From NCBI RefSeq assembly GCF_947496985.1, contig NZ_CANMEZ010000011.1:1-64000 (forward strand): a stretch of 64,000 bases of DNA. Reading direction: 5' to 3'. Shown in pieces: positions 1 through 64,000 of this stretch. The number at the start of each line of letters is the position of its first letter. The first letter of the stretch is position 1. A model generated the notes under the pieces. That model ran no database searches and had not been told where the DNA came from. It saw only the letters and a list, made by a program, of their open reading frames with translations. Position numbers and translations under genes: made by a program. The DNA comes from an uncultured Kordia sp. (GTDB taxonomy: Bacteria; Bacteroidota; Bacteroidia; Flavobacteriales; Flavobacteriaceae).

Positions 1-4
1 TAAA

Positions 5-34
5 TCCTAAATAAACAACAACTCCTAAATAAAC
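5..34. repeat. Short direct repeat at window edge
   Basis: The 12-mer TCCTAAATAAAC occurs at 5-16 and again at 23-34, an 18-bp period. It lies in AT-rich non-coding sequence downstream of the DUF4294 gene. I see no open frame or hairpin in 1-144, and the repeat may be trivial. Confidence 0.3.
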
Positions 35-144
35 TCTACATTCCAATTATGAACTACTATATATTGTAATCAAAATCGCTATTACATATGTTTTGAGTTT
101 CTAAAAAGGGAAATAAAGCTACTATTTTTTATTGAACCGTGCAA

Positions 145-822
145 CTATTTCTTTTTCTGATCTTTAGCAGACCATTTATCTGTTAATTCTAGGTATGAGA
201 ATGGTAATGCAGAAGCTTGCCGCTCCAATTGTTTTTTAGAAAAAGCACGTTGTAGTATGTCTTCTATTAGATAATCTTCATGATTTGACTCTGGTTTAAA
301 CTCTCTTTTGAGCGATATATCAAATAAATTTGCAGTCGTATTGTACCAAAATGCTTTCCAACCACTTCGTAAACGCTTTATTAAGTTAAATGCAGTGTCT
401 CCTGTTTGACGGTGAATTAACTTTATGAGTATTTGCCCTTCCGTCTTCGTTAGTTTTTTGAGTTTTGCAGAAAGTTCACCTTCTATAAACTTCTGCACTC
501 TTTTAGTGTATCGTCTTCGTTTCGATTTTGAATCTATTTTATTTAATCTTTCATTTAATACTACTAAACGTTCAGCCGCCATTTTTGCATATGGATATAC
601 TTTTAATGTTTTCCTCCTTAATATAAGGTATCGAATGCGTTCTTCTTTTGACGTGAATTTTAGTTTATTGAATAGAATGACTTCTTCAAGATCGATGTGT
701 GAGCGTGGAATTGAATCTCCTTCTATTAGAAACTTTTTTGTAGTAGTTGTATCTTGCGGCATTATTTGCGCATTTCCAGCATACGATATAAGTACTATTA
801 GTATTAGGTAGACTTTTTTCAT
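145..822 (-). CDS. DUF4294 domain-containing exported protein
   Basis: This 225-residue protein starts with a cleavable signal peptide (residues 1-18, hydrophobic 'LILIVLISYAGNAQ'). A short acidic linker follows, then a basic, helix-rich body with the segment 'RKTLKVYPYAKMAAERL' and 'LIKLIHRQTGDTAFNLIKRL', which I recognise as the DUF4294 family of Bacteroidota. The function of that family is unknown. Export to the periplasm is inferred from the signal peptide. It is divergent from the M42 peptidase gene (105 bp between starts). The lysine-rich tail is typical of the family. Confidence 0.85.
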   Translation of the reverse strand: MKKVYLILIVLISYAGNAQIMPQDTTTTKKFLIEGDSIPRSHIDLEEVILFNKLKFTSKEERIRYLILRRKTLKVYPYAKMAAERLVVLNERLNKIDSKSKRRRYTKRVQKFIEGELSAKLKKLTKTEGQILIKLIHRQTGDTAFNLIKRLRSGWKAFWYNTTANLFDISLKREFKPESNHEDYLIEDILQRAFSKKQLERQASALPFSYLELTDKWSAKDQKKK

Positions 823-927
823 CTAGTAAAGATTCTTCAATTTTTATTCCAAAAATAACAATTCGTTCTATTATAACTATTAAATCTATTTTAATATTAT
901 TATTTTCGTTTGAATTAAATTAAAATT

Positions 928-2016
928 ATGGCAAAAAAGAAGATTATTAATAAAAAGTCTATGGCTTTTTTAGAAAAATATTTGAATAATCCAGCTCCTA
1001 CAGGTTATGAATGGAATGGACAAAAGATTTGGATGGATTATTTGAAACCTTATGTTGATGAGTTTATTACAGATTCATACGGAACTGCCGTTGGTGTTAT
1101 TAATCCAAAAGCAAAGTATAAAGTTGTTATTGAAGGGCATGCTGATGAAATTTCATGGTATGTAAATTATATTACAGATAATGGTTTATTGTATGTAATT
1201 AGAAATGGAGGAAGTGATCATCAGATTGCACCTTCTAAATGGGTTAATATTCATACGAAGAAAGGTATTGTAAAAGGTGTTTTTGGTTGGCCAGCTATTC
1301 ATACTAGAAATAGAGCTAAGGAAGAACCTCCAAAGATGGATAATATTTTTATTGATGTTGGATGCAGTACAAAGAAAGAAGTTGAAGAACTCGGCGTGCA
1401 TGTTGGTTGCGTGATTACGTATCCGGATGAGTTTCATGTGTTAAATAAAGATAAGTTTGTTTGTAGAGCTATTGATAATAGAGCTGGTGGATTTATGATT
1501 GCTGAAGTTGCACGTTTATTACATGAAAATAAAGTGAAGCTTCCGTTTGGATTGTATGTTACAAATTCTGTGCAGGAAGAAATTGGATTACGCGGAGCGG
1601 AAATGATTACAGAAACGATTCAACCAGATGTTGCTATTGTTACAGATGTTTGTCATGATACAACAACTCCTATGATTAATAAGAAAACACAAGGAGAAAC
1701 TAAAATGGGCGACGGACCTGTGATTTCATATGCGCCAGCCGTTCAGAATAAGTTGAGAGAACGTATTATTGATACTGCTGAAAAGAACAAAATCCCTTTT
1801 CAACGTATGGCTTCAAGTCGATCTACAGGAACAGACACAGATGCTTTTGCTTATAGTAATGGTGGTGTTCCTTCTGCATTAATCTCACTTCCACTACGTT
1901 ATATGCATACAACTGTGGAAACTGTACATAAGAATGATGTCGAGAATGTGATTCGTTTGATTTACGAAACATTACTTACTATTAAAGAAGGAGAAACGTT
2001 TAGCTATTTTGAATAA
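928..2016 (+). CDS. M42 family metallopeptidase (glutamyl/deblocking aminopeptidase type)
   Basis: This 362-residue cytosolic aminopeptidase has the full M42 di-metal signature. It carries the 'IEGHADEISW' histidine segment near residue 75, the bridging aspartate in 'AIDNRAGGF', the catalytic glutamate pair in 'SVQEEIGLRGA', a 'DVCHDTT' metal aspartate and a C-terminal histidine in 'LRYMHTTVE'. Family members remove N-terminal residues from peptides as large tetrahedral oligomers. There is no signal peptide. The length is normal and the ATG start follows an AT-rich leader. A terminator-like hairpin lies about 100 bp after the stop. Confidence 0.93.
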   Translation: MAKKKIINKKSMAFLEKYLNNPAPTGYEWNGQKIWMDYLKPYVDEFITDSYGTAVGVINPKAKYKVVIEGHADEISWYVNYITDNGLLYVIRNGGSDHQIAPSKWVNIHTKKGIVKGVFGWPAIHTRNRAKEEPPKMDNIFIDVGCSTKKEVEELGVHVGCVITYPDEFHVLNKDKFVCRAIDNRAGGFMIAEVARLLHENKVKLPFGLYVTNSVQEEIGLRGAEMITETIQPDVAIVTDVCHDTTTPMINKKTQGETKMGDGPVISYAPAVQNKLRERIIDTAEKNKIPFQRMASSRSTGTDTDAFAYSNGGVPSALISLPLRYMHTTVETVHKNDVENVIRLIYETLLTIKEGETFSYFE

Positions 2017-2464
2017 ATCGGTTCTTTTTCCAGATTATAGAATTTAGATCGCTTTGGAGATAGATTATATAGAAATAAAACCATTTATCAACACATATAA
2101 TAGAAGGAAGACAATTAAACCGAACTTGATTCAATATCTAGTTCGGTTTTTCTATAAGAATTGAAAAGTAGTTTGATGAAATGTTGGATCAAATCCAATA
2201 AGACGCTTTTCAAATAACGTACTATTTTCTACAAAAAGAACTCCTCTTCATATTACTACAAAAGAGAAGTTCTAACTAAAAAAACTAAATAATGTTTCTC
2301 TACCCTAAGCTACGCATCAGCAATTCTAATTTAATTGTAAATTTATTTTTAGATAGATCGTTATCACCTTTACCTCATCATTATAATAATCGTATGATGT
2401 ATGAAAAAATGTCCTTTTATTAAACTCATCAATCTTTTATGAATTACCAACACGTAGCTAGGGA
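2017..2464. other. Intergenic region after M42 gene
   Basis: This 448-bp stretch separates the convergent M42 and SusD genes. It contains the hairpin at 2117-2153 and otherwise AT-rich sequence without a convincing open frame on either strand. Confidence 0.6.
2117..2153 (+). terminator. Rho-independent terminator after M42 peptidase
   Basis: A perfect 9-bp stem (AAACCGAAC at 2117-2125, GTTCGGTTT at 2141-2149) with a 15-nt loop is followed by a T-rich tract. It lies 100 bp beyond the M42 stop codon. Confidence 0.7.
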
Positions 2465-3814
2465 TTAATATCCAGCATTTTGTTGTGTATCGGGGCATGC
2501 ATTGATTTGATTTTGCGGAATTGGAAATACCAATTCGTCCGCATCAAAAGAAAAACCTTCAATTGCAAATTGCCTTCTTTTGAAGTCATGCAAATATTGT
2601 CCTTCAAAAGCTAATTCAGCGATTCTTTCTGTCAATATATTATTCATTGTCGCTTGTACACTAGGCAGACCTACTCTGTTTCTGACGGCATCTAAATCTT
2701 GTTGTGGTGTTGCTCCCACAGAGGTTCCTTCTTCTAAATTAGCTTCTGCTCTAATCAATAATAATTCTGGCAAACGCATCAATTGAACATTTCCAAATTG
2801 ATTGTACCATTTAGTAGTATATCCATCTATGATCATAGCAACATTCGGGTTTGCATTTACCCCTCTATTTTGAGAAGTCAAAAAGCTGGTAAACCCATCC
2901 GTTACTCTTACATCTCCTCTACCACCTTGTATACTTGGTGCCCAAAAAGTATTCATTCCGTTAGCTCCATCTATTTCTGAAACTTGTATAGAGAAAATAT
3001 CTTCTGATGTATTTGCATCTTGTGCAAAAGCAAATCGATACGTAGGAACCATACTTGCTCCTGAATTATTGATAGCTTCGTTAGCCGCATCTCGAGCACC
3101 TTCATAGTTTCCTGTTTGAAGATATACTCTTGCCAATACTGCATTCACCGTTGCTTTGTTTGCGTAGATTCCATTACTTGAAGGCACTAAAGCACTTGCC
3201 GCAATTAAATCTGCTATAACTCTATCATATACTTGTTGTACAGTACTTCTCGATTCACAATTTGATGAGATATCACCACCATTAAAAGGACTTGCCTCTG
3301 TTTTTAATACAATACCAAGGTTTGAACTTGCATTTCCATCGCTATATGGTTTTGCAAATAGTTTTACCAATTCAAAGTGAATTAATGCTCTTGCAAATAA
3401 TGCTTCTCCTTCTACTCTATCGCTGTTTGCATCGTTTACAAAATCAATAGCTTCTAATACTAAATTTGCTCTGTTTATAGTACTATATCCAGTATTGAAT
3501 ATATTATTGATTCTACTATTTGTTGTAAGTATTTGTTTGTTTATAATTTGTTGCGGATCATTAAATGTTCCGCCAAATGTTATTTTCCCGTCTGCACCTA
3601 AGAGTTCTGACACAAAGATTAAATCGCCGCCAAGCAAACGTGTACTTGACATTGTATTGTAAACTCCATTGAGTGCTCCAATTACCTTTTCATTACTGTT
3701 TAATGCGTTACTTGCATTAAGCGTGTTTAAAGGCTCAACATCCACATAGTCTTCACATGAAAATGATAGGTATGCAATGATGATTACGATATATTTTATA
3801 TATTTATTTTTCAT
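2465..3814 (-). CDS. SusD/RagB family nutrient-binding outer-membrane lipoprotein
   Basis: This 449-residue lipoprotein has a lipobox (…AYLSFSC, Cys20) followed by the typical 'EDYVDVEPLNTLNASNAL' N-terminus of SusD proteins. The helical TPR-like core includes 'EALFARALIHFELVKLFAKPY', and a C-terminal RagB/SusD domain contains 'RLPELLLIRAEANL' and 'ERIAELAFEGQYLHDFKR'. SusD caps the SusC channel and captures glycans or peptides at the cell surface. It lies 11 bp downstream of susC in the same operon. No glycosidase, sulfatase or peptidase is next to the pair, so the substrate cannot be inferred. Confidence 0.95.
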   Translation of the reverse strand: MKNKYIKYIVIIIAYLSFSCEDYVDVEPLNTLNASNALNSNEKVIGALNGVYNTMSSTRLLGGDLIFVSELLGADGKITFGGTFNDPQQIINKQILTTNSRINNIFNTGYSTINRANLVLEAIDFVNDANSDRVEGEALFARALIHFELVKLFAKPYSDGNASSNLGIVLKTEASPFNGGDISSNCESRSTVQQVYDRVIADLIAASALVPSSNGIYANKATVNAVLARVYLQTGNYEGARDAANEAINNSGASMVPTYRFAFAQDANTSEDIFSIQVSEIDGANGMNTFWAPSIQGGRGDVRVTDGFTSFLTSQNRGVNANPNVAMIIDGYTTKWYNQFGNVQLMRLPELLLIRAEANLEEGTSVGATPQQDLDAVRNRVGLPSVQATMNNILTERIAELAFEGQYLHDFKRRQFAIEGFSFDADELVFPIPQNQINACPDTQQNAGY

Positions 3815-3825
3815 CTGTTTATTTT

Positions 3826-6795
3826 TTAAAATCCAACTTTTACTCCTAATGTTACTGTTTTCGCTTGTGGTGCTGAATAGAAATCTACACCTTGAAATAT
3901 ATTATTTCCATTCGCCAAAAAGTCTGTACTTACTTCTGGATCCCATCCATCATATTTTGTAAATGTTAATAGATTTTGTCCAGTTATATAGATTCGTAAA
4001 TCTGTTAGCTTAATTTTTTCTAATAGTTTCGGACCAAAATTATATCCTAATGAAATGTTTTTCAATCGTATGTATGAACCATCTTGCAAAAATCTACTTG
4101 ATGCCGCTGTTCCATTTCCTCGTAATAATCTTGGTTGCGGAACATCTGTATTTGGATTTTCTGGTGTCCAATAGTTTAATTCACTTGCTAATTGATTGTC
4201 TATGAAACTACCTCCAACCATAAATCCGTCAGCCGCTTTGTGTATTTTGTTTCCTTGAACTACATTGAATAAAAAGCTTACATCAATGTTTTTATATCGT
4301 AATTGATTTGTGATTCCTGCAATCCAATCTGGATTTGGACTTCCTAATACTTTGAAGTTTGCTGCATTCGGATTGTTTGTCGTTCCGCCTGTTCCGTCAT
4401 TTAAGTAATACAGTGCATCTCCATTAGCTGGATCAACACCTGCATATTCTCTTCCATAGAATACACCAATTGGTTCTCCTTCTATCAAAGCATTCATATA
4501 ACTATCATTCGTACTTAAAATTGGTTGTCCATTGATCAATTTTGTCACTCTGTTTTCATTTTTTGAAAAATTGACATTCGTTTCCCACGAAAAGTCTTTA
4601 CTATCTACATTTACGGTGTTTAGCGTAATTTCCAATCCTTTGTTTTCCATGTTTCCAACATTTGCAGAGAATCCTGTAAAACCAGAAGTTGCATCGATAG
4701 GTCTCCTTTGAATTAAATCTTTTGTTTGTTTTTTGTAATAGTTCAATTCAAGATTAATTCTATTATCAAAAAAACCTAGTTCTAATCCAACATCAAAAGT
4801 TGCTGTTGTTTCCCAAGACAAATCGTTGTTTGCTAACTGCGTTGGGGACAATCCTGCTAATTTATTGTAAGCTACTGGCGAGAATAGAGCCAAACTAGGA
4901 AAACCATTAAAGTTGTTACCGTTGATTCCGTAACTACTTCTTAGCTTCATGAAGCTGATAATTTTTGAATCTTTTAGAAATGATTCTTCTGAAATTTTCC
5001 AAGCTGCAGAAACTGCTGGAAAAAATACGCCGCCATCAAATGCCGAACTTTCATCATACCTTCCTGTAAAACCTACAATATATTTATTGTTCAATTTATA
5101 GGTTGCTCTACCAAAGTATGAGTAGAAACCATTATTGGCTGTAGAACCCAAAACGCCAGTAGGAACAGCGCCAGTCCCCGTTTGGTCTAACCCTGAAATA
5201 AACCCTGTAGCCGTTCCTCCAGCAATTTCTGTTCTAGTTTTTTGTGCTTCTGTTCCAATAACTACATTGATGTCATGCATTTCATTAAACTTTTTATCTA
5301 TGGTTGCATAGATTTTTGGGGAGAAGGTTTGAAACTTTGTGATCCTTGTTGAACCAAATCCTCCAGTAACTCCATTTCCTTGTGTATTTGCATTTTGAAA
5401 TACAAATGCTCTTGTTGATCCTCTATCTAAACCGAGTTCTCCTCGAATATTTAGCCAATCCGTAAATTTATAATCTGCATATAAGTTTGCTAAAATTCTA
5501 TCTGAAGTTGTATTTCTGGTAGAATTGGCATCTTCTATTAGCGCACTATAATATCCATTCACGATACTTCCTACTTGATCATAGCTAATTAAGTTTCCAT
5601 CTTCATCTCTTATTGGCGAAATTGGTGCTTGTGCCACTAACTGAATTGGCGTTGCAAATGCATTATCTCCTGCTACACTATTGGTTTCCAATCTACTTAG
5701 TGTAGTACTAATTCCAACACTAGCACGCTCATTCACATCGTGTTCAAAGTTTAGAATTCCGTTGAGTTTTTTTAAATCGTTTCCAATCAAAATACCTTCT
5801 TGATGATCGTATGATAAGTTTGTGTAGAATCTACTTTTTTCACTTCCGCCAGAAGCGCCAACATTAAACTGCACCAACTTTGCATTTCTAAAAGCTAAGT
5901 CTTGCCAATCAGTATTTACATCTTGCCCTTGCGCTAAATCTCCAAGAATGATATCTGAAAATAAATTTCCTGTGTCTTCCCCAAATCTATTAATAGCTGC
6001 AACTCTGAAAAAATCTCGATATTGTTCAGCATTCATGAAATCTCTAAGATTTGTAGGTTCACTAAAACCATTTTGAAAATCAACTCTGAATTGTGTTTTT
6101 CCTTGTTTTCCTTTTTTTGTTGTGATAAGAATTACGCCATTCGCACCACGCGAACCGTAAATCGCAGTTGCTGCAGCATCTTTTAACACTTCAATTGATT
6201 CAATATTATTAAAATTGATATCTCTGGTTCCACCAGCAATTACCAAACCATCTACAACATATAAAGGTTCGTTGTTTCCTCCAATAGAGTTAGTACCACG
6301 AATTCTCACTTTAATAGCACCATCAATTTTACCGCTTTGACTTTCAATAAAAACACCTGAAGCTTTACCAGATAATGCTTCTTGCAGAGAAGCTACCGGA
6401 GTATTGTCCAATTCTTCCGATTTTATCTTGGTAATAGCTCCTGTGTTGTCTACTTTGCTCGTTTTTCCATATCCAACAACTAATACTTCATTGAGCAAAG
6501 TAGCATCTTCTTCCATGGTAATATTTATAATCAACGTATCCGCTATTATTTTTTCTTGATTTTTAAATCCTATATACGAAAACACTAATACATCACTTTT
6601 TTTACAACTGATGGTATAGTTTCCGTCAAAATCTGTTTGTGTTCCGGTAGTTGTTCCTTTGACAATAATGGTAACTCCTAATAATGGTGTTCCTTTGTCA
6701 TCTACAATGTTACCTGTAACCTTTTTTTCCTGAGCTAATACTATATTGATATGAAACAGTAATAGTAAAAGCATTGTAATGTGTTTCTTTTTCAT
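3826..6795 (-). CDS. SusC/RagA family TonB-linked outer-membrane protein
   Basis: This 989-residue TonB-dependent transporter has a signal peptide at residues 1-21. A carboxypeptidase-D-like regulatory domain follows ('VTGNIVDDKGTPLLGVTI', about 25-110). The SusC plug carries 'LNEVLVVGYGKTSK' and 'LKDAAATAIYGSRGANGVI', and a 22-strand barrel ends in 'TVTLGVKVGF'. It imports substrates captured by the SusD partner using TonB energy. It is the first gene of a two-gene operon. There is no adjacent sigma/anti-sigma pair and no N-terminal STN domain, so it is probably not regulated by transmembrane anti-sigma signalling. Confidence 0.96.
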   Translation of the reverse strand: MKKKHITMLLLLLFHINIVLAQEKKVTGNIVDDKGTPLLGVTIIVKGTTTGTQTDFDGNYTISCKKSDVLVFSYIGFKNQEKIIADTLIINITMEEDATLLNEVLVVGYGKTSKVDNTGAITKIKSEELDNTPVASLQEALSGKASGVFIESQSGKIDGAIKVRIRGTNSIGGNNEPLYVVDGLVIAGGTRDINFNNIESIEVLKDAAATAIYGSRGANGVILITTKKGKQGKTQFRVDFQNGFSEPTNLRDFMNAEQYRDFFRVAAINRFGEDTGNLFSDIILGDLAQGQDVNTDWQDLAFRNAKLVQFNVGASGGSEKSRFYTNLSYDHQEGILIGNDLKKLNGILNFEHDVNERASVGISTTLSRLETNSVAGDNAFATPIQLVAQAPISPIRDEDGNLISYDQVGSIVNGYYSALIEDANSTRNTTSDRILANLYADYKFTDWLNIRGELGLDRGSTRAFVFQNANTQGNGVTGGFGSTRITKFQTFSPKIYATIDKKFNEMHDINVVIGTEAQKTRTEIAGGTATGFISGLDQTGTGAVPTGVLGSTANNGFYSYFGRATYKLNNKYIVGFTGRYDESSAFDGGVFFPAVSAAWKISEESFLKDSKIISFMKLRSSYGINGNNFNGFPSLALFSPVAYNKLAGLSPTQLANNDLSWETTATFDVGLELGFFDNRINLELNYYKKQTKDLIQRRPIDATSGFTGFSANVGNMENKGLEITLNTVNVDSKDFSWETNVNFSKNENRVTKLINGQPILSTNDSYMNALIEGEPIGVFYGREYAGVDPANGDALYYLNDGTGGTTNNPNAANFKVLGSPNPDWIAGITNQLRYKNIDVSFLFNVVQGNKIHKAADGFMVGGSFIDNQLASELNYWTPENPNTDVPQPRLLRGNGTAASSRFLQDGSYIRLKNISLGYNFGPKLLEKIKLTDLRIYITGQNLLTFTKYDGWDPEVSTDFLANGNNIFQGVDFYSAPQAKTVTLGVKVGF

Positions 6796-7220
6796 TGAAA
6801 TAATTTTTTTAGTTTATACTCCTTTAAATGCTAAAAAAAGTGCTCATGAAATTGATACATTGTTAATGCAATTTTTATACGTGTAGGGAATACAGTTTTA
6901 GAGAGAGTATACAGAAATCACGTTACTTTTTTTGCTATAATAAAAGAACTATACATTTCTATTTTTTCAGGGAATCCCTATAGATATTAACGCTTCCGAA
7001 GAAGGCTTACCTTTTATTTACACATACATGCTTGATTTGTGATAGCAGCTGTGAAAAGAATAGTATTGATACTGTATTTTTAAATACGGTTGTTGATTTT
7101 GATATGAAGTAAGATTCATATAGTTTTAACTTTTCCAAGCTTATACTATATATTATAGGTTTACATATAAAGGAAATGACAAAGGTTCTTGTTGTATGAT
7201 CACTAATTACAAAACAACTA
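6796..7220. other. Divergent promoter region of susC and TPR lipoprotein gene
   Basis: This 425-bp AT-rich region lies between two divergent genes and should hold both promoters. A minus-strand frame overlapping 7007-7330 runs into the start of the lipoprotein gene and looks non-coding. I see no strong hairpin or recognisable riboswitch. Confidence 0.5.
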
Positions 7221-8045
7221 ATGAAAATAATAATTGGAATTTTAATTGGCTTATTATTAGTAAGCTCATGCACAAACAGTAATGAAAAATCAAAATCCTC
7301 ACAAATGAGTACTTCTAAAATTGTGTTCACAGATTCTTTAGGAAATAAAATATCAAAAGAAGAATTAGCTAAATCAACTGGTTCTTTTAATTATGCGGTT
7401 CTCGGAATTGGAAGTATTTCTAAATCTGCGAAATTATTACACAATACTGCAAGACAACATGGACAAAACGGCGAGTATGAAAAAGCTATTACTACTTTAA
7501 AATTAGCCAGAAAAGAAGCTCCAGATTGGGCATATTCTGTATATGATTTGGCATATACGTATTTACTAAAAGACGATTTTGAAAAAGCTCTTACATATTA
7601 TCGTTTAACTGATAGTTTGGCTCCTGAAGGTTTTTATACTTCTAAAGTAGCACTACATACACTAGAAAAAGAGAAGAAAGGAGATTTTAAACAAGGACTT
7701 TATAAAATGTATATGTCACTTGAATGGATTACAGATCCTAAAGAAAAGTTACAAATGACAGAATTATTAGTTTCTAACTTCCCAACATTTGCTCCTGGTT
7801 GGAAAGATTATTCATCTCTCTTAGAAGGTGAAAAAAGAAAAAAAGCTATCGAAAAAGGATTGTCGTTAAATCCTGACGTGGAAACAAAAGGAATTTTGTT
7901 AATCAACAAAGCACTAACAATAGCAAATGAAGAAAATAAGGAACAAGCAATTAAAATATTGACGAACCTTATTTTCGATTCAACTACTACTCTCGGAAAT
8001 AGAGAACTTGCAAAATTTGCACTTAATACTATTTCTAAAGAATAA
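7221..8045 (+). CDS. TPR-repeat lipoprotein
   Basis: This 274-residue protein begins with a lipoprotein signal (LLLVSSC, lipid Cys17). It contains at least two TPR-like helical hairpins, for example 'GEYEKAITTLKLARKEAPDW' (about residues 90-109) and the following 'DDFEKALTYYRLTDSLAPEG'. TPRs mediate protein-protein contacts, but no specific partner is evident. Export and lipid anchoring are inferred from the signal. It is convergent with the AraC-type regulator, with 13 bp between stops. A 9-bp A/T-only inverted repeat (8042-8050/8054-8062) sits between the ends and could serve as a weak terminator. Confidence 0.8.
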   Translation: MKIIIGILIGLLLVSSCTNSNEKSKSSQMSTSKIVFTDSLGNKISKEELAKSTGSFNYAVLGIGSISKSAKLLHNTARQHGQNGEYEKAITTLKLARKEAPDWAYSVYDLAYTYLLKDDFEKALTYYRLTDSLAPEGFYTSKVALHTLEKEKKGDFKQGLYKMYMSLEWITDPKEKLQMTELLVSNFPTFAPGWKDYSSLLEGEKRKKAIEKGLSLNPDVETKGILLINKALTIANEENKEQAIKILTNLIFDSTTTLGNRELAKFALNTISKE

Positions 8046-8058
8046 TTTTTCTTAAAAA

Positions 8059-9561
8059 TTATGCCACGCGAACTGATTTAAGGTATTGCGAAGGCGTTTG
8101 TGCAAAATGCTTTTTGAATGATTTGTTAAACGTTACTTTGTTATTAAAACCAACTTCATAGGCAACATCAATAATATTTAAGTTGTGATGTATATCATTT
8201 CTCAATATTTGAGATGCTTCCATAATTCTATATTGATTGATTAATTCAAAGAAATTCAATTGAAAATGTTCATTAATGACTTGCGAAGTATTATGTCGCG
8301 TCGTATTCAACATTTTAGAAAGTCGTTCTAAATTAATGTCGTTCATTTTATAGATTTTCTGATCATTCAATAAATACAACAATTGTTCTTTAAGTTCATA
8401 CGATAAACTCTTTGTCAATCCTGAGTTTTTGTATTTGCTATATACTTTCTTGATATAGCTATTTGTAATAATTTTTGGCTGTACATATGCCATATAACCT
8501 ATATATAACATAGTTGAAATCATTACCAATATTTGAATATGGTATAAAAACTCATGATTATTTTCTCTTGGAATCACTTTTACAACCATTAATCCATATA
8601 TAGAATAGAATAATATATATGCACATATTAGTATAACTAAATTTCGTTGCCACCTTTTTACACGTTGACTGATTTTTGGTTTCTTTCGAATCTTTTTCAT
8701 GTATATGTTAACAGCAACACACACATATATAATAAGTGATGTAAGTTTTACTACAAACAATGGTTTCAAAAATGATTCATATACCACAGTACTTGTTCCT
8801 AAAGCTATTTTTAATTTTTCTTCTCCAGGAAGTGTCAACAAAGGCATTAAAAAAACAATAACAACAATTGTTGGTATCAAATGCAATAAATGTTTTTTAC
8901 GAAACACATATTTACTCGTGATACTTTTAAAATAGAAATAAATTAAAGGTCCATACATATATGAAAATATGGTTGACATAAACAAAACATGCGGATATCT
9001 GTAATTGAAATTCGATTTATGCAGAAACAAATGAAGTGTAAAAAAGGAATGTATAAAGATAAACGCGCTCATAAACATGATCGCTGTCTTATTTTTATTC
9101 CGTTTAAAATTCATAAGAATCGCAATAAAAAATCCAATTAAAGCAGAAAACAAATACAGCAAATTGAATTTCGAAAAGTTCAAACAATACTTTTTGGCTA
9201 TTTTTTCAAATGGCGCAGCATGTTGTAATGCGACAAATTCACTGTCATGGATAAAGTTAAAATCGTAACTTGTCTTAATATACTTATCTGTATAAAAAGA
9301 CGCTTTTTCCACTTCATGATTTTGCGCATGTTGGATCGCTAGCTCTTTATAAATAGGAATGCTATCTATAAGACTAGTACTTTCTTTTAAATTAGCTTCA
9401 TCATTAGAATAGGGAAACTCCTTTGATGTAGCATTTGACAATTTTGTAAACTCCGTTTGATGGTTAGGGTTATCTAGGTTGTGTCCAAAGACACACACAT
9501 CAGGGTTGAAAAAAATAAGAACAAATACCATCAAACGTGTTATTTGATTTAATTCTTTCAT
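8059..9561 (-). CDS. Membrane-bound AraC family transcriptional regulator
   Basis: This 500-residue protein combines an N-terminal hydrophobic signal/anchor (residues 10-25), a short periplasmic segment, about seven transmembrane helices (roughly 130-360) and a C-terminal AraC-type DNA-binding domain (about 400-498). The DNA-binding domain includes 'LERLSKMLNTTRHNTSQVIN' and 'IIDVAYEVGFNNKVTFNKSF'. This layout is common in Flavobacteriaceae and couples a membrane signal directly to DNA binding. It is divergent from the three GG-leader precursor genes. The shared 321-bp region holds two ATTTATAAAT boxes 21 bp apart, the spacing expected for an AraC dimer. That it controls the array is inference. 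Confidence 0.88.
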   Translation of the reverse strand: MKELNQITRLMVFVLIFFNPDVCVFGHNLDNPNHQTEFTKLSNATSKEFPYSNDEANLKESTSLIDSIPIYKELAIQHAQNHEVEKASFYTDKYIKTSYDFNFIHDSEFVALQHAAPFEKIAKKYCLNFSKFNLLYLFSALIGFFIAILMNFKRNKNKTAIMFMSAFIFIHSFFTLHLFLHKSNFNYRYPHVLFMSTIFSYMYGPLIYFYFKSITSKYVFRKKHLLHLIPTIVVIVFLMPLLTLPGEEKLKIALGTSTVVYESFLKPLFVVKLTSLIIYVCVAVNIYMKKIRKKPKISQRVKRWQRNLVILICAYILFYSIYGLMVVKVIPRENNHEFLYHIQILVMISTMLYIGYMAYVQPKIITNSYIKKVYSKYKNSGLTKSLSYELKEQLLYLLNDQKIYKMNDINLERLSKMLNTTRHNTSQVINEHFQLNFFELINQYRIMEASQILRNDIHHNLNIIDVAYEVGFNNKVTFNKSFKKHFAQTPSQYLKSVRVA

Positions 9562-9882
9562 AGCAATACGGTTTACTTAAAGATACAAATTAATTCCAGA
9601 AATTTAGATTTTTTTGGTATCTCCCGATAAAGCTTTACCCATTTTTAGATGATTTATGACACTCATTATTAAGTTATTTCCTATTATAATTATGTTAATT
9701 GCAATATATTTTTTGATGTAGTCTAAAGGTGAAATAAAAAATAAGCGCTTTATTTTCAAATTTTTAAACGGCATTTATAAATACTATACTGCTATTTATA
9801 AATCACGATTGTATCCTTTTTTAATCACAATTCTTTTTTGATAGCTTTAAACTCAGTTATTAACTATAAACTATATATTATT
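9562..9882. other. Divergent regulatory region between AraC regulator and precursor array
   Basis: These 321 bp have no convincing open frame. They contain the paired ATTTATAAAT boxes (9773-9782 and 9794-9803). Just before the precursor start they contain the leader TTAACTATAAACTATATAT, which recurs almost unchanged before the second precursor. Confidence 0.6.
9773..9803 (+). promoter_or_regulatory. Direct pair of palindromic boxes upstream of precursor 1
   Basis: ATTTATAAAT, itself a palindrome, occurs at 9773-9782 and 9794-9803, exactly 21 bp apart. It is followed by CACGATTGTAT. The same arrangement and flank occur upstream of precursor 3. A pair of sites on one DNA face is what an AraC-type dimer binds, so this is a candidate operator. 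That role is inference. Confidence 0.5.
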
Positions 9883-10095
9883 ATGAAAAAAAGAGACTTA
9901 AAAGGATTGAAATTAAATAAAAAATTAATCTCAAATCTTAACGAAGATCAAATTATTGGTGGTTTATTTACTGCTGGTTGTAGCGATGGATGTACACCCT
10001 TTCAAACCGCTTGGAATTGTACACGTACAGAATGTTCTGATGATTGCGGCGGCGGTATTTCTTTTATAGGAATTTGTGTTACCACAAAGAAATAA
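9883..10095 (+). CDS. GG-leader cysteine-rich RiPP precursor peptide 1 (class I lanthipeptide type)
   Basis: This 70-residue peptide has a lysine-rich leader with the Bacteroidota motif 'LNKKLISNLN', a double-glycine cleavage site at residues 26-27, and a core with six cysteines (33, 37, 46, 51, 55, 65) plus many Ser/Thr. An in-frame upstream ATG at 9838 exists. The start at 9883 is preferred because the two sister peptides begin at the same residue. The family is known for leader-guided modification and GG-peptidase export. No modifying enzyme lies nearby, so lanthionine formation is not proven. A terminator follows at 10133-10165. Confidence 0.82.
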   Translation: MKKRDLKGLKLNKKLISNLNEDQIIGGLFTAGCSDGCTPFQTAWNCTRTECSDDCGGGISFIGICVTTKK

Positions 10096-10132
10096 ATTAC
10101 ATTCCTTATTATTTTATATAACATAATTTACG

Positions 10133-10165
10133 AAAAAGAGTGATATTATAATGTCACTCTTTTTT
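10133..10165 (+). terminator. Terminator after precursor 1
   Basis: Stem AAAGAGTGA…TCACTCTTT (arms around 10135-10143 and 10154-10162) runs into a T tract. It shows that precursor 1 is probably a single-gene transcript. Confidence 0.75.
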
Positions 10166-10261
10166 ACTCATAAAAATGTCCCTCCTTAGAAAGAAAACAA
10201 TCATAATCTACTATTTTACAAATACTTAAAACAACTCACACTATCTATTCTTTTTCTTACA

Positions 10262-10271
10262 ATTCATAAAT
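10262..10271 (+). promoter_or_regulatory. Degenerate copy of the palindromic box upstream of precursor 2
   Basis: ATTCATAAAT differs at one position from the ATTTATAAAT box and is followed by ACCGATTACGATT, resembling the flank seen before precursors 1 and 3. The second box of the pair is not recognisable here. Confidence 0.3.
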
Positions 10272-10345
10272 ACCGATTACGATTCTTTTTATTTAACTCA
10301 ATCATTCTATAGCTTTAATATATTATTAACTATAAACTATATATC

Positions 10346-10579
10346 ATGAAAAAAAGAGATTTAAACGGGTTAAAATTAAACAAGAAGTCAATTTCTAATC
10401 TTAATCCAGGTTTAATAATTGGTGGTAAGTTTACTGCTGGTTGTAGTGATGGATGTACTCCTTTTCAAACTGCTTGGAACTGTACACGTACAGAGTGTTC
10501 TGATGATTGCGGTAACGGTGCTTCGTTCATAGGTACATGTATCACAACAAACAATGATTTACAGCAACCACAGGATTAA
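10346..10579 (+). CDS. GG-leader cysteine-rich RiPP precursor peptide 2
   Basis: This 77-residue paralogue of the neighbouring peptides has leader 'LNKKSISNLN', GG at residues 26-27 and six cysteines at the same positions (33, 37, 46, 51, 55, 65). Residues 29-56 are identical to those of precursors 1 and 3. It differs by a longer hydrophilic tail ending 'NNDLQQPQD'. Against precursor 1 the identical segment shows seven synonymous and no non-synonymous codon differences. It carries its own leader region and terminator. Confidence 0.82.
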   Translation: MKKRDLNGLKLNKKSISNLNPGLIIGGKFTAGCSDGCTPFQTAWNCTRTECSDDCGNGASFIGTCITTNNDLQQPQD

Positions 10580-10604
10580 TCTCCTCATAACTAACTCAAA
10601 AACG

Positions 10605-10631
10605 AAAGCGATACACATGTATCGCTTTTTT
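10605..10631 (+). terminator. Terminator after precursor 2
   Basis: A perfect 10-bp stem (AAAGCGATAC at 10605-10614, GTATCGCTTT at 10619-10628) with a 4-nt loop continues into Ts, 26 bp after the stop codon. Confidence 0.85.
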
Positions 10632-10660
10632 AGATTCTATCGATATTACTTCTAAACGTT

Positions 10661-10691
10661 ATTTATAAATACGATACCATTATTTGTAAAT
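10661..10691 (+). promoter_or_regulatory. Direct pair of palindromic boxes upstream of precursor 3
   Basis: ATTTATAAAT at 10661-10670 and ATTTGTAAAT at 10682-10691 are 21 bp apart, the same distance as before precursor 1. The same trailing CACGA follows. This repeated layout supports a common operator, although binding is untested. Confidence 0.5.
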
Positions 10692-10769
10692 CACGACTAT
10701 ATAGACTTTTTTCAAGTGTTGGTTTTCAATAGTTTTACTCTGTTTTATTAACCTAAACACAAATATATT

Positions 10770-10982
10770 ATGAAAAAAAAGAATTTAGATGGATTGAAGT
10801 TAAACAAGAAATTAATTTCTAACCTTAATGAAGATTTAATTGTAGGAGGTTTATTCACAGCTGGTTGTAGTGACGGATGTACACCTTTTCAAACTGCATG
10901 GAATTGTACACGTACAGAATGTTCTGATGATTGTGGTGGAGGAGTTTCTTATATGCCAATTTGCCATATAGATAAAAAATAG
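10770..10982 (+). CDS. GG-leader cysteine-rich RiPP precursor peptide 3
   Basis: This 70-residue third member has leader 'LNKKLISNLN', GG at 26-27, the invariant 29-56 core and Cys65 near the end, with a divergent C-terminus ('YMPICHIDKK'). Against precursor 1 the invariant segment differs by nine synonymous and no non-synonymous codons. The first residues (MKKKNLDG) deviate slightly from the others. It ends directly before a strong terminator. Confidence 0.82.
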   Translation: MKKKNLDGLKLNKKLISNLNEDLIVGGLFTAGCSDGCTPFQTAWNCTRTECSDDCGGGVSYMPICHIDKK

Positions 10983-10998
10983 TATTTTTTTAAAAGCC

Positions 10999-11025
10999 AA
11001 GCGACATGAAAATGTCGCTTTTTTT
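10999..11025 (+). terminator. Terminator after precursor 3
   Basis: Stem AAGCGACAT (10999-11007) and ATGTCGCTT (11012-11020) with a 4-nt loop is followed by five Ts. The T tract overlaps the stop codon of the converging AbiH-family gene. Confidence 0.85.
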
Positions 11026-12103
11026 ATGCTTTCTTTTTTAATTGTACTTGCGGTGTTGGAATAGATTTTTCAAAAGGTACAATCTTAGTTCGCATACTTG
11101 CCTTGTCATTGAAATGACGCGATATTTCATAAACTGTGTTTGTATATCCTTTTATACCGTTATGATAGAATATTTTAATGGATTTGCAATTGTCGTGTTC
11201 AAAAACATGATTTAACAAGGTTCGGTCTGAAAGTCCGCAGGAATGTCCAAAGATATAAATTTCGTAACCTTCAATACTTCCTTCTGAAAAACGAATTAAA
11301 TCTTGATAGTTAGCTGTTTTTAGGTATTGAAAAGATTTGATGTGTTCAAAATAAGCATTGTTGTTTAACTCTTCTATTTCCTGATAATTCTTGTCCATTT
11401 CGTCCCCGAAACCAAAAATGATAGGATTTTCAACACTTTCCAGTTCTCCATGAATGTAATTCACCTCAGGATTCCCTAAATGATGTATGATTTCTGGCTG
11501 AATGAGATAATCTTCAATATTTGTTGTATAATTAAAATTTAGGAAAACTGTTTTTTCAGGAAAATCACTGTATTTTGACTTACCAAAAATTTCTTTCTTA
11601 TATCTAGTAGTCTTGGTTAAAAAAATGTTTAGAAACTCTTCGCTTGGCATGAAATTATATTTTTCTTCAACCTCTTTCTTTAAATAAGATTCTAAAATTG
11701 ATTTTAATGTTTCAAAGTCTTTGTTTAATTCTTCAATAGCGTTTTTATCATTTCCTTTGTAACATTCTTTCAAAAGTCGATAATATTCAGCTTCAATATC
11801 TATCCAATTGTTTTTATTAAAATCTCTAACTAAACAAGATAATAATTCACTTTTATACATATAAGGAACTATATCTGCTCTTAAATTAATATAACTAAAC
11901 AACTCTTCAATACTATCTATTTCATCAATAGACTCTTCCCATTTGTCATGAAAATAATTTGTCTTTATAACTGACATCAAACCAGAAGCATCGTGCTTTT
12001 TCTTAAAAACATCTTTTAAGTAATGCAACATAAAATCCTGATAACGCGTTGGCAAACCATGTGCTAAATCAAAACCATTTCCGAGAATTATAAGTCTGTT
12101 CAT
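11024..12103 (-). CDS. abiH: AbiH family abortive-infection protein
   Basis: This 359-residue protein has the diagnostic AbiH N-terminus 'LIILGNGFDLAHGLPTRY' and the later motifs 'FLNFNYTTNIEDYL' (about residue 190), 'YIHGELE' and 'IYIFGHSCGLSDRTLL'. AbiH proteins are phage-defence factors first known from lactococci. Their mechanism is not settled. It is a single gene, convergent with the peptide array and separated from the M28 gene upstream by a strong hairpin. This fits an independently acquired defence gene. No partner gene is visible. Confidence 0.88.
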   Translation of the reverse strand: MNRLIILGNGFDLAHGLPTRYQDFMLHYLKDVFKKKHDASGLMSVIKTNYFHDKWEESIDEIDSIEELFSYINLRADIVPYMYKSELLSCLVRDFNKNNWIDIEAEYYRLLKECYKGNDKNAIEELNKDFETLKSILESYLKKEVEEKYNFMPSEEFLNIFLTKTTRYKKEIFGKSKYSDFPEKTVFLNFNYTTNIEDYLIQPEIIHHLGNPEVNYIHGELESVENPIIFGFGDEMDKNYQEIEELNNNAYFEHIKSFQYLKTANYQDLIRFSEGSIEGYEIYIFGHSCGLSDRTLLNHVFEHDNCKSIKIFYHNGIKGYTNTVYEISRHFNDKASMRTKIVPFEKSIPTPQVQLKKKA

Positions 12104-12123
12104 GAATATTTATTCTTTTTCTT

Positions 12124-12167
12124 GACTATAAAAAATCCTGCTGTAAGAAGCAGGATTTTTTATAGTC
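12124..12167. terminator. Long perfect hairpin terminator between M28 and abiH
   Basis: A perfect 19-bp stem (12124-12142 with 12149-12167) with a 6-nt loop contains A/T tracts at both ends, so it can terminate in both directions. It ends the M28 transcript before abiH. Confidence 0.85.
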
Positions 12168-12183
12168 AATATTATTTAAAGGG

Positions 12184-13575
12184 TTATCCTTTTATTTTCT
12201 TTGGTTTTACCGTTCCGTATTTATCAAATAAATACACTAGTGATGTCATAGTTGCTGCACCTAATTCTAATTCACGTTTGTTAACCGCGTCAAATGTATC
12301 ATTTGCTGCATGATGATGATCAAAATAACGTTGTGAATCTGGTCGTAAACCAGCCAATACTATTTGATCATCTTTTAGCGGACCAATATCTGCGCCACTT
12401 CCTCCTTTTTCAAAGTAATGAATTAAATACGGTTTGAATAGCTTTCTCCAACTTTCTACCATCGCAAAGTTTTCATCTGAACAATCAAATGAAAAGCCTC
12501 TTGGCGTAAATCCACCAGCGTCACTTTCTAACGCAAAAATGTGTTTCTCTCCTTTTTCTTTGGCTACTTCAGCATATTTATTTCCACCACGTAATCCGTT
12601 TTCTTCATTCATAAATAGCACAACTCTAATCGTACGCTTTGGTCTGTATCCACTTTCTTTTAGTAATCGTAATACTTCCATGCTTTGTACAACTCCAGCT
12701 CCATCATCATGAGAGCCATCACCTAAATCCCAAGAGTCTAAATGTCCACCTACGATCATAATTTCTTTTGGAAATTCGCTTCCTGTAATTTCTCCAACTA
12801 CATTATATGATTGTACATCATCGAATTGCTGACAATGTTGCGAAAAATTGAATCTTGTTTTCGGATTTTTCTTTAGTAGCATACTTAACAACTCTGCTCC
12901 ATTCGTACTAATAGCAGCTGCAGGAATTCTATCTTTCACAGCCAAATCCTTATAACTCATCGATCCTGTATGTGGTAAATCGTCTAAACGTAAACTCATA
13001 GAACGTACTAAAACACCAGCAGCTCCAAACTTTGCAGCTTCAAAAGCACCTGCATAACGTTGATCTACACAACCGCCATATGCTTTAAATGTACTAATGA
13101 GTTCTGCTTGCATTGGTCGATTAAAAAATACAATTTTTCCTTTTATTTTTTCAGTGCCAAGTGCTTCTAGTTCTTTTATGCCCTGTACTTCTATAATATC
13201 AGCCGTTAATCCACCATCTTTTGTTGCTACAGATCCGCCTAATGCGCAGATAGGAACCTCTATTTTTTTCTCTCCATTAATGATAAAAGCTTCTTCGGCT
13301 TTTCCACGAACCCATTTTGGAACCATTACTGGTTGCAACCAAACTTTGTCCAATCCTAAAGCTTCAAGTTCTGCTTTTGTGTATTGTACAGCTTTTTCCG
13401 CATTTTCAGATCCTGACAATCTTCCACCAATTTTATTTGATAAATGATCCAGCCATTCATAGCTTTTCCCATTGGTTAGTGATTGTGTATATACTTCTCT
13501 AAGCTGTTTTTCATCTGCATTTTGTGCAAAACCAATAGCTGTTGCCAAGAATAGTAATAATGATAGTTTTTTCAT
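12184..13575 (-). CDS. Secreted M28 family metallopeptidase
   Basis: This 463-residue exported aminopeptidase/carboxypeptidase-like enzyme starts with a signal peptide (…LLFLATAIGFAQ). A PA-type insertion (about 110-230) precedes the M28 catalytic domain. Metal-site motifs are visible in order: 'VGGHLDSWDLGDGSHDDGAG' (His and Asp), 'MNEENGLRGG' (Glu), 'ESDAGGF' (Asp) and 'FDHHHAAND' (His). It probably degrades peptides in the periplasm or outside the cell. The PPK2 gene is 26 bp upstream in the same direction, so the two may be co-transcribed. Confidence 0.93.
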   Translation of the reverse strand: MKKLSLLLFLATAIGFAQNADEKQLREVYTQSLTNGKSYEWLDHLSNKIGGRLSGSENAEKAVQYTKAELEALGLDKVWLQPVMVPKWVRGKAEEAFIINGEKKIEVPICALGGSVATKDGGLTADIIEVQGIKELEALGTEKIKGKIVFFNRPMQAELISTFKAYGGCVDQRYAGAFEAAKFGAAGVLVRSMSLRLDDLPHTGSMSYKDLAVKDRIPAAAISTNGAELLSMLLKKNPKTRFNFSQHCQQFDDVQSYNVVGEITGSEFPKEIMIVGGHLDSWDLGDGSHDDGAGVVQSMEVLRLLKESGYRPKRTIRVVLFMNEENGLRGGNKYAEVAKEKGEKHIFALESDAGGFTPRGFSFDCSDENFAMVESWRKLFKPYLIHYFEKGGSGADIGPLKDDQIVLAGLRPDSQRYFDHHHAANDTFDAVNKRELELGAATMTSLVYLFDKYGTVKPKKIKG

Positions 13576-13601
13576 TTCGGGTAATGTTAGGTATTGGATA
13601 A

Positions 13602-14480
13602 TTATTCAGATTCTAGTTGTTTTTTATACGCTTCAAGATTTGCTTGGATGTCATCGTCCAATTCTGGTTCATCAATATCTGAGTATTCTTTTAAGGTATC
13701 ATAAATTGTTTTTGCAACTATGTAACGTGCTGTTGGTTTATCATCTGCTGGAATTGCATACCAAGGTGCATGTGGTTTGCTTGTTCTGTTTAATGCATCT
13801 TCGTAACATTCTTGATATTTGTCCCAAAGTTTACGTTCTTTTAGATCGCCAGGTGAGAATTTCCAATTCTTTTCTTTCAATTCTAAACGACGTAAGAGTC
13901 TATTTTTTTGTTCTTCTTTTGATATATTAAGGAAAAATTTGAAAATAATCGTTCCGTTATCAGCAATATGCTTTTCAAAATTATTGATTTGTTCAAAGCG
14001 TTTCGACCAAAATTCATCATTTATAGCATCAACATTGTCAACTCCAGGAATATTTTCTCCCATAATATAATAAGGATGTACACGTGTTACCAATACATTT
14101 TCATAATGTGTTCTATTAAATATTGAAAATTTCCCTCTTGCTGGTAACGCAATATAATGTCTCCATAAATAATCGTGTTTTAATTCTAATTCCGTTGGTA
14201 CTTTAAAACTATGTACTACAATTCCGCGTGTATTGAAATCCTTAAATACTTCACGAATCAAGCTATCTTTTCCTGCCGTGTCCATTCCTTGTAAACAAAC
14301 CAATACACTATATTTTCCATGTGCATACAAGGTATCTTGTAATTTCCCTAAATCTTCACGAATATCTTCCAGTTCTTTTTTGATTTCTTTTTTAGATTCT
14401 CCAAGATCAAATTTCGTACTCGTTTCACTTAATTTTATAGATTCTGTGACTTTAAAAGTGTTTGTATCAAAATGCTTCAT
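13602..14480 (-). CDS. Polyphosphate kinase 2 family protein
   Basis: This 292-residue PPK2 enzyme has the Walker A-like loop 'GMDTAGKDSLIREVF' (about residue 65), the lid/Walker B segment 'FNRTHYENVLVTRVHP' and 'FFLNISKEEQKNRLLRR'. The family moves phosphate between polyphosphate and nucleotides. Single-domain members often use polyP to phosphorylate AMP or ADP. There is no signal peptide, so it acts in the cytosol. Its length matches the single-domain family. Confidence 0.92.
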   Translation of the reverse strand: MKHFDTNTFKVTESIKLSETSTKFDLGESKKEIKKELEDIREDLGKLQDTLYAHGKYSVLVCLQGMDTAGKDSLIREVFKDFNTRGIVVHSFKVPTELELKHDYLWRHYIALPARGKFSIFNRTHYENVLVTRVHPYYIMGENIPGVDNVDAINDEFWSKRFEQINNFEKHIADNGTIIFKFFLNISKEEQKNRLLRRLELKEKNWKFSPGDLKERKLWDKYQECYEDALNRTSKPHAPWYAIPADDKPTARYIVAKTIYDTLKEYSDIDEPELDDDIQANLEAYKKQLESE

Positions 14481-14569
14481 GCGTTACTATTTTTCTTTGA
14501 ATGCTAAATATACGGATTGTCGCTCACTTTTTTTGTAGTTTAGCCGCTTCAAATTATCAGTATTGCCAC

Positions 14570-15781
14570 ATGAAGTGTAAAAATTTAATTTTCGTATTGT
14601 GTTTATGTTTGAGTTCTATTGCTTTCGCGCAAAGCGATCAAGATTCAATTCCTGCATTTGCTAAAAATGGAATTTCAAAACCAAGTATTGTTTCTACCAA
14701 TCCGTTCGGAATTTTCATTTCACGTTTAAATCATAACTTTAAATTGAAAGCTTCTAAACGTACCGAAGTTAGTGTCAATTTAGAAAGTGGAAATGTTTGG
14801 GGACCTAATGTAAAAACGTTTATTCCTGCTGATGAAGCGTTTCGTGAACAAATGCGCGGAATTGCGTGGTTTAGTCGTCAATTTTATTTTGATGAAGAAA
14901 CAATGGAAGCTGAATCCTTTGAGATTGAAACGGATGGAGTTATTAAAGGTTTACGTGCAAACATTACGATTCCGACAACTAAAAATCAAGAATTAGTAGT
15001 TGGATTCAGAGCTTTTATGTTAACGAATGGAAAGTTTCCTTTTTCTACATTTACTAATGATAAATTTATTGAGTTTTTCCATGATAATATTGCTGGTGGA
15101 AGCGATCCTTTTGATAGAAAAGTTTTCGGATTGGACAAAGCTAGTATTAATTACACCGATAGAAACGGACGAAGATTGAATGCTGGAAATGGTGATTTTT
15201 TAACTGCCGGAATTGAAACACATTATTATTATTACCCAACATTTTTAAATGATAAGAAGATTTACATGAATCTTGGAGCGCATTTAGGAACAAATCTTTC
15301 TAAATATAATATGTCTATGGATGTTGGTGTGTCTGTAGCAGGTGTGAAACAGTTTGATATTAACGATCGAAATTTTATTCTTTTCGGATTGGGAACGAAT
15401 GTTCTTCGTAAAAACGCTGTTGATTTACAAAATGATAATCTTGATTTTGGCACGAATGATTTTATAGGAAGTTTAGAATCGGATATTGAATATACGTTTA
15501 TATCAAAAGGAAAAACCTATCATTCTTTTGGTTTGAGTTTTTATATTCAAACTAGTTTACATCAAAAAGATGAAGATGAGTATAATGTATATATTCGAGA
15601 TGATGAAGCGTTTAATTCTTGGGGACATGGAACGCGTCATTTGTATAAAAACAATGATTATTGGAGTTTGATTTATACATTTACTCGAAAAATTTCTACT
15701 TCAATTTATATTCAACAAGATTTTACCGTAAATAATAACCCTGATTTACAAACAGGTGTGAGCGTTAAGTTTGGAATTTGA
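14570..15781 (+). CDS. Outer-membrane beta-barrel protein, DUF3187-like
   Basis: This 403-residue protein has a signal peptide (MKCKNLIFVLCLCLSSIAFAQ) and a body of alternating amphipathic strands with many aromatic residues, ending in Ile after Gly ('GVSVKFGI'). That is typical of a Bacteroidota outer-membrane barrel. The layout 'FGIFISRLNHNFKLKASKRT' resembles DUF3187. The ORF extends upstream to 14501, but the ATG at 14570 starts exactly at the signal peptide and is preferred. The gene is divergent from ppk2 and its substrate is unknown. Confidence 0.7.
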   Translation: MKCKNLIFVLCLCLSSIAFAQSDQDSIPAFAKNGISKPSIVSTNPFGIFISRLNHNFKLKASKRTEVSVNLESGNVWGPNVKTFIPADEAFREQMRGIAWFSRQFYFDEETMEAESFEIETDGVIKGLRANITIPTTKNQELVVGFRAFMLTNGKFPFSTFTNDKFIEFFHDNIAGGSDPFDRKVFGLDKASINYTDRNGRRLNAGNGDFLTAGIETHYYYYPTFLNDKKIYMNLGAHLGTNLSKYNMSMDVGVSVAGVKQFDINDRNFILFGLGTNVLRKNAVDLQNDNLDFGTNDFIGSLESDIEYTFISKGKTYHSFGLSFYIQTSLHQKDEDEYNVYIRDDEAFNSWGHGTRHLYKNNDYWSLIYTFTRKISTSIYIQQDFTVNNNPDLQTGVSVKFGI

Positions 15782-15820
15782 TATTTTTTAGAATTACAGA
15801 TAACATTCGATTTTTAAATA

Positions 15821-15847
15821 AAAAAGCCAGCTATACAAGCTGGCTTT
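15821..15847. terminator. Bidirectional terminator
   Basis: Stem AAAGCCAGCT (15823-15832) and AGCTGGCTTT (15838-15847) lies between convergent genes. The A tract on the left gives Ts for the minus-strand transcript of the response-regulator operon. Confidence 0.75.
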
Positions 15848-15851
15848 CATG

Positions 15852-17015
15852 TTATTTTGAAGCAAAGAGTTTTACATCTTCTTCTGTAACTTCTTTACCT
15901 CCAAGAATAATAAGTCGCTCAATAACATTTCGGAGTTCCCTAATGTTTCCTGTCCAATCATATTCTTGCAAAAGTTTAATCGCTTTGTCTGAAAATTTCT
16001 TTGCTACTGTTCCTTGTGCTGTCGCAATCTTTTTGGCAAAATAGTTTACCAATAAAGGAATGTCTTCTCTTCTATCATTTAATGCAGGTACTTTTATTAA
16101 GATCACTGCTAATCTATGATATAAATCCTCACGGAATTTTCCATCTGCAATTTCCTTTTTCAAGTCTTTATTTGTTGCTGCAACTACACGAACGTTTACT
16201 TTTATATCTTTATCACTTCCAACACGTTGCACTTTACTTTCTTGTAATGCACGTAACACTTTCGCTTGCGCTGAAAGGCTCATATCTCCTATTTCATCTA
16301 AGAAAATTGTTCCGCCATTGGCAGCTTCAAATTTTCCAGCTCTATCTTTGTTTGCACTTGTAAATGCACCTTTTACATGTCCAAAAAGTTCACTTTCAAT
16401 CAATTCACTTGGAATTGCTGCGCAGTTTACTTCTATCATTGGTCCTTTACTACGATCACTTTTTTGGTGCAACCAATGTGAAACTAATTCTTTTCCAGTT
16501 CCGTTTGGTCCTGTAATCAATACACGTGCGTCTGTTGCTGCTACTTTTTCAATCATGTCTTTGATTTGTTGAATCGCATCAGATTCACCAATCATTTCAT
16601 AATTTTTACTGACTTTCTTTTTCAATCGTTTGTTTTCAACAACCAATTCTTTTTTGTCAAGCGCGTTTCGTACCGTATTTAGCAATCTATTTAAATCTGG
16701 TGGTTTTGATATGTAATCAAAAGCTCCTAAACGCATCGTATTTACGGCTGTATCTAAATCTCCATGACCAGAAATCATCACAAAAGGTGTTTCAGGCTTT
16801 ATTTTTTTAGCGGCTTCTAATACTTCAACGCCATCCATTTTTGGCATTTTTATGTCACACAATACCAAATCATAGTCTTCTTTTTTGACCAATTCTATAC
16901 CAACTAATCCATCTTCCGCTTCTGATACTTGATAGGTATCATTTTCTTCCGATAGTATTTTTACTAATACTCTTCGGATTGCCGACTCATCTTCTATTAC
17001 TAATATTTTAGGCAT
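15852..17015 (-). CDS. NtrC-type response regulator (REC plus AAA+ sigma-54 interaction domain), no DNA-binding domain
   Basis: This 387-residue protein has a receiver domain with phospho-acceptor Asp54 ('VLCDIKMPKMDG') and an AAA+ domain with Walker A 'GPNGTGKE' and Walker B 'TIFLDEIGD'. The loop that contacts sigma-54 reads 'GAFTSA' instead of GAFTGA. The protein ends right after the AAA+ lid, so the C-terminal Fis helix-turn-helix of NtrC is absent. It is last in a tight operon behind an ABC exporter and an MscS channel, 1 bp after the channel gene. No cognate kinase is adjacent. Confidence 0.9.
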   Translation of the reverse strand: MPKILVIEDESAIRRVLVKILSEENDTYQVSEAEDGLVGIELVKKEDYDLVLCDIKMPKMDGVEVLEAAKKIKPETPFVMISGHGDLDTAVNTMRLGAFDYISKPPDLNRLLNTVRNALDKKELVVENKRLKKKVSKNYEMIGESDAIQQIKDMIEKVAATDARVLITGPNGTGKELVSHWLHQKSDRSKGPMIEVNCAAIPSELIESELFGHVKGAFTSANKDRAGKFEAANGGTIFLDEIGDMSLSAQAKVLRALQESKVQRVGSDKDIKVNVRVVAATNKDLKKEIADGKFREDLYHRLAVILIKVPALNDRREDIPLLVNYFAKKIATAQGTVAKKFSDKAIKLLQEYDWTGNIRELRNVIERLIILGGKEVTEEDVKLFASK

Positions 17016-17016
17016 A

Positions 17017-17850
17017 TTATTCTATTTTTGAATTATAAACATGTACATCACGTTGCGGAAATGGAATGCTTATATTGTTTTCGTTAAAGGTTTTATATAC
17101 TTTATAACGCAATTTGCTTTGTACTTCTGGTAGATGAAAACTATCACCTATATAAAAATGCAATTTAAATTTTAGTGCGCTATCACCAAAATCTGTAAAA
17201 AATACTGTAGGTTTTGGTTCATTTAATATTGCAGGCTCTTGCATAACAATTCCGAGCAATAATGCTTTTACTAAATCAACATCCGTACCATACGCAACTC
17301 CAATGTCGATTGATTCACGCGTCATGACATCATTTTGTGTCCAATTGTATAGTATTTCTGACAAAAATTTATGATTTGGAATGACTAAAATTTTCTCATC
17401 CTGTGTAACTGCTTTTGTAGTACGCAATCCAACTTTGGTTATTTTACCAATTTTTCCGCTTATTTGAATGATATCATTAACCGTAATTGTTCGATCTATT
17501 AAAATAAAAATTCCAGAAATAATATCTTGAAACAACTTTTGCATTCCCAAACCTAAACCAACAAATAATGCTGTAGAAGCTGCTAGTATGGCTGTAATTT
17601 GCACACCTGTCGCGTCAAGCGAAGTAATAATAACAATAGAAAATATAAAGTACTTCAGAAATGTAAAGACCGTTTTGAAACGTGCTTTTCCTTCATCCTC
17701 AAGATTTCTTGTTACAATAATACGGCTATAGCGTAAAAATAAATGCGTAGCAATTAGTACTGAAATTAATACAACAACAGCGCGTACCGTAACTTTTACT
17801 TCGTCACGATTAATTAAGATATAATCTAAAAAAGAATTTATATATTCCAT
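17017..17850 (-). CDS. MscS family mechanosensitive ion channel
   Basis: This 277-residue inner-membrane channel has N-terminal helices. The pore helix is rich in Gly/Ala ('AILAASTALFVGLGLGMQKL', about 90-115) and is followed by the beta domain ('RTITVNDIIQISGKIGKI') and the C-terminal alpha/beta domain. The family relieves osmotic down-shock. It is 4 bp downstream of the ABC permease gene and 1 bp before the response-regulator gene, so it shares their transcript. Confidence 0.93.
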   Translation of the reverse strand: MEYINSFLDYILINRDEVKVTVRAVVVLISVLIATHLFLRYSRIIVTRNLEDEGKARFKTVFTFLKYFIFSIVIITSLDATGVQITAILAASTALFVGLGLGMQKLFQDIISGIFILIDRTITVNDIIQISGKIGKITKVGLRTTKAVTQDEKILVIPNHKFLSEILYNWTQNDVMTRESIDIGVAYGTDVDLVKALLLGIVMQEPAILNEPKPTVFFTDFGDSALKFKLHFYIGDSFHLPEVQSKLRYKVYKTFNENNISIPFPQRDVHVYNSKIE

Positions 17851-17854
17851 TTTA

Positions 17855-19177
17855 CTAGTACTTCAACCACTTGAATATTTCTTTGTAGCTTGGTTTTTTA
17901 CCGTACATTAAAATTCCGACACGGTATATTTTTGATGCAAACCAAACGGTTCCAGTAAAGGTAATATATAATATGAGAACTGAAATCAATTGTTGCCAAA
18001 TTGGCACTCCAAACGGAATTCGCATCAACATTACAACTGGTGATGTAAATGGAATGTATGAAAATACCGTTGCTACAGTTCCATGCGGATCTTCTAATAC
18101 GGTAAAACCTCCAACATATACAGCCAATACTAATGGCATTATGATTGGCATCATAAATTGTTGTGTATCTGTTTCATTGTCTACTGCAGCACCAATAGCT
18201 GCATATAATGAACTGTATAATAAATATCCACCGATAAAAAATATGAAGAAAGCTACAACTAAGTTCCCTAAAGGCAAGCTTTGAAATATTTCAGCAATTT
18301 TCACTTGAGTAGAGATGTCTCCAGCATCTGCTAATAATGCTTGTTGCTCTATTGCTTGCGCTTGCGCTCCCATTAAATCAATACCAAAAACAGCTGAAAA
18401 AACTAGGATGGCAATTCCTCCTAAAGTAACCCACATTAAAAACTGTGTGACACCAGCTAAAGAAGTTCCAATGATTTTACCCATTAAAAGTTGTACTGGT
18501 TTTACCGAAGAAATGATTACTTCAATGATTCGATTTGTTTTTTCTTCAATCACACTTCGCATAATCATATTTCCGTAAATGATGATAAACATGAAGAGTA
18601 AATATCCTGCTGCCAATCCAAAACCAAGCTTGGAATAGTTTACGTATTTTGAAGAACGTTCACCTGTAAAGCTTTCTTGTACAATAGTTACGTCCATCTT
18701 AGATTTATCAACTAATTCTACATCTACACCGTTGCTTACAAAAGCATCTCCTGTTAGTTTTTTACTTAGTTTTCGCTCCAAGCGAGAAATAAAAGTAACC
18801 GAAGGAGAATCTTCAGAATAAAACTTTATATGAGTAGAAATATCTTCTATAGCTTCCTTCTTTTCTATATACAACAAACCGTATTCTTCCGCGGCTTCTA
18901 CTTGCTTTTTTGCTTCTTCTAAAGTAATTCCCTCAAGAATGTTATATTTTGTATTAGAATCTTCATCAACGTTTTCAGTAAACACCTTAGCTATACTTCC
19001 TGTTTCGTCTAAGATAGAAATAGTACGTTCGGTATTACTGTTTAATTGTGTTAGGTAGAAGATCAATGTTCCGAGTCCAATCATGATTAATGGACTTAGA
19101 AAGGTCATGATGATGAATGACTTGTTTCTAACTTTCGTTAAATATTCTCGTTTGATAATTAGTGGTAAGTGATTCAT
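17855..19177 (-). CDS. ABC transporter permease, NatB/ABC-2 type
   Basis: This 440-residue permease has an N-terminal helix ('SFIIMTFLSPLIMIGLGTL'), a large extracytoplasmic domain (about 45-180) and five further helices, including 'SVIEEKTNRIIEVIISSVKP', a signature of NatB-like exporters. It pairs with the ATPase encoded 3 bp upstream. The family exports Na+ or small toxic compounds. The substrate here is unknown. Confidence 0.9.
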   Translation of the reverse strand: MNHLPLIIKREYLTKVRNKSFIIMTFLSPLIMIGLGTLIFYLTQLNSNTERTISILDETGSIAKVFTENVDEDSNTKYNILEGITLEEAKKQVEAAEEYGLLYIEKKEAIEDISTHIKFYSEDSPSVTFISRLERKLSKKLTGDAFVSNGVDVELVDKSKMDVTIVQESFTGERSSKYVNYSKLGFGLAAGYLLFMFIIIYGNMIMRSVIEEKTNRIIEVIISSVKPVQLLMGKIIGTSLAGVTQFLMWVTLGGIAILVFSAVFGIDLMGAQAQAIEQQALLADAGDISTQVKIAEIFQSLPLGNLVVAFFIFFIGGYLLYSSLYAAIGAAVDNETDTQQFMMPIIMPLVLAVYVGGFTVLEDPHGTVATVFSYIPFTSPVVMLMRIPFGVPIWQQLISVLILYITFTGTVWFASKIYRVGILMYGKKPSYKEIFKWLKY

Positions 19178-19180
19178 AGC

Positions 19181-20110
19181 CTAATTATTGTTTTCTACAG
19201 TTTGAATAAAAATATCGTTTACACTTGGAATAACTTCTACAAAGTGATTCACGTTTCCTTTTGATGTTAGAAAGGATAGAAGATTGTTAGAAGTATCACC
19301 ATTTTTAAGCTTGATATTTACTTTTAAATCGTCATCAATTGATTTGAAGCTTGCGTCTGTTAGTTCAAACTTTTCATTTAATGTTTTTCGAAGTTGCGCA
19401 TTGTCTGAAGCAGCAACTCCTACTTGATATGTATTGCTTTTATATTGACGTTTTACATCAATGAGTTTTCCGTCTAATACTTTATTAGATTTATGAATTA
19501 ACGCAATATGATCGCACATTTCCTCTACGGATTCCATTCGGTGTGTTGAGAAAATAACCGTTGCACCTTCATCACGAAGTTGTAAAATTTCATCTTTAAT
19601 TCTATTTGCATTGATTGGATCAAAGCCACTAAATGGTTCGTCAAAAATTAACAATTTTGGTTGATGTAACACCGTTACTACAAATTGTATTTTTTGCGCC
19701 ATTCCTTTGGAAAGTTCTTGAATTTTCTTGTTCCACCAATCTGTGATTTCAAATTTTTCAAACCAATATTCCAAACGTTTTTTAGCTTCAGATTTACTCA
19801 ATCCTTTTAATTGTGCTAAATACAAGGCTTGTTCTCCCACTTTCATCGATTTGTACAAACCACGTTCTTCGGGCATATAACCAATATCTTTGATGTGAAA
19901 TTGTTGCAATGCTTCGCCGTCTAGTAATACTTCACCTGCATCAGGCGCAGTAATTTGATTGATTATTCTAATTAGTGATGTTTTTCCTGCTCCATTTGGA
20001 CCTAGAAGTCCAAAAATACTTCCTTTAGGAACATCAATAGAAACATTGTTTAAAGCAGTATAATCGCCATATTTTTTTACGACTTCTTTGGCTTGTAAAA
20101 TTGAACTCAT
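19181..20110 (-). CDS. ABC transporter ATP-binding protein, NatA type
   Basis: This 309-residue ATPase has Walker A 'GPNGAGKTS', signature loop 'LSKGMAQK', Walker B 'LLIFDEPFSG' and a switch histidine in 'STHRMESVEE'. The C-terminal extension of about 90 residues (DUF4162 type) is common in NatA-like proteins. It is the first gene of the operon ATPase-permease-MscS-response regulator, in which gaps are 1 to 4 bp. Confidence 0.94.
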   Translation of the reverse strand: MSSILQAKEVVKKYGDYTALNNVSIDVPKGSIFGLLGPNGAGKTSLIRIINQITAPDAGEVLLDGEALQQFHIKDIGYMPEERGLYKSMKVGEQALYLAQLKGLSKSEAKKRLEYWFEKFEITDWWNKKIQELSKGMAQKIQFVVTVLHQPKLLIFDEPFSGFDPINANRIKDEILQLRDEGATVIFSTHRMESVEEMCDHIALIHKSNKVLDGKLIDVKRQYKSNTYQVGVAASDNAQLRKTLNEKFELTDASFKSIDDDLKVNIKLKNGDTSNNLLSFLTSKGNVNHFVEVIPSVNDIFIQTVENNN

Positions 20111-20273
20111 GAAAGTTTTTTTATATAAGTAAGGTACTTGTATATTTTGTTACAATAAATGTTTTAAAATATTAATGTGTGTAACGACTGGAATTTTGTT
20201 TTTTAGTGAAATTAGTACAACTATATTTTGAAAATTTCATTAAAATAATGCAAATCCAAGTTGTATTAAATGC

Positions 20274-20305
20274 AAAACCCACCCTTAATAGGTATCAAGG
20301 ATGGG
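20274..20305 (-). terminator. Terminator after dnaJ
   Basis: On the minus strand CCCATCCTT pairs with AAGGGTGGG (one G-U), with a 10-nt loop and a following TTTT at 20277-20274. It lies about 90 bp past the dnaJ stop. The rest of 20111-20394 shows no gene. Confidence 0.65.
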
Positions 20306-20394
20306 AAAAAATTGCTATGAAAAAGAAAAAATTACCGGTCAGTTACGACCAGTAACTTATCAAAGATAGTTTTTTTTTCGTAATACCAAAAGAA

Positions 20395-21537
20395 TTACGA
20401 AAACATGTCTTTTACTTTTTCAAAAAATGATTTATCACTTTTTTCTGGACTAGGCACAAAATTTTCCTCTTTTGCCATTTTCTCAAAGAAGTTTCTTTGT
20501 TCTTTTGTCAATGTTTTCGGGGTCCATACGTTGATATGAACTAACAAGTCTCCTTTTCCATATCCATTAATACTTGGAATTCCTTTTCCGCGCAAGCGTA
20601 ATATTTTTCCAGACTGAACTCCAGATTCTACTTTGATTCTGACTTTTCCAGTCACGGTATCGATCTCTTTTGAGCTTCCAAGTGCTGCTTCAGAGAAACT
20701 GATGTATAAATCGTAGTGTAAATTATCTCCTTCACGTTTTAATGCTTCGTGTTCTTTTTCTTCAATGGCTACTAATAAGTCTCCAGAGATTCCATTTCCA
20801 GGTGCTTCATTTCCTTTTCCTGCAACTTTTAGTTGCATACCTTCCTCTACTCCAGCTGGAATTTTGATCACTACTGTTTCTTCCGAAACTTTTAAACCAT
20901 GCGAATCTGCATCTGCAGGCTTTTTACTAATTGTTTGTCCTGTTCCTCCACAAGTGCTACATGTAGTTGAAGTTTGCATTCTACCAAGTATTGTGTTTGT
21001 AATTCGTGTCATTTGACCAGAACCATTACAAGTTTCACAAGTTTTATAACTTACACCAGGCGCTTGTACTTTTCTTCTAACTTTTACTTTCTTTTCAACA
21101 CCATTTGCAATTTCTTCTAACGAAAGTTTTACACGAATTCTTAGATTGCTTCCTTTTACACGTCTTTGTCTTCCGCCGCCTGCGCCACCAAATCCACTGA
21201 ATCCGCCGCCGCCGCCGCCGCCGAAAGCGCCACCAAAGATATCACCAAATTGACTAAAGATGTCGTCCATATTCATACCGCCACCAAAACCGCCGCCGCC
21301 GAAGCCACCGCCGCCTTCAAAAGCTGCATGTCCGTACTGATCATAACGTGCTTTTTTGTTGTCATCACTTAGTACTTCATAGGCTTCAGCTGCTTTTTTA
21401 AACATTTCTTCAGCGTCCTTATCGTCAGGATTTTTATCAGGATGATATTGAATCGCTTTTTTACGATATGCTTTTTTTATTTCTGCAGCGGAAGCACCTT
21501 TGCTTATACCTAATATTTCGTAATAATCTTGTTTCAT
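20395..21537 (-). CDS. dnaJ: Chaperone protein DnaJ with a two-motif zinc domain
   Basis: This 380-residue Hsp40 has a J domain with HPD at 32-34, a long Gly/Phe-rich linker (about 75-122) and the two C-terminal substrate-binding domains. The cysteine-rich domain holds only two CxxCxGxG motifs (Cys167/170 and Cys193/196) instead of four. It can therefore form one zinc centre, not two. I recall the same reduction in other flavobacterial DnaJ proteins. DnaJ stimulates DnaK ATPase and delivers clients. It is 61 bp downstream of grpE in one operon. Confidence 0.96.
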
Positions 21538-21598
21538 TTTACTTAGCTTGTTTCAAAAGATTGCGCGTTGTAGTCAACAACTTGTTGTCTTTTTTAAA

Positions 21599-22162
21599 TT
21601 ATTGTCCAACAACTACTTTAGGATAACGAATTACTTTATCACCTAACGTATACCCTTTTTCAAGAACGTCAATGATTTTTCCTTTCATGTCATCTGTTGG
21701 TGCAGGAATTTGCGTTACAGCTTCATGATCTTCTGCATCAAACTTATCTCCTGCTTTTACTTGAACTTCTCCTAAACCTTTTGCTTTTAGTGTTTCTCTT
21801 AATTTATTGCTAATTAATTCAACACCTTTTTTCACGTCTTCAGCATCTGTTTTAGCAATTTCTGCCAAAGCTCTGTCAAAATCGTCTAAAACTGGCAACA
21901 TGGCAACTACCACATCCTTACTTGCAGTTTTGAATAACTCTACACGTTCTTTACTTGTTCTTTTTTTATAGTTTTCAAACTCAGCAAATAGACGTAAAAA
22001 TTTATCTTTTTCTTTTGCTAAATCTTCTTTTAGTTGTTCTTCAACAGATACTTCTTCTGTTGCTGCCGTAGTGTCTTCAACAGTTGTTTCTTCTACCTTT
22101 GCAGTTTCTGGCTGTACAACTTCTTGCTCTTTTTCTACTGTATTATCCTTTTTTTTGCTCAT
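21599..22162 (-). CDS. grpE: Nucleotide exchange factor GrpE
   Basis: This 187-residue co-chaperone has a long acidic N-terminal region (about 1-50, Glu/Thr-rich). The coiled coil 'DKFLRLFAEFENYKKRTSKE' follows, then the C-terminal beta domain ('GYTLGDKVIRYPKVVVGQ'). GrpE releases ADP from DnaK. A well-formed Bacteroidota promoter lies upstream at 22208-22240. Confidence 0.96.
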   Translation of the reverse strand: MSKKKDNTVEKEQEVVQPETAKVEETTVEDTTAATEEVSVEEQLKEDLAKEKDKFLRLFAEFENYKKRTSKERVELFKTASKDVVVAMLPVLDDFDRALAEIAKTDAEDVKKGVELISNKLRETLKAKGLGEVQVKAGDKFDAEDHEAVTQIPAPTDDMKGKIIDVLEKGYTLGDKVIRYPKVVVGQ

Positions 22163-22207
22163 GATGATATGTCCAAAAAATTTTTATTATTTTCTCTTAA
22201 TGGTTTG

Positions 22208-22240
22208 CAAAAGTACTGCCAATTATGGAAAAATGTCAAA
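22208..22240 (-). promoter_or_regulatory. Bacteroidota sigma-A promoter of grpE-dnaJ
   Basis: On the minus strand TTTG (22240-22237) and TACTTTTG (22215-22208) are 21 nt apart. This matches the -33 TTG / -7 TAnnTTTG consensus. Transcription would begin about 40 nt before the grpE start. Confidence 0.65.
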
Positions 22241-22336
22241 ATGTCACCAAAAATATTTTTATTTATTTAGTCTATTTAAATTCAAGACATTTTAGTAGTT
22301 TTACATTTCGATTTTAATCTATAAAAACCAATAGTA

Positions 22337-22996
22337 ATGAGAAAGAAATTTTTAAGCCTACTAGTTTTGGTAGCCGTAACAACATTTGCTGTTTCTTGTA
22401 AAGGAGAAAAGAAGAATGAAACTGATGCAGAAGCTGCAAAAACAGAGAAGACAACAACAGTTGAAGCTGTAAAATATAAAGTTGATACTGCAAAAGCAAT
22501 TGTTACTTGGAAAGGTTCAAAAGTAATTGGCGGTGGTCATGACGGAACGATGAATGTTTCTTCTGGTACGTTTGCTTTGAAAGATGGCAAATTAGAGAGT
22601 GGTAATTTTATTATTGATATTGCATCATTGAAAGTGTTAGATATTCCTGCTGAAGCAGAAGGAAATGCGAATTTAAAAACACACTTATTAGGACCTGATT
22701 TTTTTGATACTGAACAACATGCAAGTGCTGCTTTTTCAATAACTAACGTAAGCGAGAAAGAAGGTAAAACAATGATTGAAGGGAATTTGACATTGAAAGG
22801 TGTAAAGAAGAATATTTCGTTCCCTGCTACAGTTTCTCAAAACGGAAATGAAGCAACAATCAAAAGTGAAGTGTTCACTATTAATAGAGCTGATTTCGGC
22901 ATGACGTACGGATCATCATCTTTGGCAGATACTGTAAAAGATAGAGCTATTAGTGATGATGTAGAGTTGTCTGTAGATTTGACAGCTACTAAATAA
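22337..22996 (+). CDS. YceI family lipoprotein
   Basis: This 219-residue protein has a lipobox (…VTTFAVSC, Cys21), a short low-complexity linker and a YceI/lipocalin-like barrel ('VDTAKAIVTWKGSKVIGG' to the end). YceI proteins bind polyisoprenoid-like lipids, but the ligand here is unknown. It is convergent with the TIGR01777 gene, with a shared terminator between. Confidence 0.9.
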   Translation: MRKKFLSLLVLVAVTTFAVSCKGEKKNETDAEAAKTEKTTTVEAVKYKVDTAKAIVTWKGSKVIGGGHDGTMNVSSGTFALKDGKLESGNFIIDIASLKVLDIPAEAEGNANLKTHLLGPDFFDTEQHASAAFSITNVSEKEGKTMIEGNLTLKGVKKNISFPATVSQNGNEATIKSEVFTINRADFGMTYGSSSLADTVKDRAISDDVELSVDLTATK

Positions 22997-23019
22997 GACT
23001 TTTTAATATGTATATTGAG

Positions 23020-23049
23020 ATAAACCGGCTTAGTGCCGGTTTATTTTTT
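23020..23049. terminator. Terminator between yceI and TIGR01777 gene
   Basis: Stem ATAAACCGGC (23020-23029) and GCCGGTTTAT (23035-23044) with a 5-nt loop is followed by a T run. It overlaps the stop codon of the minus-strand gene. Confidence 0.8.
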
Positions 23050-23952
23050 GAGTAAGTTTTCTAAAGCAAGATTGAGTTGTTTGTATTTGAATACAAATCC
23101 TGTTTTTTCTATTTTTTCTGCGCTTACTTGTTGACTTGAAAATAGTAATGTACTCATTTCACCTAAAATTAATTTCATAACGAATTTTGGCACATTTGGT
23201 AAAAAAAATGGTTTTTTGAGAACAGTAGCAATTTCTTTTGTGAGTAATTTATTTGTGGTTGGATTTGGTCCAACTGCATTGAAAACACCAGTTATTTTTT
23301 GTGTTACGATATGAAGGTACATGTTAATCATATCATCTATATGAATCCATGATTGCCATTGTTTTCCTGAGCCAATTGCAGCGCCAACTCCAAATTTTAC
23401 AGGTTTAGCCATTTCTGCTAAAGCGCCTCCTTCATCAGAAAAAACAAGTCCTGTTCGCAATATAGTAACAGGAATTTCAAGTGATTTGAATTGATTTGCG
23501 TGTAATTCCCATTGTTTTACAACTTTTCCTAAGAAATCTGTTGCTTCTTTTTCAGTGTCTTCTGTATAGTTTTCTGTGAGTGAATCTGGATAAATTGCAA
23601 TTCCAGAAGCTGAAACATATTGTTTTATGGTATGATTTTCCATGTTTCGAAGCGATTTGAACAATATGTTAGCCGTATCTACACGACTGCTCATGATTTC
23701 TTCTTTGTACGCTTCTGACCAACGCTTTGCAATATTAGCGCCTGATAAATTTATGATGACATCTACATCTTTTAAACACGCTGTATCAATTTCTCCTTCA
23801 GCTGGATTCCAATGGAACCCTTTTTTAAATTTTGATTGTTCTATTTTACTTTTACGTGTTGTTAAGTAATGTACTGTATGATTTTCCTGTATACATAATT
23901 CGGTTAATGCAGAGCCGATTAATCCAGTTGCGCCACAAATAAGTATTTTCAT
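23041..23952 (-). CDS. TIGR01777 family epimerase-like oxidoreductase
   Basis: This 303-residue extended SDR protein has the nucleotide loop 'GATGLIGSALTELC' (residues 7-20), 'VIINLSGANIAKRW' and a C-terminal DUF1731 segment ('LPNVPKFVMKLILGEM'). Related proteins include the cell-division factor SulA-like/YfcH group. The reaction is not known. Confidence 0.9.
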   Translation of the reverse strand: MKILICGATGLIGSALTELCIQENHTVHYLTTRKSKIEQSKFKKGFHWNPAEGEIDTACLKDVDVIINLSGANIAKRWSEAYKEEIMSSRVDTANILFKSLRNMENHTIKQYVSASGIAIYPDSLTENYTEDTEKEATDFLGKVVKQWELHANQFKSLEIPVTILRTGLVFSDEGGALAEMAKPVKFGVGAAIGSGKQWQSWIHIDDMINMYLHIVTQKITGVFNAVGPNPTTNKLLTKEIATVLKKPFFLPNVPKFVMKLILGEMSTLLFSSQQVSAEKIEKTGFVFKYKQLNLALENLLKK

Positions 23953-24027
23953 AGGAATTCTTTTCTTTTTCGATGTAAAAATACGCTAAAAAGAATACAA
24001 TTAAGAAGTTAGGTATCCTTTAGGTTC

Positions 24028-24711
24028 TTAAATATTAGTTAATTTTGTTGCTCGTAGCATTTCTCGTTTTCCTGGCGGGCCTGGTAAACGCTCTACTTTG
24101 AAGCCAACTTCTTGCATAGCACGTCGTACACTTCCTTTAGCTGCATAGGTTACTAAGACACTTTTGTTCTGCATGGCTTTATACATTTTTTGAAAGATTG
24201 TAACTGTCCACAATTCTGGTTGTACACGTGCGCCAAACGCATCAAAATAGATTAGATTGAATTTTTCTTTATCATTTATTTGATCAAAGAACTGTTCACG
24301 TTTCGTCAATTTGAAATTTTCAGAAAGTACGGTTTTCTTTCCCCAATCGCACACATGCATTTTTTCAAAAATAGCCTTCTCATCTTCAGCTTTGAGCTCG
24401 TTTGTGTAATTGAGCTGATTTATTTCTGCGGAAGTGACAGGATATGCTTCTACGCCGTGATAGTTGATGTAAAAGTTATGTTTTTTTGCTTCTAAATAAG
24501 TGATAAAAGCATTCAATCCTGTACCAAATCCTATTTCGAGAATATGAATTTGATCAGGATTGAACGTATTTTGTATATAATGTAAGCCTGTTTTTATAAA
24601 AACATGAACGGCTTCTTGTATAGCACCATGCGTAGAATGGTATTGTTCATTCCATTCTTCCAGATGAATCGTAGTTGATCCATCTCCTGTGGTGATAATT
24701 TTTCGTTTCAA
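24028..24711 (-). CDS. mnmD: tRNA (5-methylaminomethyl-2-thiouridine) methyltransferase MnmD
   Basis: This 227-residue SAM-dependent methyltransferase has motif I 'ILEIGFGTGLNAFITYLEA' (about 54-72), 'NLIYFDAFGARVQPELWT' and a C-terminal 'GPPGKREMLRA'. It is the stand-alone methyltransferase half of bifunctional MnmC and would complete the mnm5 modification of the tRNA wobble uridine. It lies 2 bp downstream of the DUF4920 gene in the same direction. Confidence 0.9.
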   Translation of the reverse strand: MKRKIITTGDGSTTIHLEEWNEQYHSTHGAIQEAVHVFIKTGLHYIQNTFNPDQIHILEIGFGTGLNAFITYLEAKKHNFYINYHGVEAYPVTSAEINQLNYTNELKAEDEKAIFEKMHVCDWGKKTVLSENFKLTKREQFFDQINDKEKFNLIYFDAFGARVQPELWTVTIFQKMYKAMQNKSVLVTYAAKGSVRRAMQEVGFKVERLPGPPGKREMLRATKLTNI

Positions 24712-24713
24712 GC

Positions 24714-25226
24714 TTAGTTTTTCAATAACACACCATCCGCTACAAATGAAAGTGTCTTTTTTGGTTCTGTAATTTCAGCAATTTCTTCAGCTGATTTTCC
24801 AGCATCTTCTGCATAATGTTTTAATTCATCTACAGAAGTTTCTTGAACAAATGCTTTTCCGTTTACAATTACTTCGCCTTTCGCGTCAAGTGGCATAAAG
24901 AATCCGTAATCTTTAAATTTTACCATTACTTCTTTTTCTTCGCCCAAATCTAAACGCATCCAGCATCCTTTTTTAGAGCATACAGAGTTGATATTTGAAG
25001 TAAATTTAACATCTAACGTATCTCCTACTTTTAGATTGTTATATTTTTCATTGATTTGACCAATGGTTAATACGTTTTCAGCGTCAATTTTATCTCCAAA
25101 AGAAGCATACGCCATATCTTTACCTTTTACTTCTTTCGTTTCTTCAGCTGTTTTTTCGTTATTCTTTGCGTCTTTACATGCTACAAAAGCCAATAGGATT
25201 AATCCTAAAAATACAATTTTCTTCAT
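24714..25226 (-). CDS. DUF4920 domain-containing lipoprotein
   Basis: This 170-residue lipoprotein has a lipobox (LLAFVAC, Cys17) and a beta-rich domain with 'SVCSKKGCWMRLDLGEEKEV', which matches DUF4920. Two conserved cysteines in 'CSKKGC' might bind metal. This is inference. It is the first gene of a pair with mnmD. Confidence 0.85.
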   Translation of the reverse strand: MKKIVFLGLILLAFVACKDAKNNEKTAEETKEVKGKDMAYASFGDKIDAENVLTIGQINEKYNNLKVGDTLDVKFTSNINSVCSKKGCWMRLDLGEEKEVMVKFKDYGFFMPLDAKGEVIVNGKAFVQETSVDELKHYAEDAGKSAEEIAEITEPKKTLSFVADGVLLKN

Positions 25227-25330
25227 TTTTATTAAATATTTCTTAAAATTATTACTGTTTTATTATGAATCTTTAATTTTACGAACGAATTTTTGTTGAA
25301 AACTAAGATTCTTTTAAAGCTAATTATTCG

Positions 25331-25338
25331 TAACTTTG
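25331..25338 (+). promoter_or_regulatory. -7 element of ilvE; decides the start codon
   Basis: TAACTTTG matches TAnnTTTG. It overlaps the upstream in-frame start at 25336, so the coding sequence must begin at 25357 or 25360. Confidence 0.55.
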
Positions 25339-25356
25339 CACAAAATTAAGAATTAT

Positions 25357-26424
25357 ATGATGAGTGACCTTTCTATTGATATAAAAATTTCCAAAGTTTC
25401 TGAGTCTAAAGTCAAAAATATAGATTTTGACAACCTAGCATTTGGGAAAGTATTCACCGATCATATGTTTGTATGTGATTATGTAGATGGCGTATGGCAA
25501 ACACCAGAAATTATGCCATATCAACCACTTACTATTGCACCTTCTGCACGTGTTTTTCATTATGGACAAGCCGTTTTTGAAGGCATGAAAGCTTTTAAGG
25601 ATGAAGATGATCAGATTTGGTTGTTTCGCCCGGAAGATAATTACGAACGTATTAATAAGTCTTCGCATCGTATGGCAATTCCTGATTTCCCAAAAGATTT
25701 TTTCTTTGAAGGATTGACACAGTTATTACGATTAGAGAAAGATTGGATTCAGAAAGGAAAAGGAAATTCATTATATATTCGTCCATTTGTGATTGCTACA
25801 GAAGAAGCGATTTCTGCTTCTCCATCAAATTCATATAAGTTTATGATTATTTGTTCGCCTGCACAATCGTATTATGCTGGTGAAGTGAAGGTATTGTTTG
25901 CAGAAAAGTTTAGTAGAGCTGCTGATGGAGGTGTTGGATATGCAAAAGCTGCTGGAAATTATGGAGCACAGTTTTACCCAACAAGTTTAGCACATGCAAA
26001 AGGATATCAGCAAATTATTTGGACAGATGCCAGTACGCATGAGTATTTAGAAGAAGCTGGAACAATGAATATTTTCTTTAGAGTTGGAGATACTCTGATA
26101 ACTGCTCCTAATAATGATCGTATTTTGGATGGAATTACGCGAAAGAGTGTGATTCAATTAGCAGAAGATAATAATATTAAAGTTGAAGTTCGCCGTGTTA
26201 CAGTTGCTGAAATTAAAGAAGCTGCTCGAAATGGAGAATTGAAAGAAATTTTTGGAGCAGGAACTGCTGCCGTAATTAATCCGATTGCAGGATTTGAACA
26301 TTCAGGAGATGCGTTTGAGCTACCAAAATTAGAAGACTCGTATGCTTCTTTCTTTAAAGAGAAATTAATGGACATTCAATATAATGTTTCTAAAGACCCA
26401 CATGGTTGGAGATATAAAGTTTAG
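25357..26424 (+). CDS. ilvE: Branched-chain amino acid aminotransferase
   Basis: This 355-residue fold-type IV PLP enzyme has 'FHYGQAVFEGMKAFK' near the N-terminus, the PLP lysine in 'YAKAAGNYGAQFYP' and 'EYLEEAGTMNIFF' with the phosphate-site 'GITRKSVIQLA'. It interconverts Leu/Ile/Val and their 2-oxo acids. The longer frame from 25336 is rejected because the -7 box lies on it. Two adjacent ATGs (25357, 25360) are both possible starts. Confidence 0.94.
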   Translation: MMSDLSIDIKISKVSESKVKNIDFDNLAFGKVFTDHMFVCDYVDGVWQTPEIMPYQPLTIAPSARVFHYGQAVFEGMKAFKDEDDQIWLFRPEDNYERINKSSHRMAIPDFPKDFFFEGLTQLLRLEKDWIQKGKGNSLYIRPFVIATEEAISASPSNSYKFMIICSPAQSYYAGEVKVLFAEKFSRAADGGVGYAKAAGNYGAQFYPTSLAHAKGYQQIIWTDASTHEYLEEAGTMNIFFRVGDTLITAPNNDRILDGITRKSVIQLAEDNNIKVEVRRVTVAEIKEAARNGELKEIFGAGTAAVINPIAGFEHSGDAFELPKLEDSYASFFKEKLMDIQYNVSKDPHGWRYKV

Positions 26425-26459
26425 CATTTCGACTTTGCTCAATGCTCAAATTAATAAAA

Positions 26460-26493
26460 CAAAAAAGTGATTCGTAATTGAATCACTTTTTTG
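26460..26493. terminator. Terminator after ilvE
   Basis: A perfect 13-bp stem (26461-26473 with 26480-26492) with A tract left and T tract right, able to work on both strands. Confidence 0.85.
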
Positions 26494-26505
26494 TTTGTCG
26501 TATTT

Positions 26506-26528
26506 CGTCATGCTGAACTTGATTCAGC
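26506..26528 (+). repeat. Dispersed palindromic repeat, copy 1
   Basis: CGTCA-T-GCTGAACTTGATTCAGC. The 17-nt imperfect palindrome is found again in inverted orientation at 40349-40371. It is intergenic in both places. Confidence 0.5.
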
Positions 26529-26608
26529 AACTCATTCTTATATTTTTCAGTTTGTTGTGTAATCTTGAATAGAATTAAAGATGATGTAACGTTAAACCAA
26601 ATACTAAA

Positions 26609-26998
26609 TTATTTTTTATCTAATATGTTTGCAATGTTTGGTTTGAAGTAGTTTGGACCTTTGAGTACTTTTCCATCTTCACGATAGATTGGTTTTCCAT
26701 CTGCGCCTAGTTTACTCATATTACTACGTTGAATTTCTTCAAAAACTTCTACTATTTTATCTTGCATTCCGTGCTCTATGATTGTTCCACATAAAATATA
26801 CAACATATCACCTAACGCATCTGCAACTTCTACTAAGTCATTATTTTGAGCTGCTTCTAAATATTCTTCGTTTTCTTCTTTCATTAGATTAAAACGCAGC
26901 ATATTTCTGTTTTCTCCTATGTCAGCAGTTGGTGTATCTTTCATTCCTAACCCAAATGCAGTGTGGAATTCTGTAACGGCTTCTATTCTTCTTTTCAA
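26609..26998 (-). CDS. MazG-like nucleoside triphosphate pyrophosphohydrolase
   Basis: This 129-residue all-alpha protein shows the EExxE…ExxD metal site ('EENEEYLEAAQ' and 'VEVADALGDMLYIL'), which is diagnostic for the MazG/HisE/dUTPase-2 superfamily. A C-terminal segment contains 'GPNYFKPNIANILD'. It probably hydrolyses a non-canonical or signalling nucleotide. The substrate cannot be set from sequence alone. Confidence 0.85.
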   Translation of the reverse strand: MKRRIEAVTEFHTAFGLGMKDTPTADIGENRNMLRFNLMKEENEEYLEAAQNNDLVEVADALGDMLYILCGTIIEHGMQDKIVEVFEEIQRSNMSKLGADGKPIYREDGKVLKGPNYFKPNIANILDKK

Positions 26999-27126
26999 AT
27001 CGTATCTATTTTAATTGTTTGTGTATTCAAATTCTGATTCGAAATATAGTTGAATATTTAAATCGTTTTTGAGCGATTGACATTTTATTTTGAAACTTTT
27101 ATTAACAAGTTTCAAGGTTTAATTCG

Positions 27127-27134
27127 TAATTTTG
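27127..27134 (+). promoter_or_regulatory. -7 element upstream of small membrane protein gene
   Basis: TAATTTTG fits TAnnTTTG and lies 20 bp before the ATG at 27154. No clear -33 element was found. Confidence 0.4.
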
Positions 27135-27153
27135 TCAAAAATAAATCTACGTT

Positions 27154-27342
27154 ATGTTTAGTTCAGGTCAGTTAATTTTTGCCGCTTTTTTTGTGATTGT
27201 TTTTACTGTAATTATGATCTATTCATATAGAAAGGATATTAAACTCCATAAACGTCACTACAAAGGAAGTTTACGCATTTTAGCTGTTTTTATACTCTTC
27301 ATTATCACTATTGTAGTGATTAAGAAATTTATTGTTTCTTAA
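27154..27342 (+). CDS. Small two-helix membrane protein
   Basis: This 62-residue protein has two transmembrane helices (about 6-24 and 42-60) joined by a basic loop 'YRKDIKLHKRHYKGS'. The basic loop predicts a hairpin with both ends outside and the loop in the cytosol. The promoter match directly upstream supports it as a real gene. Function unknown; I have a vague match to short conserved flavobacterial proteins. Confidence 0.65.
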   Translation: MFSSGQLIFAAFFVIVFTVIMIYSYRKDIKLHKRHYKGSLRILAVFILFIITIVVIKKFIVS

Positions 27343-27511
27343 TACTCTCCGTTTTATTTCTCACATTTTTTCGTAAATTGTAGGAAAACTAACTACAAAC
27401 CACCATAATATAAATACGCATATTACCGTTTTTACAGTAATAGGGTTCCCAAATCATTAAAATTTATATTCGGCGCACATAGTTTGTTTGTAATTTTTAG
27501 AACCCGAACAT

Positions 27512-28126
27512 ATGATTACAGTCGCTATTGCAGAAGACCATCAAGCACTTATTGATGGTATTATGTCGTATTTAGAATACGAAGAAGATATCAATATTAT
27601 TGGACATGCCAATGATGGAGAAGCTCTTTTAAAAATTGTCCGACGCAAACAACCCAATATTGTAATTTGTGACATCCGAATGCCAAAAATGGATGGTATT
27701 ATTGCTACTTCTCTCATTAAGAAAGAGTTTCCACATATTAAAGTATTGGCATTTACGATGTATGACCAAGCGGAAGCCATTCGGCAAATGTTGGATGCAG
27801 GTGCTACAGGTTATATTTTAAAAAATTCGCCTTTGAAAGTAGTTTTGGAAGCGATTCGTACCTTATATGACAACAAATCGTATTATGATGCGAAGTTGAA
27901 TATTGAGCAAGTTTCCAAGAATAGTTCGAAATCTATTTTATCACGACGCGAAAAGGAAATTTTGGCACTCATTGCACAACGAAAGACTTCACAAGAAATT
28001 GCAGATTTACTATTTATTTCAAAATCCACGATAGATACACACCGTAAAAACATGATTCAAAAGCTCAATTTAAAAGGTGCGAATGAGTTATTGGGTTATG
28101 CTATAGAGCAAAAATATGCTTTTTAA
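27512..28126 (+). CDS. LuxR/NarL family response regulator
   Basis: This 204-residue regulator has a receiver domain with Asp54 ('VICDIRMPKMDG'), the conserved Lys in 'YILKNSPLKVV' and a C-terminal LuxR helix-turn-helix ('LSRREKEILALIAQRKTSQE', 'STIDTHRKNMIQKL'). Its likely partner is the HisKA_3 histidine kinase at 29788, but two unrelated genes lie between them. Confidence 0.93.
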   Translation: MITVAIAEDHQALIDGIMSYLEYEEDINIIGHANDGEALLKIVRRKQPNIVICDIRMPKMDGIIATSLIKKEFPHIKVLAFTMYDQAEAIRQMLDAGATGYILKNSPLKVVLEAIRTLYDNKSYYDAKLNIEQVSKNSSKSILSRREKEILALIAQRKTSQEIADLLFISKSTIDTHRKNMIQKLNLKGANELLGYAIEQKYAF

Positions 28127-28215
28127 GGTTGTGGATTGTAAGAATCCCTATGTGTAGGTATGTTTTGGTTTTAGGAATTTTGAGAGGTTTGTAGTATAAA
28201 TGTAAAATTGATATT

Positions 28216-29214
28216 ATGAGTTATTATCCTAGAGAAATAGTCGATTGTTATTTAGAAAAAAAACATGAAGATTTATTAAATGTACCTAATGCAGAATCAA
28301 TATATGTTGCATCCGTGCCAAAAGATTTGGCAAATAATAAATTTTACATTGAAAGAGGCATTTATTATAATGATAATACAATGAGTCGCAATAAAATTCT
28401 TCTACAAGATAATTTAGTCTTAAAAGAATGTATAAAAAAATACAATAAAACAGGCATTAGAAAAGAAAAAATTGTCATAGATGAAATTGAAAAAATCAAT
28501 ATAGAAAAGAAAGATACAGGTCTATTTCGACTTCAAAACTCCAAGAAGATAAGACCTATAGTTGGAGGAATAGAAATTGGTCACAGACACGACAGAAGTG
28601 GGACTTTGGGGGCTATAATACTTTGTGAAGGAACTGGAAGCAGAAAATATATTTTGTCAAATTATCATGTTATGATGTCTAGCGAAGATTTTGTTCAAGA
28701 TAAATTACTTTTCCAACCATCGCTTTCATCACACGAAACTAGGTATGTAAATTATTGTAATATAATTGCAAAGGTTAGTTATGGTCATTTTGGTAAATAT
28801 GCAGATGTTGCTTTGGCAGAAATTATTAACAATACTCGAAGTGCAAGAGGAATTATTAACTATAAAAAAACAATTAATGGAATTGGTGCTCCATATCTTA
28901 ATCAAGAAGTTTTTTTATACGGCGCATCTTCAGGTTTTAATAAAGGAAATATAAGATCTACTAATACTTTTGTAAAGTTTAGAACACCATGGAAGGGCAA
29001 TAATTTTTACACACTTAAGAATCAAATTCTAACAAATAACATGAGTAGAGATGGTGATTCAGGCAGTTTATTAATAGATAACGAAAATAATAAAGCAGTT
29101 GGTCTTTTGATTGGAGGTGATGGTAAAAGTTTTTCAATATATAATAACTTTAAATATATTTTCAATCAAGATTATGAAAATATGCCTAATATAAAATTTA
29201 AAAAATTCATTTAA
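28216..29214 (+). CDS. Trypsin-like (S1-fold) serine protease without signal peptide
   Basis: This 332-residue protein has a complete chymotrypsin-type triad: His151 in 'LSNYHVM', Asp197 in 'YADVALAEI' and Ser282 in 'SRDGDSGSLLI'. 'KAVGLLIGGDG' follows as the usual C-terminal barrel strand. Residues 1-110 form an extra helical/charged N-terminal region of unknown role. No signal peptide or membrane helix is seen, so it should act in the cytosol, which is unusual for this fold. It is 89 bp after the response-regulator gene and 14 bp before an unknown gene. Its codons look more AT-rich than those of its neighbours. Confidence 0.8.
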   Translation: MSYYPREIVDCYLEKKHEDLLNVPNAESIYVASVPKDLANNKFYIERGIYYNDNTMSRNKILLQDNLVLKECIKKYNKTGIRKEKIVIDEIEKINIEKKDTGLFRLQNSKKIRPIVGGIEIGHRHDRSGTLGAIILCEGTGSRKYILSNYHVMMSSEDFVQDKLLFQPSLSSHETRYVNYCNIIAKVSYGHFGKYADVALAEIINNTRSARGIINYKKTINGIGAPYLNQEVFLYGASSGFNKGNIRSTNTFVKFRTPWKGNNFYTLKNQILTNNMSRDGDSGSLLIDNENNKAVGLLIGGDGKSFSIYNNFKYIFNQDYENMPNIKFKKFI

Positions 29215-29228
29215 ACAAAGTAATAGTT

Positions 29229-29795
29229 ATGAGTAAAGTATTTATTGATATAGAAAATGAAGGTACATACATATTGTCAGATGTAGTTTGTACTTCAGGA
29301 GGTTTTGAAGTTATAGGAACATTCAATGATTGGCAAGAAGTAAATGGTCAATATTTTGCAAACTCTATAAATTTAGGATTAGTTAATGTTAGAAGAGATA
29401 ATTTGTTACATATTTCAAAAGCCAATTACTGTATACAAAAGAAAAGATTTGAAATACATGTTGAAACTGTTTATGATGCTAGAAATATAAACCATAAACT
29501 AAATTATAAAAAAGCAGGAGTAGAAGAGTTTAAATTTCCTGAAGGTATAGAAACTGAAGTAATAGTAGTAATTTTAATATATAATTCTGATATAGCTGTT
29601 AAGGAGGTTGTGTATGAAGTTTGTGGAACTTTAGCTAGGGAATGTTTAAAGTTTCCTAGACCAAAAGACGCATGCAACAACTTAGCTTCTTTAAAACGTA
29701 ATGAAGGAAAGATTATTAATGAAATTGAAATAGATTGCGATAGTCCAGGTTTTGATCCAAAACGTAAAAAAGGAAATATACTCGTAGGTGGATAA
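29229..29795 (+). CDS. Unknown protein paired with the serine protease
   Basis: This 188-residue protein has no signal peptide. It appears beta-rich in the first 120 residues ('FIDIENEGTYILSDVV', 'GTFNDWQEVNGQYF'). The cysteine-containing C-terminal half has 'EVCGTLARECLKFPRPKDAC' and ends 'KKGNILVGG'. I do not recognise a family. It starts 14 bp after the protease and overlaps the histidine-kinase start by 8 bp, so the three are probably translated from one mRNA. A substrate, inhibitor or adaptor role for the protease is possible but unproven. Confidence 0.7.
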   Translation: MSKVFIDIENEGTYILSDVVCTSGGFEVIGTFNDWQEVNGQYFANSINLGLVNVRRDNLLHISKANYCIQKKRFEIHVETVYDARNINHKLNYKKAGVEEFKFPEGIETEVIVVILIYNSDIAVKEVVYEVCGTLARECLKFPRPKDACNNLASLKRNEGKIINEIEIDCDSPGFDPKRKKGNILVGG

Positions 29796-31539
29796 AAAAA
29801 CTCTAAAACATAACACAAAACAAATTTTATTACTAGTTAGTTTTTTACTAACTAGTTTTTTGCATTCTCAAAATATTGATTTTGAAAATGCTCTATCATT
29901 TTATGAAATAGAAAAATATCAAGAAAGTTTAAATGAATTAAACAAAATTGATACATTAAATATTTCTGATTATGATAAAGCCACTTGGTATTTTTATTAT
30001 GCTGATGTACAATCTATTCTAGATAAACATGATAAAGCTTATCAATATAGTCGTAAAGCCGAACAAATTTTTGAATCTCTTAATGAACGAGAGGATGCTA
30101 TTGATACAAAATTCCTAATTTTAAGTATCGTAGATCATCAAAATTCTTTAGGATATGATGAGCAACCAATAATTGATGATATTTTATCGTATGCTGTAGA
30201 AGAAAATGATTCAATTACATTAATGAAAATTTATTTTAGAATAGGTCACACTTTCACTCTAAATGACAATCGAGAGAAGGCTATTCATTATTATCGTACA
30301 ATTCTTAAAAACACAAATGATAGCTTAAATATTGCATATGCCAATATGAACGTGGGAACTGTTTATTCAACTATAACACCTACAAATCAAGATTCTTCGT
30401 TATATTATTCAAAAAAAGCAATTACCACTTTAATCAAACAAAATGACTTAGAAATCCTAGCAGCTAACTACAATAATCAGGCTGAAGCATATTATTACAA
30501 AAAAGAATATAGGAAAGCCATTCAATATCTTTTAAAAGCTGATTCAATTAATTTGAATAAAAACGATAAAAAAACGAGAATCATTTTTTATGAACATTTA
30601 GCAAAAAATTATGATAGCATAAGAGATTATCAAAAAGCAATGTTGTATTACAGAAAAAAGATGAAGCTTTCGGATAGCATTAATGACTTGAGTCAAAATT
30701 TGAATATCATAGATATAAATGAAAAATATAAAAGCGTAGAATTAAAAGCGGAAGCTACAAAGAAAAACACGCAACTCATAATTTCTTTAATAGTTCTCGC
30801 CTTAGTTATCATCTCCGCATATCTCCTCCAAAAAAATACACGTAAGAAACAATTGCTTGCTGAACAAGCGAAAGATTTAGAAGCTCAAAAAGTGACTAAC
30901 TTATTAAAAGAACAAGAACTTGCAAGTATAGATGCTATGATTGCAGGACAGGAAAAAGAGCGACAACGGATTGCAGAAGATTTACACGATGATTTGGGTG
31001 GATTGATGGCAACGATTAATTTACATCTAGAAAATATCGGTTCTGAAAATAATCCGAAAGCATTGGATAAAACGAAAACTTTACTTGGCGAAGCCTATGA
31101 AAAAATTCGAAGTATTTCACATATAAAAAATGCCGGCGTAATGGCTAGCAAAGGTTTATTGCTTGCTGTAAATGATATGGCGGCGAAAGTTAACGCATCC
31201 AACCAAATTCATATTGAAGTGATTGATTATGGGCTGAATGAACGCCTTGAAAATTCCCTAGAATTATCATTATTCCGAATGATTCAAGAATTGATTACGA
31301 ATATTATCAAACATGCGGAAGCCACAAGAGCCACGATTCAATTGACACAACATTCGCAAGATCTAAATATTATTGTGGAAGACAATGGAAAAGGTTTTGA
31401 CTCCAAGAATATAGAAGCAACTGGAATTGGTTTAGCAAATATTGAAAAACGCGTAATTCATCTAAACGGAAAACTTACTATTGACAGTACCTTGAAAAAA
31501 GGAACAACTATTTTGATTGATATTCCACTAGACAAGTAA
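29788..31539 (+). CDS. TPR-containing sensor histidine kinase (HisKA_3 type)
   Basis: This 583-residue kinase has a signal/anchor (about 12-28) and an extracytoplasmic TPR region (35-300, e.g. 'KEYRKAIQYLLKADSINL'). One transmembrane helix lies at 330-347, followed by a coiled linker and a HisKA_3 domain with phospho-His400 ('RIAEDLHDDLGG'). The HATPase domain contains 'NIIKHAEAT', 'VEDNGKGFD' and 'GIGLANIEKRV'. The start is GTG, overlapping the upstream stop by 8 bp. It probably signals to the NarL-type regulator at 27512. Its stop codon abuts the stop of the convergent ade gene with no gap. Confidence 0.93.
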   Translation: MDKKTLKHNTKQILLLVSFLLTSFLHSQNIDFENALSFYEIEKYQESLNELNKIDTLNISDYDKATWYFYYADVQSILDKHDKAYQYSRKAEQIFESLNEREDAIDTKFLILSIVDHQNSLGYDEQPIIDDILSYAVEENDSITLMKIYFRIGHTFTLNDNREKAIHYYRTILKNTNDSLNIAYANMNVGTVYSTITPTNQDSSLYYSKKAITTLIKQNDLEILAANYNNQAEAYYYKKEYRKAIQYLLKADSINLNKNDKKTRIIFYEHLAKNYDSIRDYQKAMLYYRKKMKLSDSINDLSQNLNIIDINEKYKSVELKAEATKKNTQLIISLIVLALVIISAYLLQKNTRKKQLLAEQAKDLEAQKVTNLLKEQELASIDAMIAGQEKERQRIAEDLHDDLGGLMATINLHLENIGSENNPKALDKTKTLLGEAYEKIRSISHIKNAGVMASKGLLLAVNDMAAKVNASNQIHIEVIDYGLNERLENSLELSLFRMIQELITNIIKHAEATRATIQLTQHSQDLNIIVEDNGKGFDSKNIEATGIGLANIEKRVIHLNGKLTIDSTLKKGTTILIDIPLDK

Positions 31540-33159
31540 TTAAACTTCCAATGAAGTAAATTCAAAAGTAGTTCCGTTAAATAATCCTTTATCGCTTAGT
31601 TTTAACGACGGAATTACTAATAATGCCATAAACGATAACGTCATATACGGTGCGCGTAAAGTACTTCCCATTTGTTTGGCTAATTTATCCAACTCTGCGT
31701 ACTCCTCACCTATTTCCCAACCTGTTTTTGCGCTCATAATTCCTGCAACAGGTAAGGAAACTACTTTTTCAGTTGTGCTTGAAACGGCACAAATTCCACC
31801 TTTGTTTTCAATCAGAAGGTTTACTGCTTTGCAGATGGCTTCATCGGAAACTCCAACCGCAATTATATTATGTGAATCATGCCCAACAGACGAAGCAATT
31901 GCACCTTCTTTCAATCCAAAATTCTTGATAAACGCCATTGCTGGTGCATCATCATTGTAACGATTGACAACTGTCATTTTGAGAATATCTTTTTCAGTAT
32001 TTGAAACCAAATTTCCATCTTGAATCAAATTATCAAGAATCAACTCGTTTGTAACCAATTCACCATCTAATGCTTCAATGACACGAATTTGACTTTTTGT
32101 TGCTTTTACCTGAAAATCAATGATTTCTTTTTTAGATGTATTGAAATTATTCAGAATTTCGAATGGAACACTTTCTATGTGCGAATTTCCATTTGAAGCA
32201 ACACAAATTCCATTGATGTACGTTTCTAATACTTTGAAATTTTTCAAATCTTCTAATACTATAAAATCAGCAACATCATTTATTTGTAATTGCCCAACAT
32301 CTAAATTATAATGCTTTACAGGGTTTATACAAGCAGTCTGCAATACTTTAAACACATCAACTCCTTTTGCTACAGCACGTGCGCATAATTCGTTAATATG
32401 TCCCACTAATAAATCATCAGGATGTTTGTCATCTGAACAAAACATCATTTCATTATAATGTTCATCCAACAGAGGAATTAACGCCTCAAAGTTTTTGGCG
32501 GCACTTCCTTCACGAATGATCACTTTCATACCCTTTTGCAATTTTTCTAATGCTTCATCATAGGTAAAACATTCATGATCTGTAGAAATTCCTGCGGAAA
32601 TATATTTTGAAACATCATCTCCTCGTAAACCTGGCGCATGTCCGTCCACTGGTTTATTAAAATGTTTTGCCCAAGCTATTTTTTTCATCACTTCAGCAGC
32701 ATCAAATAATACTCCTGGATAGTTCATCATTTCTGCCAAATACTTTATTTCTGGCTTCGCCAATAATTCTTTTATATCATCCGAATCAATGATAGCTCCT
32801 GCAGATTCAAAACTCGTTGCAGGCACACAAGAAGGTGCGCCAAAGTTGAACTTAAATGGAACTTTTTTTCCATTTTCAATCATAAACTCTACACCTGCTT
32901 TTCCCAATACATTGGCAATTTCGTGTGGATCAGAAACCGTTGCTACTGTTCCGTGTAATACTGCCAAACGTGCAAACTCAGAAGGCACTAACATCGAACT
33001 TTCTATATGGATATGTGCATCTACAAAACCAGGAATGATATAGTTTTCTGCATTGTGATCTTTTTCTACAATACTTATAATTTTTCCAGCTTCAACGTGA
33101 ATTTCTCCTTTGTAGATTTTTTTATTTGCAATATCTACGATGTTTCCTTGCTTGATCAT
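31540..33159 (-). CDS. ade: Adenine deaminase
   Basis: This 539-residue amidohydrolase has the metal motif '[14 protein letters not shown]' (about 42-55), 'DGHAPGLRG', 'STDHEC' and '[12 protein letters not shown]'. It also has the C-terminal adenine-deaminase domain ('[12 protein letters not shown]'). It converts adenine to hypoxanthine in purine salvage. It lies downstream of the M49 gene, but a terminator stands between, so it is probably transcribed separately. Confidence 0.95.
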
Positions 33160-33174
33160 GAGTTTATGTGGTAT

Positions 33175-33204
33175 AAAAAAGGATGCACGAATGCACCCTT
33201 TTAA
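33175..33204 (-). terminator. Terminator after M49 peptidase gene
   Basis: On the minus strand AAAAGGGTGCA and TGCATCCTTTT pair (one G-U) around a TTCG tetraloop, followed by Ts. TTCG loops make unusually stable hairpins. Confidence 0.8.
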
Positions 33205-33230
33205 ATTATATGTAAATATAGTTCTAAATT

Positions 33231-35285
33231 TTATTTCTTGTCAGTTAAGAAACTATAATTCTTAGTATAGTATAACATTTGATTGTCAAATGCAGCTGGT
33301 TGCTGAATTTTGATTGCTGTAATTTCTCCTTCTTCGTTTGTTTCAGGTGTTAATACAGGATTTGCAAATCCACTATATGGAGCTGATTTAAAAGCTTCAT
33401 TACGCTTTAAAACCTCAGCATGAATCTTTTGATCTACTTTTACTCCGTATCCTTCTACTAAAGCACGAGCAGCTTCAAAATCTCCTTCTGATTTGATACG
33501 TTGTGTCTCACGTAATAATTGTCCGAATAATTCACGAAGTTTTACATAATCATTGATATTGAAATATGTTTTTCCATCACGAGTTACCTTTTCAATTACG
33601 TTATCTTTTGCTCCTTTTTCAAAAACCCAAGCAGAGACCCATTGTCTGTTTACCATGTGATCTTCTTCTACATCATCACCAAGATTTAAACGAATTAATT
33701 GTGTCATTAAACCATTTCTGATATAACCATCATAGGCAGCTTTCCCTACACCTTCAGTATCTTCTACTAATCCAAGTTCTTTTAGTTTTGGGTCCATTAA
33801 ATAGTATAATCCAACTAAATCTGCTCTTCCTTCTTCCATTGTAGAAGCGTAGTTTTTCAATGTTTCTTTTGGCTGACCAACTCCTTTATTGATTTGTCCA
33901 GAAGCATGACCTATTACTTCGTGTAAAGCTGTGTGTAATTTATCAGCTAATTTTCCGTATTTCTCTTCTAATTGATATTCTTCATCATCATGCACAAACT
34001 CTTTTAATCTTCCAGATCCACCTGCTTGTGCATATGCATTGATTACATTCCCTAAAGAAACTGATTTTGAACCATGCTCTTGACGAATCCAGTTGTTGTT
34101 TGGTAAGTTTACACCAATTGGCGTACTTGGTGAAGCATCTCCAGCTTCTCCTGCTACGTTTACTGTTTTATAAGAAACTCCTACTACACTATCTTTTTTA
34201 TGACTTTCTACTAATGGTGAATTGTCTTCAAACCATTGTGCATTTTCAGATAATACTGCCATTTTTTTAGACATGTCAAAATCTTTGATTTGTACAATTG
34301 TTTCATACGAACCTCTGTATCCTTTTGGATCGTTGTATACTTCAATAAATCCATTGATCCAATCAATATTTCCTTCTGTAGAAGTTGACCAAGAAATACA
34401 ATATTTATCCCATGTATCTAAACTTCCTGTTTTGTAATATTCAATTAATAAACCTAAAGTTTCTGCTTGCTTTTCGTTTTCGGCAACACCTTTTGCTTTT
34501 TCCAACCAATAAATGATTTTATCAATAGCAGCTCCGTACATTCCGCCAGATTTCCATACTTTCTCTACTAGTTTTCCGTTTTCACGAACTAACTTAGAGT
34601 TTAATCCTGCTTCTACTGGTTGTCCTTCAGGGCCTTTGTATGCTGTTTTGTAAAACTCTTCTACATCTGCACTTGTAATATCTGGACCGTAAAAGTTAAC
34701 TGCAGATACTAATACATTATCTACACCGTCTTTTTTGTTTACTTTTTTATTGTCTTTATCATTAAAGATTACCTCTAAAGCTTCGCCTTTTAGCGTTGTT
34801 TTTGTGTCTGCTAATATAGTCTCTAAGTATCCTTTTGAAAATTCAGGTGTTAACTTATCATTTGAGTAATGATGGTGAATTCCGTTTGAAAACCAAACAC
34901 GTTTTATATATGTTTCAAAAGCTTTCCAATCGTCAGATTCTTTATCGCCTTCATAGTTTGCGTATACATTTTCTAGCGCTTCTCTAATCGTTAAATTATG
35001 ACGATAGTTTTGATCCCACATAATATCTCTACCTGAAAGCCCGGCTTGCGTTAAGTAGTATACTAATTTTTGTTCCTTCAAAGTCAATTCATCAAATCCA
35101 GGAATTTCGTAACGTAATACTTTTACATCTGCAAATTGTTCTACTTGGAAATCCATTTTTCCGTTTTCGGCTACTTCTATAAATTTCGGTTCATAAGGAT
35201 CTACCTTAACTTCTGCTGCTTTTTCTGCACAAGAAAATAACATTCCAGCTGCTAAAACTACTCCTGCAATTGATTTTAATTTCAT
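33231..35285 (-). CDS. M49 (dipeptidyl-peptidase III-like) lipoprotein
   Basis: This 684-residue zinc peptidase has a lipobox (LAAGMLFSC, Cys19), the M49 zinc motif HEVIGH (455-460) and the second metal motif as 'EEGRADLVG' (from 484; EECRAE in classic members). Such proteins remove dipeptides from N-termini. In Bacteroidota databases they are sometimes mislabelled dihydrofolate reductase. The frame extends upstream to 35348, but the ATG at 35285 begins exactly at the lipoprotein signal and is chosen. Lipid anchoring outside the cytosol is inferred and differs from cytosolic eukaryotic DPP III. Confidence 0.9.
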
Positions 35286-35450
35286 TTGTTCGTTTTTATT
35301 GTTTTTGTTTTGGTCTGATGTTACATTCATCATCTCTTCAAAATACATGAGAGCATTTTAGTAATGAATGTTTCACTTGTTTTTTTATTTGATTTTAGAA
35401 ATATGAAAAAGAAAACGCTTTTTTAATGTAAAATCGCTATTCTCTTGCCA

Positions 35451-35458
35451 CAAATGTA
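35451..35458 (-). promoter_or_regulatory. Candidate -7 element for M49 gene
   Basis: TACATTTG on the minus strand matches TAnnTTTG. It lies 165 bp upstream of the start, which implies a long leader, and no -33 element is evident. Confidence 0.3.
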
Positions 35459-35521
35459 ATCAATTCACTAAAACATTAAAAATTTGTACATTAGCAATAC
35501 TAACTAAACAACCCGAACAAT

Positions 35522-36568
35522 ATGAAAATTTTAAAATACTCACTGTTATTACTACTTGTAGTGTTAGTTGCTGGTGCTATATACGTAGCTACTAGACCAA
35601 GTGATTATGACGTAGTCAGAAGCAAAGTTATTAAAGCTCCTATACATATGGTCTTTAATAATGTAAATGATTTTAAAAACTGGGAAAAATGGGGACCTTG
35701 GCATGAAACAGATACTACTATTGTGGTAACCTATAATGAACAAACCTCAGGAGTTGGCGCTAATTATTCTTGGACAAGTAAAGATGGACCTGGAAAAATG
35801 AAAACTGTCAGCTTAACACAGAATAAATCCATAGAACAAGTTTTACAGTTTGCTGATTATTCTCCAACAGACGTTTATTGGAATTTTGAAGAAGTTCCAG
35901 AAGGAACCAAAGTGAGTTGGGGAATGAAAAACGATAAGACTGAATTTGTTTTTAAAATATTTGCCATATTAGGTGGTGGAATGGACAAAATGCTTGGTGA
36001 TATGGAAGTAATAGGACTTGACAATATTGAACGCGAAGTATTAGCTGAATTGGAAAAAAATCCTCCTCAAACGTTTCGTTTAGGTGAAGTTTCTCAACAA
36101 GATGCAACAGCAAAACAATTTATTGGTTATTATCAAGAAATGAGTACTGAAGCAAGCTTAGAGGAAATGTCTAAGTTATTTATGCAAAACATGCCAAAAG
36201 CAGGTCAGTACGCTGCAGTAAATAAATTAGAAAATTATGTACCTGGATCATTGTATACGAAATGGGATGAAGAAACTAAAGAAGCTGAGTTTTATATTGG
36301 ACTTCTAGTTGATAGCCAAGATGCATTACCCAAAGCAGATGGAATGATTACTACACCAATGTCAGCCGGAAAGATTGTAAAGATTTCAAAATTTGGTCAG
36401 TATGGAGTTGGAGATATGGAAGCGCATGGAAAGATTGCTAAATATATGGCTGAAAACAACTTGGTTCCTGTGGGACATGTATGGGAGTTATATGTAAATG
36501 ATCCTATGTCTGTAAAACCTTCAGCTATACAAACTGATATTTACTATGCTGTAAAAACAGCTGAGTAA
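35522..36568 (+). CDS. Membrane-anchored SRPBCC plus GyrI-like domain protein
   Basis: This 348-residue protein has an N-terminal transmembrane helix (residues 5-25). An SRPBCC (START-like) ligand-binding domain (about 30-170, 'VIKAPIHMVFNNVNDFKNWE') is followed by a GyrI-like effector-binding domain (about 190-347). Both domains bind small hydrophobic ligands in other proteins. Fusions of this kind occur in flavobacteria, with unknown function. The protein is probably anchored with both domains outside or inside the membrane; orientation is not clear. Confidence 0.85.
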   Translation: MKILKYSLLLLLVVLVAGAIYVATRPSDYDVVRSKVIKAPIHMVFNNVNDFKNWEKWGPWHETDTTIVVTYNEQTSGVGANYSWTSKDGPGKMKTVSLTQNKSIEQVLQFADYSPTDVYWNFEEVPEGTKVSWGMKNDKTEFVFKIFAILGGGMDKMLGDMEVIGLDNIEREVLAELEKNPPQTFRLGEVSQQDATAKQFIGYYQEMSTEASLEEMSKLFMQNMPKAGQYAAVNKLENYVPGSLYTKWDEETKEAEFYIGLLVDSQDALPKADGMITTPMSAGKIVKISKFGQYGVGDMEAHGKIAKYMAENNLVPVGHVWELYVNDPMSVKPSAIQTDIYYAVKTAE

Positions 36569-36585
36569 AAGAATATTTTTTTAAG

Positions 36586-36632
36586 AAGATTGTCTAAATG
36601 ATCAGAATGATTACTTTTAGACAATCTTTTTT
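36586..36632 (+). terminator. Terminator after SRPBCC/GyrI gene
   Basis: A 13-bp stem (AAGATTGTCTAAA at 36586-36598, TTTAGACAATCTT at 36616-36628) is followed by Ts. Confidence 0.8.
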
Positions 36633-36678
36633 AGTTAGACCAAATTGAAAACAGTGTGTGATTGCACAAAACAAACAA

Positions 36679-37050
36679 ATGAAACAGCTTTTTTTAGTTT
36701 TTATTGGTGGCGGATTCGGAAGTGCTTTGCGATTTCTATTAGGAAAATATCTCAATAGTACTACAACAGGAATTCCTTATGGAACCTTTGCTGCAAATAT
36801 TTTAGGAAGCTTACTCATAGGAATTATTTTAGGAATGGCTGTAAAAAATGAAGCTATAAGTCAGCAACACACTTTATTACTTGCCACAGGTTTTTGTGGC
36901 GGATTCACTACGTTTTCCACATTTGCCTATGAGAATCATGTTTTTTTAAAATCGGGTGATTTTATGACATTCTTTCTTTATACAATTGCAAGCTTTATTG
37001 TAGGCTTTTCAGCTGTATTTTTAGGAATGTATGTTGTAAAATATTTTTAA
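36679..37050 (+). CDS. crcB: Fluoride channel CrcB/Fluc
   Basis: This 123-residue, four-helix protein has the signature 'GGGFGSALRFLLGKYLN' near the N-terminus and 'GFCGGFTTFSTFAYEN' in the third helix, which carries the fluoride-coordinating Phe/Thr residues. Dual-topology dimers export fluoride. A GTG seven codons upstream (36658) is in frame, but the ATG is preferred for the typical N-terminus. No fluoride-riboswitch motif is visible upstream. Its 3' end overlaps that of the convergent DUF1684 gene by 4 bp. Confidence 0.93.
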   Translation: MKQLFLVFIGGGFGSALRFLLGKYLNSTTTGIPYGTFAANILGSLLIGIILGMAVKNEAISQQHTLLLATGFCGGFTTFSTFAYENHVFLKSGDFMTFFLYTIASFIVGFSAVFLGMYVVKYF

Positions 37051-37652
37051 TGCTTTTTATATGCTTTTACTCCTGCATTAATTTCTGTAGCTAAGAAATT
37101 TACTCTTGGCGGAATTGGGCAGGAATAACGATCGTTGTATGCGCAATAAGGATTGTATGCATTATTAAAGTTAATTTCAATAGTATTTCCTGATGGGATT
37201 TTCAAATCGATATAACGTCCACCTCCATAACTGGCAAACCCATTAGTTTCATCTGTAAAAGGAAGAAACAAGTAATCTTTATATTCAGGATCTTTCTCTG
37301 GATCTTGACTTTGATATATTTCTAACGAAAATTCTTTTCCATTAATCGTAAATGTTGCAATTCCATAACATCTATACATTGGTGTTCGTGTCGTAGAAGT
37401 TGCCATTTTGAACGCTTTTGCTTCTGGTGTCAGTTTAAAACTTGCAGTTACTTTTAGTTTTTCATTTACAGGAAAAAACTCCAAAGCTTTAAATGTTTTT
37501 AAATCTTTTTTTGTCAATGGTGATGTAGATGCATCTTTATAAAAAGCATTCAATTCTTGTTGAAATTCTGTTTTTCCAATAATCTCTTTTTTACCTTGTG
37601 AACAACTCACATTAAACATCAATACACAAAGAACTACAACTATTTTTTTCAT
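37047..37652 (-). CDS. DUF1684 domain-containing lipoprotein
   Basis: This 201-residue lipoprotein (MLMFNVSC, Cys17) has the DUF1684 C-terminal signature 'YGGGRYIDLKIPSGNTIEIN' and 'NPYCAYNDRYSCPIPPRVN'. The family is widespread and of unknown function, with a conserved tyrosine/cysteine/proline-rich end. It overlaps crcB tail to tail. Confidence 0.88.
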   Translation of the reverse strand: MKKIVVVLCVLMFNVSCSQGKKEIIGKTEFQQELNAFYKDASTSPLTKKDLKTFKALEFFPVNEKLKVTASFKLTPEAKAFKMATSTTRTPMYRCYGIATFTINGKEFSLEIYQSQDPEKDPEYKDYLFLPFTDETNGFASYGGGRYIDLKIPSGNTIEINFNNAYNPYCAYNDRYSCPIPPRVNFLATEINAGVKAYKKH

Positions 37653-38055
37653 TTATTCGATTTAAATTGATTAAAACCTATTCCATTCAAAAATACAATT
37701 TGTTCTTAAAAATTATAGCATTTTTATTTTTTGTCTACATTTTTTATGTAGCTTTGAATTCAAATACGACAAAAATGAGAATTACCACAGTAAATAAGTA
37801 CGTACAAAGATCTTCTTGGATAAGGAGCTCGGACGCTTATATATTGTGCTGATATAGATATCACGAATAACAATTTTAAAAGTCCGACTTCACCGTCGGA
37901 CTTTTTTATTTTTGGTCTAACTCAACATTGAAACGCTAGCATTCATACTCAATATTGCAAGTTGGACTAACTCCGCTGAAGAGCAGAGTATAACAATAAT
38001 ACTTTTTGACTTTTAGTTAAAACAACCAATATTAATCAACCAAAAAACACGAATC
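37653..38055. other. Intergenic region with an orphan transcript signal
   Basis: These 403 bp separate the DUF1684 and MFS genes, which are divergent. A 61-codon plus-strand frame with a TTG start (37667-37852) encodes one hydrophobic helix and ends 26 bp before a strong terminator. This suggests a short transcript (small RNA or micro-protein). The frame itself is weakly supported. After the terminator only AT-rich sequence with the MFS promoter is expected. Confidence 0.4.
37879..37907 (+). terminator. Orphan rho-independent terminator
   Basis: A perfect 10-bp stem (AAAGTCCGAC 37879-37888, GTCGGACTTT 37895-37904) with a 6-nt loop and a T run. No established plus-strand gene precedes it. Confidence 0.8.
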
Positions 38056-39267
38056 ATGAAAAAAATGTACTTAAATTACATTGATTCATTCAAAGGATTA
38101 TCAAAAGAAATATGGTTTCTAGCGCTCATTTCACTTGTAAATAGAGCAGGAACTATGGTAATTCCATTTTTATCAAAATATTTAAAAGAATCTTTACACT
38201 TTAGCTTTGAAGACGTCGGTTGGATAATGGCTTTCTTCGGTATTGGCTCTGTATTAGGATCATACATTGGAGGAAGATTGACCGATAAGATTGGCTTTTA
38301 TAAAGTAATGATTATTAGCTTATTCCTAACTGGTTTTGCTTTTATTGGATTGCAATTTGTAACCACTTTTTGGGGATTATGTATTGCGATTATGGGAATC
38401 ATGACAGTTGCAGATACATTTCGTCCAGCTATTTTTGTTTCACTCAAAGCGTATAGTAAGCCTGAAAATCAAACACGCTCATTAGCATTAATTCGTTTGG
38501 CAATCAATTTAGGAATGGCAATTGGACCAACTTTAGCAGGTTGGATTATATGGAAACAAGGATATAACATGCTATTCTGGATTGATGGTATTACTTGTAT
38601 TTCTGCGATTATTTTATTTAGATTTTTAGTAAAAGAACGCACTCATAAAAAGAAAAAAGAAGCTACTGAAAACACTGAAGTTACCAAAAATGTTGTCTAT
38701 CAAGATACAAGTTACTGGATTTTTATTGCGATTTGTTTCATGATGGGAATGATATTTTTTCAATTGATGACAACAATGCCGTTATATCATAAAGATCAAT
38801 TTAACTTAACTGAGTTTGACACTGGTTTGATCATGTGTATTAATGTGGTAATTATTGTAATTGTAGAAATGCCATTCATCAATTATTTAGAACAAAAAAG
38901 CTATAAAGACACTAAGCTTATTTTATACGCTTCTATATTGTTTGCATTGAGTTTCTTTGTTTTATACCAAAACTTCTGGATTGGAATATTAATTGTGAAT
39001 ATTGTGATCATTACTGTTGGTGAAATGATCGGTTTTCCATATACCAATTCATTTGCTGTAAAAAGGGCCAAAGAAGGATATGAAGGAAGTTATATGGCTT
39101 TGTATGCGATGGCGTTTTCTATAGCACATATTTTTAGTCCGAAAATCGGATTAGATATTGTAGCCGCATATGGGTATCAAATAAACTGGTTAATTACTGG
39201 TTTCTATGGAATTATCGCTATATTTTTAGCCATTTGGTTGCATAAAAGAACTCAAAAAGGGTTATAA
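38056..39267 (+). CDS. MFS transporter
   Basis: This 403-residue, 12-helix permease has the MFS motif A loop 'GSYIGGRLTDKIGFYKVM' (about 67-84) between helices 2 and 3, and a charged central loop 'VKERTHKKKKEATENTEVTK'. It resembles drug or peptide exporters of the MdtH type. The substrate is not predictable. The VOC gene follows 27 bp after the stop and may be co-transcribed. Confidence 0.9.
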   Translation: MKKMYLNYIDSFKGLSKEIWFLALISLVNRAGTMVIPFLSKYLKESLHFSFEDVGWIMAFFGIGSVLGSYIGGRLTDKIGFYKVMIISLFLTGFAFIGLQFVTTFWGLCIAIMGIMTVADTFRPAIFVSLKAYSKPENQTRSLALIRLAINLGMAIGPTLAGWIIWKQGYNMLFWIDGITCISAIILFRFLVKERTHKKKKEATENTEVTKNVVYQDTSYWIFIAICFMMGMIFFQLMTTMPLYHKDQFNLTEFDTGLIMCINVVIIVIVEMPFINYLEQKSYKDTKLILYASILFALSFFVLYQNFWIGILIVNIVIITVGEMIGFPYTNSFAVKRAKEGYEGSYMALYAMAFSIAHIFSPKIGLDIVAAYGYQINWLITGFYGIIAIFLAIWLHKRTQKGL

Positions 39268-39294
39268 TATAAATTTGAAACTAAATACAACAAC

Positions 39295-39675
39295 ATGAAT
39301 TTAAATCAAGTTACAATTTCGTCCACAGATGTTGCCCAAGCAACTAAATTTTATACAACTCTAGGATTGCGTCTTATTGTAGACGCACTTCCTAGATATG
39401 TTCGGTTTGAATGTCCTGATGGCGATGCTACATTTTCTATCCATCAAGTGGAAAAAATGTCTGAAAGTCATAATGTGACGTTGTATTTTGAAAATGATGA
39501 CTTGGACGAAACCGTGACAAAATTACAAGCCAAAGGAATTAACTTTACAAGTTTGCCCGAAGATAAATCATGGAATTGGCGTGAAGCACATTTAAATGAT
39601 TTAGATGGAAACAAATTAATTCTATTTAAAGCTGGTGAAGATAGAAAAAATCCGCCGTGGCGAGTTGAAGGATAA
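39295..39675 (+). CDS. VOC family (glyoxalase/bleomycin-resistance fold) protein
   Basis: This 126-residue protein contains two beta-alpha-beta-beta-beta units. The first runs from 'LNQVTISSTDVAQATKFYTT' and the second ends in 'HLNDLDGNKLILFKAGED' with a metal-type Glu/His environment ('WREAHLNDLDGN'). Family members are metal enzymes or binding proteins. It could protect against a compound handled by the MFS protein before it, but this is only context. Confidence 0.88.
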   Translation: MNLNQVTISSTDVAQATKFYTTLGLRLIVDALPRYVRFECPDGDATFSIHQVEKMSESHNVTLYFENDDLDETVTKLQAKGINFTSLPEDKSWNWREAHLNDLDGNKLILFKAGEDRKNPPWRVEG

Positions 39676-39695
39676 TGGTTATGAGTTATGAGTAG

Positions 39696-40271
39696 CTATA
39701 TTTTTCTTTCAAAACGCTTCTTACTTCTTTTAAACGCAGTATTCTCCCAAGTAGAATCAAAACCATTCCAAAAAACTCTAATGATAAAGTTCCCATCACG
39801 ATAAATAAGTACATCCATATCTTCAAATCTAAAAAAGATGTTATTATTATCATTATCGCTTTGTAGAAACTTCTTATGTTCATCCATGGCTTGTCGTATT
39901 TTATTTAAAAATAACTTAGCCTTTTTGCTGTTCAGGTCTTTAAATGCGTATCCCTTGTATGCAGTTCCTTCATTAGTCCAATAGTTTCCATAAAAACCTA
40001 GAATCAATCCTTCTTTCCCTAAATCTTCACTTTTATAAATAAGTGTTGTTAATTCTCCTGATTTAGATGCTGCTAAAGGTTCAACAGTAAACTTTTTAAC
40101 AGCTTCACTTACACCTAAAACTTCCTGAAAAAGAAATGCTTTACACCTAAAAAGAGAGATATCCTTGCTCCATTCTTTTGCCACAAAGAAATTCTGAGAT
40201 CCTTGCCTTATTTGCGAAAAAGATGTTGTTACAATAAGTAAGAAAATTAAAGTTGTAATTATTTTTTTCAT
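39696..40271 (-). CDS. Exported hypothetical protein
   Basis: This 191-residue protein has a signal peptide (…LLIVTTSFSQ) and a lysine-rich C-terminus ('AFKRSKKRFERKI'). I do not recognise the family. The middle contains 'LILGFYGNYWTNEGTAYKGY' and a region predicted to be mixed alpha/beta. It lies convergent to the VOC gene with 20 bp between stops and no evident terminator. Confidence 0.65.
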   Translation of the reverse strand: MKKIITTLIFLLIVTTSFSQIRQGSQNFFVAKEWSKDISLFRCKAFLFQEVLGVSEAVKKFTVEPLAASKSGELTTLIYKSEDLGKEGLILGFYGNYWTNEGTAYKGYAFKDLNSKKAKLFLNKIRQAMDEHKKFLQSDNDNNNIFFRFEDMDVLIYRDGNFIIRVFWNGFDSTWENTAFKRSKKRFERKI

Positions 40272-40348
40272 GATTCTTTTATTAGATATAAAATTTATAA
40301 AAAAGTTAACTCTGAAAGTTCATCTGTAAGTTATCACTGTTATGAGAA

Positions 40349-40371
40349 GCTGAATCAAGTTCAGCTTGACG
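40349..40371 (-). repeat. Dispersed palindromic repeat, copy 2
   Basis: GCTGAATCAAGTTCAGC followed by TTGACG is the reverse complement of the element at 26506-26528 apart from one base. It is intergenic, between the exported hypothetical and the CocE gene. Confidence 0.5.
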
Positions 40372-40449
40372 CAGATTTCTAAAAGAGTTTTCTTAGTAGT
40401 TAACTTTCTAACAATCCAAGAGCGAAGCGATACCAAGAGTCCAGCAAGT

Positions 40450-42381
40450 CTATTTCAACACTGAAAACTCTATTGCAGAATCATTAAATATTGTATGTGT
40501 TTGATTTTTGAAATCTTCTTCTGTCGCTTTGTAAATGTTTGGGACAAAGGTTTGTGGATTTAAATCAATTAATGGAAACCATGTGCTTTGTACCTGAATT
40601 TGTAATTTGTGTCCTTTTTTAAAGGTATGATATACATCTTGCAATTTGATATTTACAGCCGTTTTTTGATTTGGCACAAAAGGTTCTGGATTTTCAAAAC
40701 TATTACGAAAACGACCACGCATTACTTCACTACGTACCATTAAATGATAGTTGCTCATCGCTAAATGATCTTGCATGCCTTCCTTTTGCTCTTCTGTATC
40801 ATGTGGATGCACATCTACTACTTTTACAATCCAATCGGCATCAGTTCCTGTGGTGGCAACTTTTAACTTTGCCATAATATCACCTGCAAGTGTAAAATCT
40901 TCTGTTAATACTTCTGTTTCATAGATTAATACATCTGGACGGCGTGCTGCAAAACGCTGATCATCAGTCATATATTTTCTTGGTGTAAATACCGTTTTAA
41001 TATCTTCCGAATATGGAACAGGTCGTTTTAAATCACTTATAAATACTTCTTTTGAACTTCCTTTTTTCTCAACAGATAATTCTTGATTCGCATTTAAATA
41101 CATTTCTTGTTTTGTACTATTTGCTGGTGGCCAATTTTCAAAACTACTCCACGCTTTCTTTCCTGTATCAAAAACATATGCTTCTGGCAATCCTGAATTT
41201 TTACTTCCATCACCTTTTAAGAAATGATTGAAAAACTTCGTTTCTATATCACGTTGAAAGTTTAACGAAATTGAATCGCCAAAGTAATAGTTTCCAACAA
41301 AGTTTTTCTCTCTAGTACTCGCCCATCTTCCGTGATCCCAAGGACCAAAAACCATTGTATTATAAGCATTTGGATTATTTTTCTCTATTGCTTTGTACGT
41401 TTCAAAAGGCCCGTATAAATCTTCCGCATCAAAGAAACCTCCAACAATCATTGTGGCTACTGATGATTTTGAATGCTTTAAGTTCTGAATTAAACCTTTT
41501 GGTTTCCAAACGCTGTCATAGTTTGGGTGGTCTATAATTTCTTTCCAAAATACATCATCAACTTGATCTGATTTAGAAGTGATTACATTATCTAATTTTT
41601 CATACTCAAAATAACTATTCAAATTACTTAATGGTCCAGCATCTAAAAAGAACTGGTATTGATCTTTCGTCCCTAAATCTGGTAATTTATACCAAGCTGA
41701 ATCTTTCGGTACATCTTTCATCGTTCCAAATAAAGAAACCGCTCTAAAATAACTTAGTAAAAAAGCTCCATTATGATGAAAATCGTCAAAAAAGAAATCT
41801 CCAATACATGCCTGTGGAGATGCCGCTTTTAAAGCTGGATGCGCATCTATTGTAGAATAAGTGGCATAAAATCCAGGATATGAAATTCCCCAAGTTCCTA
41901 CATTCCCATTATTATTTTCTACATTATTTACTAGCCATTCAATTGTATCATATGTATCTGAAGATTCATCAATTTGTGTATTATCTGTTTTGTTTGGAAT
42001 GTATGCGCGCATATTATCATATATACCTTCACTCATCCAACGTCCACGCACATCTTGATATACAATAATGTTTCCTTCTTTCATCAAATGTGTATTCGGA
42101 CCAATTTTTTTCCTAAACTCATTTTCTCCATATGGTCTACAACTATACGGAGTTCGCATCATTAAAATTGGATATTTTTGGCTTTTGTCTTTCGGCGAAT
42201 AGATGGTTGTATGCAATTTGATTCCATCACGCATTTCTATCGTAACTTCCTGTTTGTCGTAGTTATCTTTTACATATGTATCTTCTACTTCAGTTACTTC
42301 TGTCGTTGTTGTTTTTTCGTTTTTTGAACAGGAACTTACTAGGAATGCTAGTAATAAGGTGAGTTTAAAAAAGGTCTTCAT
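40450..42381 (-). CDS. CocE/NonD family hydrolase lipoprotein
   Basis: This 643-residue alpha/beta-hydrolase has a lipobox (LLAFLVSSC, Cys18), the nucleophile motif 'GTWGISYPGFYATY', the acid in 'GGFFDAEDLYGPF' and the catalytic His in 'FGPWDHGRW'. The C-terminal jelly-roll X-Pro dipeptidyl-peptidase domain (about 420-640) is complete. Members hydrolyse esters, acylated amino acids or X-Pro peptides. It is divergent from the DJ-1-like lipoprotein gene. Confidence 0.92.
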   Translation of the reverse strand: MKTFFKLTLLLAFLVSSCSKNEKTTTTEVTEVEDTYVKDNYDKQEVTIEMRDGIKLHTTIYSPKDKSQKYPILMMRTPYSCRPYGENEFRKKIGPNTHLMKEGNIIVYQDVRGRWMSEGIYDNMRAYIPNKTDNTQIDESSDTYDTIEWLVNNVENNNGNVGTWGISYPGFYATYSTIDAHPALKAASPQACIGDFFFDDFHHNGAFLLSYFRAVSLFGTMKDVPKDSAWYKLPDLGTKDQYQFFLDAGPLSNLNSYFEYEKLDNVITSKSDQVDDVFWKEIIDHPNYDSVWKPKGLIQNLKHSKSSVATMIVGGFFDAEDLYGPFETYKAIEKNNPNAYNTMVFGPWDHGRWASTREKNFVGNYYFGDSISLNFQRDIETKFFNHFLKGDGSKNSGLPEAYVFDTGKKAWSSFENWPPANSTKQEMYLNANQELSVEKKGSSKEVFISDLKRPVPYSEDIKTVFTPRKYMTDDQRFAARRPDVLIYETEVLTEDFTLAGDIMAKLKVATTGTDADWIVKVVDVHPHDTEEQKEGMQDHLAMSNYHLMVRSEVMRGRFRNSFENPEPFVPNQKTAVNIKLQDVYHTFKKGHKLQIQVQSTWFPLIDLNPQTFVPNIYKATEEDFKNQTHTIFNDSAIEFSVLK

Positions 42382-42443
42382 TGATTGTAGTTCGTAATTT
42401 TTAATGTCTAAATTTACAAAATATTAATCGCTATTATATTACA

Positions 42444-43208
42444 ATGAAAAGAATCCTGCTTATTTTAACGTTTGCACTGTGTATTGTTAGTTGTGAAACG
42501 AAAGTTTCGAAAGAAATGGAAAATAATTCCCAAACTGAACAAAAAGAAAACACACCTAAAAAGCAATTTCCAAAGCTTGAAGCTAATCGTTATAATGTTG
42601 GTTTCTTAATTATGGATGGTGTATTTAATACAGAATTAACAGCGCCGTTTGATATTTTTCAACATACTATTTTTCGTAAAAATATTAAAGCGATGAATGT
42701 ATTTACTGTTGCAAATACAGATGAAGCTGTTACTACTTTTGAAGGCATGCGTATTCTTCCTGATTATAATTATTTGAATGATTCTTTACCTAAGATTGAT
42801 ATTTTAGTAGTACCAAGTGCTGAACATCATTTAGACACAGATTTGGAAGATGAAAAAATGATTTCTTTTGTACAGAAAGTTGCTAAAAACGCTGAATTTG
42901 TCACTTCTCATTGTGATGGAGCTTTTGTTTTGGCCAAAGCTGGATTGTTAGATAATGTAGCTTCTACAACATTTCCAAGTGATATTCCAAAGATGCGTGA
43001 AATGTTTCCAAACTTAGATATTAGAGATAATACCTTGTTTGTTCATGATGGAAAGTATATTACGTCTGCTGGTGGCGCAAAAAGTTTTGAAGCTGCTTTA
43101 TACTTGTGCCAACATTTATACGGAAAAGAAATTACAAAAAGTTTAGCTGGTGGATTAGTTATTGATTGGACACTGGATGGTTATCCGCATACAATAATTG
43201 AGAAGTAG
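42444..43208 (+). CDS. Exported DJ-1/PfpI family lipoprotein
   Basis: This 254-residue protein has a lipobox (LCIVSC, Cys17), a hydrophilic linker (20-50) and a DJ-1/PfpI domain with the nucleophile elbow 'VTSHCDGAFVLAKAGLLD' (Cys about residue 155) and 'SAGGAKSFEAALYLCQHL'. Members include glyoxalase/deglycase, isonitrile hydratase and AraC-sensor types. Export of this fold as a lipoprotein is uncommon. Its reaction is unknown. Confidence 0.87.
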   Translation: MKRILLILTFALCIVSCETKVSKEMENNSQTEQKENTPKKQFPKLEANRYNVGFLIMDGVFNTELTAPFDIFQHTIFRKNIKAMNVFTVANTDEAVTTFEGMRILPDYNYLNDSLPKIDILVVPSAEHHLDTDLEDEKMISFVQKVAKNAEFVTSHCDGAFVLAKAGLLDNVASTTFPSDIPKMREMFPNLDIRDNTLFVHDGKYITSAGGAKSFEAALYLCQHLYGKEITKSLAGGLVIDWTLDGYPHTIIEK

Positions 43209-43263
43209 TTCTTGTAAATTATGAGTTAAAACTATCATTTTTCATTCAAAATTTACAACTATA

Positions 43264-43803
43264 TTAGTTACAAACTTTACATTGTTTTTTGTCTTTGACT
43301 TCTCCCGTAAGGAAACCTTTATCATTGAGTTTATAATCGCAACAGTCCATATAACCTTGTACAATAAGTTTTCTACCACGCTGTATTTGCGATTTCACAG
43401 TTGCTAAAGGTAAATTGAGTTGAGAAGCTATTTCTGCTTGCTTCATTCCTTTAATATCAGAAAGTAATAATGGATTCCTATATTTCTTGGGTAAATTTTT
43501 AATGATTCCGGGTAAACAATCTTTTTCTGAATGCTTGTATTCTTCTTCTCCTATAATTGTTTCTTCTTTCTCTAAAGGAATCTCTTTGTTCGATTTTCTA
43601 AAATAATCTAATACTGTATTTCGGCTTACACTTAATAACCACGATTTCACCTTTTGTTTCTCCTGAATAGTATCCAATTTTGTATGCACTTTGATAAATA
43701 CTTCTTGCACTAAATCATCTGTAATCTGAGCATCTTTTACTTTACTCATAATCAAGCGTTGCACATCATTAGCGTATGTTTTCCAGATTTCTGTTGTGGT
43801 CAT
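43264..43803 (-). CDS. sigZ: SigZ-type ECF RNA polymerase sigma factor
   Basis: This 179-residue ECF sigma factor has sigma-2 ('DDLVQEVFIKVHTKLDTI', 'VKSWLLSVSRNTVLDYFR') and sigma-4 ('RNPLLLSDIKGMKQAEIASQ', 'ATVKSQIQRGRKLI') regions. A cysteine-bearing tail contains 'GYMDCCDYKL' and 'KQCKVCN', a feature of the SigZ family. The tail's Cys could bind metal or sense thiol state; this is inference. A metallothionein-like peptide gene lies directly upstream with a hairpin between. No anti-sigma gene is adjacent. Confidence 0.9.
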   Translation of the reverse strand: MTTTEIWKTYANDVQRLIMSKVKDAQITDDLVQEVFIKVHTKLDTIQEKQKVKSWLLSVSRNTVLDYFRKSNKEIPLEKEETIIGEEEYKHSEKDCLPGIIKNLPKKYRNPLLLSDIKGMKQAEIASQLNLPLATVKSQIQRGRKLIVQGYMDCCDYKLNDKGFLTGEVKDKKQCKVCN

Positions 43804-43818
43804 ACTTTTTATTTTTTT

Positions 43819-43850
43819 AAAAGCCTACATAGAAAACTATCTAGGCTTTT
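43819..43850. terminator. Hairpin between metallothionein-like gene and sigZ
   Basis: Stem AAAAGCCTA (43819-43827) and TAGGCTTTT (43842-43850), loop 14 nt. On the minus strand four Ts then an A run follow, so termination would be partial. It may act as an attenuator or processing site that lowers sigZ output relative to the peptide. Confidence 0.55.
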
Positions 43851-43858
43851 TATCATAT

Positions 43859-43963
43859 TTAACAATTACAATTTGTGCATTCACAGTTTTCACAAGTACA
43901 TTCATTACATTGTCCTTTTTTACAACTTGTGCAATTACACGTACAGTTTTTATGATTTTCCAT
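43859..43963 (-). CDS. 34-residue metallothionein-like cysteine-rich peptide
   Basis: The ATG at 43963 opens a 34-codon frame encoding a peptide with 11 cysteines (positions 7, 9, 11, 14, 19, 22, 24, 27, 29, 32, 34) in repeated CxC and CxxC steps, such as 'CTCNCTSCKKGQCNECTC'. That density is typical of metallothioneins, which bind Zn, Cu or Cd. I cannot assign a named family. It ends 55 bp before the start of the SigZ-type gene on the same strand, with a hairpin between. Confidence 0.65.
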   Translation of the reverse strand: MENHKNCTCNCTSCKKGQCNECTCENCECTNCNC

Positions 43964-44207
43964 ATCTTATATTTTTTAAAGTTCATCCAGTAGACGTATA
44001 ATCATCTAAAAAGATGCATGTTTTTTATAAAATCATAAATAAATCACACTACAAAAAACGTATCTACATGAAAATCAACAAATAAAACTCATTAAAAACA
44101 ACTACGTATAATTCCTTATTTATAGGTATTTTTTACTTTTTTGAGAAAAACCGTAATTTTTCTTACAAATCAATAAATATATTAGCTTAATTTTTTAACA
44201 GAATTTA

Positions 44208-45788
44208 ATGACTAATTATACATTATTGTTTTTGTATTTGAAAAAAATGAATATTCATTTAGATCAAAAAGAGTTTACTTTTCAGCTAGAATCACATCCC
44301 GATTTTCCATCTTTGCTAGCTGTTAGTGATACACTTCATTTGTTCCAAATTGATAATGCAGCTTTGCATGTAGATTCAAGTGAAATAACATCGCTGCCAA
44401 ACAATTTCATCACAAAACTCAAAGATACAAAAGAAGATTCTTTGATTTATGTAGAAACATATAATTCAAATCATTCATATACTGTATATCAAAATACTAA
44501 AAAGATTACTTTTTCAAAAGAAGCTTTTTTGAAAAAATGGAATGGTATTGTTTTTTTGGTTGAAGAAAATACAAAGCTTCAGAAAACATTACATCATTTT
44601 AAATTTACATATATTTTAGCAATTGTATGTTTTCTATCATTCTTATTACTTCTTAAACATTATTTTTCAACACTAGAATCACTTCTATTTTTAATATTTC
44701 CTTTTACTGGATTATTATTTTCTGTAATTGCATTAAAAGATGTTTTTAACCTAAAACATACAATTATAGATGCTTTTTGTTATAGTTCAAATTCACAACA
44801 ATGTACTTCTGTTGTTAATTCTGCACATTGGAAATTTTTAGAAAAAATAAATTTTAGCGATTTGAGTATTACTTTTTTTAGTTTTCAAATTGTACTCTTC
44901 TTCATTTTAGGGTTTACAGACAATATAACTACCTTTTTTTACTTGCAAAAAATCATACTGTTTGCTTCTCTTCCTGTTTTAACACTTTCTATATACTATC
45001 AAAAATTTATTATTAAAAAATGGTGTTCTGTATGTATTTCTATTAGTGTAATTATAATGGTTGAAATAGTTTTCGTTTTAGCATTTTATCCTACATATAG
45101 TATAGAAACTAGCATATCAGATTATTATTTAACTGCCTTTATAGCATTATCTATCTTACTCTCATGGAAATTTATAAAAAGTACATTAAGCACGATTAAT
45201 TATTTAAAAACTGCTGAACTCAAAGCCACACGATTTAAGAAAAATTATCCTCTTTTTAAAAACACCCTTATTTCCAATCCGATTACTGTATTACCTCAAA
45301 CCGCCTTAATTTTTGGGAACAGAGAAGCAAAATTCACATTAGATTTTATCACAAATCCTTATTGTGGTTTTTGTAAAGCTCCATATTTTATGCTGAAAGA
45401 CGTATTACAAAGGCATGAACGAGATATTCGCATTCGTTTTTTCTTCAATTTTGATTTAAAAAAGAATCCTTCAGAAGCTTCACAACTGGTACAACATTTA
45501 ATTTATATACACCAACAGTTTGGAAACCTAGCATTCTTTACTGCTTTAGAAAATTGGTACAAATATAGTGATCTTAAAAGCTGGTTACAGCAATATTCAT
45601 ACACCTATAATTCTTCCGAAATTGATCAAACAATCCATAATCACCGAGCAAACTTCATTAAACAGAAACTTACGTTTACCCCTTTTTTAGGAATAAATGG
45701 ATATCGATTTCCAGAGATGTATTCCATTATGGAACTCAATTATTTTATTGAAGAATTACTACATGATAATACTATACAATTAGCGTAA
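44208..45788 (+). CDS. C39-like / VKOR / thioredoxin fusion membrane protein
   Basis: This 526-residue protein has an N-terminal C39-peptidase-like domain (1-120, 'LESHPDFPSLLAVSDTL') that lacks the catalytic cysteine. A vitamin-K-epoxide-reductase-type helical bundle follows (135-330), with loop cysteines 191/199 and active CxxC 273-276 ('KKWCSVC'). The C-terminal thioredoxin-like domain has active site CGFC (386-389). The domains form a complete electron relay for making disulfides in exported proteins. In Bacteroidota such fusions accompany leader peptides. It is directly followed by a four-cysteine leader peptide. Confidence 0.88.
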   Translation: MTNYTLLFLYLKKMNIHLDQKEFTFQLESHPDFPSLLAVSDTLHLFQIDNAALHVDSSEITSLPNNFITKLKDTKEDSLIYVETYNSNHSYTVYQNTKKITFSKEAFLKKWNGIVFLVEENTKLQKTLHHFKFTYILAIVCFLSFLLLLKHYFSTLESLLFLIFPFTGLLFSVIALKDVFNLKHTIIDAFCYSSNSQQCTSVVNSAHWKFLEKINFSDLSITFFSFQIVLFFILGFTDNITTFFYLQKIILFASLPVLTLSIYYQKFIIKKWCSVCISISVIIMVEIVFVLAFYPTYSIETSISDYYLTAFIALSILLSWKFIKSTLSTINYLKTAELKATRFKKNYPLFKNTLISNPITVLPQTALIFGNREAKFTLDFITNPYCGFCKAPYFMLKDVLQRHERDIRIRFFFNFDLKKNPSEASQLVQHLIYIHQQFGNLAFFTALENWYKYSDLKSWLQQYSYTYNSSEIDQTIHNHRANFIKQKLTFTPFLGINGYRFPEMYSIMELNYFIEELLHDNTIQLA

Positions 45789-45838
45789 CGTCGAAAAGCT
45801 ATTAATAGAGTAGACACAATTATTTAATTATTTTTATT

Positions 45839-46036
45839 ATGAAAATCAACCTTAAAAACTCTAAAAACCAATTAAGTAGAGATGAGATGAGAACTGTAAT
45901 TGCAGGGCATTCTTTTTCAGGTGGAACATCACAAGTTTTATGTAATGATGGAACTGAGCATGAAGTTGAAAGCTGCGATAAAATGGAGGAAGCATGCAGC
46001 TCCAATGGTGGTGCAAAAATTTGTTCTGGAAGCTAA
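45839..46036 (+). CDS. Bacteriocin-type leader peptide with four cysteines
   Basis: This 65-residue peptide has a leader 'NQLSRDEMRTVIAG' resembling the 'LSREEMKxIxGG' leaders of Bacteroidota bacteriocin-like peptides. The core has a Gly/Ser-rich start and four cysteines (35, 46, 53, 62), a number suited to two disulfides. It sits between two thioredoxin-fold genes, so it is a plausible substrate of the disulfide relay. Cleavage after Gly23 or after GG at 28-29 are both possible. A terminator follows. Confidence 0.72.
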   Translation: MKINLKNSKNQLSRDEMRTVIAGHSFSGGTSQVLCNDGTEHEVESCDKMEEACSSNGGAKICSGS

Positions 46037-46069
46037 AATAATTATGAAAATTTAGCAATCATATTTTAT

Positions 46070-46102
46070 AAAAAGAGTAGTTCTATGCAATTACTCTTTT
46101 TG
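46070..46102 (+). terminator. Terminator after four-cysteine leader peptide
   Basis: Stem AAAAAGAGTA (46070-46079) and TACTCTTTTT (46092-46101), 12-nt loop and T tract. The TlpA gene probably has its own promoter. Confidence 0.7.
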
Positions 46103-46199
46103 TAAAATACTAATGTACAACAACATACACTTACGGTTAACCGTAATGATTATATAAATTAATATCTTACTTTCACGAAAGTTTTTAACTACAGACCTC

Positions 46200-47864
46200 A
46201 TGTTAAAAAAGTTTATCATTCCTGCTATTCTGATAGTAGCAGCCTATTTTATGTTATCCAATACATTTTCATTTGATCCAAAAGATGTTGGTTCTTCAAC
46301 GTTTGGTATTTCAAACTCGTCAAAAATTCAGATCCAATCCAATTCTCTTGAAAATAAAGAAACGCTCTTTGAAAAAAAGTTGGGTTCCGATTCAGAAAAC
46401 AGCCTTACGAATACTATTGTTATTCAAGGAAAATCTGATGATTCTACTTTCGTAAAATATTTGAACCCTATAAATAATACATACCTATTTGGTAAAAAGC
46501 ATTTGGATTCTGATAGAAAAGTATCAAATAGTTTATTAAAACTCGATCTTTATAATATAAATCAACCTTTATTAATGGAGTTTTCTACTAGTGATAGTAA
46601 AAAGAATTTTTATAGAGCTTATATATTTGTTTCGCCAAATGATACAATAAATTTTGAATTTAAAAATGAAGAGCTTGTTTTTACAGGTAAAAACGCTGCA
46701 CAGAATAATTTTTACACTGAATTAGAGAAAAACACCAATCAATACGCAATGTCTCCCTACAAAGGAGACATTTTTATTTACAAAGAAAAAATAAAATCTA
46801 TATTCAAAGAGAAAAAGAGATTTTTTAAAAAATATACCTCTTTAAATGATGTTTCTGCTAAATTTATTTCTACTGTAACAAAACATCTTGAATTTGAATA
46901 TTTAAATAATTTAATTAATCCCCGAAATGTAAAAGCAACTACTCTTGATATATATTTTAACGAACCTGACGTCTTACTCAATTTAGTACAACAAGAGTCT
47001 GTTAAAAAAGATATGTTATTTAACTTGACTAATTATTTTGACAATATTTCTATAGATAAATTTAAAGACTCTACTGCATTAAGAAATAGCCATTTTTTTA
47101 AAAATAATATCAATGCCTTTATTCGCAATTATTTCAATTCCTCAGACTATCCAGCATATTCTAAAGAAACAATGATTGAAGAAGAAGCTTTCATAGTTCA
47201 AAATTTTGAAGGAGATATAAGAAATTATGCCATTGGACGCATGATTTGGGATTATTATAATAAAGGATTTGCGTATAGTTCTGAAAATATAAAATTCATG
47301 GTTTCAATGATTGATAAATATGCTGAAACTTTCAAAAAGGACTCATATAAAGAGAAAATGAAAGATATTAAAAAAGATATTTTAACTTATGATTTTAAGC
47401 TATCTGAATCTGCTTTGAATGCTAAAATGGTGAATCATTTAGGAGATACATTAACATTACAAGATATTTTTAATCGTTCCAAAAAACGTATAAAAGTAGT
47501 TGATTTTTGGGCGAGTTGGTGTTCTCCATGTGTGAAACAAATTCAAGAAAGTAAACCATTTAAAGATCGTCTTTCGGTTGAAAATAATGTAGAATGGATT
47601 TACCTTTCTATTGATACAGATCGTGAAAAATGGTTAAAAAAAGGCAACGATTTAAGCAATTATTTACATTTTAGAAATTCTTATTTATTGGTAAAAGGTA
47701 AAAGGTCTCCGCTTGCAAAAGCATTAAATGTACATCAGATTCCACGATATGTAGTGTTTGACAAACAACATAGGGTTATGGTAAATAGTGCGCCAAGTCC
47801 GTCCGATGAAACCGTTTTTGAACGTATTATTGATCATACGCAAATAGCTGCTCCTATTCAGTAG
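46200..47864 (+). CDS. TlpA-type thioredoxin protein with large N-terminal domain
   Basis: This 554-residue exported protein has an N-terminal hydrophobic anchor (residues 3-22), a long domain of about 400 residues without a recognised family and a C-terminal AlkC/TlpA-type thioredoxin fold with active site CSPC (441-444, '[14 protein letters not shown]'). The conserved cis-proline ('HQIPRYVV') is present. It probably reduces or isomerises disulfides outside the cytosol. Its stop overlaps that of the convergent symporter gene by 11 bp. Confidence 0.86.
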
Positions 47865-49458
47865 TTTCTTTTTTGTTTTTAATTGCATTTTTATAACGAA
47901 TCAACTCTTCTTTTACTTTCGGTGCCAATATGAACAATCCGATCATGTTTGGAACCAACATTGAAAATACCATTGCATCAGCAAAGTCTACAACAGCTTG
48001 TAAACTTGCAGCTGCACCAATAACAACAAATATGCAAAAGATAATTTTGTAAATGTACGCTGCCTTTTTACTTCTTCCAAAAAGATACGACCATGCTTGA
48101 TGTCCGTAATATGACCATGAAATCATAGAAGAAAATGCAAATAGTATTACAGCTACTGTTAAGACATATGGAAACCATGAAATTCCGCTTTCTAAAGCAT
48201 TTGATGTTAACACAGCACCTTGTTCATAAGATACTTCTGTTCCTGGACTAATTTGTCCTGTTATGATTAACACCAATGCTGTCATGGTACAAACTACAAC
48301 TGTATCAATGAATGGTTCCAATAAAGCAACTAAACCTTCACTGGCAGCGTATTTTGTTTTTACTGCCGAATGCGCAATGGAAGACGAGCCAATTCCTGCT
48401 TCGTTAGAAAAAGCTGCACGTTTGAATCCTTGAATCATTACGCCAATGAATCCACCTGCAACACCTTCGTAACTGAATGCGCCTGAAAATATTTCTCCAA
48501 ATGCCGCTGGAATACTTTGGTAGTTAATTCCTAAGATAACTATAATTGCAAAAACGTATAGCGCAACCATCATAGGAACAACTTTATCAGTGACTTTTGC
48601 TATTTTTTTGATACCACCAATAATTACAATTCCTACACAGATTGCCATGATGATTCCAAATACCCAACCTTTTCCGTGTAAAATACTTTCTTCTCCTCCG
48701 GTTACATATTCAAATAATTGAAATGCCTGATTTACCTGAAACATGTTTCCTCCTCCAAACGAACCACCAATACACATAATTGCAAATACAACTGCTAATA
48801 CTTTACCTAAACGTTGTAGCCCTTTTTCTGCTAATCCTTTTCGTAAATAATACATTGGGCCACCATACACAACACCATTTTCATCTACTTCTCTGTATTT
48901 TACGCCAAGTGTACATTCTACAAATTTGGAAGCCATTCCCAAAAATCCAACAAGAATCATCCAAAATGTTGCACCTGGTCCACCAATAGATAATGCAATG
49001 GCTACTCCGGCAATATTTCCCAATCCGACAGTAGCAGACAAAGCTGCTGTTAGTGCCTGAAAGTGTGAAACTTCACCTTCGCTTCCTTCAACTCTAATCG
49101 TATCTGGTTGATCATCATTTTCAGTTGTAGAAACTGACTCAGAAACTTCTATTTTGTGATTTTCTTCTAAATCATCATATTTTCCTTTAACAACATTAAT
49201 TGCCGTAAAAAATCCTCTAATATTAATAAACTTAAAATAACCTGTGAAGTAACTTGCACCAATAATCAGCACGATTAAAACCCATGGAATTCCTACTTCA
49301 TTGGTAACTGGTATTTCTGCAAAAATGGCATCGGTAAACCAACTTGTTGCATTTTTGAAATTTTCATTAATACGCGTATCTAATGTTGATGGTTCCTGTT
49401 GCGCATAACTAATGATTGGAAGTAAAAAAGTTAGACTTACTAATCGTACTGATTTCAT
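47854..49458 (-). CDS. Alanine/glycine:cation symporter (AGCS family)
   Basis: This 534-residue transporter has an N-terminal hydrophobic segment resembling a signal peptide, a hydrophilic insertion ('[20 protein letters not shown]', about 105-130) and eleven or so helices. Signature blocks are '[20 protein letters not shown]' and '[19 protein letters not shown]'. Na+- or H+-coupled uptake of alanine or glycine is the family role. The stop overlaps the convergent TlpA gene. Confidence 0.92.
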
Positions 49459-49602
49459 CTGTTCGTGTTTTTGATTACTTCACGAAGATGAAATTTAAAA
49501 GTGTTTCAGAAAAGGTTACGCATTACTGTTTCTAGTGTTTTCAATAGTTAAGCATATGCTTAAGTATACTATTTAGATAAGTAAATACAATACTTGGACA
49601 GC

Positions 49603-50040
49603 TTATATCAATAAGTCTTTAATGGCTTGACCTTTAAAAACAGCACCAAAATATCCACCATCTTCCGATTCGTAAGAAAGCTCATGAGTAATACCATCAT
49701 CTTGAAAAAAGCCAATGTATTTCAATCTGAAATCTGTTATTTTCAGGTCTTGTATTTTTTTCATATCTGAAGGTATTCCTGAAAGTAGTTCAACAATTTG
49801 AATCTTAATACTTTCTTCGTCTTTTAGTATTGACTGAGCAGTTTCTAGTTGGCTTTGAAATGGTCCTTTTGCATTTCCTAATAACATTAGAATTAATTCA
49901 GAGTTTTGTGTGGTAAATTCGATTTCTCCAGTCCAAATAATTTCTTTTGAACTGTTATTTCTGACACGTGCTTTAAATGTACCTAGTTGTGTGTTTACTG
50001 TTACTTTTTTCCCAAATAATAAGTTTCCTAATCCGAACAT
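49603..50040 (-). CDS. Conserved-looking hypothetical protein
   Basis: This 145-residue cytosolic protein has no signal peptide and reads as a beta-rich N-terminus ('VNTQLGTFKARVRNNSSKE') followed by helices and a C-terminal sheet ('YESEDGGYFGAVFKGQAIKD'). I do not recognise a family. It is 38 bp downstream of the membrane LuxR-type regulator on the same strand and could share its transcript. Confidence 0.65.
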   Translation of the reverse strand: MFGLGNLLFGKKVTVNTQLGTFKARVRNNSSKEIIWTGEIEFTTQNSELILMLLGNAKGPFQSQLETAQSILKDEESIKIQIVELLSGIPSDMKKIQDLKITDFRLKYIGFFQDDGITHELSYESEDGGYFGAVFKGQAIKDLLI

Positions 50041-50078
50041 TACGGCATTGTATATTTTTTGAAGTTAATTTTGTTGGC

Positions 50079-51212
50079 TTATGCACATTCAATCGTTGCA
50101 AACTTCAACAAGTCATTTTCTATAGCGTACGAAATTAGTTGTTCTTTTCCTCCTGAACCACTTATTTTAAGTATTTTCTTGATTTGATAAATATGTGCCT
50201 GAAAACCATCAACACTGATATGCATAGCTTCTGCAATTTCTGTGTATGATTTTTTAGCGCCACAAACACCTAGGTTTGCCAATACTTCTTTTTGGCGATC
50301 TGATAATTCTGTTTTGGAAGCTTCTTTTAGTTTGGTGATTTTTTTCTTATTTCTATTTAGCTTTTTTGTCAACGATTGAATCGTATCTATATGACTTTCA
50401 TTCGCTATTTTTAGCTTCTCATTTTCAGACTGTAGCGTATTACGTTCTGTTTCAAGTAACATAAATTCGGAATGCTGCTGTTCTTTCTCTGAAAGGAATT
50501 TCCAACTGTATAAAAGAATTGAGAATAGTAAGATGAAAATAAATTTGAACGAAATCGCCGCGATAATTCCGATCAAACTCCAGTTTGATAAACTTATATA
50601 TTCATTAACCATTTCATGCGGAATGATTCGGTGAGAAACTGCAATAATTATTAATATAAATAATGAAAAACACGGTAAATACATGAATTTCATGTTTCTA
50701 CTCGTAAATGCTTTGTTTAATTCATATAGCAATGATAAGGCAACTACTAATGAAATTGGAATATCTATCAACCAAATGAAACTGTTGTTAATGTCTTGAT
50801 TATTAAATGAAGTAGCAATAAACACAAAAGCAATCATGCTAAAAATTCCACAGAATAACATAATAAATTCTTTGACAGAAAAACGCTGTACAATACGTAC
50901 AATCATATTTCGTTCTTTTTGATGTTCTATAGAAGGCAATGATAGTAAAATGAATAACGAATTGATTAAAGAAATACACACACTCCAATAAACCAACCAT
51001 TTAGAGTTTTTAGGAAATTCCGAGTAATTTTCTAAGATTAAAGTAATTAAAGCTCCTATTCCCCAAGAAAAAATTGCCAAACCAAACCATTTTATACCAC
51101 TAATAGTATTCATGTTTTGCTGCTTTTGTTCCTTGTCATAAATTCGTTGAATCACAAAAGCAGTTACCAAACAAACAATGGCTGTAACTGTAGATTCTAT
51201 GTGTGGGTACAT
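50079..51212 (-). CDS. Membrane-bound LuxR-type transcriptional regulator
   Basis: This 377-residue protein has about eight transmembrane helices (5-240), a coiled coil ('LSEKEQQHSEFMLLETERN', to about 300) and a C-terminal LuxR-like helix-turn-helix ('LSDRQKEVLANLGVCGAKKS', 'HISVDGFQAHIYQIKKIL'). It should link a membrane signal to DNA binding. The upstream region is shared with the J-domain gene, which is transcribed in the opposite direction. Confidence 0.86.
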   Translation of the reverse strand: MYPHIESTVTAIVCLVTAFVIQRIYDKEQKQQNMNTISGIKWFGLAIFSWGIGALITLILENYSEFPKNSKWLVYWSVCISLINSLFILLSLPSIEHQKERNMIVRIVQRFSVKEFIMLFCGIFSMIAFVFIATSFNNQDINNSFIWLIDIPISLVVALSLLYELNKAFTSRNMKFMYLPCFSLFILIIIAVSHRIIPHEMVNEYISLSNWSLIGIIAAISFKFIFILLFSILLYSWKFLSEKEQQHSEFMLLETERNTLQSENEKLKIANESHIDTIQSLTKKLNRNKKKITKLKEASKTELSDRQKEVLANLGVCGAKKSYTEIAEAMHISVDGFQAHIYQIKKILKISGSGGKEQLISYAIENDLLKFATIECA

Positions 51213-51306
51213 GCGGTTTTAATTGATTGATGTTTTAAAGGTAAGTATTTTTGTGTAATTTTTGATGCAATTATGAACTCTCTAGTTCTTTCTGAAATTT
51301 GTATTG

Positions 51307-51314
51307 TATTTTTG
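51307..51314 (+). promoter_or_regulatory. -7 element right before J-domain gene
   Basis: TATTTTTG fits TAnnTTTG and ends 4 bp before the ATG at 51319. It excludes the start at 51304 and suggests a leaderless or nearly leaderless mRNA. Confidence 0.45.
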
Positions 51315-51318
51315 TACG

Positions 51319-52038
51319 ATGTCTGACGAAAATCTTCCCATATCAACTAATTTGGAAACCATTGATTTGCAACTACAGTTAGAACAGTTGCAAAAAGAGT
51401 TTGCTATTGCTGATCAAAAAGTACGTGAATTTGAAATCCTTTTGTATAAACATTTAGGAGACGATATTATTGAAGTACAAGAATTGACATCGGTATATAA
51501 AGAATTAAAACGTACCAAGAAACAGAAACGTCAGTTACAAAAGCAACGCGGGAAGAATTATGTAGCGCCAAAAGGGTTAAAAGTAACTGAAGATACTTTG
51601 CATACAAAAATTGTAACAGATGATTTACAAGAACGAAAACGTTTGTATAGAGAAGCCATGTTTCATGTACATCCTGATAAATTTTCTATAAATTCAATAG
51701 AAATTGATTTAGCTACAGAAGTTACAACAAAACTGATTCAAATTTATAAAGAAGGTGACTTAAAAGCATTGCAAGCATATCATGCGCACATTTTTAGTGA
51801 TGTATCTTTTTCAGAACTTACTAAAACAGCTAACGTTCAAATTCAAACGAATCCGCAAACATATATTTTAGCAGAAATTGAAACTACCAAAGAACAATTA
51901 AATCAACTAAAAAACAAGTCAACTTATATAGTTCTAATGACCTACGAAAATCCGTATACGTTTATTGACGAATTGAAATTGTATTATAAAGACAAGCTTG
52001 CCAAACTTCGAAAGCGTACTAGAAAAGCATTCAAATAA
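51319..52038 (+). CDS. J-domain-like protein
   Basis: This 239-residue protein has an N-terminal coiled coil (about 10-75) and a central J-domain-like unit with the HPD motif in 'REAMFHVHPDKFSINSIE' (about 115-132). A C-terminal helical region ends in a basic tail 'KLAKLRKRTRKAFK'. It lacks the Gly/Phe and zinc regions of DnaJ, so it is a class C-type co-chaperone that likely recruits DnaK to an unknown client. The in-frame ATG at 51304 overlaps the promoter and was rejected. Confidence 0.72.
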   Translation: MSDENLPISTNLETIDLQLQLEQLQKEFAIADQKVREFEILLYKHLGDDIIEVQELTSVYKELKRTKKQKRQLQKQRGKNYVAPKGLKVTEDTLHTKIVTDDLQERKRLYREAMFHVHPDKFSINSIEIDLATEVTTKLIQIYKEGDLKALQAYHAHIFSDVSFSELTKTANVQIQTNPQTYILAEIETTKEQLNQLKNKSTYIVLMTYENPYTFIDELKLYYKDKLAKLRKRTRKAFK

Positions 52039-52075
52039 AGAAATCATCTTTTTTTCATGATTTAAGATACAACAT

Positions 52076-52104
52076 AAAAAGGAACGCTTTAAAACGTTCC
52101 TTTT
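52076..52104. terminator. Bidirectional terminator
   Basis: Stem AAAAGGAACG (52077-52086) and CGTTCCTTTT (52095-52104), 8-nt loop, between the convergent J-domain gene and precursor gene. Confidence 0.8.
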
Positions 52105-52127
52105 ACTTTTATAATTCTATTACTTTT

Positions 52128-52376
52128 TTAACAGAAAGGATGTGTTTCACAACCTTCTGTAAATATTTCAAGACAACGAACACAAGCACTTATACCTGTT
52201 GGCTCTAAACAGCCAGGATTTCTGGACTCACATTCTTCTTTTGATTCACATCTTGTAAAATTGTCTGAATATTCACAAAGATTTGTTTCAAATCCTCCTT
52301 TAATAGATGTACTGTAATCTAATTTTGAAATTGTTTTTTTACTTAATGATAAGATTTTCATTTTTTGCTTTTTCAT
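52128..52376 (-). CDS. GG-leader cysteine-rich precursor peptide 4
   Basis: This 82-residue peptide has a leader 'LSLSKKTISKLD', GG at residues 27-28 and a core with eight cysteines (34, 43, 49, 56, 65, 68, 76, 82). The leader belongs to the same type as the three-gene array, but the core is unrelated and richer in Glu and Cys. An alternative start is Met6. It is divergent from an AraC-type membrane regulator, the same layout as the array. Confidence 0.72.
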   Translation of the reverse strand: MKKQKMKILSLSKKTISKLDYSTSIKGGFETNLCEYSDNFTRCESKEECESRNPGCLEPTGISACVRCLEIFTEGCETHPFC

Positions 52377-52659
52377 AAAAATATAGTTTTAATTAATAAT
52401 GAAACTAACTTAAAAAATGATTTATAAGAAAAGGTATGTTTACACACATACATGTATGATTGTTCACTTTAGTACATTATTAAAATACAGGAAAAAGATA
52501 TCTATTTAAAAAAGTTAATTATAATTTTTAAGATATTACTTACAATTAAACTTATAATATCATGTTAAAAATCACTCATTTTGCTTTTCTATTGGTACTA
52601 ATGTACCCAAACGTACGATTAGCAATAAATTCTAAGTACCTTTAATAGAAAAAAAATTG

Positions 52660-53769
52660 ATGTTATTTTCTTTCTTAGACCTAGTACTATTCACTGGAAT
52701 TGTTCAAGGAATATTCCTTATTTTTTCTTTACAGTTTATTTTTCGAAAAAACCGAGTCGCCAATAGAATACTAACTGTTATTATTGGATTAGCCACTTTT
52801 ATTTTTGCAGGTAAAATGGCGCTTTTTCAAATCACAGTTGAATGGATTTGGCGTCCTGCATTACTTTCCGATTGTTCTATTTATTTATTTGGACCATTAT
52901 TGTATATGTATTTTAGAGCGTTGGTTTTTAAAGAGAGTCCTAAAAACATATTAACTTTTAAACACTGCATTCCTTCATTATTATTGTTTCTTTTTTTCTG
53001 TTGGACATTAACATTAACTATGGAAGAGTATACAATGATGACTTATTCAATAGGCATGCAAATCACCTATTTAATAATGGAACTTACGGGTTTAATTTCA
53101 TTAATAGTATACACTACATTATCTTATAAAATAATGCAGAAAATTAAGAAATCTGAAAAGTATTTTTCTGTTTATGAAAGTAAAATAACTCGTTACATGC
53201 AATTTATTTTAATAGGATTCTGTATTATTATTTTATTTTGGGCATTTGGAATTTTTAGAACATACATTATGCATAGTTATGATTCATATATTATTTATAA
53301 ACTTGTTTGGATTAGTATGTCTACTTTTCTTTTTATTGTAGGATATTTTAGCTTTACGCAACCTGAAGTTATTCGGCTTCCTGTTGAAAAAATGAGCTCT
53401 AAAAAAGATAGATTAAACAAAAAAGAAATTGAGGAGATTACCAACAAATTACAATTTCTAATAGCAGAAAAACAAATTTATATGCGTTCTGATTTGAGTT
53501 TAAAAATACTTGCTAAGAAAGTAGATACATCTGCAAATAATCTTTCCTGGTTGCTAAATTCAGTGTATGGAAAAACCTTTTATGAATTTATTAATGAATA
53601 TAGAGTAAAAGCTTTTTTAGAAAAAGTAAAAGAAGGTGAGCATAAGAAACAAACGATTTTAGGAATTGCGATGGATGCTGGTTTTAATTCGAAATCTACA
53701 TTTAACAAATCGTTCAAAATGATGATGAATGATACACCTTCACGATATATTGAGAAGAATTTTTCTTAA
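52660..53769 (+). CDS. Membrane-bound AraC family transcriptional regulator
   Basis: This 369-residue protein has about seven transmembrane helices (5-235) and a C-terminal AraC-type DNA-binding domain ('SLKILAKKVDTSANNLSWLL', 'ILGIAMDAGFNSKSTFNKSF'). It lacks the N-terminal segment seen in the homologue at 8059. The frame can open one codon earlier with TTG. The ATG at 52660 is preferred. It is divergent from a GG-leader precursor gene, with 283 bp between starts. Confidence 0.87.
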   Translation: MLFSFLDLVLFTGIVQGIFLIFSLQFIFRKNRVANRILTVIIGLATFIFAGKMALFQITVEWIWRPALLSDCSIYLFGPLLYMYFRALVFKESPKNILTFKHCIPSLLLFLFFCWTLTLTMEEYTMMTYSIGMQITYLIMELTGLISLIVYTTLSYKIMQKIKKSEKYFSVYESKITRYMQFILIGFCIIILFWAFGIFRTYIMHSYDSYIIYKLVWISMSTFLFIVGYFSFTQPEVIRLPVEKMSSKKDRLNKKEIEEITNKLQFLIAEKQIYMRSDLSLKILAKKVDTSANNLSWLLNSVYGKTFYEFINEYRVKAFLEKVKEGEHKKQTILGIAMDAGFNSKSTFNKSFKMMMNDTPSRYIEKNFS

Positions 53770-53932
53770 TATTATCTTGAATTCCCCATTGATTTTGTAC
53801 TTTGATTTAAAGTTACAGAATTCATTAAGAGTATTATATGTACTTAAATTTGAAAAACGAAATGTATTTTTTACATTTATATAAATCTCTATTACTTCAT
53901 CAGTTTTAACCTTTTTTAATAAAACCCGACTT

Positions 53933-54559
53933 ATGAAAAAATTATACAATATTGCCTATATATTATTTATTTGCACTGTAATTTCTAGTTGTTCGAGTAG
54001 TAAAGTAACTTCTGATCAGAATGAACTGAGCGCATTACAAACGCTTATGACAGGTTCTTTTGACAGTAGTGAGCAAGCAGCGAACGACGAAAGTTATTAT
54101 AGTATTTCATTGCATATGTATCCTATTTGGAAATCAAAAGATGGATATTGGTTGTATGTAGAACAAGCGCTTAGTACGAATCAATTAAAACCGTATCGTC
54201 AACGTGTATATCAGTTAGAAAAACTAGAAGACGGTTCGTTTTCAAGTAAAGTATATACATTAGCAAACCCTAAAGATTTCATTGGAAAATGGAAAACTCC
54301 TGCATTCTTTGATCAATTTGATCTTTCTTTGTTAAAAGAGCGTGAAGGTTGTGCCGTTATTTTAAAGAAAGAAGGAAATATGTATACAGGAAGTACGAAT
54401 GAAAAAGATTGTAAAAGCACGATGCGTGGCGCAAGTTATGCAACTTCAGAAGTAACGATAAAAGCAAATGTAATTGAAAGTTGGGATCGTGGTTTTGATT
54501 CTAACGACGAGCATGTTTGGGGAGCTGAGAAAGCTGGATACGTTTTTAAACGCTTATAA
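53933..54559 (+). CDS. CpcT/CpeT-like lipoprotein
   Basis: This 208-residue protein has a lipobox (VISSC, Cys20) and a beta-barrel domain with 'LQTLMTGSFDSSEQA', 'PIWKSKDGYWLYVEQAL', 'YRQRVYQLE' and 'GCAVILKKEGNMYTGSTNEK', which I recognise as the CpeT/CpcT family. In cyanobacteria this family attaches bilins to phycobiliproteins. This host is most likely non-phototrophic, so the activity is unknown. It could bind a bilin or lipid at the outer membrane. Confidence 0.85.
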   Translation: MKKLYNIAYILFICTVISSCSSSKVTSDQNELSALQTLMTGSFDSSEQAANDESYYSISLHMYPIWKSKDGYWLYVEQALSTNQLKPYRQRVYQLEKLEDGSFSSKVYTLANPKDFIGKWKTPAFFDQFDLSLLKEREGCAVILKKEGNMYTGSTNEKDCKSTMRGASYATSEVTIKANVIESWDRGFDSNDEHVWGAEKAGYVFKRL

Positions 54560-54578
54560 TAATTTCCTTTGTAAAATA

Positions 54579-54611
54579 AAAAATCCGTTGATTTTAATCA
54601 ACGGATTTTTT
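54579..54611. terminator. Bidirectional terminator between CpeT gene and short peptide
   Basis: Stem AATCCGTTGATT (54582-54593) and AATCAACGGATT (54596-54607) with A tract left and T tract right. It serves the CpeT gene on one side and the peptide gene on the other. Confidence 0.85.
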
Positions 54612-54626
54612 ATATCTATGCTTCAT

Positions 54627-54806
54627 TTATTCTGCTGCTCTTGAAGGACAAATAAAGAACATTGTAAATGGGCAAGCGTCTCCTAAACAGGTTTGTGGCC
54701 AAGCTAATGGTGCATCATGTGCATCTTGCATTCCACCTTTAATATTTTCTAATTTAGATATTTGAGCTTTTTTAAATATTAGTTTTTTCAAAGTTTGTTT
54801 TTTCAT
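54627..54806 (-). CDS. Short GG-leader peptide 5 (59 residues)
   Basis: Translation from the ATG at 54806 gives a 59-residue peptide with leader 'LKKLIFKKAQISKLENIKGG' (GG at 24-25). The 34-residue tail has three cysteines (40, 45, 53) and ends 'FFICPSRAAE'. The next peptide has the same leader and the same C-x4-C-x7-C spacing, which supports both as real genes. It is a likely secreted RiPP or bacteriocin-like precursor; no modification enzyme is adjacent. Confidence 0.7.
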   Translation of the reverse strand: MKKQTLKKLIFKKAQISKLENIKGGMQDAHDAPLAWPQTCLGDACPFTMFFICPSRAAE

Positions 54807-54862
54807 GATTGGTATTTTTTAAAATTAATTTATAGTAGTTTTTTATTGTAAAATTGGAATAA

Positions 54863-55009
54863 TTACATTCTTGCTGGACAAATAAGAAACAATGTATTTG
54901 CACAGATAAGTCCGATACATGTTTGTGCATGCACTCCACCTTTTACGTTTTCTAATTTAGAAATTTGTGCTTTCTTTAATGCCAGTTTTTTTAATGTTTG
55001 TTTTTTCAT
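54863..55009 (-). CDS. Short GG-leader peptide 6 (48 residues)
   Basis: The 48-codon frame from the ATG at 55009 encodes leader 'LKKLALKKAQISKLENVKGG' with GG at 24-25 and a 23-residue core holding cysteines 31, 36 and 44 and the end 'FLICPARM'. Spacing of the cysteines equals that of peptide 5. The pair lies in tandem, 56 bp apart, and an ATTTATAAAT box lies 87 bp upstream of this start. Confidence 0.7.
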   Translation of the reverse strand: MKKQTLKKLALKKAQISKLENVKGGVHAQTCIGLICANTLFLICPARM

Positions 55010-55096
55010 AAGTATAGTTTTAAAGATTATTTAATTTTCATTTGATGATGTAAAATAATCTCAAAAAAATAGTCTTTACAAGAAACGTATATCTGT

Positions 55097-55106
55097 ATTT
55101 ATAAAT
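55097..55106 (-). promoter_or_regulatory. Single ATTTATAAAT box upstream of peptides 5/6
   Basis: An exact copy of the palindrome seen before array precursors 1 and 3. Here it is followed on the coding strand by ACAGATATACG and has no visible second box at 21 bp. Confidence 0.35.
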
Positions 55107-55129
55107 TCGTATTGATAATTTTTAGCATT

Positions 55130-55171
55130 AAAAAAGTGCCACATGAAGCATATAACTTCCTGTGACACTTT
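55130..55171 (-). terminator. Terminator after the type IX secreted protein gene
   Basis: On the minus strand an imperfect stem of AAAGTG-CACA-GAAG blocks (one G-U, one mismatch) is followed by six Ts. Confidence 0.6.
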
Positions 55172-55193
55172 CGCTTAGTATCAGATTACCAAA

Positions 55194-58100
55194 TTATTTT
55201 AAAACAATTCGCCTTATTGTTTTGTTGTTGTTGTGTAAAACTCTCATGAAGTATAATCCTGCTTGATAGTTTGTTAAATTAAGCGATTGATCGTTTTCAT
55301 TTAATTGATTAAATGTAGTCTGATAAATAACTCTTCCAGTCATGTCAAATATGTCTATATGCACATTTGTTAGGTTTGAATTTGATTTTATGTTTACAAT
55401 TCCGTCCGTTATTGTTGGTGAAATCATTATTCCTAATGTATTGTTTTCGTTTGTTGGAACACTTAATGTTCCACTTAGGTTGGTTGATGTTGGATAGAAT
55501 ACTGAGAAGGAATTTGTAGTGAATTGAATGTAATAATCATTCAGATATGAAGTTCCTCCCGAGTTGATAAAATCGCCTCCTGAAACATATCCAGCCGTAC
55601 ACGTATTTCCGTTAACTTTCATTAATTCTAAACCATTGATTGTTGTTAGATTGTCATCTGCAAGAATTAAATCATCAACCTCATCACCTAACATATACAA
55701 ACGTACATTCACGTTACTTGAAGGTGCATTTGTTGTACTGATAGAGACTTCTCTCCGTGAATACGGTTGCCCTGAGAAGTCTCGTGTATCAGCATTGTCA
55801 ATGAATAATGTTGTTGTTATTGTGCCTAAATTGTTTCCGTTTGCGTTTATCGCTGCTACAATGTTTCCGCCAACATTTAAGATTGGAACCCATTCGTTCG
55901 TATTTGCTTGTGCATTTGATATTTCTACAGTCGGAATATTTTCACATATTCCTGCTGTTCCTGTTGCTACAATTGGCGCACCTTCTAGACAGAAAGTGAC
56001 TTCTGAAAAATTTGAATCTATTCTAGAAACTTGCAAGTAATAGATGTTTCCAAATACAACTGGAATAACACCATCGTTAGTAATACAGGCAACTTCTGTT
56101 CCGCCACAAGCGTCATATACTGCAAAGTTGTTAAAAACAGAATTACTCGTAAGTGAAATGTTTCCTGTCAATGGTGCTTCAAACGTGTACCAAGCGTCCA
56201 ACCAGTCTTGTGTAGCATTCTGGCAACTTCCTACCGTAGTTGCAAAACTCGTTGACCCGCGTAACTCTAGCGTCACGTTTTCTGTGCTACATTCGCCAAT
56301 TGCCGCTACTTGAATCATTTCTGCGGAAGCGCAATCATCATTAGCAATTGTTTCATATGCTGTGATGATAAAACTATCTGCATCGGCAAAATCACTTGTA
56401 CTTACTACCCGAAGTGTATATGTACCTGCGGTGAGTCCTGTAATTATTTTTTCGCTATAAAAACAATCTATTTCCGTTGGAATGTCTCCACAACTATCAT
56501 ATAAGGTGAAGCCGTCAGCAAAGTTGACACCCGTAATTGTGAGATTTCCATTGACTGGCATATTGAATTCATACCATACATCAAGATTTTCTAACGTTCC
56601 GTTATCACAACTACTTGTAAGACTTTGTGTGGCAGCAGCATTGTTATAATTGATTGTTGTTGGTGTTGTAATATCATTCATAATTACAGTTGCGTTTGCA
56701 CATTGGTCATTTGCTATCGTTTCAAACGCTTGAATTATAAAACTATCATCTCCTGCAAAACTGGCTGTACTTACCACACGTAGTATGTATGTTCCTGCTG
56801 CTAAGTTGTATGTGAAATTGTCATTGTAAAAGCAATCGAGTTCAGTAGGAACGCTTCCACAATTATCATACAGTGTAAAACCATCTGCAAAGTTTACTCC
56901 TGAAATTCTAAGGTTTCCAGTAACTGGCATTGTAAATTGATACCAAATGTCTAAATAATCTTCTGTTGTACTTGTATCACAACTACTTTCTAAACTTTGT
57001 GTTGCGTTGGCGTTATTGAAATTGATGGTTGTTGCCGTTGTTATATCATCCATGATGACTTCGGCATTAGCACATTCATCATTAGCTACAGTTTCAAAAG
57101 CCTGAATAACAAAGCTGTCAGTTCCTGCATTGCTGTCTGTACTTGTTACGCGAAGTGTATATGTTCCTGCTGTTAAACCAAATGTAAAATTATCATCGTA
57201 AAAACAATCCAATTCTGTGGGAACGCTTCCGCAATTGTCATATAGTGTAAAACCATCTGCGAAATTTACTCCTGAGATTCGTAAATTTCCGTTTACTGGC
57301 ATCGTGAATTGATACCATAAATCAAGATAATCATTACTACCTGTATCACAACTACTTACTAAGCTTTCCGTTGCTGCTGCATTGTTAAAATTAATCGTTC
57401 TTGCAGTTGTAATATCATCCATGATGACTTCGGCATTAGCGCATTCATCATTGGCAGCCGTTTCAAATGCTTGAATTCGAAAACTATCGGTTCCTGCATT
57501 AGTATCTGTACTTACAGCACGTAATATATACGTTCCTGCTGCAAGATTATATGTAAAATGGTCATCATAGAAACAATCCAATTCTGTAGGAACACTTCCG
57601 CAATTGTCATATAATGTAAATCCGTCTGAGAAATTCACTCCAGTAATTCGCAAATTCCCTGTTACTGGCATTGTGAATTCATACCATAAATCAAGATATT
57701 CATCGCTACTTGTATCACAACTACTTACTAAACTTTGAGTAGCTTCGGCGTTGTTAAAGAAAATGGTTCTTAAGGTTGTAATATCATCTGTGATGACTTC
57801 GGCATTTACACATTCGTCATTTGCAGCTGCTTCAAATGCTTGAATCATAAAACTATCGACTCCTGCATTTGATGTAGTACTTACGGCTCTTAGTTTATAG
57901 GTTGATCCATTTGTAAGCCCATAAAAAAATCCGTCATCGTAAAAACAATCTATTTCTGAACCTCCGCATGTAGTGTATAATGAGAATCCGTCTGCAAAAT
58001 TCACACTTGTAATTCGAATGTTTCCGTTGACTGGCATGGTAAATTCAAACCAAACATCAGGATACGTGGTTGCGGCTGTATCACAACTACTGAGTAGACT

Positions 58101-58256
58101 TTGTGTTGCCATTCCATTATCAAAATTTACAGTTGTTGTTCCTGCGGTAGTTATCGTAATAACCTCTGCATCAACACAATCGTTGTTTACTGGCACTTGT
58201 GCATAATTTTGATATGTAGTGAAAAAAATCACTAGGAATAGTAGTTTTGCCCTCAT
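55194..58256 (-). CDS. Repeat-containing surface protein with type IX secretion sorting domain
   Basis: This 1020-residue protein starts with a signal peptide (…LVIFFTTYQNYAQ). Five near-identical units of about 122 residues follow (roughly 24-634), each with 'NAEVI', 'SCDT', 'LDLWYEFTMP', 'FADGFTLYDNCG' and 'LDCFYDD', plus a divergent sixth unit and a linker domain. The end is a Por-secretion C-terminal domain ('FDMTGRVIYQTTFNQL', 'GLYFMRVLHNNNKTIRRIVLK'). The protein should cross the outer membrane by the type IX system. The frame extends to 58337, but the ATG at 58256 begins the signal peptide. Function is unknown, possibly adhesion. Confidence 0.88.
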   Translation of the reverse strand: MRAKLLFLVIFFTTYQNYAQVPVNNDCVDAEVITITTAGTTTVNFDNGMATQSLLSSCDTAATTYPDVWFEFTMPVNGNIRITSVNFADGFSLYTTCGGSEIDCFYDDGFFYGLTNGSTYKLRAVSTTSNAGVDSFMIQAFEAAANDECVNAEVITDDITTLRTIFFNNAEATQSLVSSCDTSSDEYLDLWYEFTMPVTGNLRITGVNFSDGFTLYDNCGSVPTELDCFYDDHFTYNLAAGTYILRAVSTDTNAGTDSFRIQAFETAANDECANAEVIMDDITTARTINFNNAAATESLVSSCDTGSNDYLDLWYQFTMPVNGNLRISGVNFADGFTLYDNCGSVPTELDCFYDDNFTFGLTAGTYTLRVTSTDSNAGTDSFVIQAFETVANDECANAEVIMDDITTATTINFNNANATQSLESSCDTSTTEDYLDIWYQFTMPVTGNLRISGVNFADGFTLYDNCGSVPTELDCFYNDNFTYNLAAGTYILRVVSTASFAGDDSFIIQAFETIANDQCANATVIMNDITTPTTINYNNAAATQSLTSSCDNGTLENLDVWYEFNMPVNGNLTITGVNFADGFTLYDSCGDIPTEIDCFYSEKIITGLTAGTYTLRVVSTSDFADADSFIITAYETIANDDCASAEMIQVAAIGECSTENVTLELRGSTSFATTVGSCQNATQDWLDAWYTFEAPLTGNISLTSNSVFNNFAVYDACGGTEVACITNDGVIPVVFGNIYYLQVSRIDSNFSEVTFCLEGAPIVATGTAGICENIPTVEISNAQANTNEWVPILNVGGNIVAAINANGNNLGTITTTLFIDNADTRDFSGQPYSRREVSISTTNAPSSNVNVRLYMLGDEVDDLILADDNLTTINGLELMKVNGNTCTAGYVSGGDFINSGGTSYLNDYYIQFTTNSFSVFYPTSTNLSGTLSVPTNENNTLGIMISPTITDGIVNIKSNSNLTNVHIDIFDMTGRVIYQTTFNQLNENDQSLNLTNYQAGLYFMRVLHNNNKTIRRIVLK
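56350..58190. repeat. Tandem intragenic repeats of about 365 bp
   Basis: Five consecutive coding units of about 122 codons share long stretches of near-identical DNA, for example the block encoding 'FTLYDNCGSVPTELDCFY' in units 2 to 4. The conservation implies recent duplication or gene conversion. Boundaries are approximate. Confidence 0.75.
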
Positions 58257-58380
58257 GTATTTACCCCTTATTAGTTTTACGGATATGAAAATACTTCCTT
58301 TTGAGTAAGCACATAAAAAAAATGTATAAACCGACACGATTTATACATTTTTGGTATGATATACTTTCTGTTTAGATGAA

Positions 58381-61300
58381 CTACATATTTCTTCGATATT
58401 GTCCTCCAACTTCAAACAATGAAGCTGTTATTTCACCTAACGAACATACTTTACATACGTCCATTAAAGCTTCAAATATGTTTTCGTTATTCACAGCTTT
58501 TAGTTGTAAGTTATGAAGTAACTCTTTTGTATCATGTGCATTGTGAAGGTTTTCTAATATTTTGATTTGATATTGTTTTTCTTCTTCCGTTGCTCGAATG
58601 ACTTCTTTTGGCACTACCGTTGGCGAACCTTTACTGCTTAAGAATGTGTTTACACCAATAATTGGAAATTGTCCGTTATGTTTCAACGTTTCGTAGTATA
58701 AACTTTCTTCTTGAATTTTAGAACGTTGATACATAGTTTCCATTGCTCCTAAAACACCTCCACGTTCTGTGATACGATCAAATTCTAATAAAACAGCTTC
58801 TTCTACTAAGTCTGTTAATTCTTCTATGATAAACGAACCTTGAATTGGATTTTCGTTTTTCGCTAATCCTAATTCTTTGTTGATAATCAACTGAATCGCC
58901 ATTGCTCTACGAACTGATTCTTCCGTTGGTGTTGTAATTGCTTCATCATATGCGTTTGTGTGCAATGAGTTACAGTTGTCATAGATTGCATATAATGCTT
59001 GTAACGTGGTACGAATATCGTTGAAGTCAATTTCTTGTGCATGTAAACTACGTCCAGAAGTTTGAATGTGATATTTCAACATTTGCGCTCTCGAGTTTGC
59101 CCCGTATTTATGTTTCAAGGCTTTCGCCCAGATTTTACGTGCTACACGTCCAATTACTGCATATTCAGGATCAATTCCATTTGAGAAGAAGAATGATAAG
59201 TTTGGACCAAATTTATTGATGTCCATTCCTCTACTTAAATAGTATTCTACGTATGTAAATCCATTAGATAACGTTAATGCTAACTGTGTAATTGGGTTTG
59301 CGCCTGCTTCCGCGATATGATATCCAGAAATAGAAACCGAATAGAAGTTACGTACATTATTTTCAATGAAATACTCTTGTACATCTCCCATTAATCGTAA
59401 TGCAAATTCTGTTGAGAAGATACATGTATTTTGTGCTTGATCTTCTTTTAAGATATCTGCCTGAACTGTTCCGCGTACTTGTGCTATGGTTTTTACTTTG
59501 ATGTCATTATAGATGTCTGCTGGCAATACTTGATCACCTGTAACTCCTAATAGCATTAAACCTAAACCGTCGTTTCCTTCTGGCAAGTCTCCATTATACT
59601 GTGGACGTTCTTTTCCTTTATAAATTTCAGCAATTTTTGCTTCAACTTCTGCTTCAAGCTCATTTTCTTTAATGTAAATTTCACATTGCTGATCAATGGC
59701 AGCATTCATAAAGAAACCTAATAACATTGGTGCAGGACCATTTATGGTCATACTTACCGATGTCATTTTATGTGCTAAATCGAAACCAGAGTATAATTTT
59801 TTCGCATCATCTAAACAGCAGATAGAAACTCCTGCATTTCCAATTTTACCATAAATATCTGGTCGTAGATCCGGATCGTTTCCGTACAACGTTACACTAT
59901 CAAACGCCGTAGATAAACGTTTTGCTGGCATTCCTTGACTTACATAATGGAAACGTTTGTTGGTACGTTCTGGTCCGCCTTCCCCTGCAAACATACGTGC
60001 TGGATCTTCTCCTGTACGTTTGAAAGGATATAATCCTGACGTATATGGAAATTCTCCTGGAACGTTTTCTTGCAAACACCATTTTAAGATGTCTCCCCAA
60101 GCTTGATACTTTGGCAATGCTACTTTTGGTATTTGTAGATGTGATAAAGATTCAGTGTGTGTATTAATTTTGATCTCTTTGTCACGAACTTTAAACGTGT
60201 AGATCGGGTTTTTATATTTGTTTACTTTCTCGTTCCAACCGTTGATAATTTCCCAGTTGTATGGATCAAGATTTAGCTTAACGCGATCAAACTCTTTTAG
60301 TAATAATTTTACCAAATCGATATCTGCTTCTTCGTCTAATCGTTCTAAAATGATGTTTTCATCTAAACCTGTTTTAGACATAAACTTCATTTCAATTTCG
60401 TTCGATTTTACATTCGAGATAGAACCGATGGTTTTGTAGATTCCGTATAGTTTTTGAGCAACTTCAACTTGTGCTTCTGCTTTTTTGTCGTAGGCTCTGT
60501 TGTTTTCTGCTATTTCAGATAAGTAACGTGTTCTTGATGGTGGAATTACGAATATTTTTTCGCTCATTTCACCAGAAATTTTAGAAGTCGACTGTAAATC
60601 TGCTTCTGTTTTTTCCACTAATTTATCCATTACCGCTTTGTACAAGGTATTCATTCCTGGATCATTGAACTGAGAAGCAATGGTTCCGTATACTGGTAAT
60701 TGATCTTGTGGAATGTCCCAAAGATTGTTGTTACGCATGTATTGTTTTTTTACATCGCGCAAAGCGTCTAACGAACCTCTTTTGTCAAATTTGTTGATGG
60801 CAACTAAATCCGCAAAATCGAGCATGTCAATTTTTTCCAATTGCGTAGCTGCTCCAAATTCTGGTGTCATTACGTATAAAGCGACATCACTGTGTTCCAT
60901 GATTTCTGTGTCTGATTGTCCAATTCCTGATGTTTCAAGAATAATTAAATCGTACTCAGCTGCTTTTAATACTTGAACCGCTTCATTTACATATTTTGAT
61001 AAGGCTAAGTTTGATTGACGTGTTGCTAAACTACGCATGTATACTCTTGGCGAGTTAATCGCGTTCATACGAATACGATCTCCTAGTAAAGCACCACCAG
61101 TTTTACGTTTTGATGGATCAACTGAGATTAATCCGATCGTTTTTTCTGGAAAATCAATTAAAAATCGACGAACCAATTCGTCCACTAAACTTGATTTACC
61201 AGCTCCACCAGTTCCTGTAATTCCTAATACTGGTGTTGTTGATGTTTTATTTTTTTCGTGAATTGTATCTAGAGCATCTTTAGCAACTTCTGGAAAGTTT

Positions 61301-61821
61301 TCTGCTGAAGAAATCACACGTGCAATTGCTTTTGGATTTTTTTCGTGTAATAAGTTTACTTCTCCGTTTAGTGAATCGCCAATAGCATAATCAGATTTTT
61401 GTACTAAATCATTAATCATTCCTTGTAATCCCATCTCACGTCCATCATCTGGAGAATAGATACGTGTAATTCCATACTCCATTAAATCTTTAATTTCTTC
61501 TGGAAGGATTACACCGCCACCGCCACCAAATATTTTGATGTGTCCAGCGCCTTTTTCTTGTAACAAATCGTACATATATTTAAAGTACTCATTGTGTCCA
61601 CCTTGATACGAAGTCATTGCAATAGCATTTGCATCTTCTTGAATAGCTGTATTTACAACTTCTTCCACACTTCTATCGTGTCCTAAGTGAATGACCTCAA
61701 CACCAGTTGACTGAATAATTCGTCGCATGATATTGATAGCGGCATCGTGTCCGTCAAAGAGTGATGCAGCAGTTACGATTCGTACTTTATAGGTTGGTTT
61801 GTAGGGTTGCGCTTGTTCCAT
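58381..61821 (-). CDS. icmF: Fused B12-dependent isobutyryl-CoA mutase IcmF
   Basis: This 1146-residue fusion has a cobalamin-binding domain (1-150, '[16 protein letters not shown]'). A MeaB-type GTPase chaperone follows (195-420; Walker A GTGGAGKS 202-209, '[19 protein letters not shown]', 'NKFD'), then a mutase catalytic domain (about 590-1146, '[11 protein letters not shown]', '[17 protein letters not shown]'). It interconverts isobutyryl-CoA and n-butyryl-CoA using adenosylcobalamin, with the GTPase guarding the cofactor. Length and order match the IcmF family. No other gene of the pathway is adjacent. Confidence 0.94.
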
Positions 61822-61919
61822 CTGTAATGAAGTCTATATTTTAGGCGTGCAATTTACGGAATATTCAAAAAAATCGAACATTTTTTAAGAAATATATAAG
61901 AAATGAAGGTTTTGAAATT

Positions 61920-62861
61920 TTAGAGTCCAACACGCATTCCTTCTTCTGCAAATTGGAAACCTTTGTTTTTCAAACTATCTTTTAATGAATTTGATTCTTG
62001 CAAAGCAGGATTGGAATGATTGAAGTGAATGAAAATAACTTTATTTTTTGTCGCTTTATCTTCGTTTTCAAACAGTTTTGCAGTTTCTACAATAAACGGA
62101 TGTGGCACTTCGTTCATGGGTCTTGGAATTTCTCCATTTTTGAAAAATGTAGCGTCCAAAAAAGCATAATCTACTTTTTTGACTTCTTCCACAATATCTT
62201 TTTCCCAAAGTTGCCATTTGTTAATGTCTGGAATGAACAACGCTGATTTATGTTTTCCTTTAATTTTATAACCAACCGTTTCTGAGAATTCGTCACGATG
62301 TGGTACTAGAAATGGCGTGATTTCGATTCCATTTGTCAAATCTACAGAAGTATTATGCTGTAATTCTTTTAGCTTTATATTTTCTAAAGCAACTAGTTGA
62401 TTCCAAGGTCCATTTGTTTCTAAGAATGTTTTCATTTTTGGCATTGTATAGACAGGAACTTGTTTTGCTCCCATAGCTTCTCTTCCAAAATACATGAGTC
62501 CTGTGTAATGCCCGATATGTGCATGTGTGAGAAATACGCCATCTATTACACTTCCTGTTTCAAGCTGATTGGAAAGGTTTTGAACTTGCTGTGTGATATC
62601 AGGTGTAGCATCAAATAACCATTTTTTCTTCGATTCGAGATCTAGTAAACCCAAACAAGAAATCAACTTCTTTTCTACTTTTCCTTCATGATAAAGTTGA
62701 CAACATGATTTTGTACAATTGATTTGCGGATAGCCAGCATCTTGTGCAGTCCCTAATATTGTAAGGTATTGTGTGTACGTTTTATTATTGGAAACAGCTT
62801 TCTTTTCTTGTTGACAATTTATAAAGAAAAGTGGAATAAGGAATAGCCAAACTTTTTTCAT
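61920..62861 (-). CDS. PqqB-like metallo-beta-lactamase-fold lipoprotein
   Basis: This 313-residue protein has a lipobox (LFFINC, Cys16). The PqqB-like start 'LTILGTAQDAGYPQINCTKS' is followed by the metal motif HAHIGH ('LTHAHIGHYTGL'), 'LVPHRDEFSETVGYKI' and 'IHFNHSNP'. PqqB belongs to coenzyme PQQ synthesis. No pqqA, C, D or E gene is in the window and the protein is exported. It is therefore more likely a hydrolase of unknown substrate. Confidence 0.83.
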   Translation of the reverse strand: MKKVWLFLIPLFFINCQQEKKAVSNNKTYTQYLTILGTAQDAGYPQINCTKSCCQLYHEGKVEKKLISCLGLLDLESKKKWLFDATPDITQQVQNLSNQLETGSVIDGVFLTHAHIGHYTGLMYFGREAMGAKQVPVYTMPKMKTFLETNGPWNQLVALENIKLKELQHNTSVDLTNGIEITPFLVPHRDEFSETVGYKIKGKHKSALFIPDINKWQLWEKDIVEEVKKVDYAFLDATFFKNGEIPRPMNEVPHPFIVETAKLFENEDKATKNKVIFIHFNHSNPALQESNSLKDSLKNKGFQFAEEGMRVGL

Positions 62862-62891
62862 CTGCTTAATTTTTAGAAAGATATTACTTTT

Positions 62892-63338
62892 TTAATATTT
62901 TCCAGTTACATGATCATGCATTAGTTTGTAGTAAAAATCACTAAGTCGTTTAGCTTTGTGTTCTTTTTCGATAACTGCTAAGATTTGTTTGTAATATTTT
63001 CTGTCTGAATGTCTAAAAATCAGCCAAATATTCAACTTTGTACAATAGATGCGTTCATCACTAATCCAACCATATTTTTTTGTTAGTTTGATTAGTTTTT
63101 CTGTGTTTGTATTATCTAGTTTTTTTTGTAATTTTCTAACTGAGTCTTGCACTTTTTGTGGATACGTACTTTTTTTACCGAATGTTTTATCGTCTAAAAT
63201 TTCTCCACCTCTGTACATTCGATCATTTGTAATCATTTTTTTGAGTGTATTGCACATCTCAGTTTTATTTGTAATGGCTTCTTGCCCAAAACTTTGAAAT
63301 GCAGTATAGAGTATAATTAAAAATAAGATTTTTTTCAT
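62892..63338 (-). CDS. Small exported hypothetical protein
   Basis: This 148-residue protein has a signal peptide (…ILYTAFQSFGQE). The body is helical and basic and contains 'MCNTLKKMITNDRMYRGGEI', 'RKLQKKLDNTNTEKLIKLT' and 'RHSDRKYYKQILAVIEKEHK'. I do not recognise a family. It is 30 bp upstream of the PqqB-like gene on the same strand, so the two may be an operon. Confidence 0.65.
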   Translation of the reverse strand: MKKILFLIILYTAFQSFGQEAITNKTEMCNTLKKMITNDRMYRGGEILDDKTFGKKSTYPQKVQDSVRKLQKKLDNTNTEKLIKLTKKYGWISDERIYCTKLNIWLIFRHSDRKYYKQILAVIEKEHKAKRLSDFYYKLMHDHVTGKY

Positions 63339-63436
63339 CTATTAGGGATCTATTTGAAGGATAAGATACATTTTTTATTGAGATTAATGATCATTAAATT
63401 TCATTTCAAACAAAGGACTTGTTCTAATTATTCGTG

Positions 63437-63444
63437 TATTTTTG
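63437..63444 (+). promoter_or_regulatory. -7 element upstream of DUF4197 gene
   Basis: TATTTTTG matches TAnnTTTG and lies 70 bp before the ATG at 63515. A TTG trinucleotide sits 15 nt further upstream, slightly close for a -33 box. Confidence 0.4.
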
Positions 63445-63514
63445 TAATGTCCATTTTGGTTTTAATTAAACCTTTTGTACTTTTTACTGTCTAAAAAATC
63501 TTAAATATATACTC

Positions 63515-64000
63515 ATGAAAAAAATCATTATTGCTTTTGTCGGATTGTTGATGTTGAATTCTTGTGCAGAATTGCAGCAAGTTGTAAATCAATTGCCACA
63601 GGGCGGCACACTTGGAAACGCTGATATTGCAGCAGGATTACGTCAGGCATTAGATTTTGGAATTGATAAACAAGTACAGAAGCTAACTTTAAAAGATGGT
63701 TTTTATGGTAATAATTTGGTAAAGATTTTAATGCCAGCAGAGTTACAGAAAGTAGATAAAGCATTACGTGACATTGGCTTAGGAAGCTTGGCTGATGATG
63801 GAATTAAGCTATTAAACAGAGCTGCTGAAGATGCTGTAAAAGAAGCAACTCCTATTTTTGTGAATGCTGTAAAAGATATTACGTTTGCCGACGCAAAGAA
63901 TATTTTGTTAGGGAATAATGATGCCGCAACTCAGTATTTACAAGGAAAGACAAATACAGCTTTGTATGGCAAGTTTCAGCCTGTCATTCAAAATTCGTTT
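63515..64000 (+). CDS. DUF4197 domain-containing lipoprotein (3' truncated by window)
   Basis: The frame from 63515 is open to the end of the window (162 codons). It has a lipobox (LLMLNSC, Cys17), 'DIAAGLRQALDFGIDKQVQK' and the DUF4197 signature 'LLNRAAEDAVKEATPIF' with 'ITFADAKNIL'. The function of the family is unknown. The C-terminal part lies outside the window. Confidence 0.85.
   Translation, partial: MKKIIIAFVGLLMLNSCAELQQVVNQLPQGGTLGNADIAAGLRQALDFGIDKQVQKLTLKDGFYGNNLVKILMPAELQKVDKALRDIGLGSLADDGIKLLNRAAEDAVKEATPIFVNAVKDITFADAKNILLGNNDAATQYLQGKTNTALYGKFQPVIQNSF

What the first reader, a model, noticed from the sequence alone, without database searches (positions are those of the whole stretch)
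9883..10982. Array of three RiPP precursors with an invariant 28-residue core held under purifying selection
Residues 29-56, following the GG site, are identical in all three peptides. Against peptide 1, the DNA differs by seven (peptide 2) and nine (peptide 3) codon changes, all synonymous. The peptides are therefore old duplicates held constant by selection, not fresh copies. The C-terminal tails differ strongly. Leader and GG site fit the GG-leader natural-product families of Bacteroidota. The six cysteines plus Ser/Thr would suit lanthionine or disulfide formation. No LanB, LanC, radical SAM or C39 exporter is nearby, so the array would act in trans with remote enzymes.
Basis: partly seen in the sequence, partly recalled or inferred. 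Interest (0 to 1): 0.8.

Follow-up and report, generated by a model that had tools for sequence, protein, structure and literature searches.

The report
Triplet of trans-acting class I lanthipeptide genes
Three small genes with an identical core belong to a genome-wide set of about two hundred precursors of ring-bridged (lanthionine) peptides in a marine bacterium of the genus Kordia, all apparently served by one distant set of modifying enzymes, so this looks like a large natural library of modified peptides made by one machine.

Summary
In detail: three ORFs (9883-10095, 10346-10579, 10770-10982) share residues 29-56, with 7 and 9 codon changes against copy 1, all synonymous. The genome (Kordia by synteny) carries 202 leader-bearing ORFs in the stretches read, plus 14 matching places elsewhere. 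It has one split LanB with a LanC beside it and a C39-ABC/HlyD exporter in the same locus. All 11 genomes held of the genus have one LanB and 121-150 leader matches at E<=1 (150 is a cap). Outside the genus the leader (E<=1e-3) occurs in 11 of 23 LanB-positive and 0 of 20 LanB-negative genomes, within 3 kb of LanB in 9 of 11. In 26 related cores six Cys are constant and five columns are always Ser or Thr, 3-4 (rarely 5-6) residues before a Cys. In 186 other cores Ser/Thr is enriched at -3 to -6 from Cys and at +2. I read this as class I lanthipeptides made in trans. Leader, LanB and Kordia's RiPP richness are in print; the one-LanB, ~200-precursor design I did not find. No chemistry was observed.

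The parts
9883..10095 (+). Precursor 1 (70 aa): leader 1-27 ending GG, core 28-70
10346..10579 (+). Precursor 2 (77 aa)
10770..10982 (+). Precursor 3 (70 aa)
9967..10050 (+). Invariant core, residues 29-56 of copy 1; predicted thioether rings T30-C33, S34-C37, T42-C46, T47-C51, S52-C55 (a sixth, S60-C65, lies downstream in the tail and is less constant)
   Evidence: rings are inference
10430..10513 (+). Same core in copy 2
10854..10937 (+). Same core in copy 3
10132..10165 (+). Hairpin followed by T run after copy 1 (terminator-like)
   Evidence: fold; not listed by the scan
10604..10629 (+). Hairpin followed by T run after copy 2 (terminator-like)
   Evidence: fold; one search lists it on the - strand only
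10999..11020 (+). Hairpin followed by T run after copy 3 (terminator-like)
9773..9803 (+). Two ATTTATAAAT palindromes upstream of copy 1 (the first with its TTTATAAA core at -109)
10661..10670 (+). ATTTATAAAT palindrome upstream of copy 3 (core at -108); copy 2 has no exact copy
54863..55009 (-). Further leader ORF of the same genome-wide family
54627..54806 (-). Further leader ORF of the same genome-wide family
52128..52376 (-). Further leader ORF of the same genome-wide family

Best explanation
The array encodes three class I lanthipeptide precursors that share one core. Each appears to be its own transcription unit (own upstream region, own terminator-like hairpin). The leader (MKK....LxLNKxxISxL......GG) would be recognised in trans by the single split dehydratase found in the genome, LanB_N plus LanB_C, 751 and 308 aa, on another contig. 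LanB would glutamylate and eliminate Ser/Thr, the neighbouring LanC would add Cys to the dehydro residues, and the C39-ABC/HlyD exporter of the same locus would cut after GG and export the product. Predicted product: a chain of small local rings (T30-C33, S34-C37, T42-C46, T47-C51, S52-C55, probably S60-C65). About 200 other precursors with the same leader and different cores would use the same machine, as prochlorosins use ProcM. Shown here: sequences, selection pattern, presence of the enzymes, and linkage of leader to LanB across genera. Inferred: recognition, modification, ring pattern, cleavage and export. The biological target is unknown; a secreted peptide against neighbouring microbes or for signalling is a guess.
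For: Leader motif and NF038153 match (9 of 10 paralogues at E<=0.01). One LanB (PF04738, 506 bits; PF14028 244 bits on the next gene), LanC beside it, then precursor ORFs, then HlyD and C39-ABC genes on the other strand 3.1 and 4.4 kb beyond LanB_C. One LanB in 11 of 11 genomes of the genus, each with 121-150 leader matches at E<=1, 150 being the scoring cap. Outside the genus, leader at E<=1e-3 in 11 of 23 LanB+ and 0 of 20 LanB- genomes (one-sided p 2e-4), 1.4-2.5 kb from LanB in 9 of the 11. In 26 related cores, Cys 33, 37, 46, 51, 55, 65 are constant and columns 30, 34, 42, 47, 52 are Ser or Thr in 26 of 26, both residues present in each. In 186 other cores Ser/Thr is enriched at -3 to -6 from Cys (z 2.0, 3.5, 6.4, 4.6) and not at +3 to +6. 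178 of 185 Cys-bearing cores can give every Cys its own upstream Ser/Thr; read backwards only 33 can, and shuffled cores average 129.6, at most 145.
Against: No mass, transcript or modification data. The three window peptides miss the NF038153 cut-off by 2-4 bits. 12 of 23 LanB+ genomes outside the genus show no leader of this type at E<=1e-3, so LanB does not imply this leader. Three other LanC-like proteins exist, one beside a class V-like kinase and a HopA1-family protein, one beside leader ORFs, and might take some precursors. Ser/Thr is most enriched at +2 after Cys (z 8.5), which I explain as the start of the next ring without proof. In 410 long proteins of the same stretches, read without shuffles, Ser/Thr around Cys lies between 0.12 and 0.17 against 0.127 overall, with a slight rise at -5 (0.153) and the highest value at +1. 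The 26 cores were picked with a pattern that fixes G32, C33, D35, G36 and C37, so constancy of those is by construction.
Confidence: 0.85

Rival explanations
1. The peptides are exported by the GG/C39 route without thioether formation and carry three disulfides, like small secreted Cys-rich bacteriocins.
For: Six constant Cys, an even number, in the related cores; GG leader; a C39 exporter and a stand-alone C39 protein in the genome; a protein with a VKOR (disulfide-forming type) domain and a weak C39-like stretch in the window at 44208-45788.
Against: Disulfides do not explain five columns that are strictly Ser or Thr at near-fixed distance before Cys, the direction of the Ser/Thr bias in other cores, or the linkage of the leader to LanB in other genera. 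Cys number in the 202 cores runs from 0 to 11, odd and even alike.
Confidence: 0.07
2. A different enzyme set modifies this subfamily: the class V-like kinase/HopA1/LanC trio on contig 1, the LanC/nucleotidyltransferase locus on contig 15, or a radical SAM protein.
For: Those LanC loci exist; the contig 15 locus has precursors of the same leader family beside it. PMC11118758 counts both radical-SAM-modified peptides and lanthipeptides in Kordia and reports that the two classes get confused (section 7 and passages).
Against: LanB, the only enzyme I tested across genera, tracks the leader; LanC, HopA1 and radical SAM distribution was not tested. One SPASM match in the genome, 22.7 kb from the nearest of the 202 precursors. 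LxmK match 68.9 bits against a cut-off of 315.
Confidence: 0.06
3. The array is a relic: recent copies, or copies homogenised by gene conversion, without a selected product.
For: Core synonymous divergence (pS 0.40-0.51) is below that of the leaders (0.63-0.81).
Against: The same difference exists between this genome and the G006 ortholog (core pS 0.49-0.55, leader 0.69-0.80). Copies carry 7-9 synonymous and 0 non-synonymous core changes. Precursors of this core type lie beside the same M28 peptidase gene in three other species, and also beside the same AraC-type gene in two of them.
Confidence: 0.03

Closest known systems
Class I lanthipeptide precursors of Bacteroidetes with LxLxKx5L...GG leaders (PMC7268733, passages); NCBIfam NF038153 lant_leader_L1a
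   Same: Leader motif, GG site, LanB and LanC present, C39 protease in the LanB locus
   Different: That survey looked within seven genes of a LanC; here most of about 200 precursors lie far from the single LanB, and the window trio scores just under the NF038153 cut-off
Kordia algicida LanA/LanB/LanC cluster (PMC3091789, passages)
   Same: Same genus, same enzyme pair with a precursor beside it
   Different: Only the clustered precursor was reported in the passages seen
Kordia as a RiPP-rich genus; up to 176 RiPP precursors in a Bacteroidota genome (PMC11118758, section 7 read in full; passages)
   Same: The numerical richness was already noticed by a deep-learning survey
   Different: No one-LanB design, leader-LanB linkage, core subfamily or ring prediction in the text seen; the 176 is not tied to Kordia there; supplements not read
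Prochlorosins (class II, ProcM/SyncM; up to 79 substrates for SyncM, start of abstract of PMC9872173 in the listing; PMC10783134 passages)
   Same: Conserved leader, diverse cores, many genes remote from one synthetase
   Different: Class I split LanB plus LanC with another leader type, and more than twice as many precursors as 79
Pinensins (only Bacteroidetes lanthipeptides isolated as of PMC7268733)
   Same: Class I, Bacteroidetes
   Different: Precursors clustered with their enzymes (recalled); sequences not compared here

Membership tests
Class I lanthipeptide | LanB with glutamylation and elimination domains in the genome | tested here: met
   PF04738 505.7 bits (751 aa) and PF14028 244.1 bits (308 aa) on adjacent genes; NisB and other LanB structures align with LanB_N
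Class I lanthipeptide | Separate LanC cyclase with zinc-site motifs | tested here: met
   PF05147 155.9 bits; alignment shows WCYG and CHG stretches; their role as zinc ligands is recalled
Class I lanthipeptide | Precursor with a class I leader | tested here: met
   LxLxKx5L...GG
NF038153 (lant_leader_L1a) | Score over the curated cut-off of 22 bits | tested here: not met
   18.4-20.3 bits for the three window peptides; 9 of 10 paralogues match at E<=0.01, best 4.4e-6
Class I lanthipeptide | Ser/Thr and Cys spaced for lanthionine rings | tested here: met
Class I lanthipeptide | (Methyl)lanthionine in the product | not testable with these tools
   needs mass spectrometry
Prochlorosin-type (class II, trans-acting) | Many leader-sharing precursors remote from one synthetase | tested here: met
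   202 ORFs in 111 groups on 17 contigs, one LanB
Prochlorosin-type (class II, trans-acting) | Nif11-type leader | tested here: not met
   no Nif11 match in Pfam or NCBIfam at E<=1 for the three window peptides
Prochlorosin-type (class II, trans-acting) | LanM synthetase | tested here: inconclusive
   none of the four LanC-like proteins (390-626 aa) shows a LanM dehydratase domain in Pfam; the LanM dehydratase domain itself was not searched in the genome
Radical-SAM GG peptides | SPASM/radical SAM partner near the precursors | tested here: not met
   one SPASM match in the genome, C6:281139, on another contig than the array and 22.7 kb from the nearest of the 202 precursors; radical SAM without SPASM not searched

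The most novel reading that the evidence does not exclude
Kordia species carry a genome-wide class I lanthipeptide library, 120 to more than 200 scattered, mostly separately regulated precursors sharing one leader and served by one split LanB. It would be a class I counterpart of the prochlorosin system and, as far as the papers I saw go, the largest single-synthetase substrate set, with part of the precursor genes sorted into regulatory groups by positioned upstream dyads.
Probability: 0.6. Interest if true: 0.75.

Novelty: new variant of a known kind. Interest (0 to 1): 0.62.

Why it matters
If one LanB/LanC pair really handles about 200 unrelated cores, it is a natural test of how class I enzymes tolerate substrates and a ready tool for making ring-bridged peptides. 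The array gives a clean entry point: one core kept unchanged in three genes, with a specific ring prediction. It also asks why a marine flavobacterium keeps so many such peptides, the question still open for prochlorosins.

Tried and rejected
Disulfide-only and radical-SAM readings were considered and set low for the reasons given above. Gene conversion as the cause of core identity was tested against the G006 ortholog and is not needed. Plasmid records gave no match to the array. Pfam gave only weak, unrelated matches for the peptides. A sigma-70 scan of the array found fewer sites than shuffles and says nothing. The genome-contig scan gave two loci, both Kordia jejudonensis. The weak C39-like match inside the window (44250) lies in a VKOR-domain protein; I do not count it as an exporter, but a role in thiol chemistry is not excluded.

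Rows and limits: one search scored 150 of 187 candidates and one search scored 150 of 345, so genome counts from them are lower bounds; one search is capped likewise and used E<=1, whereas one search used E<=1e-3. The 202 come from 2073 small ORFs (30-160 aa) of the 96 fetched stretches and the window (0.65 Mb of 5.48 Mb), chosen because they held leader matches or enzymes; the leader model was trained over four rounds on its own hits, so its E-values are not independent. The cut was 0.01; 29 weaker ORFs were left out, among them one beside LanB (L018:14427). Of the 150 places, nine lay outside the fetched stretches, and of the 17 places at E<=1e-3, five; I did not read those 14 ORFs. One place inside the stretches (C6:77814) and one (L018:14427 again) are not among the 202. 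The 26-row set came from loci of 7 of the 11 genomes (one search returned 30 loci at most); one close paralogue (L043:2821-3039) was lost from it by my leader filter and is in A2. In one search I gave all 23 LanB+ genomes outside the genus, one of them (G285) with only a short LanB fragment, and 20 of the 274 LanB- genomes, the first in its listing, three of them under 90% complete. The Ser/Thr test used 186 of 202 cores (10 of the array's own kind and 6 similar ones dropped). One upstream of 202 was shorter than 250 bases and was left out. The upstream control genes were not matched for intergenic position or base composition.

Full report
OBSERVATION. Their residues 29-56 are identical, and the DNA under them differs at 7, 9 and 8 codons in the three comparisons, every change synonymous. 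A random base change in this core is synonymous about 27% of the time, so this is not chance. Leaders are more diverged (dS 1.4 to saturation, dN about 0.1), tails most (dN 0.3-0.7). Each copy is followed by its own hairpin and T run in the folds; the pattern scan lists only the one after copy 3 on the coding strand, and the one after copy 2 on the other.

AGE OF THE COPIES. The place is old. In three other species of the genus (G006, G008, G009) precursors of this core type lie next to the same M28 peptidase gene, and in two of these (G008, G009) also next to the same AraC-type gene: one in G008, two in G009, at least two in G006. In G006 the peptidase match begins 80 bases after the last precursor, so the AbiH gene that stands beside the array in the window is absent there. 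Between the window copies and the G006 ortholog the core has 4 amino-acid changes and pS 0.49-0.55; among the window copies it has none and pS 0.40-0.51. The leaders are near synonymous saturation in both comparisons. So the duplicates look nearly as old as that species split, and the shared core is kept by selection; a contribution of gene conversion cannot be excluded.

THE FAMILY. Searching peptide 1 in the window's own genome gave 146 matches at E<=10, 150 candidates being scored. I fetched 96 stretches around them and around candidate enzymes. An iterated leader model found 202 distinct ORFs of 42-103 aa among 2073 small ORFs. 196 have GG after the leader. Cys makes up 0.06% of the first 27 residues and 11.5% of the rest. 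They lie in 111 groups on 17 contigs, 58 of them single genes; 48 of 53 multi-gene groups are on one strand. Searches list 14 further places outside the fetched stretches (counted; their ORFs not read). The consensus MKKxxxxxLxLNKxxISxLxxxxxxGG contains the LxLxKx5L motif reported for class I LanAs of Bacteroidetes (PMC7268733, passages).

ORGANISM. The only named matches are Kordia jejudonensis, and its two contig pieces are syntenic with stretches of our genome, at 77-84% DNA identity in the long blocks of the first. G004 has an array identical to that of K. jejudonensis.

ENZYMES. The genome has one LanB match, four LanC-like proteins, and two good and two weak C39 matches. The LanB locus on contig 1 reads, in order: S8 peptidase, a protein with a secretion-system sorting domain, ECF sigma factor, TPR protein, LanC, LanB_N, LanB_C, a TPR/AraC regulator, precursor ORFs, HlyD, C39-ABC exporter. 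LanB_N aligns with NisB and other solved dehydratases, LanB_C with the C-terminal part of two of them, LanC with LanC-type structures.

LINK BETWEEN LEADER AND LanB. All 11 genomes of the genus have one LanB and 121-150 leader matches at E<=1, 150 being a cap. In the family, 25 of 299 genomes have LanB. Of the 23 outside the genus, 11 have the leader at E<=1e-3 (37, 15 and 10 copies in the richest); of the 20 LanB-negative genomes examined none has (one-sided p 2e-4). In 9 of the 11 a leader lies 1.4-2.5 kb from LanB. This ties the leader to LanB. Against it, 12 of 23 LanB genomes lack this leader type.

CHEMISTRY FROM SEQUENCE. Twenty-six related peptides from 7 genomes of the genus (chosen with pattern GC.DGC, which fixes G32, C33, D35, G36 and C37) keep Cys 33, 37, 46, 51, 55 and 65. 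Columns 30, 34, 42, 47 and 52 are Ser or Thr in 26 of 26, with both residues seen in each, and stand 3 or 4 residues before a Cys (47-51 is 5 or 6 in three); column 38 is Gly in 4 of 26; 60-65 holds in 20 with varying spacing. A Ser/Thr-only column at fixed distance before Cys is what thioether formation needs. In 186 other cores Ser/Thr is enriched at -3 to -6 from Cys (and weakly at -9), depleted at -1, -2, -7, +1 and +4, flat at +3 and +6, and most enriched at +2. In 410 long proteins from the same stretches the values stay between 0.12 and 0.17 (no shuffles were made there). 178 of 185 Cys-bearing cores can give each Cys its own upstream Ser/Thr, against 33 when the same cores are read backwards and 129.6 on average (at most 145) when their other residues are shuffled. 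I therefore prefer lanthionines over disulfides.

REGULATION. Upstream of the precursors, TTTATAAA at -55 to -125 occurs in 38 of 201 against 11 of 334 control genes (p 3e-9). Within the precursor upstreams it occurs in 38 at -60 to -120 but in 4 and 1 in the next two stretches of equal length and similar A+T content. The arms covary (151 pairs against 94.6 shuffled, 0 of 2000). TCCCGTA occurs in 14 of 201 against 0 of 334. The motifs were found on the same set they were counted in and the controls are not matched for intergenic position, so the p-values are optimistic.

WHAT IS KNOWN. A LanABC cluster in K. algicida was listed in 2010 (PMC3091789, passages). Kordia was named RiPP-rich, with LanC and nucleotidyltransferase near precursors, and up to 176 RiPP precursors were counted in a Bacteroidota genome (PMC11118758, section 7 and passages). 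Kordia BGC richness is also noted in PMC10734526, PMC9248904 and PMC13101523, and a lanthipeptide cluster in K. antarctica in PMC7477175 (passages). I found no description of a one-LanB library of this size in the listings of searches or in the passages I opened; most subscription papers, among them the Pedobacter lusitanus lanthipeptide study (seen only as a reference), and supplements were not available.

VERDICT. A real, selected triplet of class I lanthipeptide genes acting in trans (0.85). As single genes they are new members of a known kind; the whole arrangement is a new variant, a class I counterpart to prochlorosins.

Noticed in passing
upstream of precursors genome-wide, e.g. window 9773-9803, 10661-10670: Dyads centred on TTTATAAA about 80-110 bases before the start, with covarying arms, in 38 of 201 precursor upstreams against 11 of 334 controls.
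   Followed up: partly
upstream of precursors, e.g. L046:2438-2584, L077:12163-12300, L106:3352-3498: A second element, TA[CT]GG N2-5 CCCGTA about 60 bases before the start: 11 of 201 precursors against 0 of 334 controls.
   Followed up: partly
L111:4759-7974 (own genome contig 15): A LanC with a nucleotidyltransferase and three leader ORFs of a distinct MKKKF.RSL type; PMC11118758 mentions LanC and nucleotidyltransferase near precursors in Kordia.
   Followed up: partly
L019:2873-6267 (own genome contig 1): Adjacent genes for an APH/LxmK-like kinase, a HopA1-family protein and LanC: a second, class V-like lanthipeptide enzyme set.
   Followed up: partly
L077:4315-7108 (own genome contig 5): A 626-aa protein with a partial LanC-like domain next to a DUF6734 gene.
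   Followed up: no
L057:2357-2581 (-): A precursor with the common leader but no Cys, only Thr-rich repeats (THTFTHTFTDT...): possible dehydrated but ring-free product.
   Followed up: no
window 11024-12103 (-): An AbiH-family abortive-infection gene lies between the array and the M28 peptidase; in the syntenic G006 locus the peptidase follows the array directly.
   Followed up: partly
window 44208-45788 (+): A 526-aa protein with a VKOR domain and a weak N-terminal C39-like stretch.
   Followed up: no
L089:6061-6660 (-): A stand-alone C39 peptidase (200 aa) beside ABC-3 type transporter genes.
   Followed up: no
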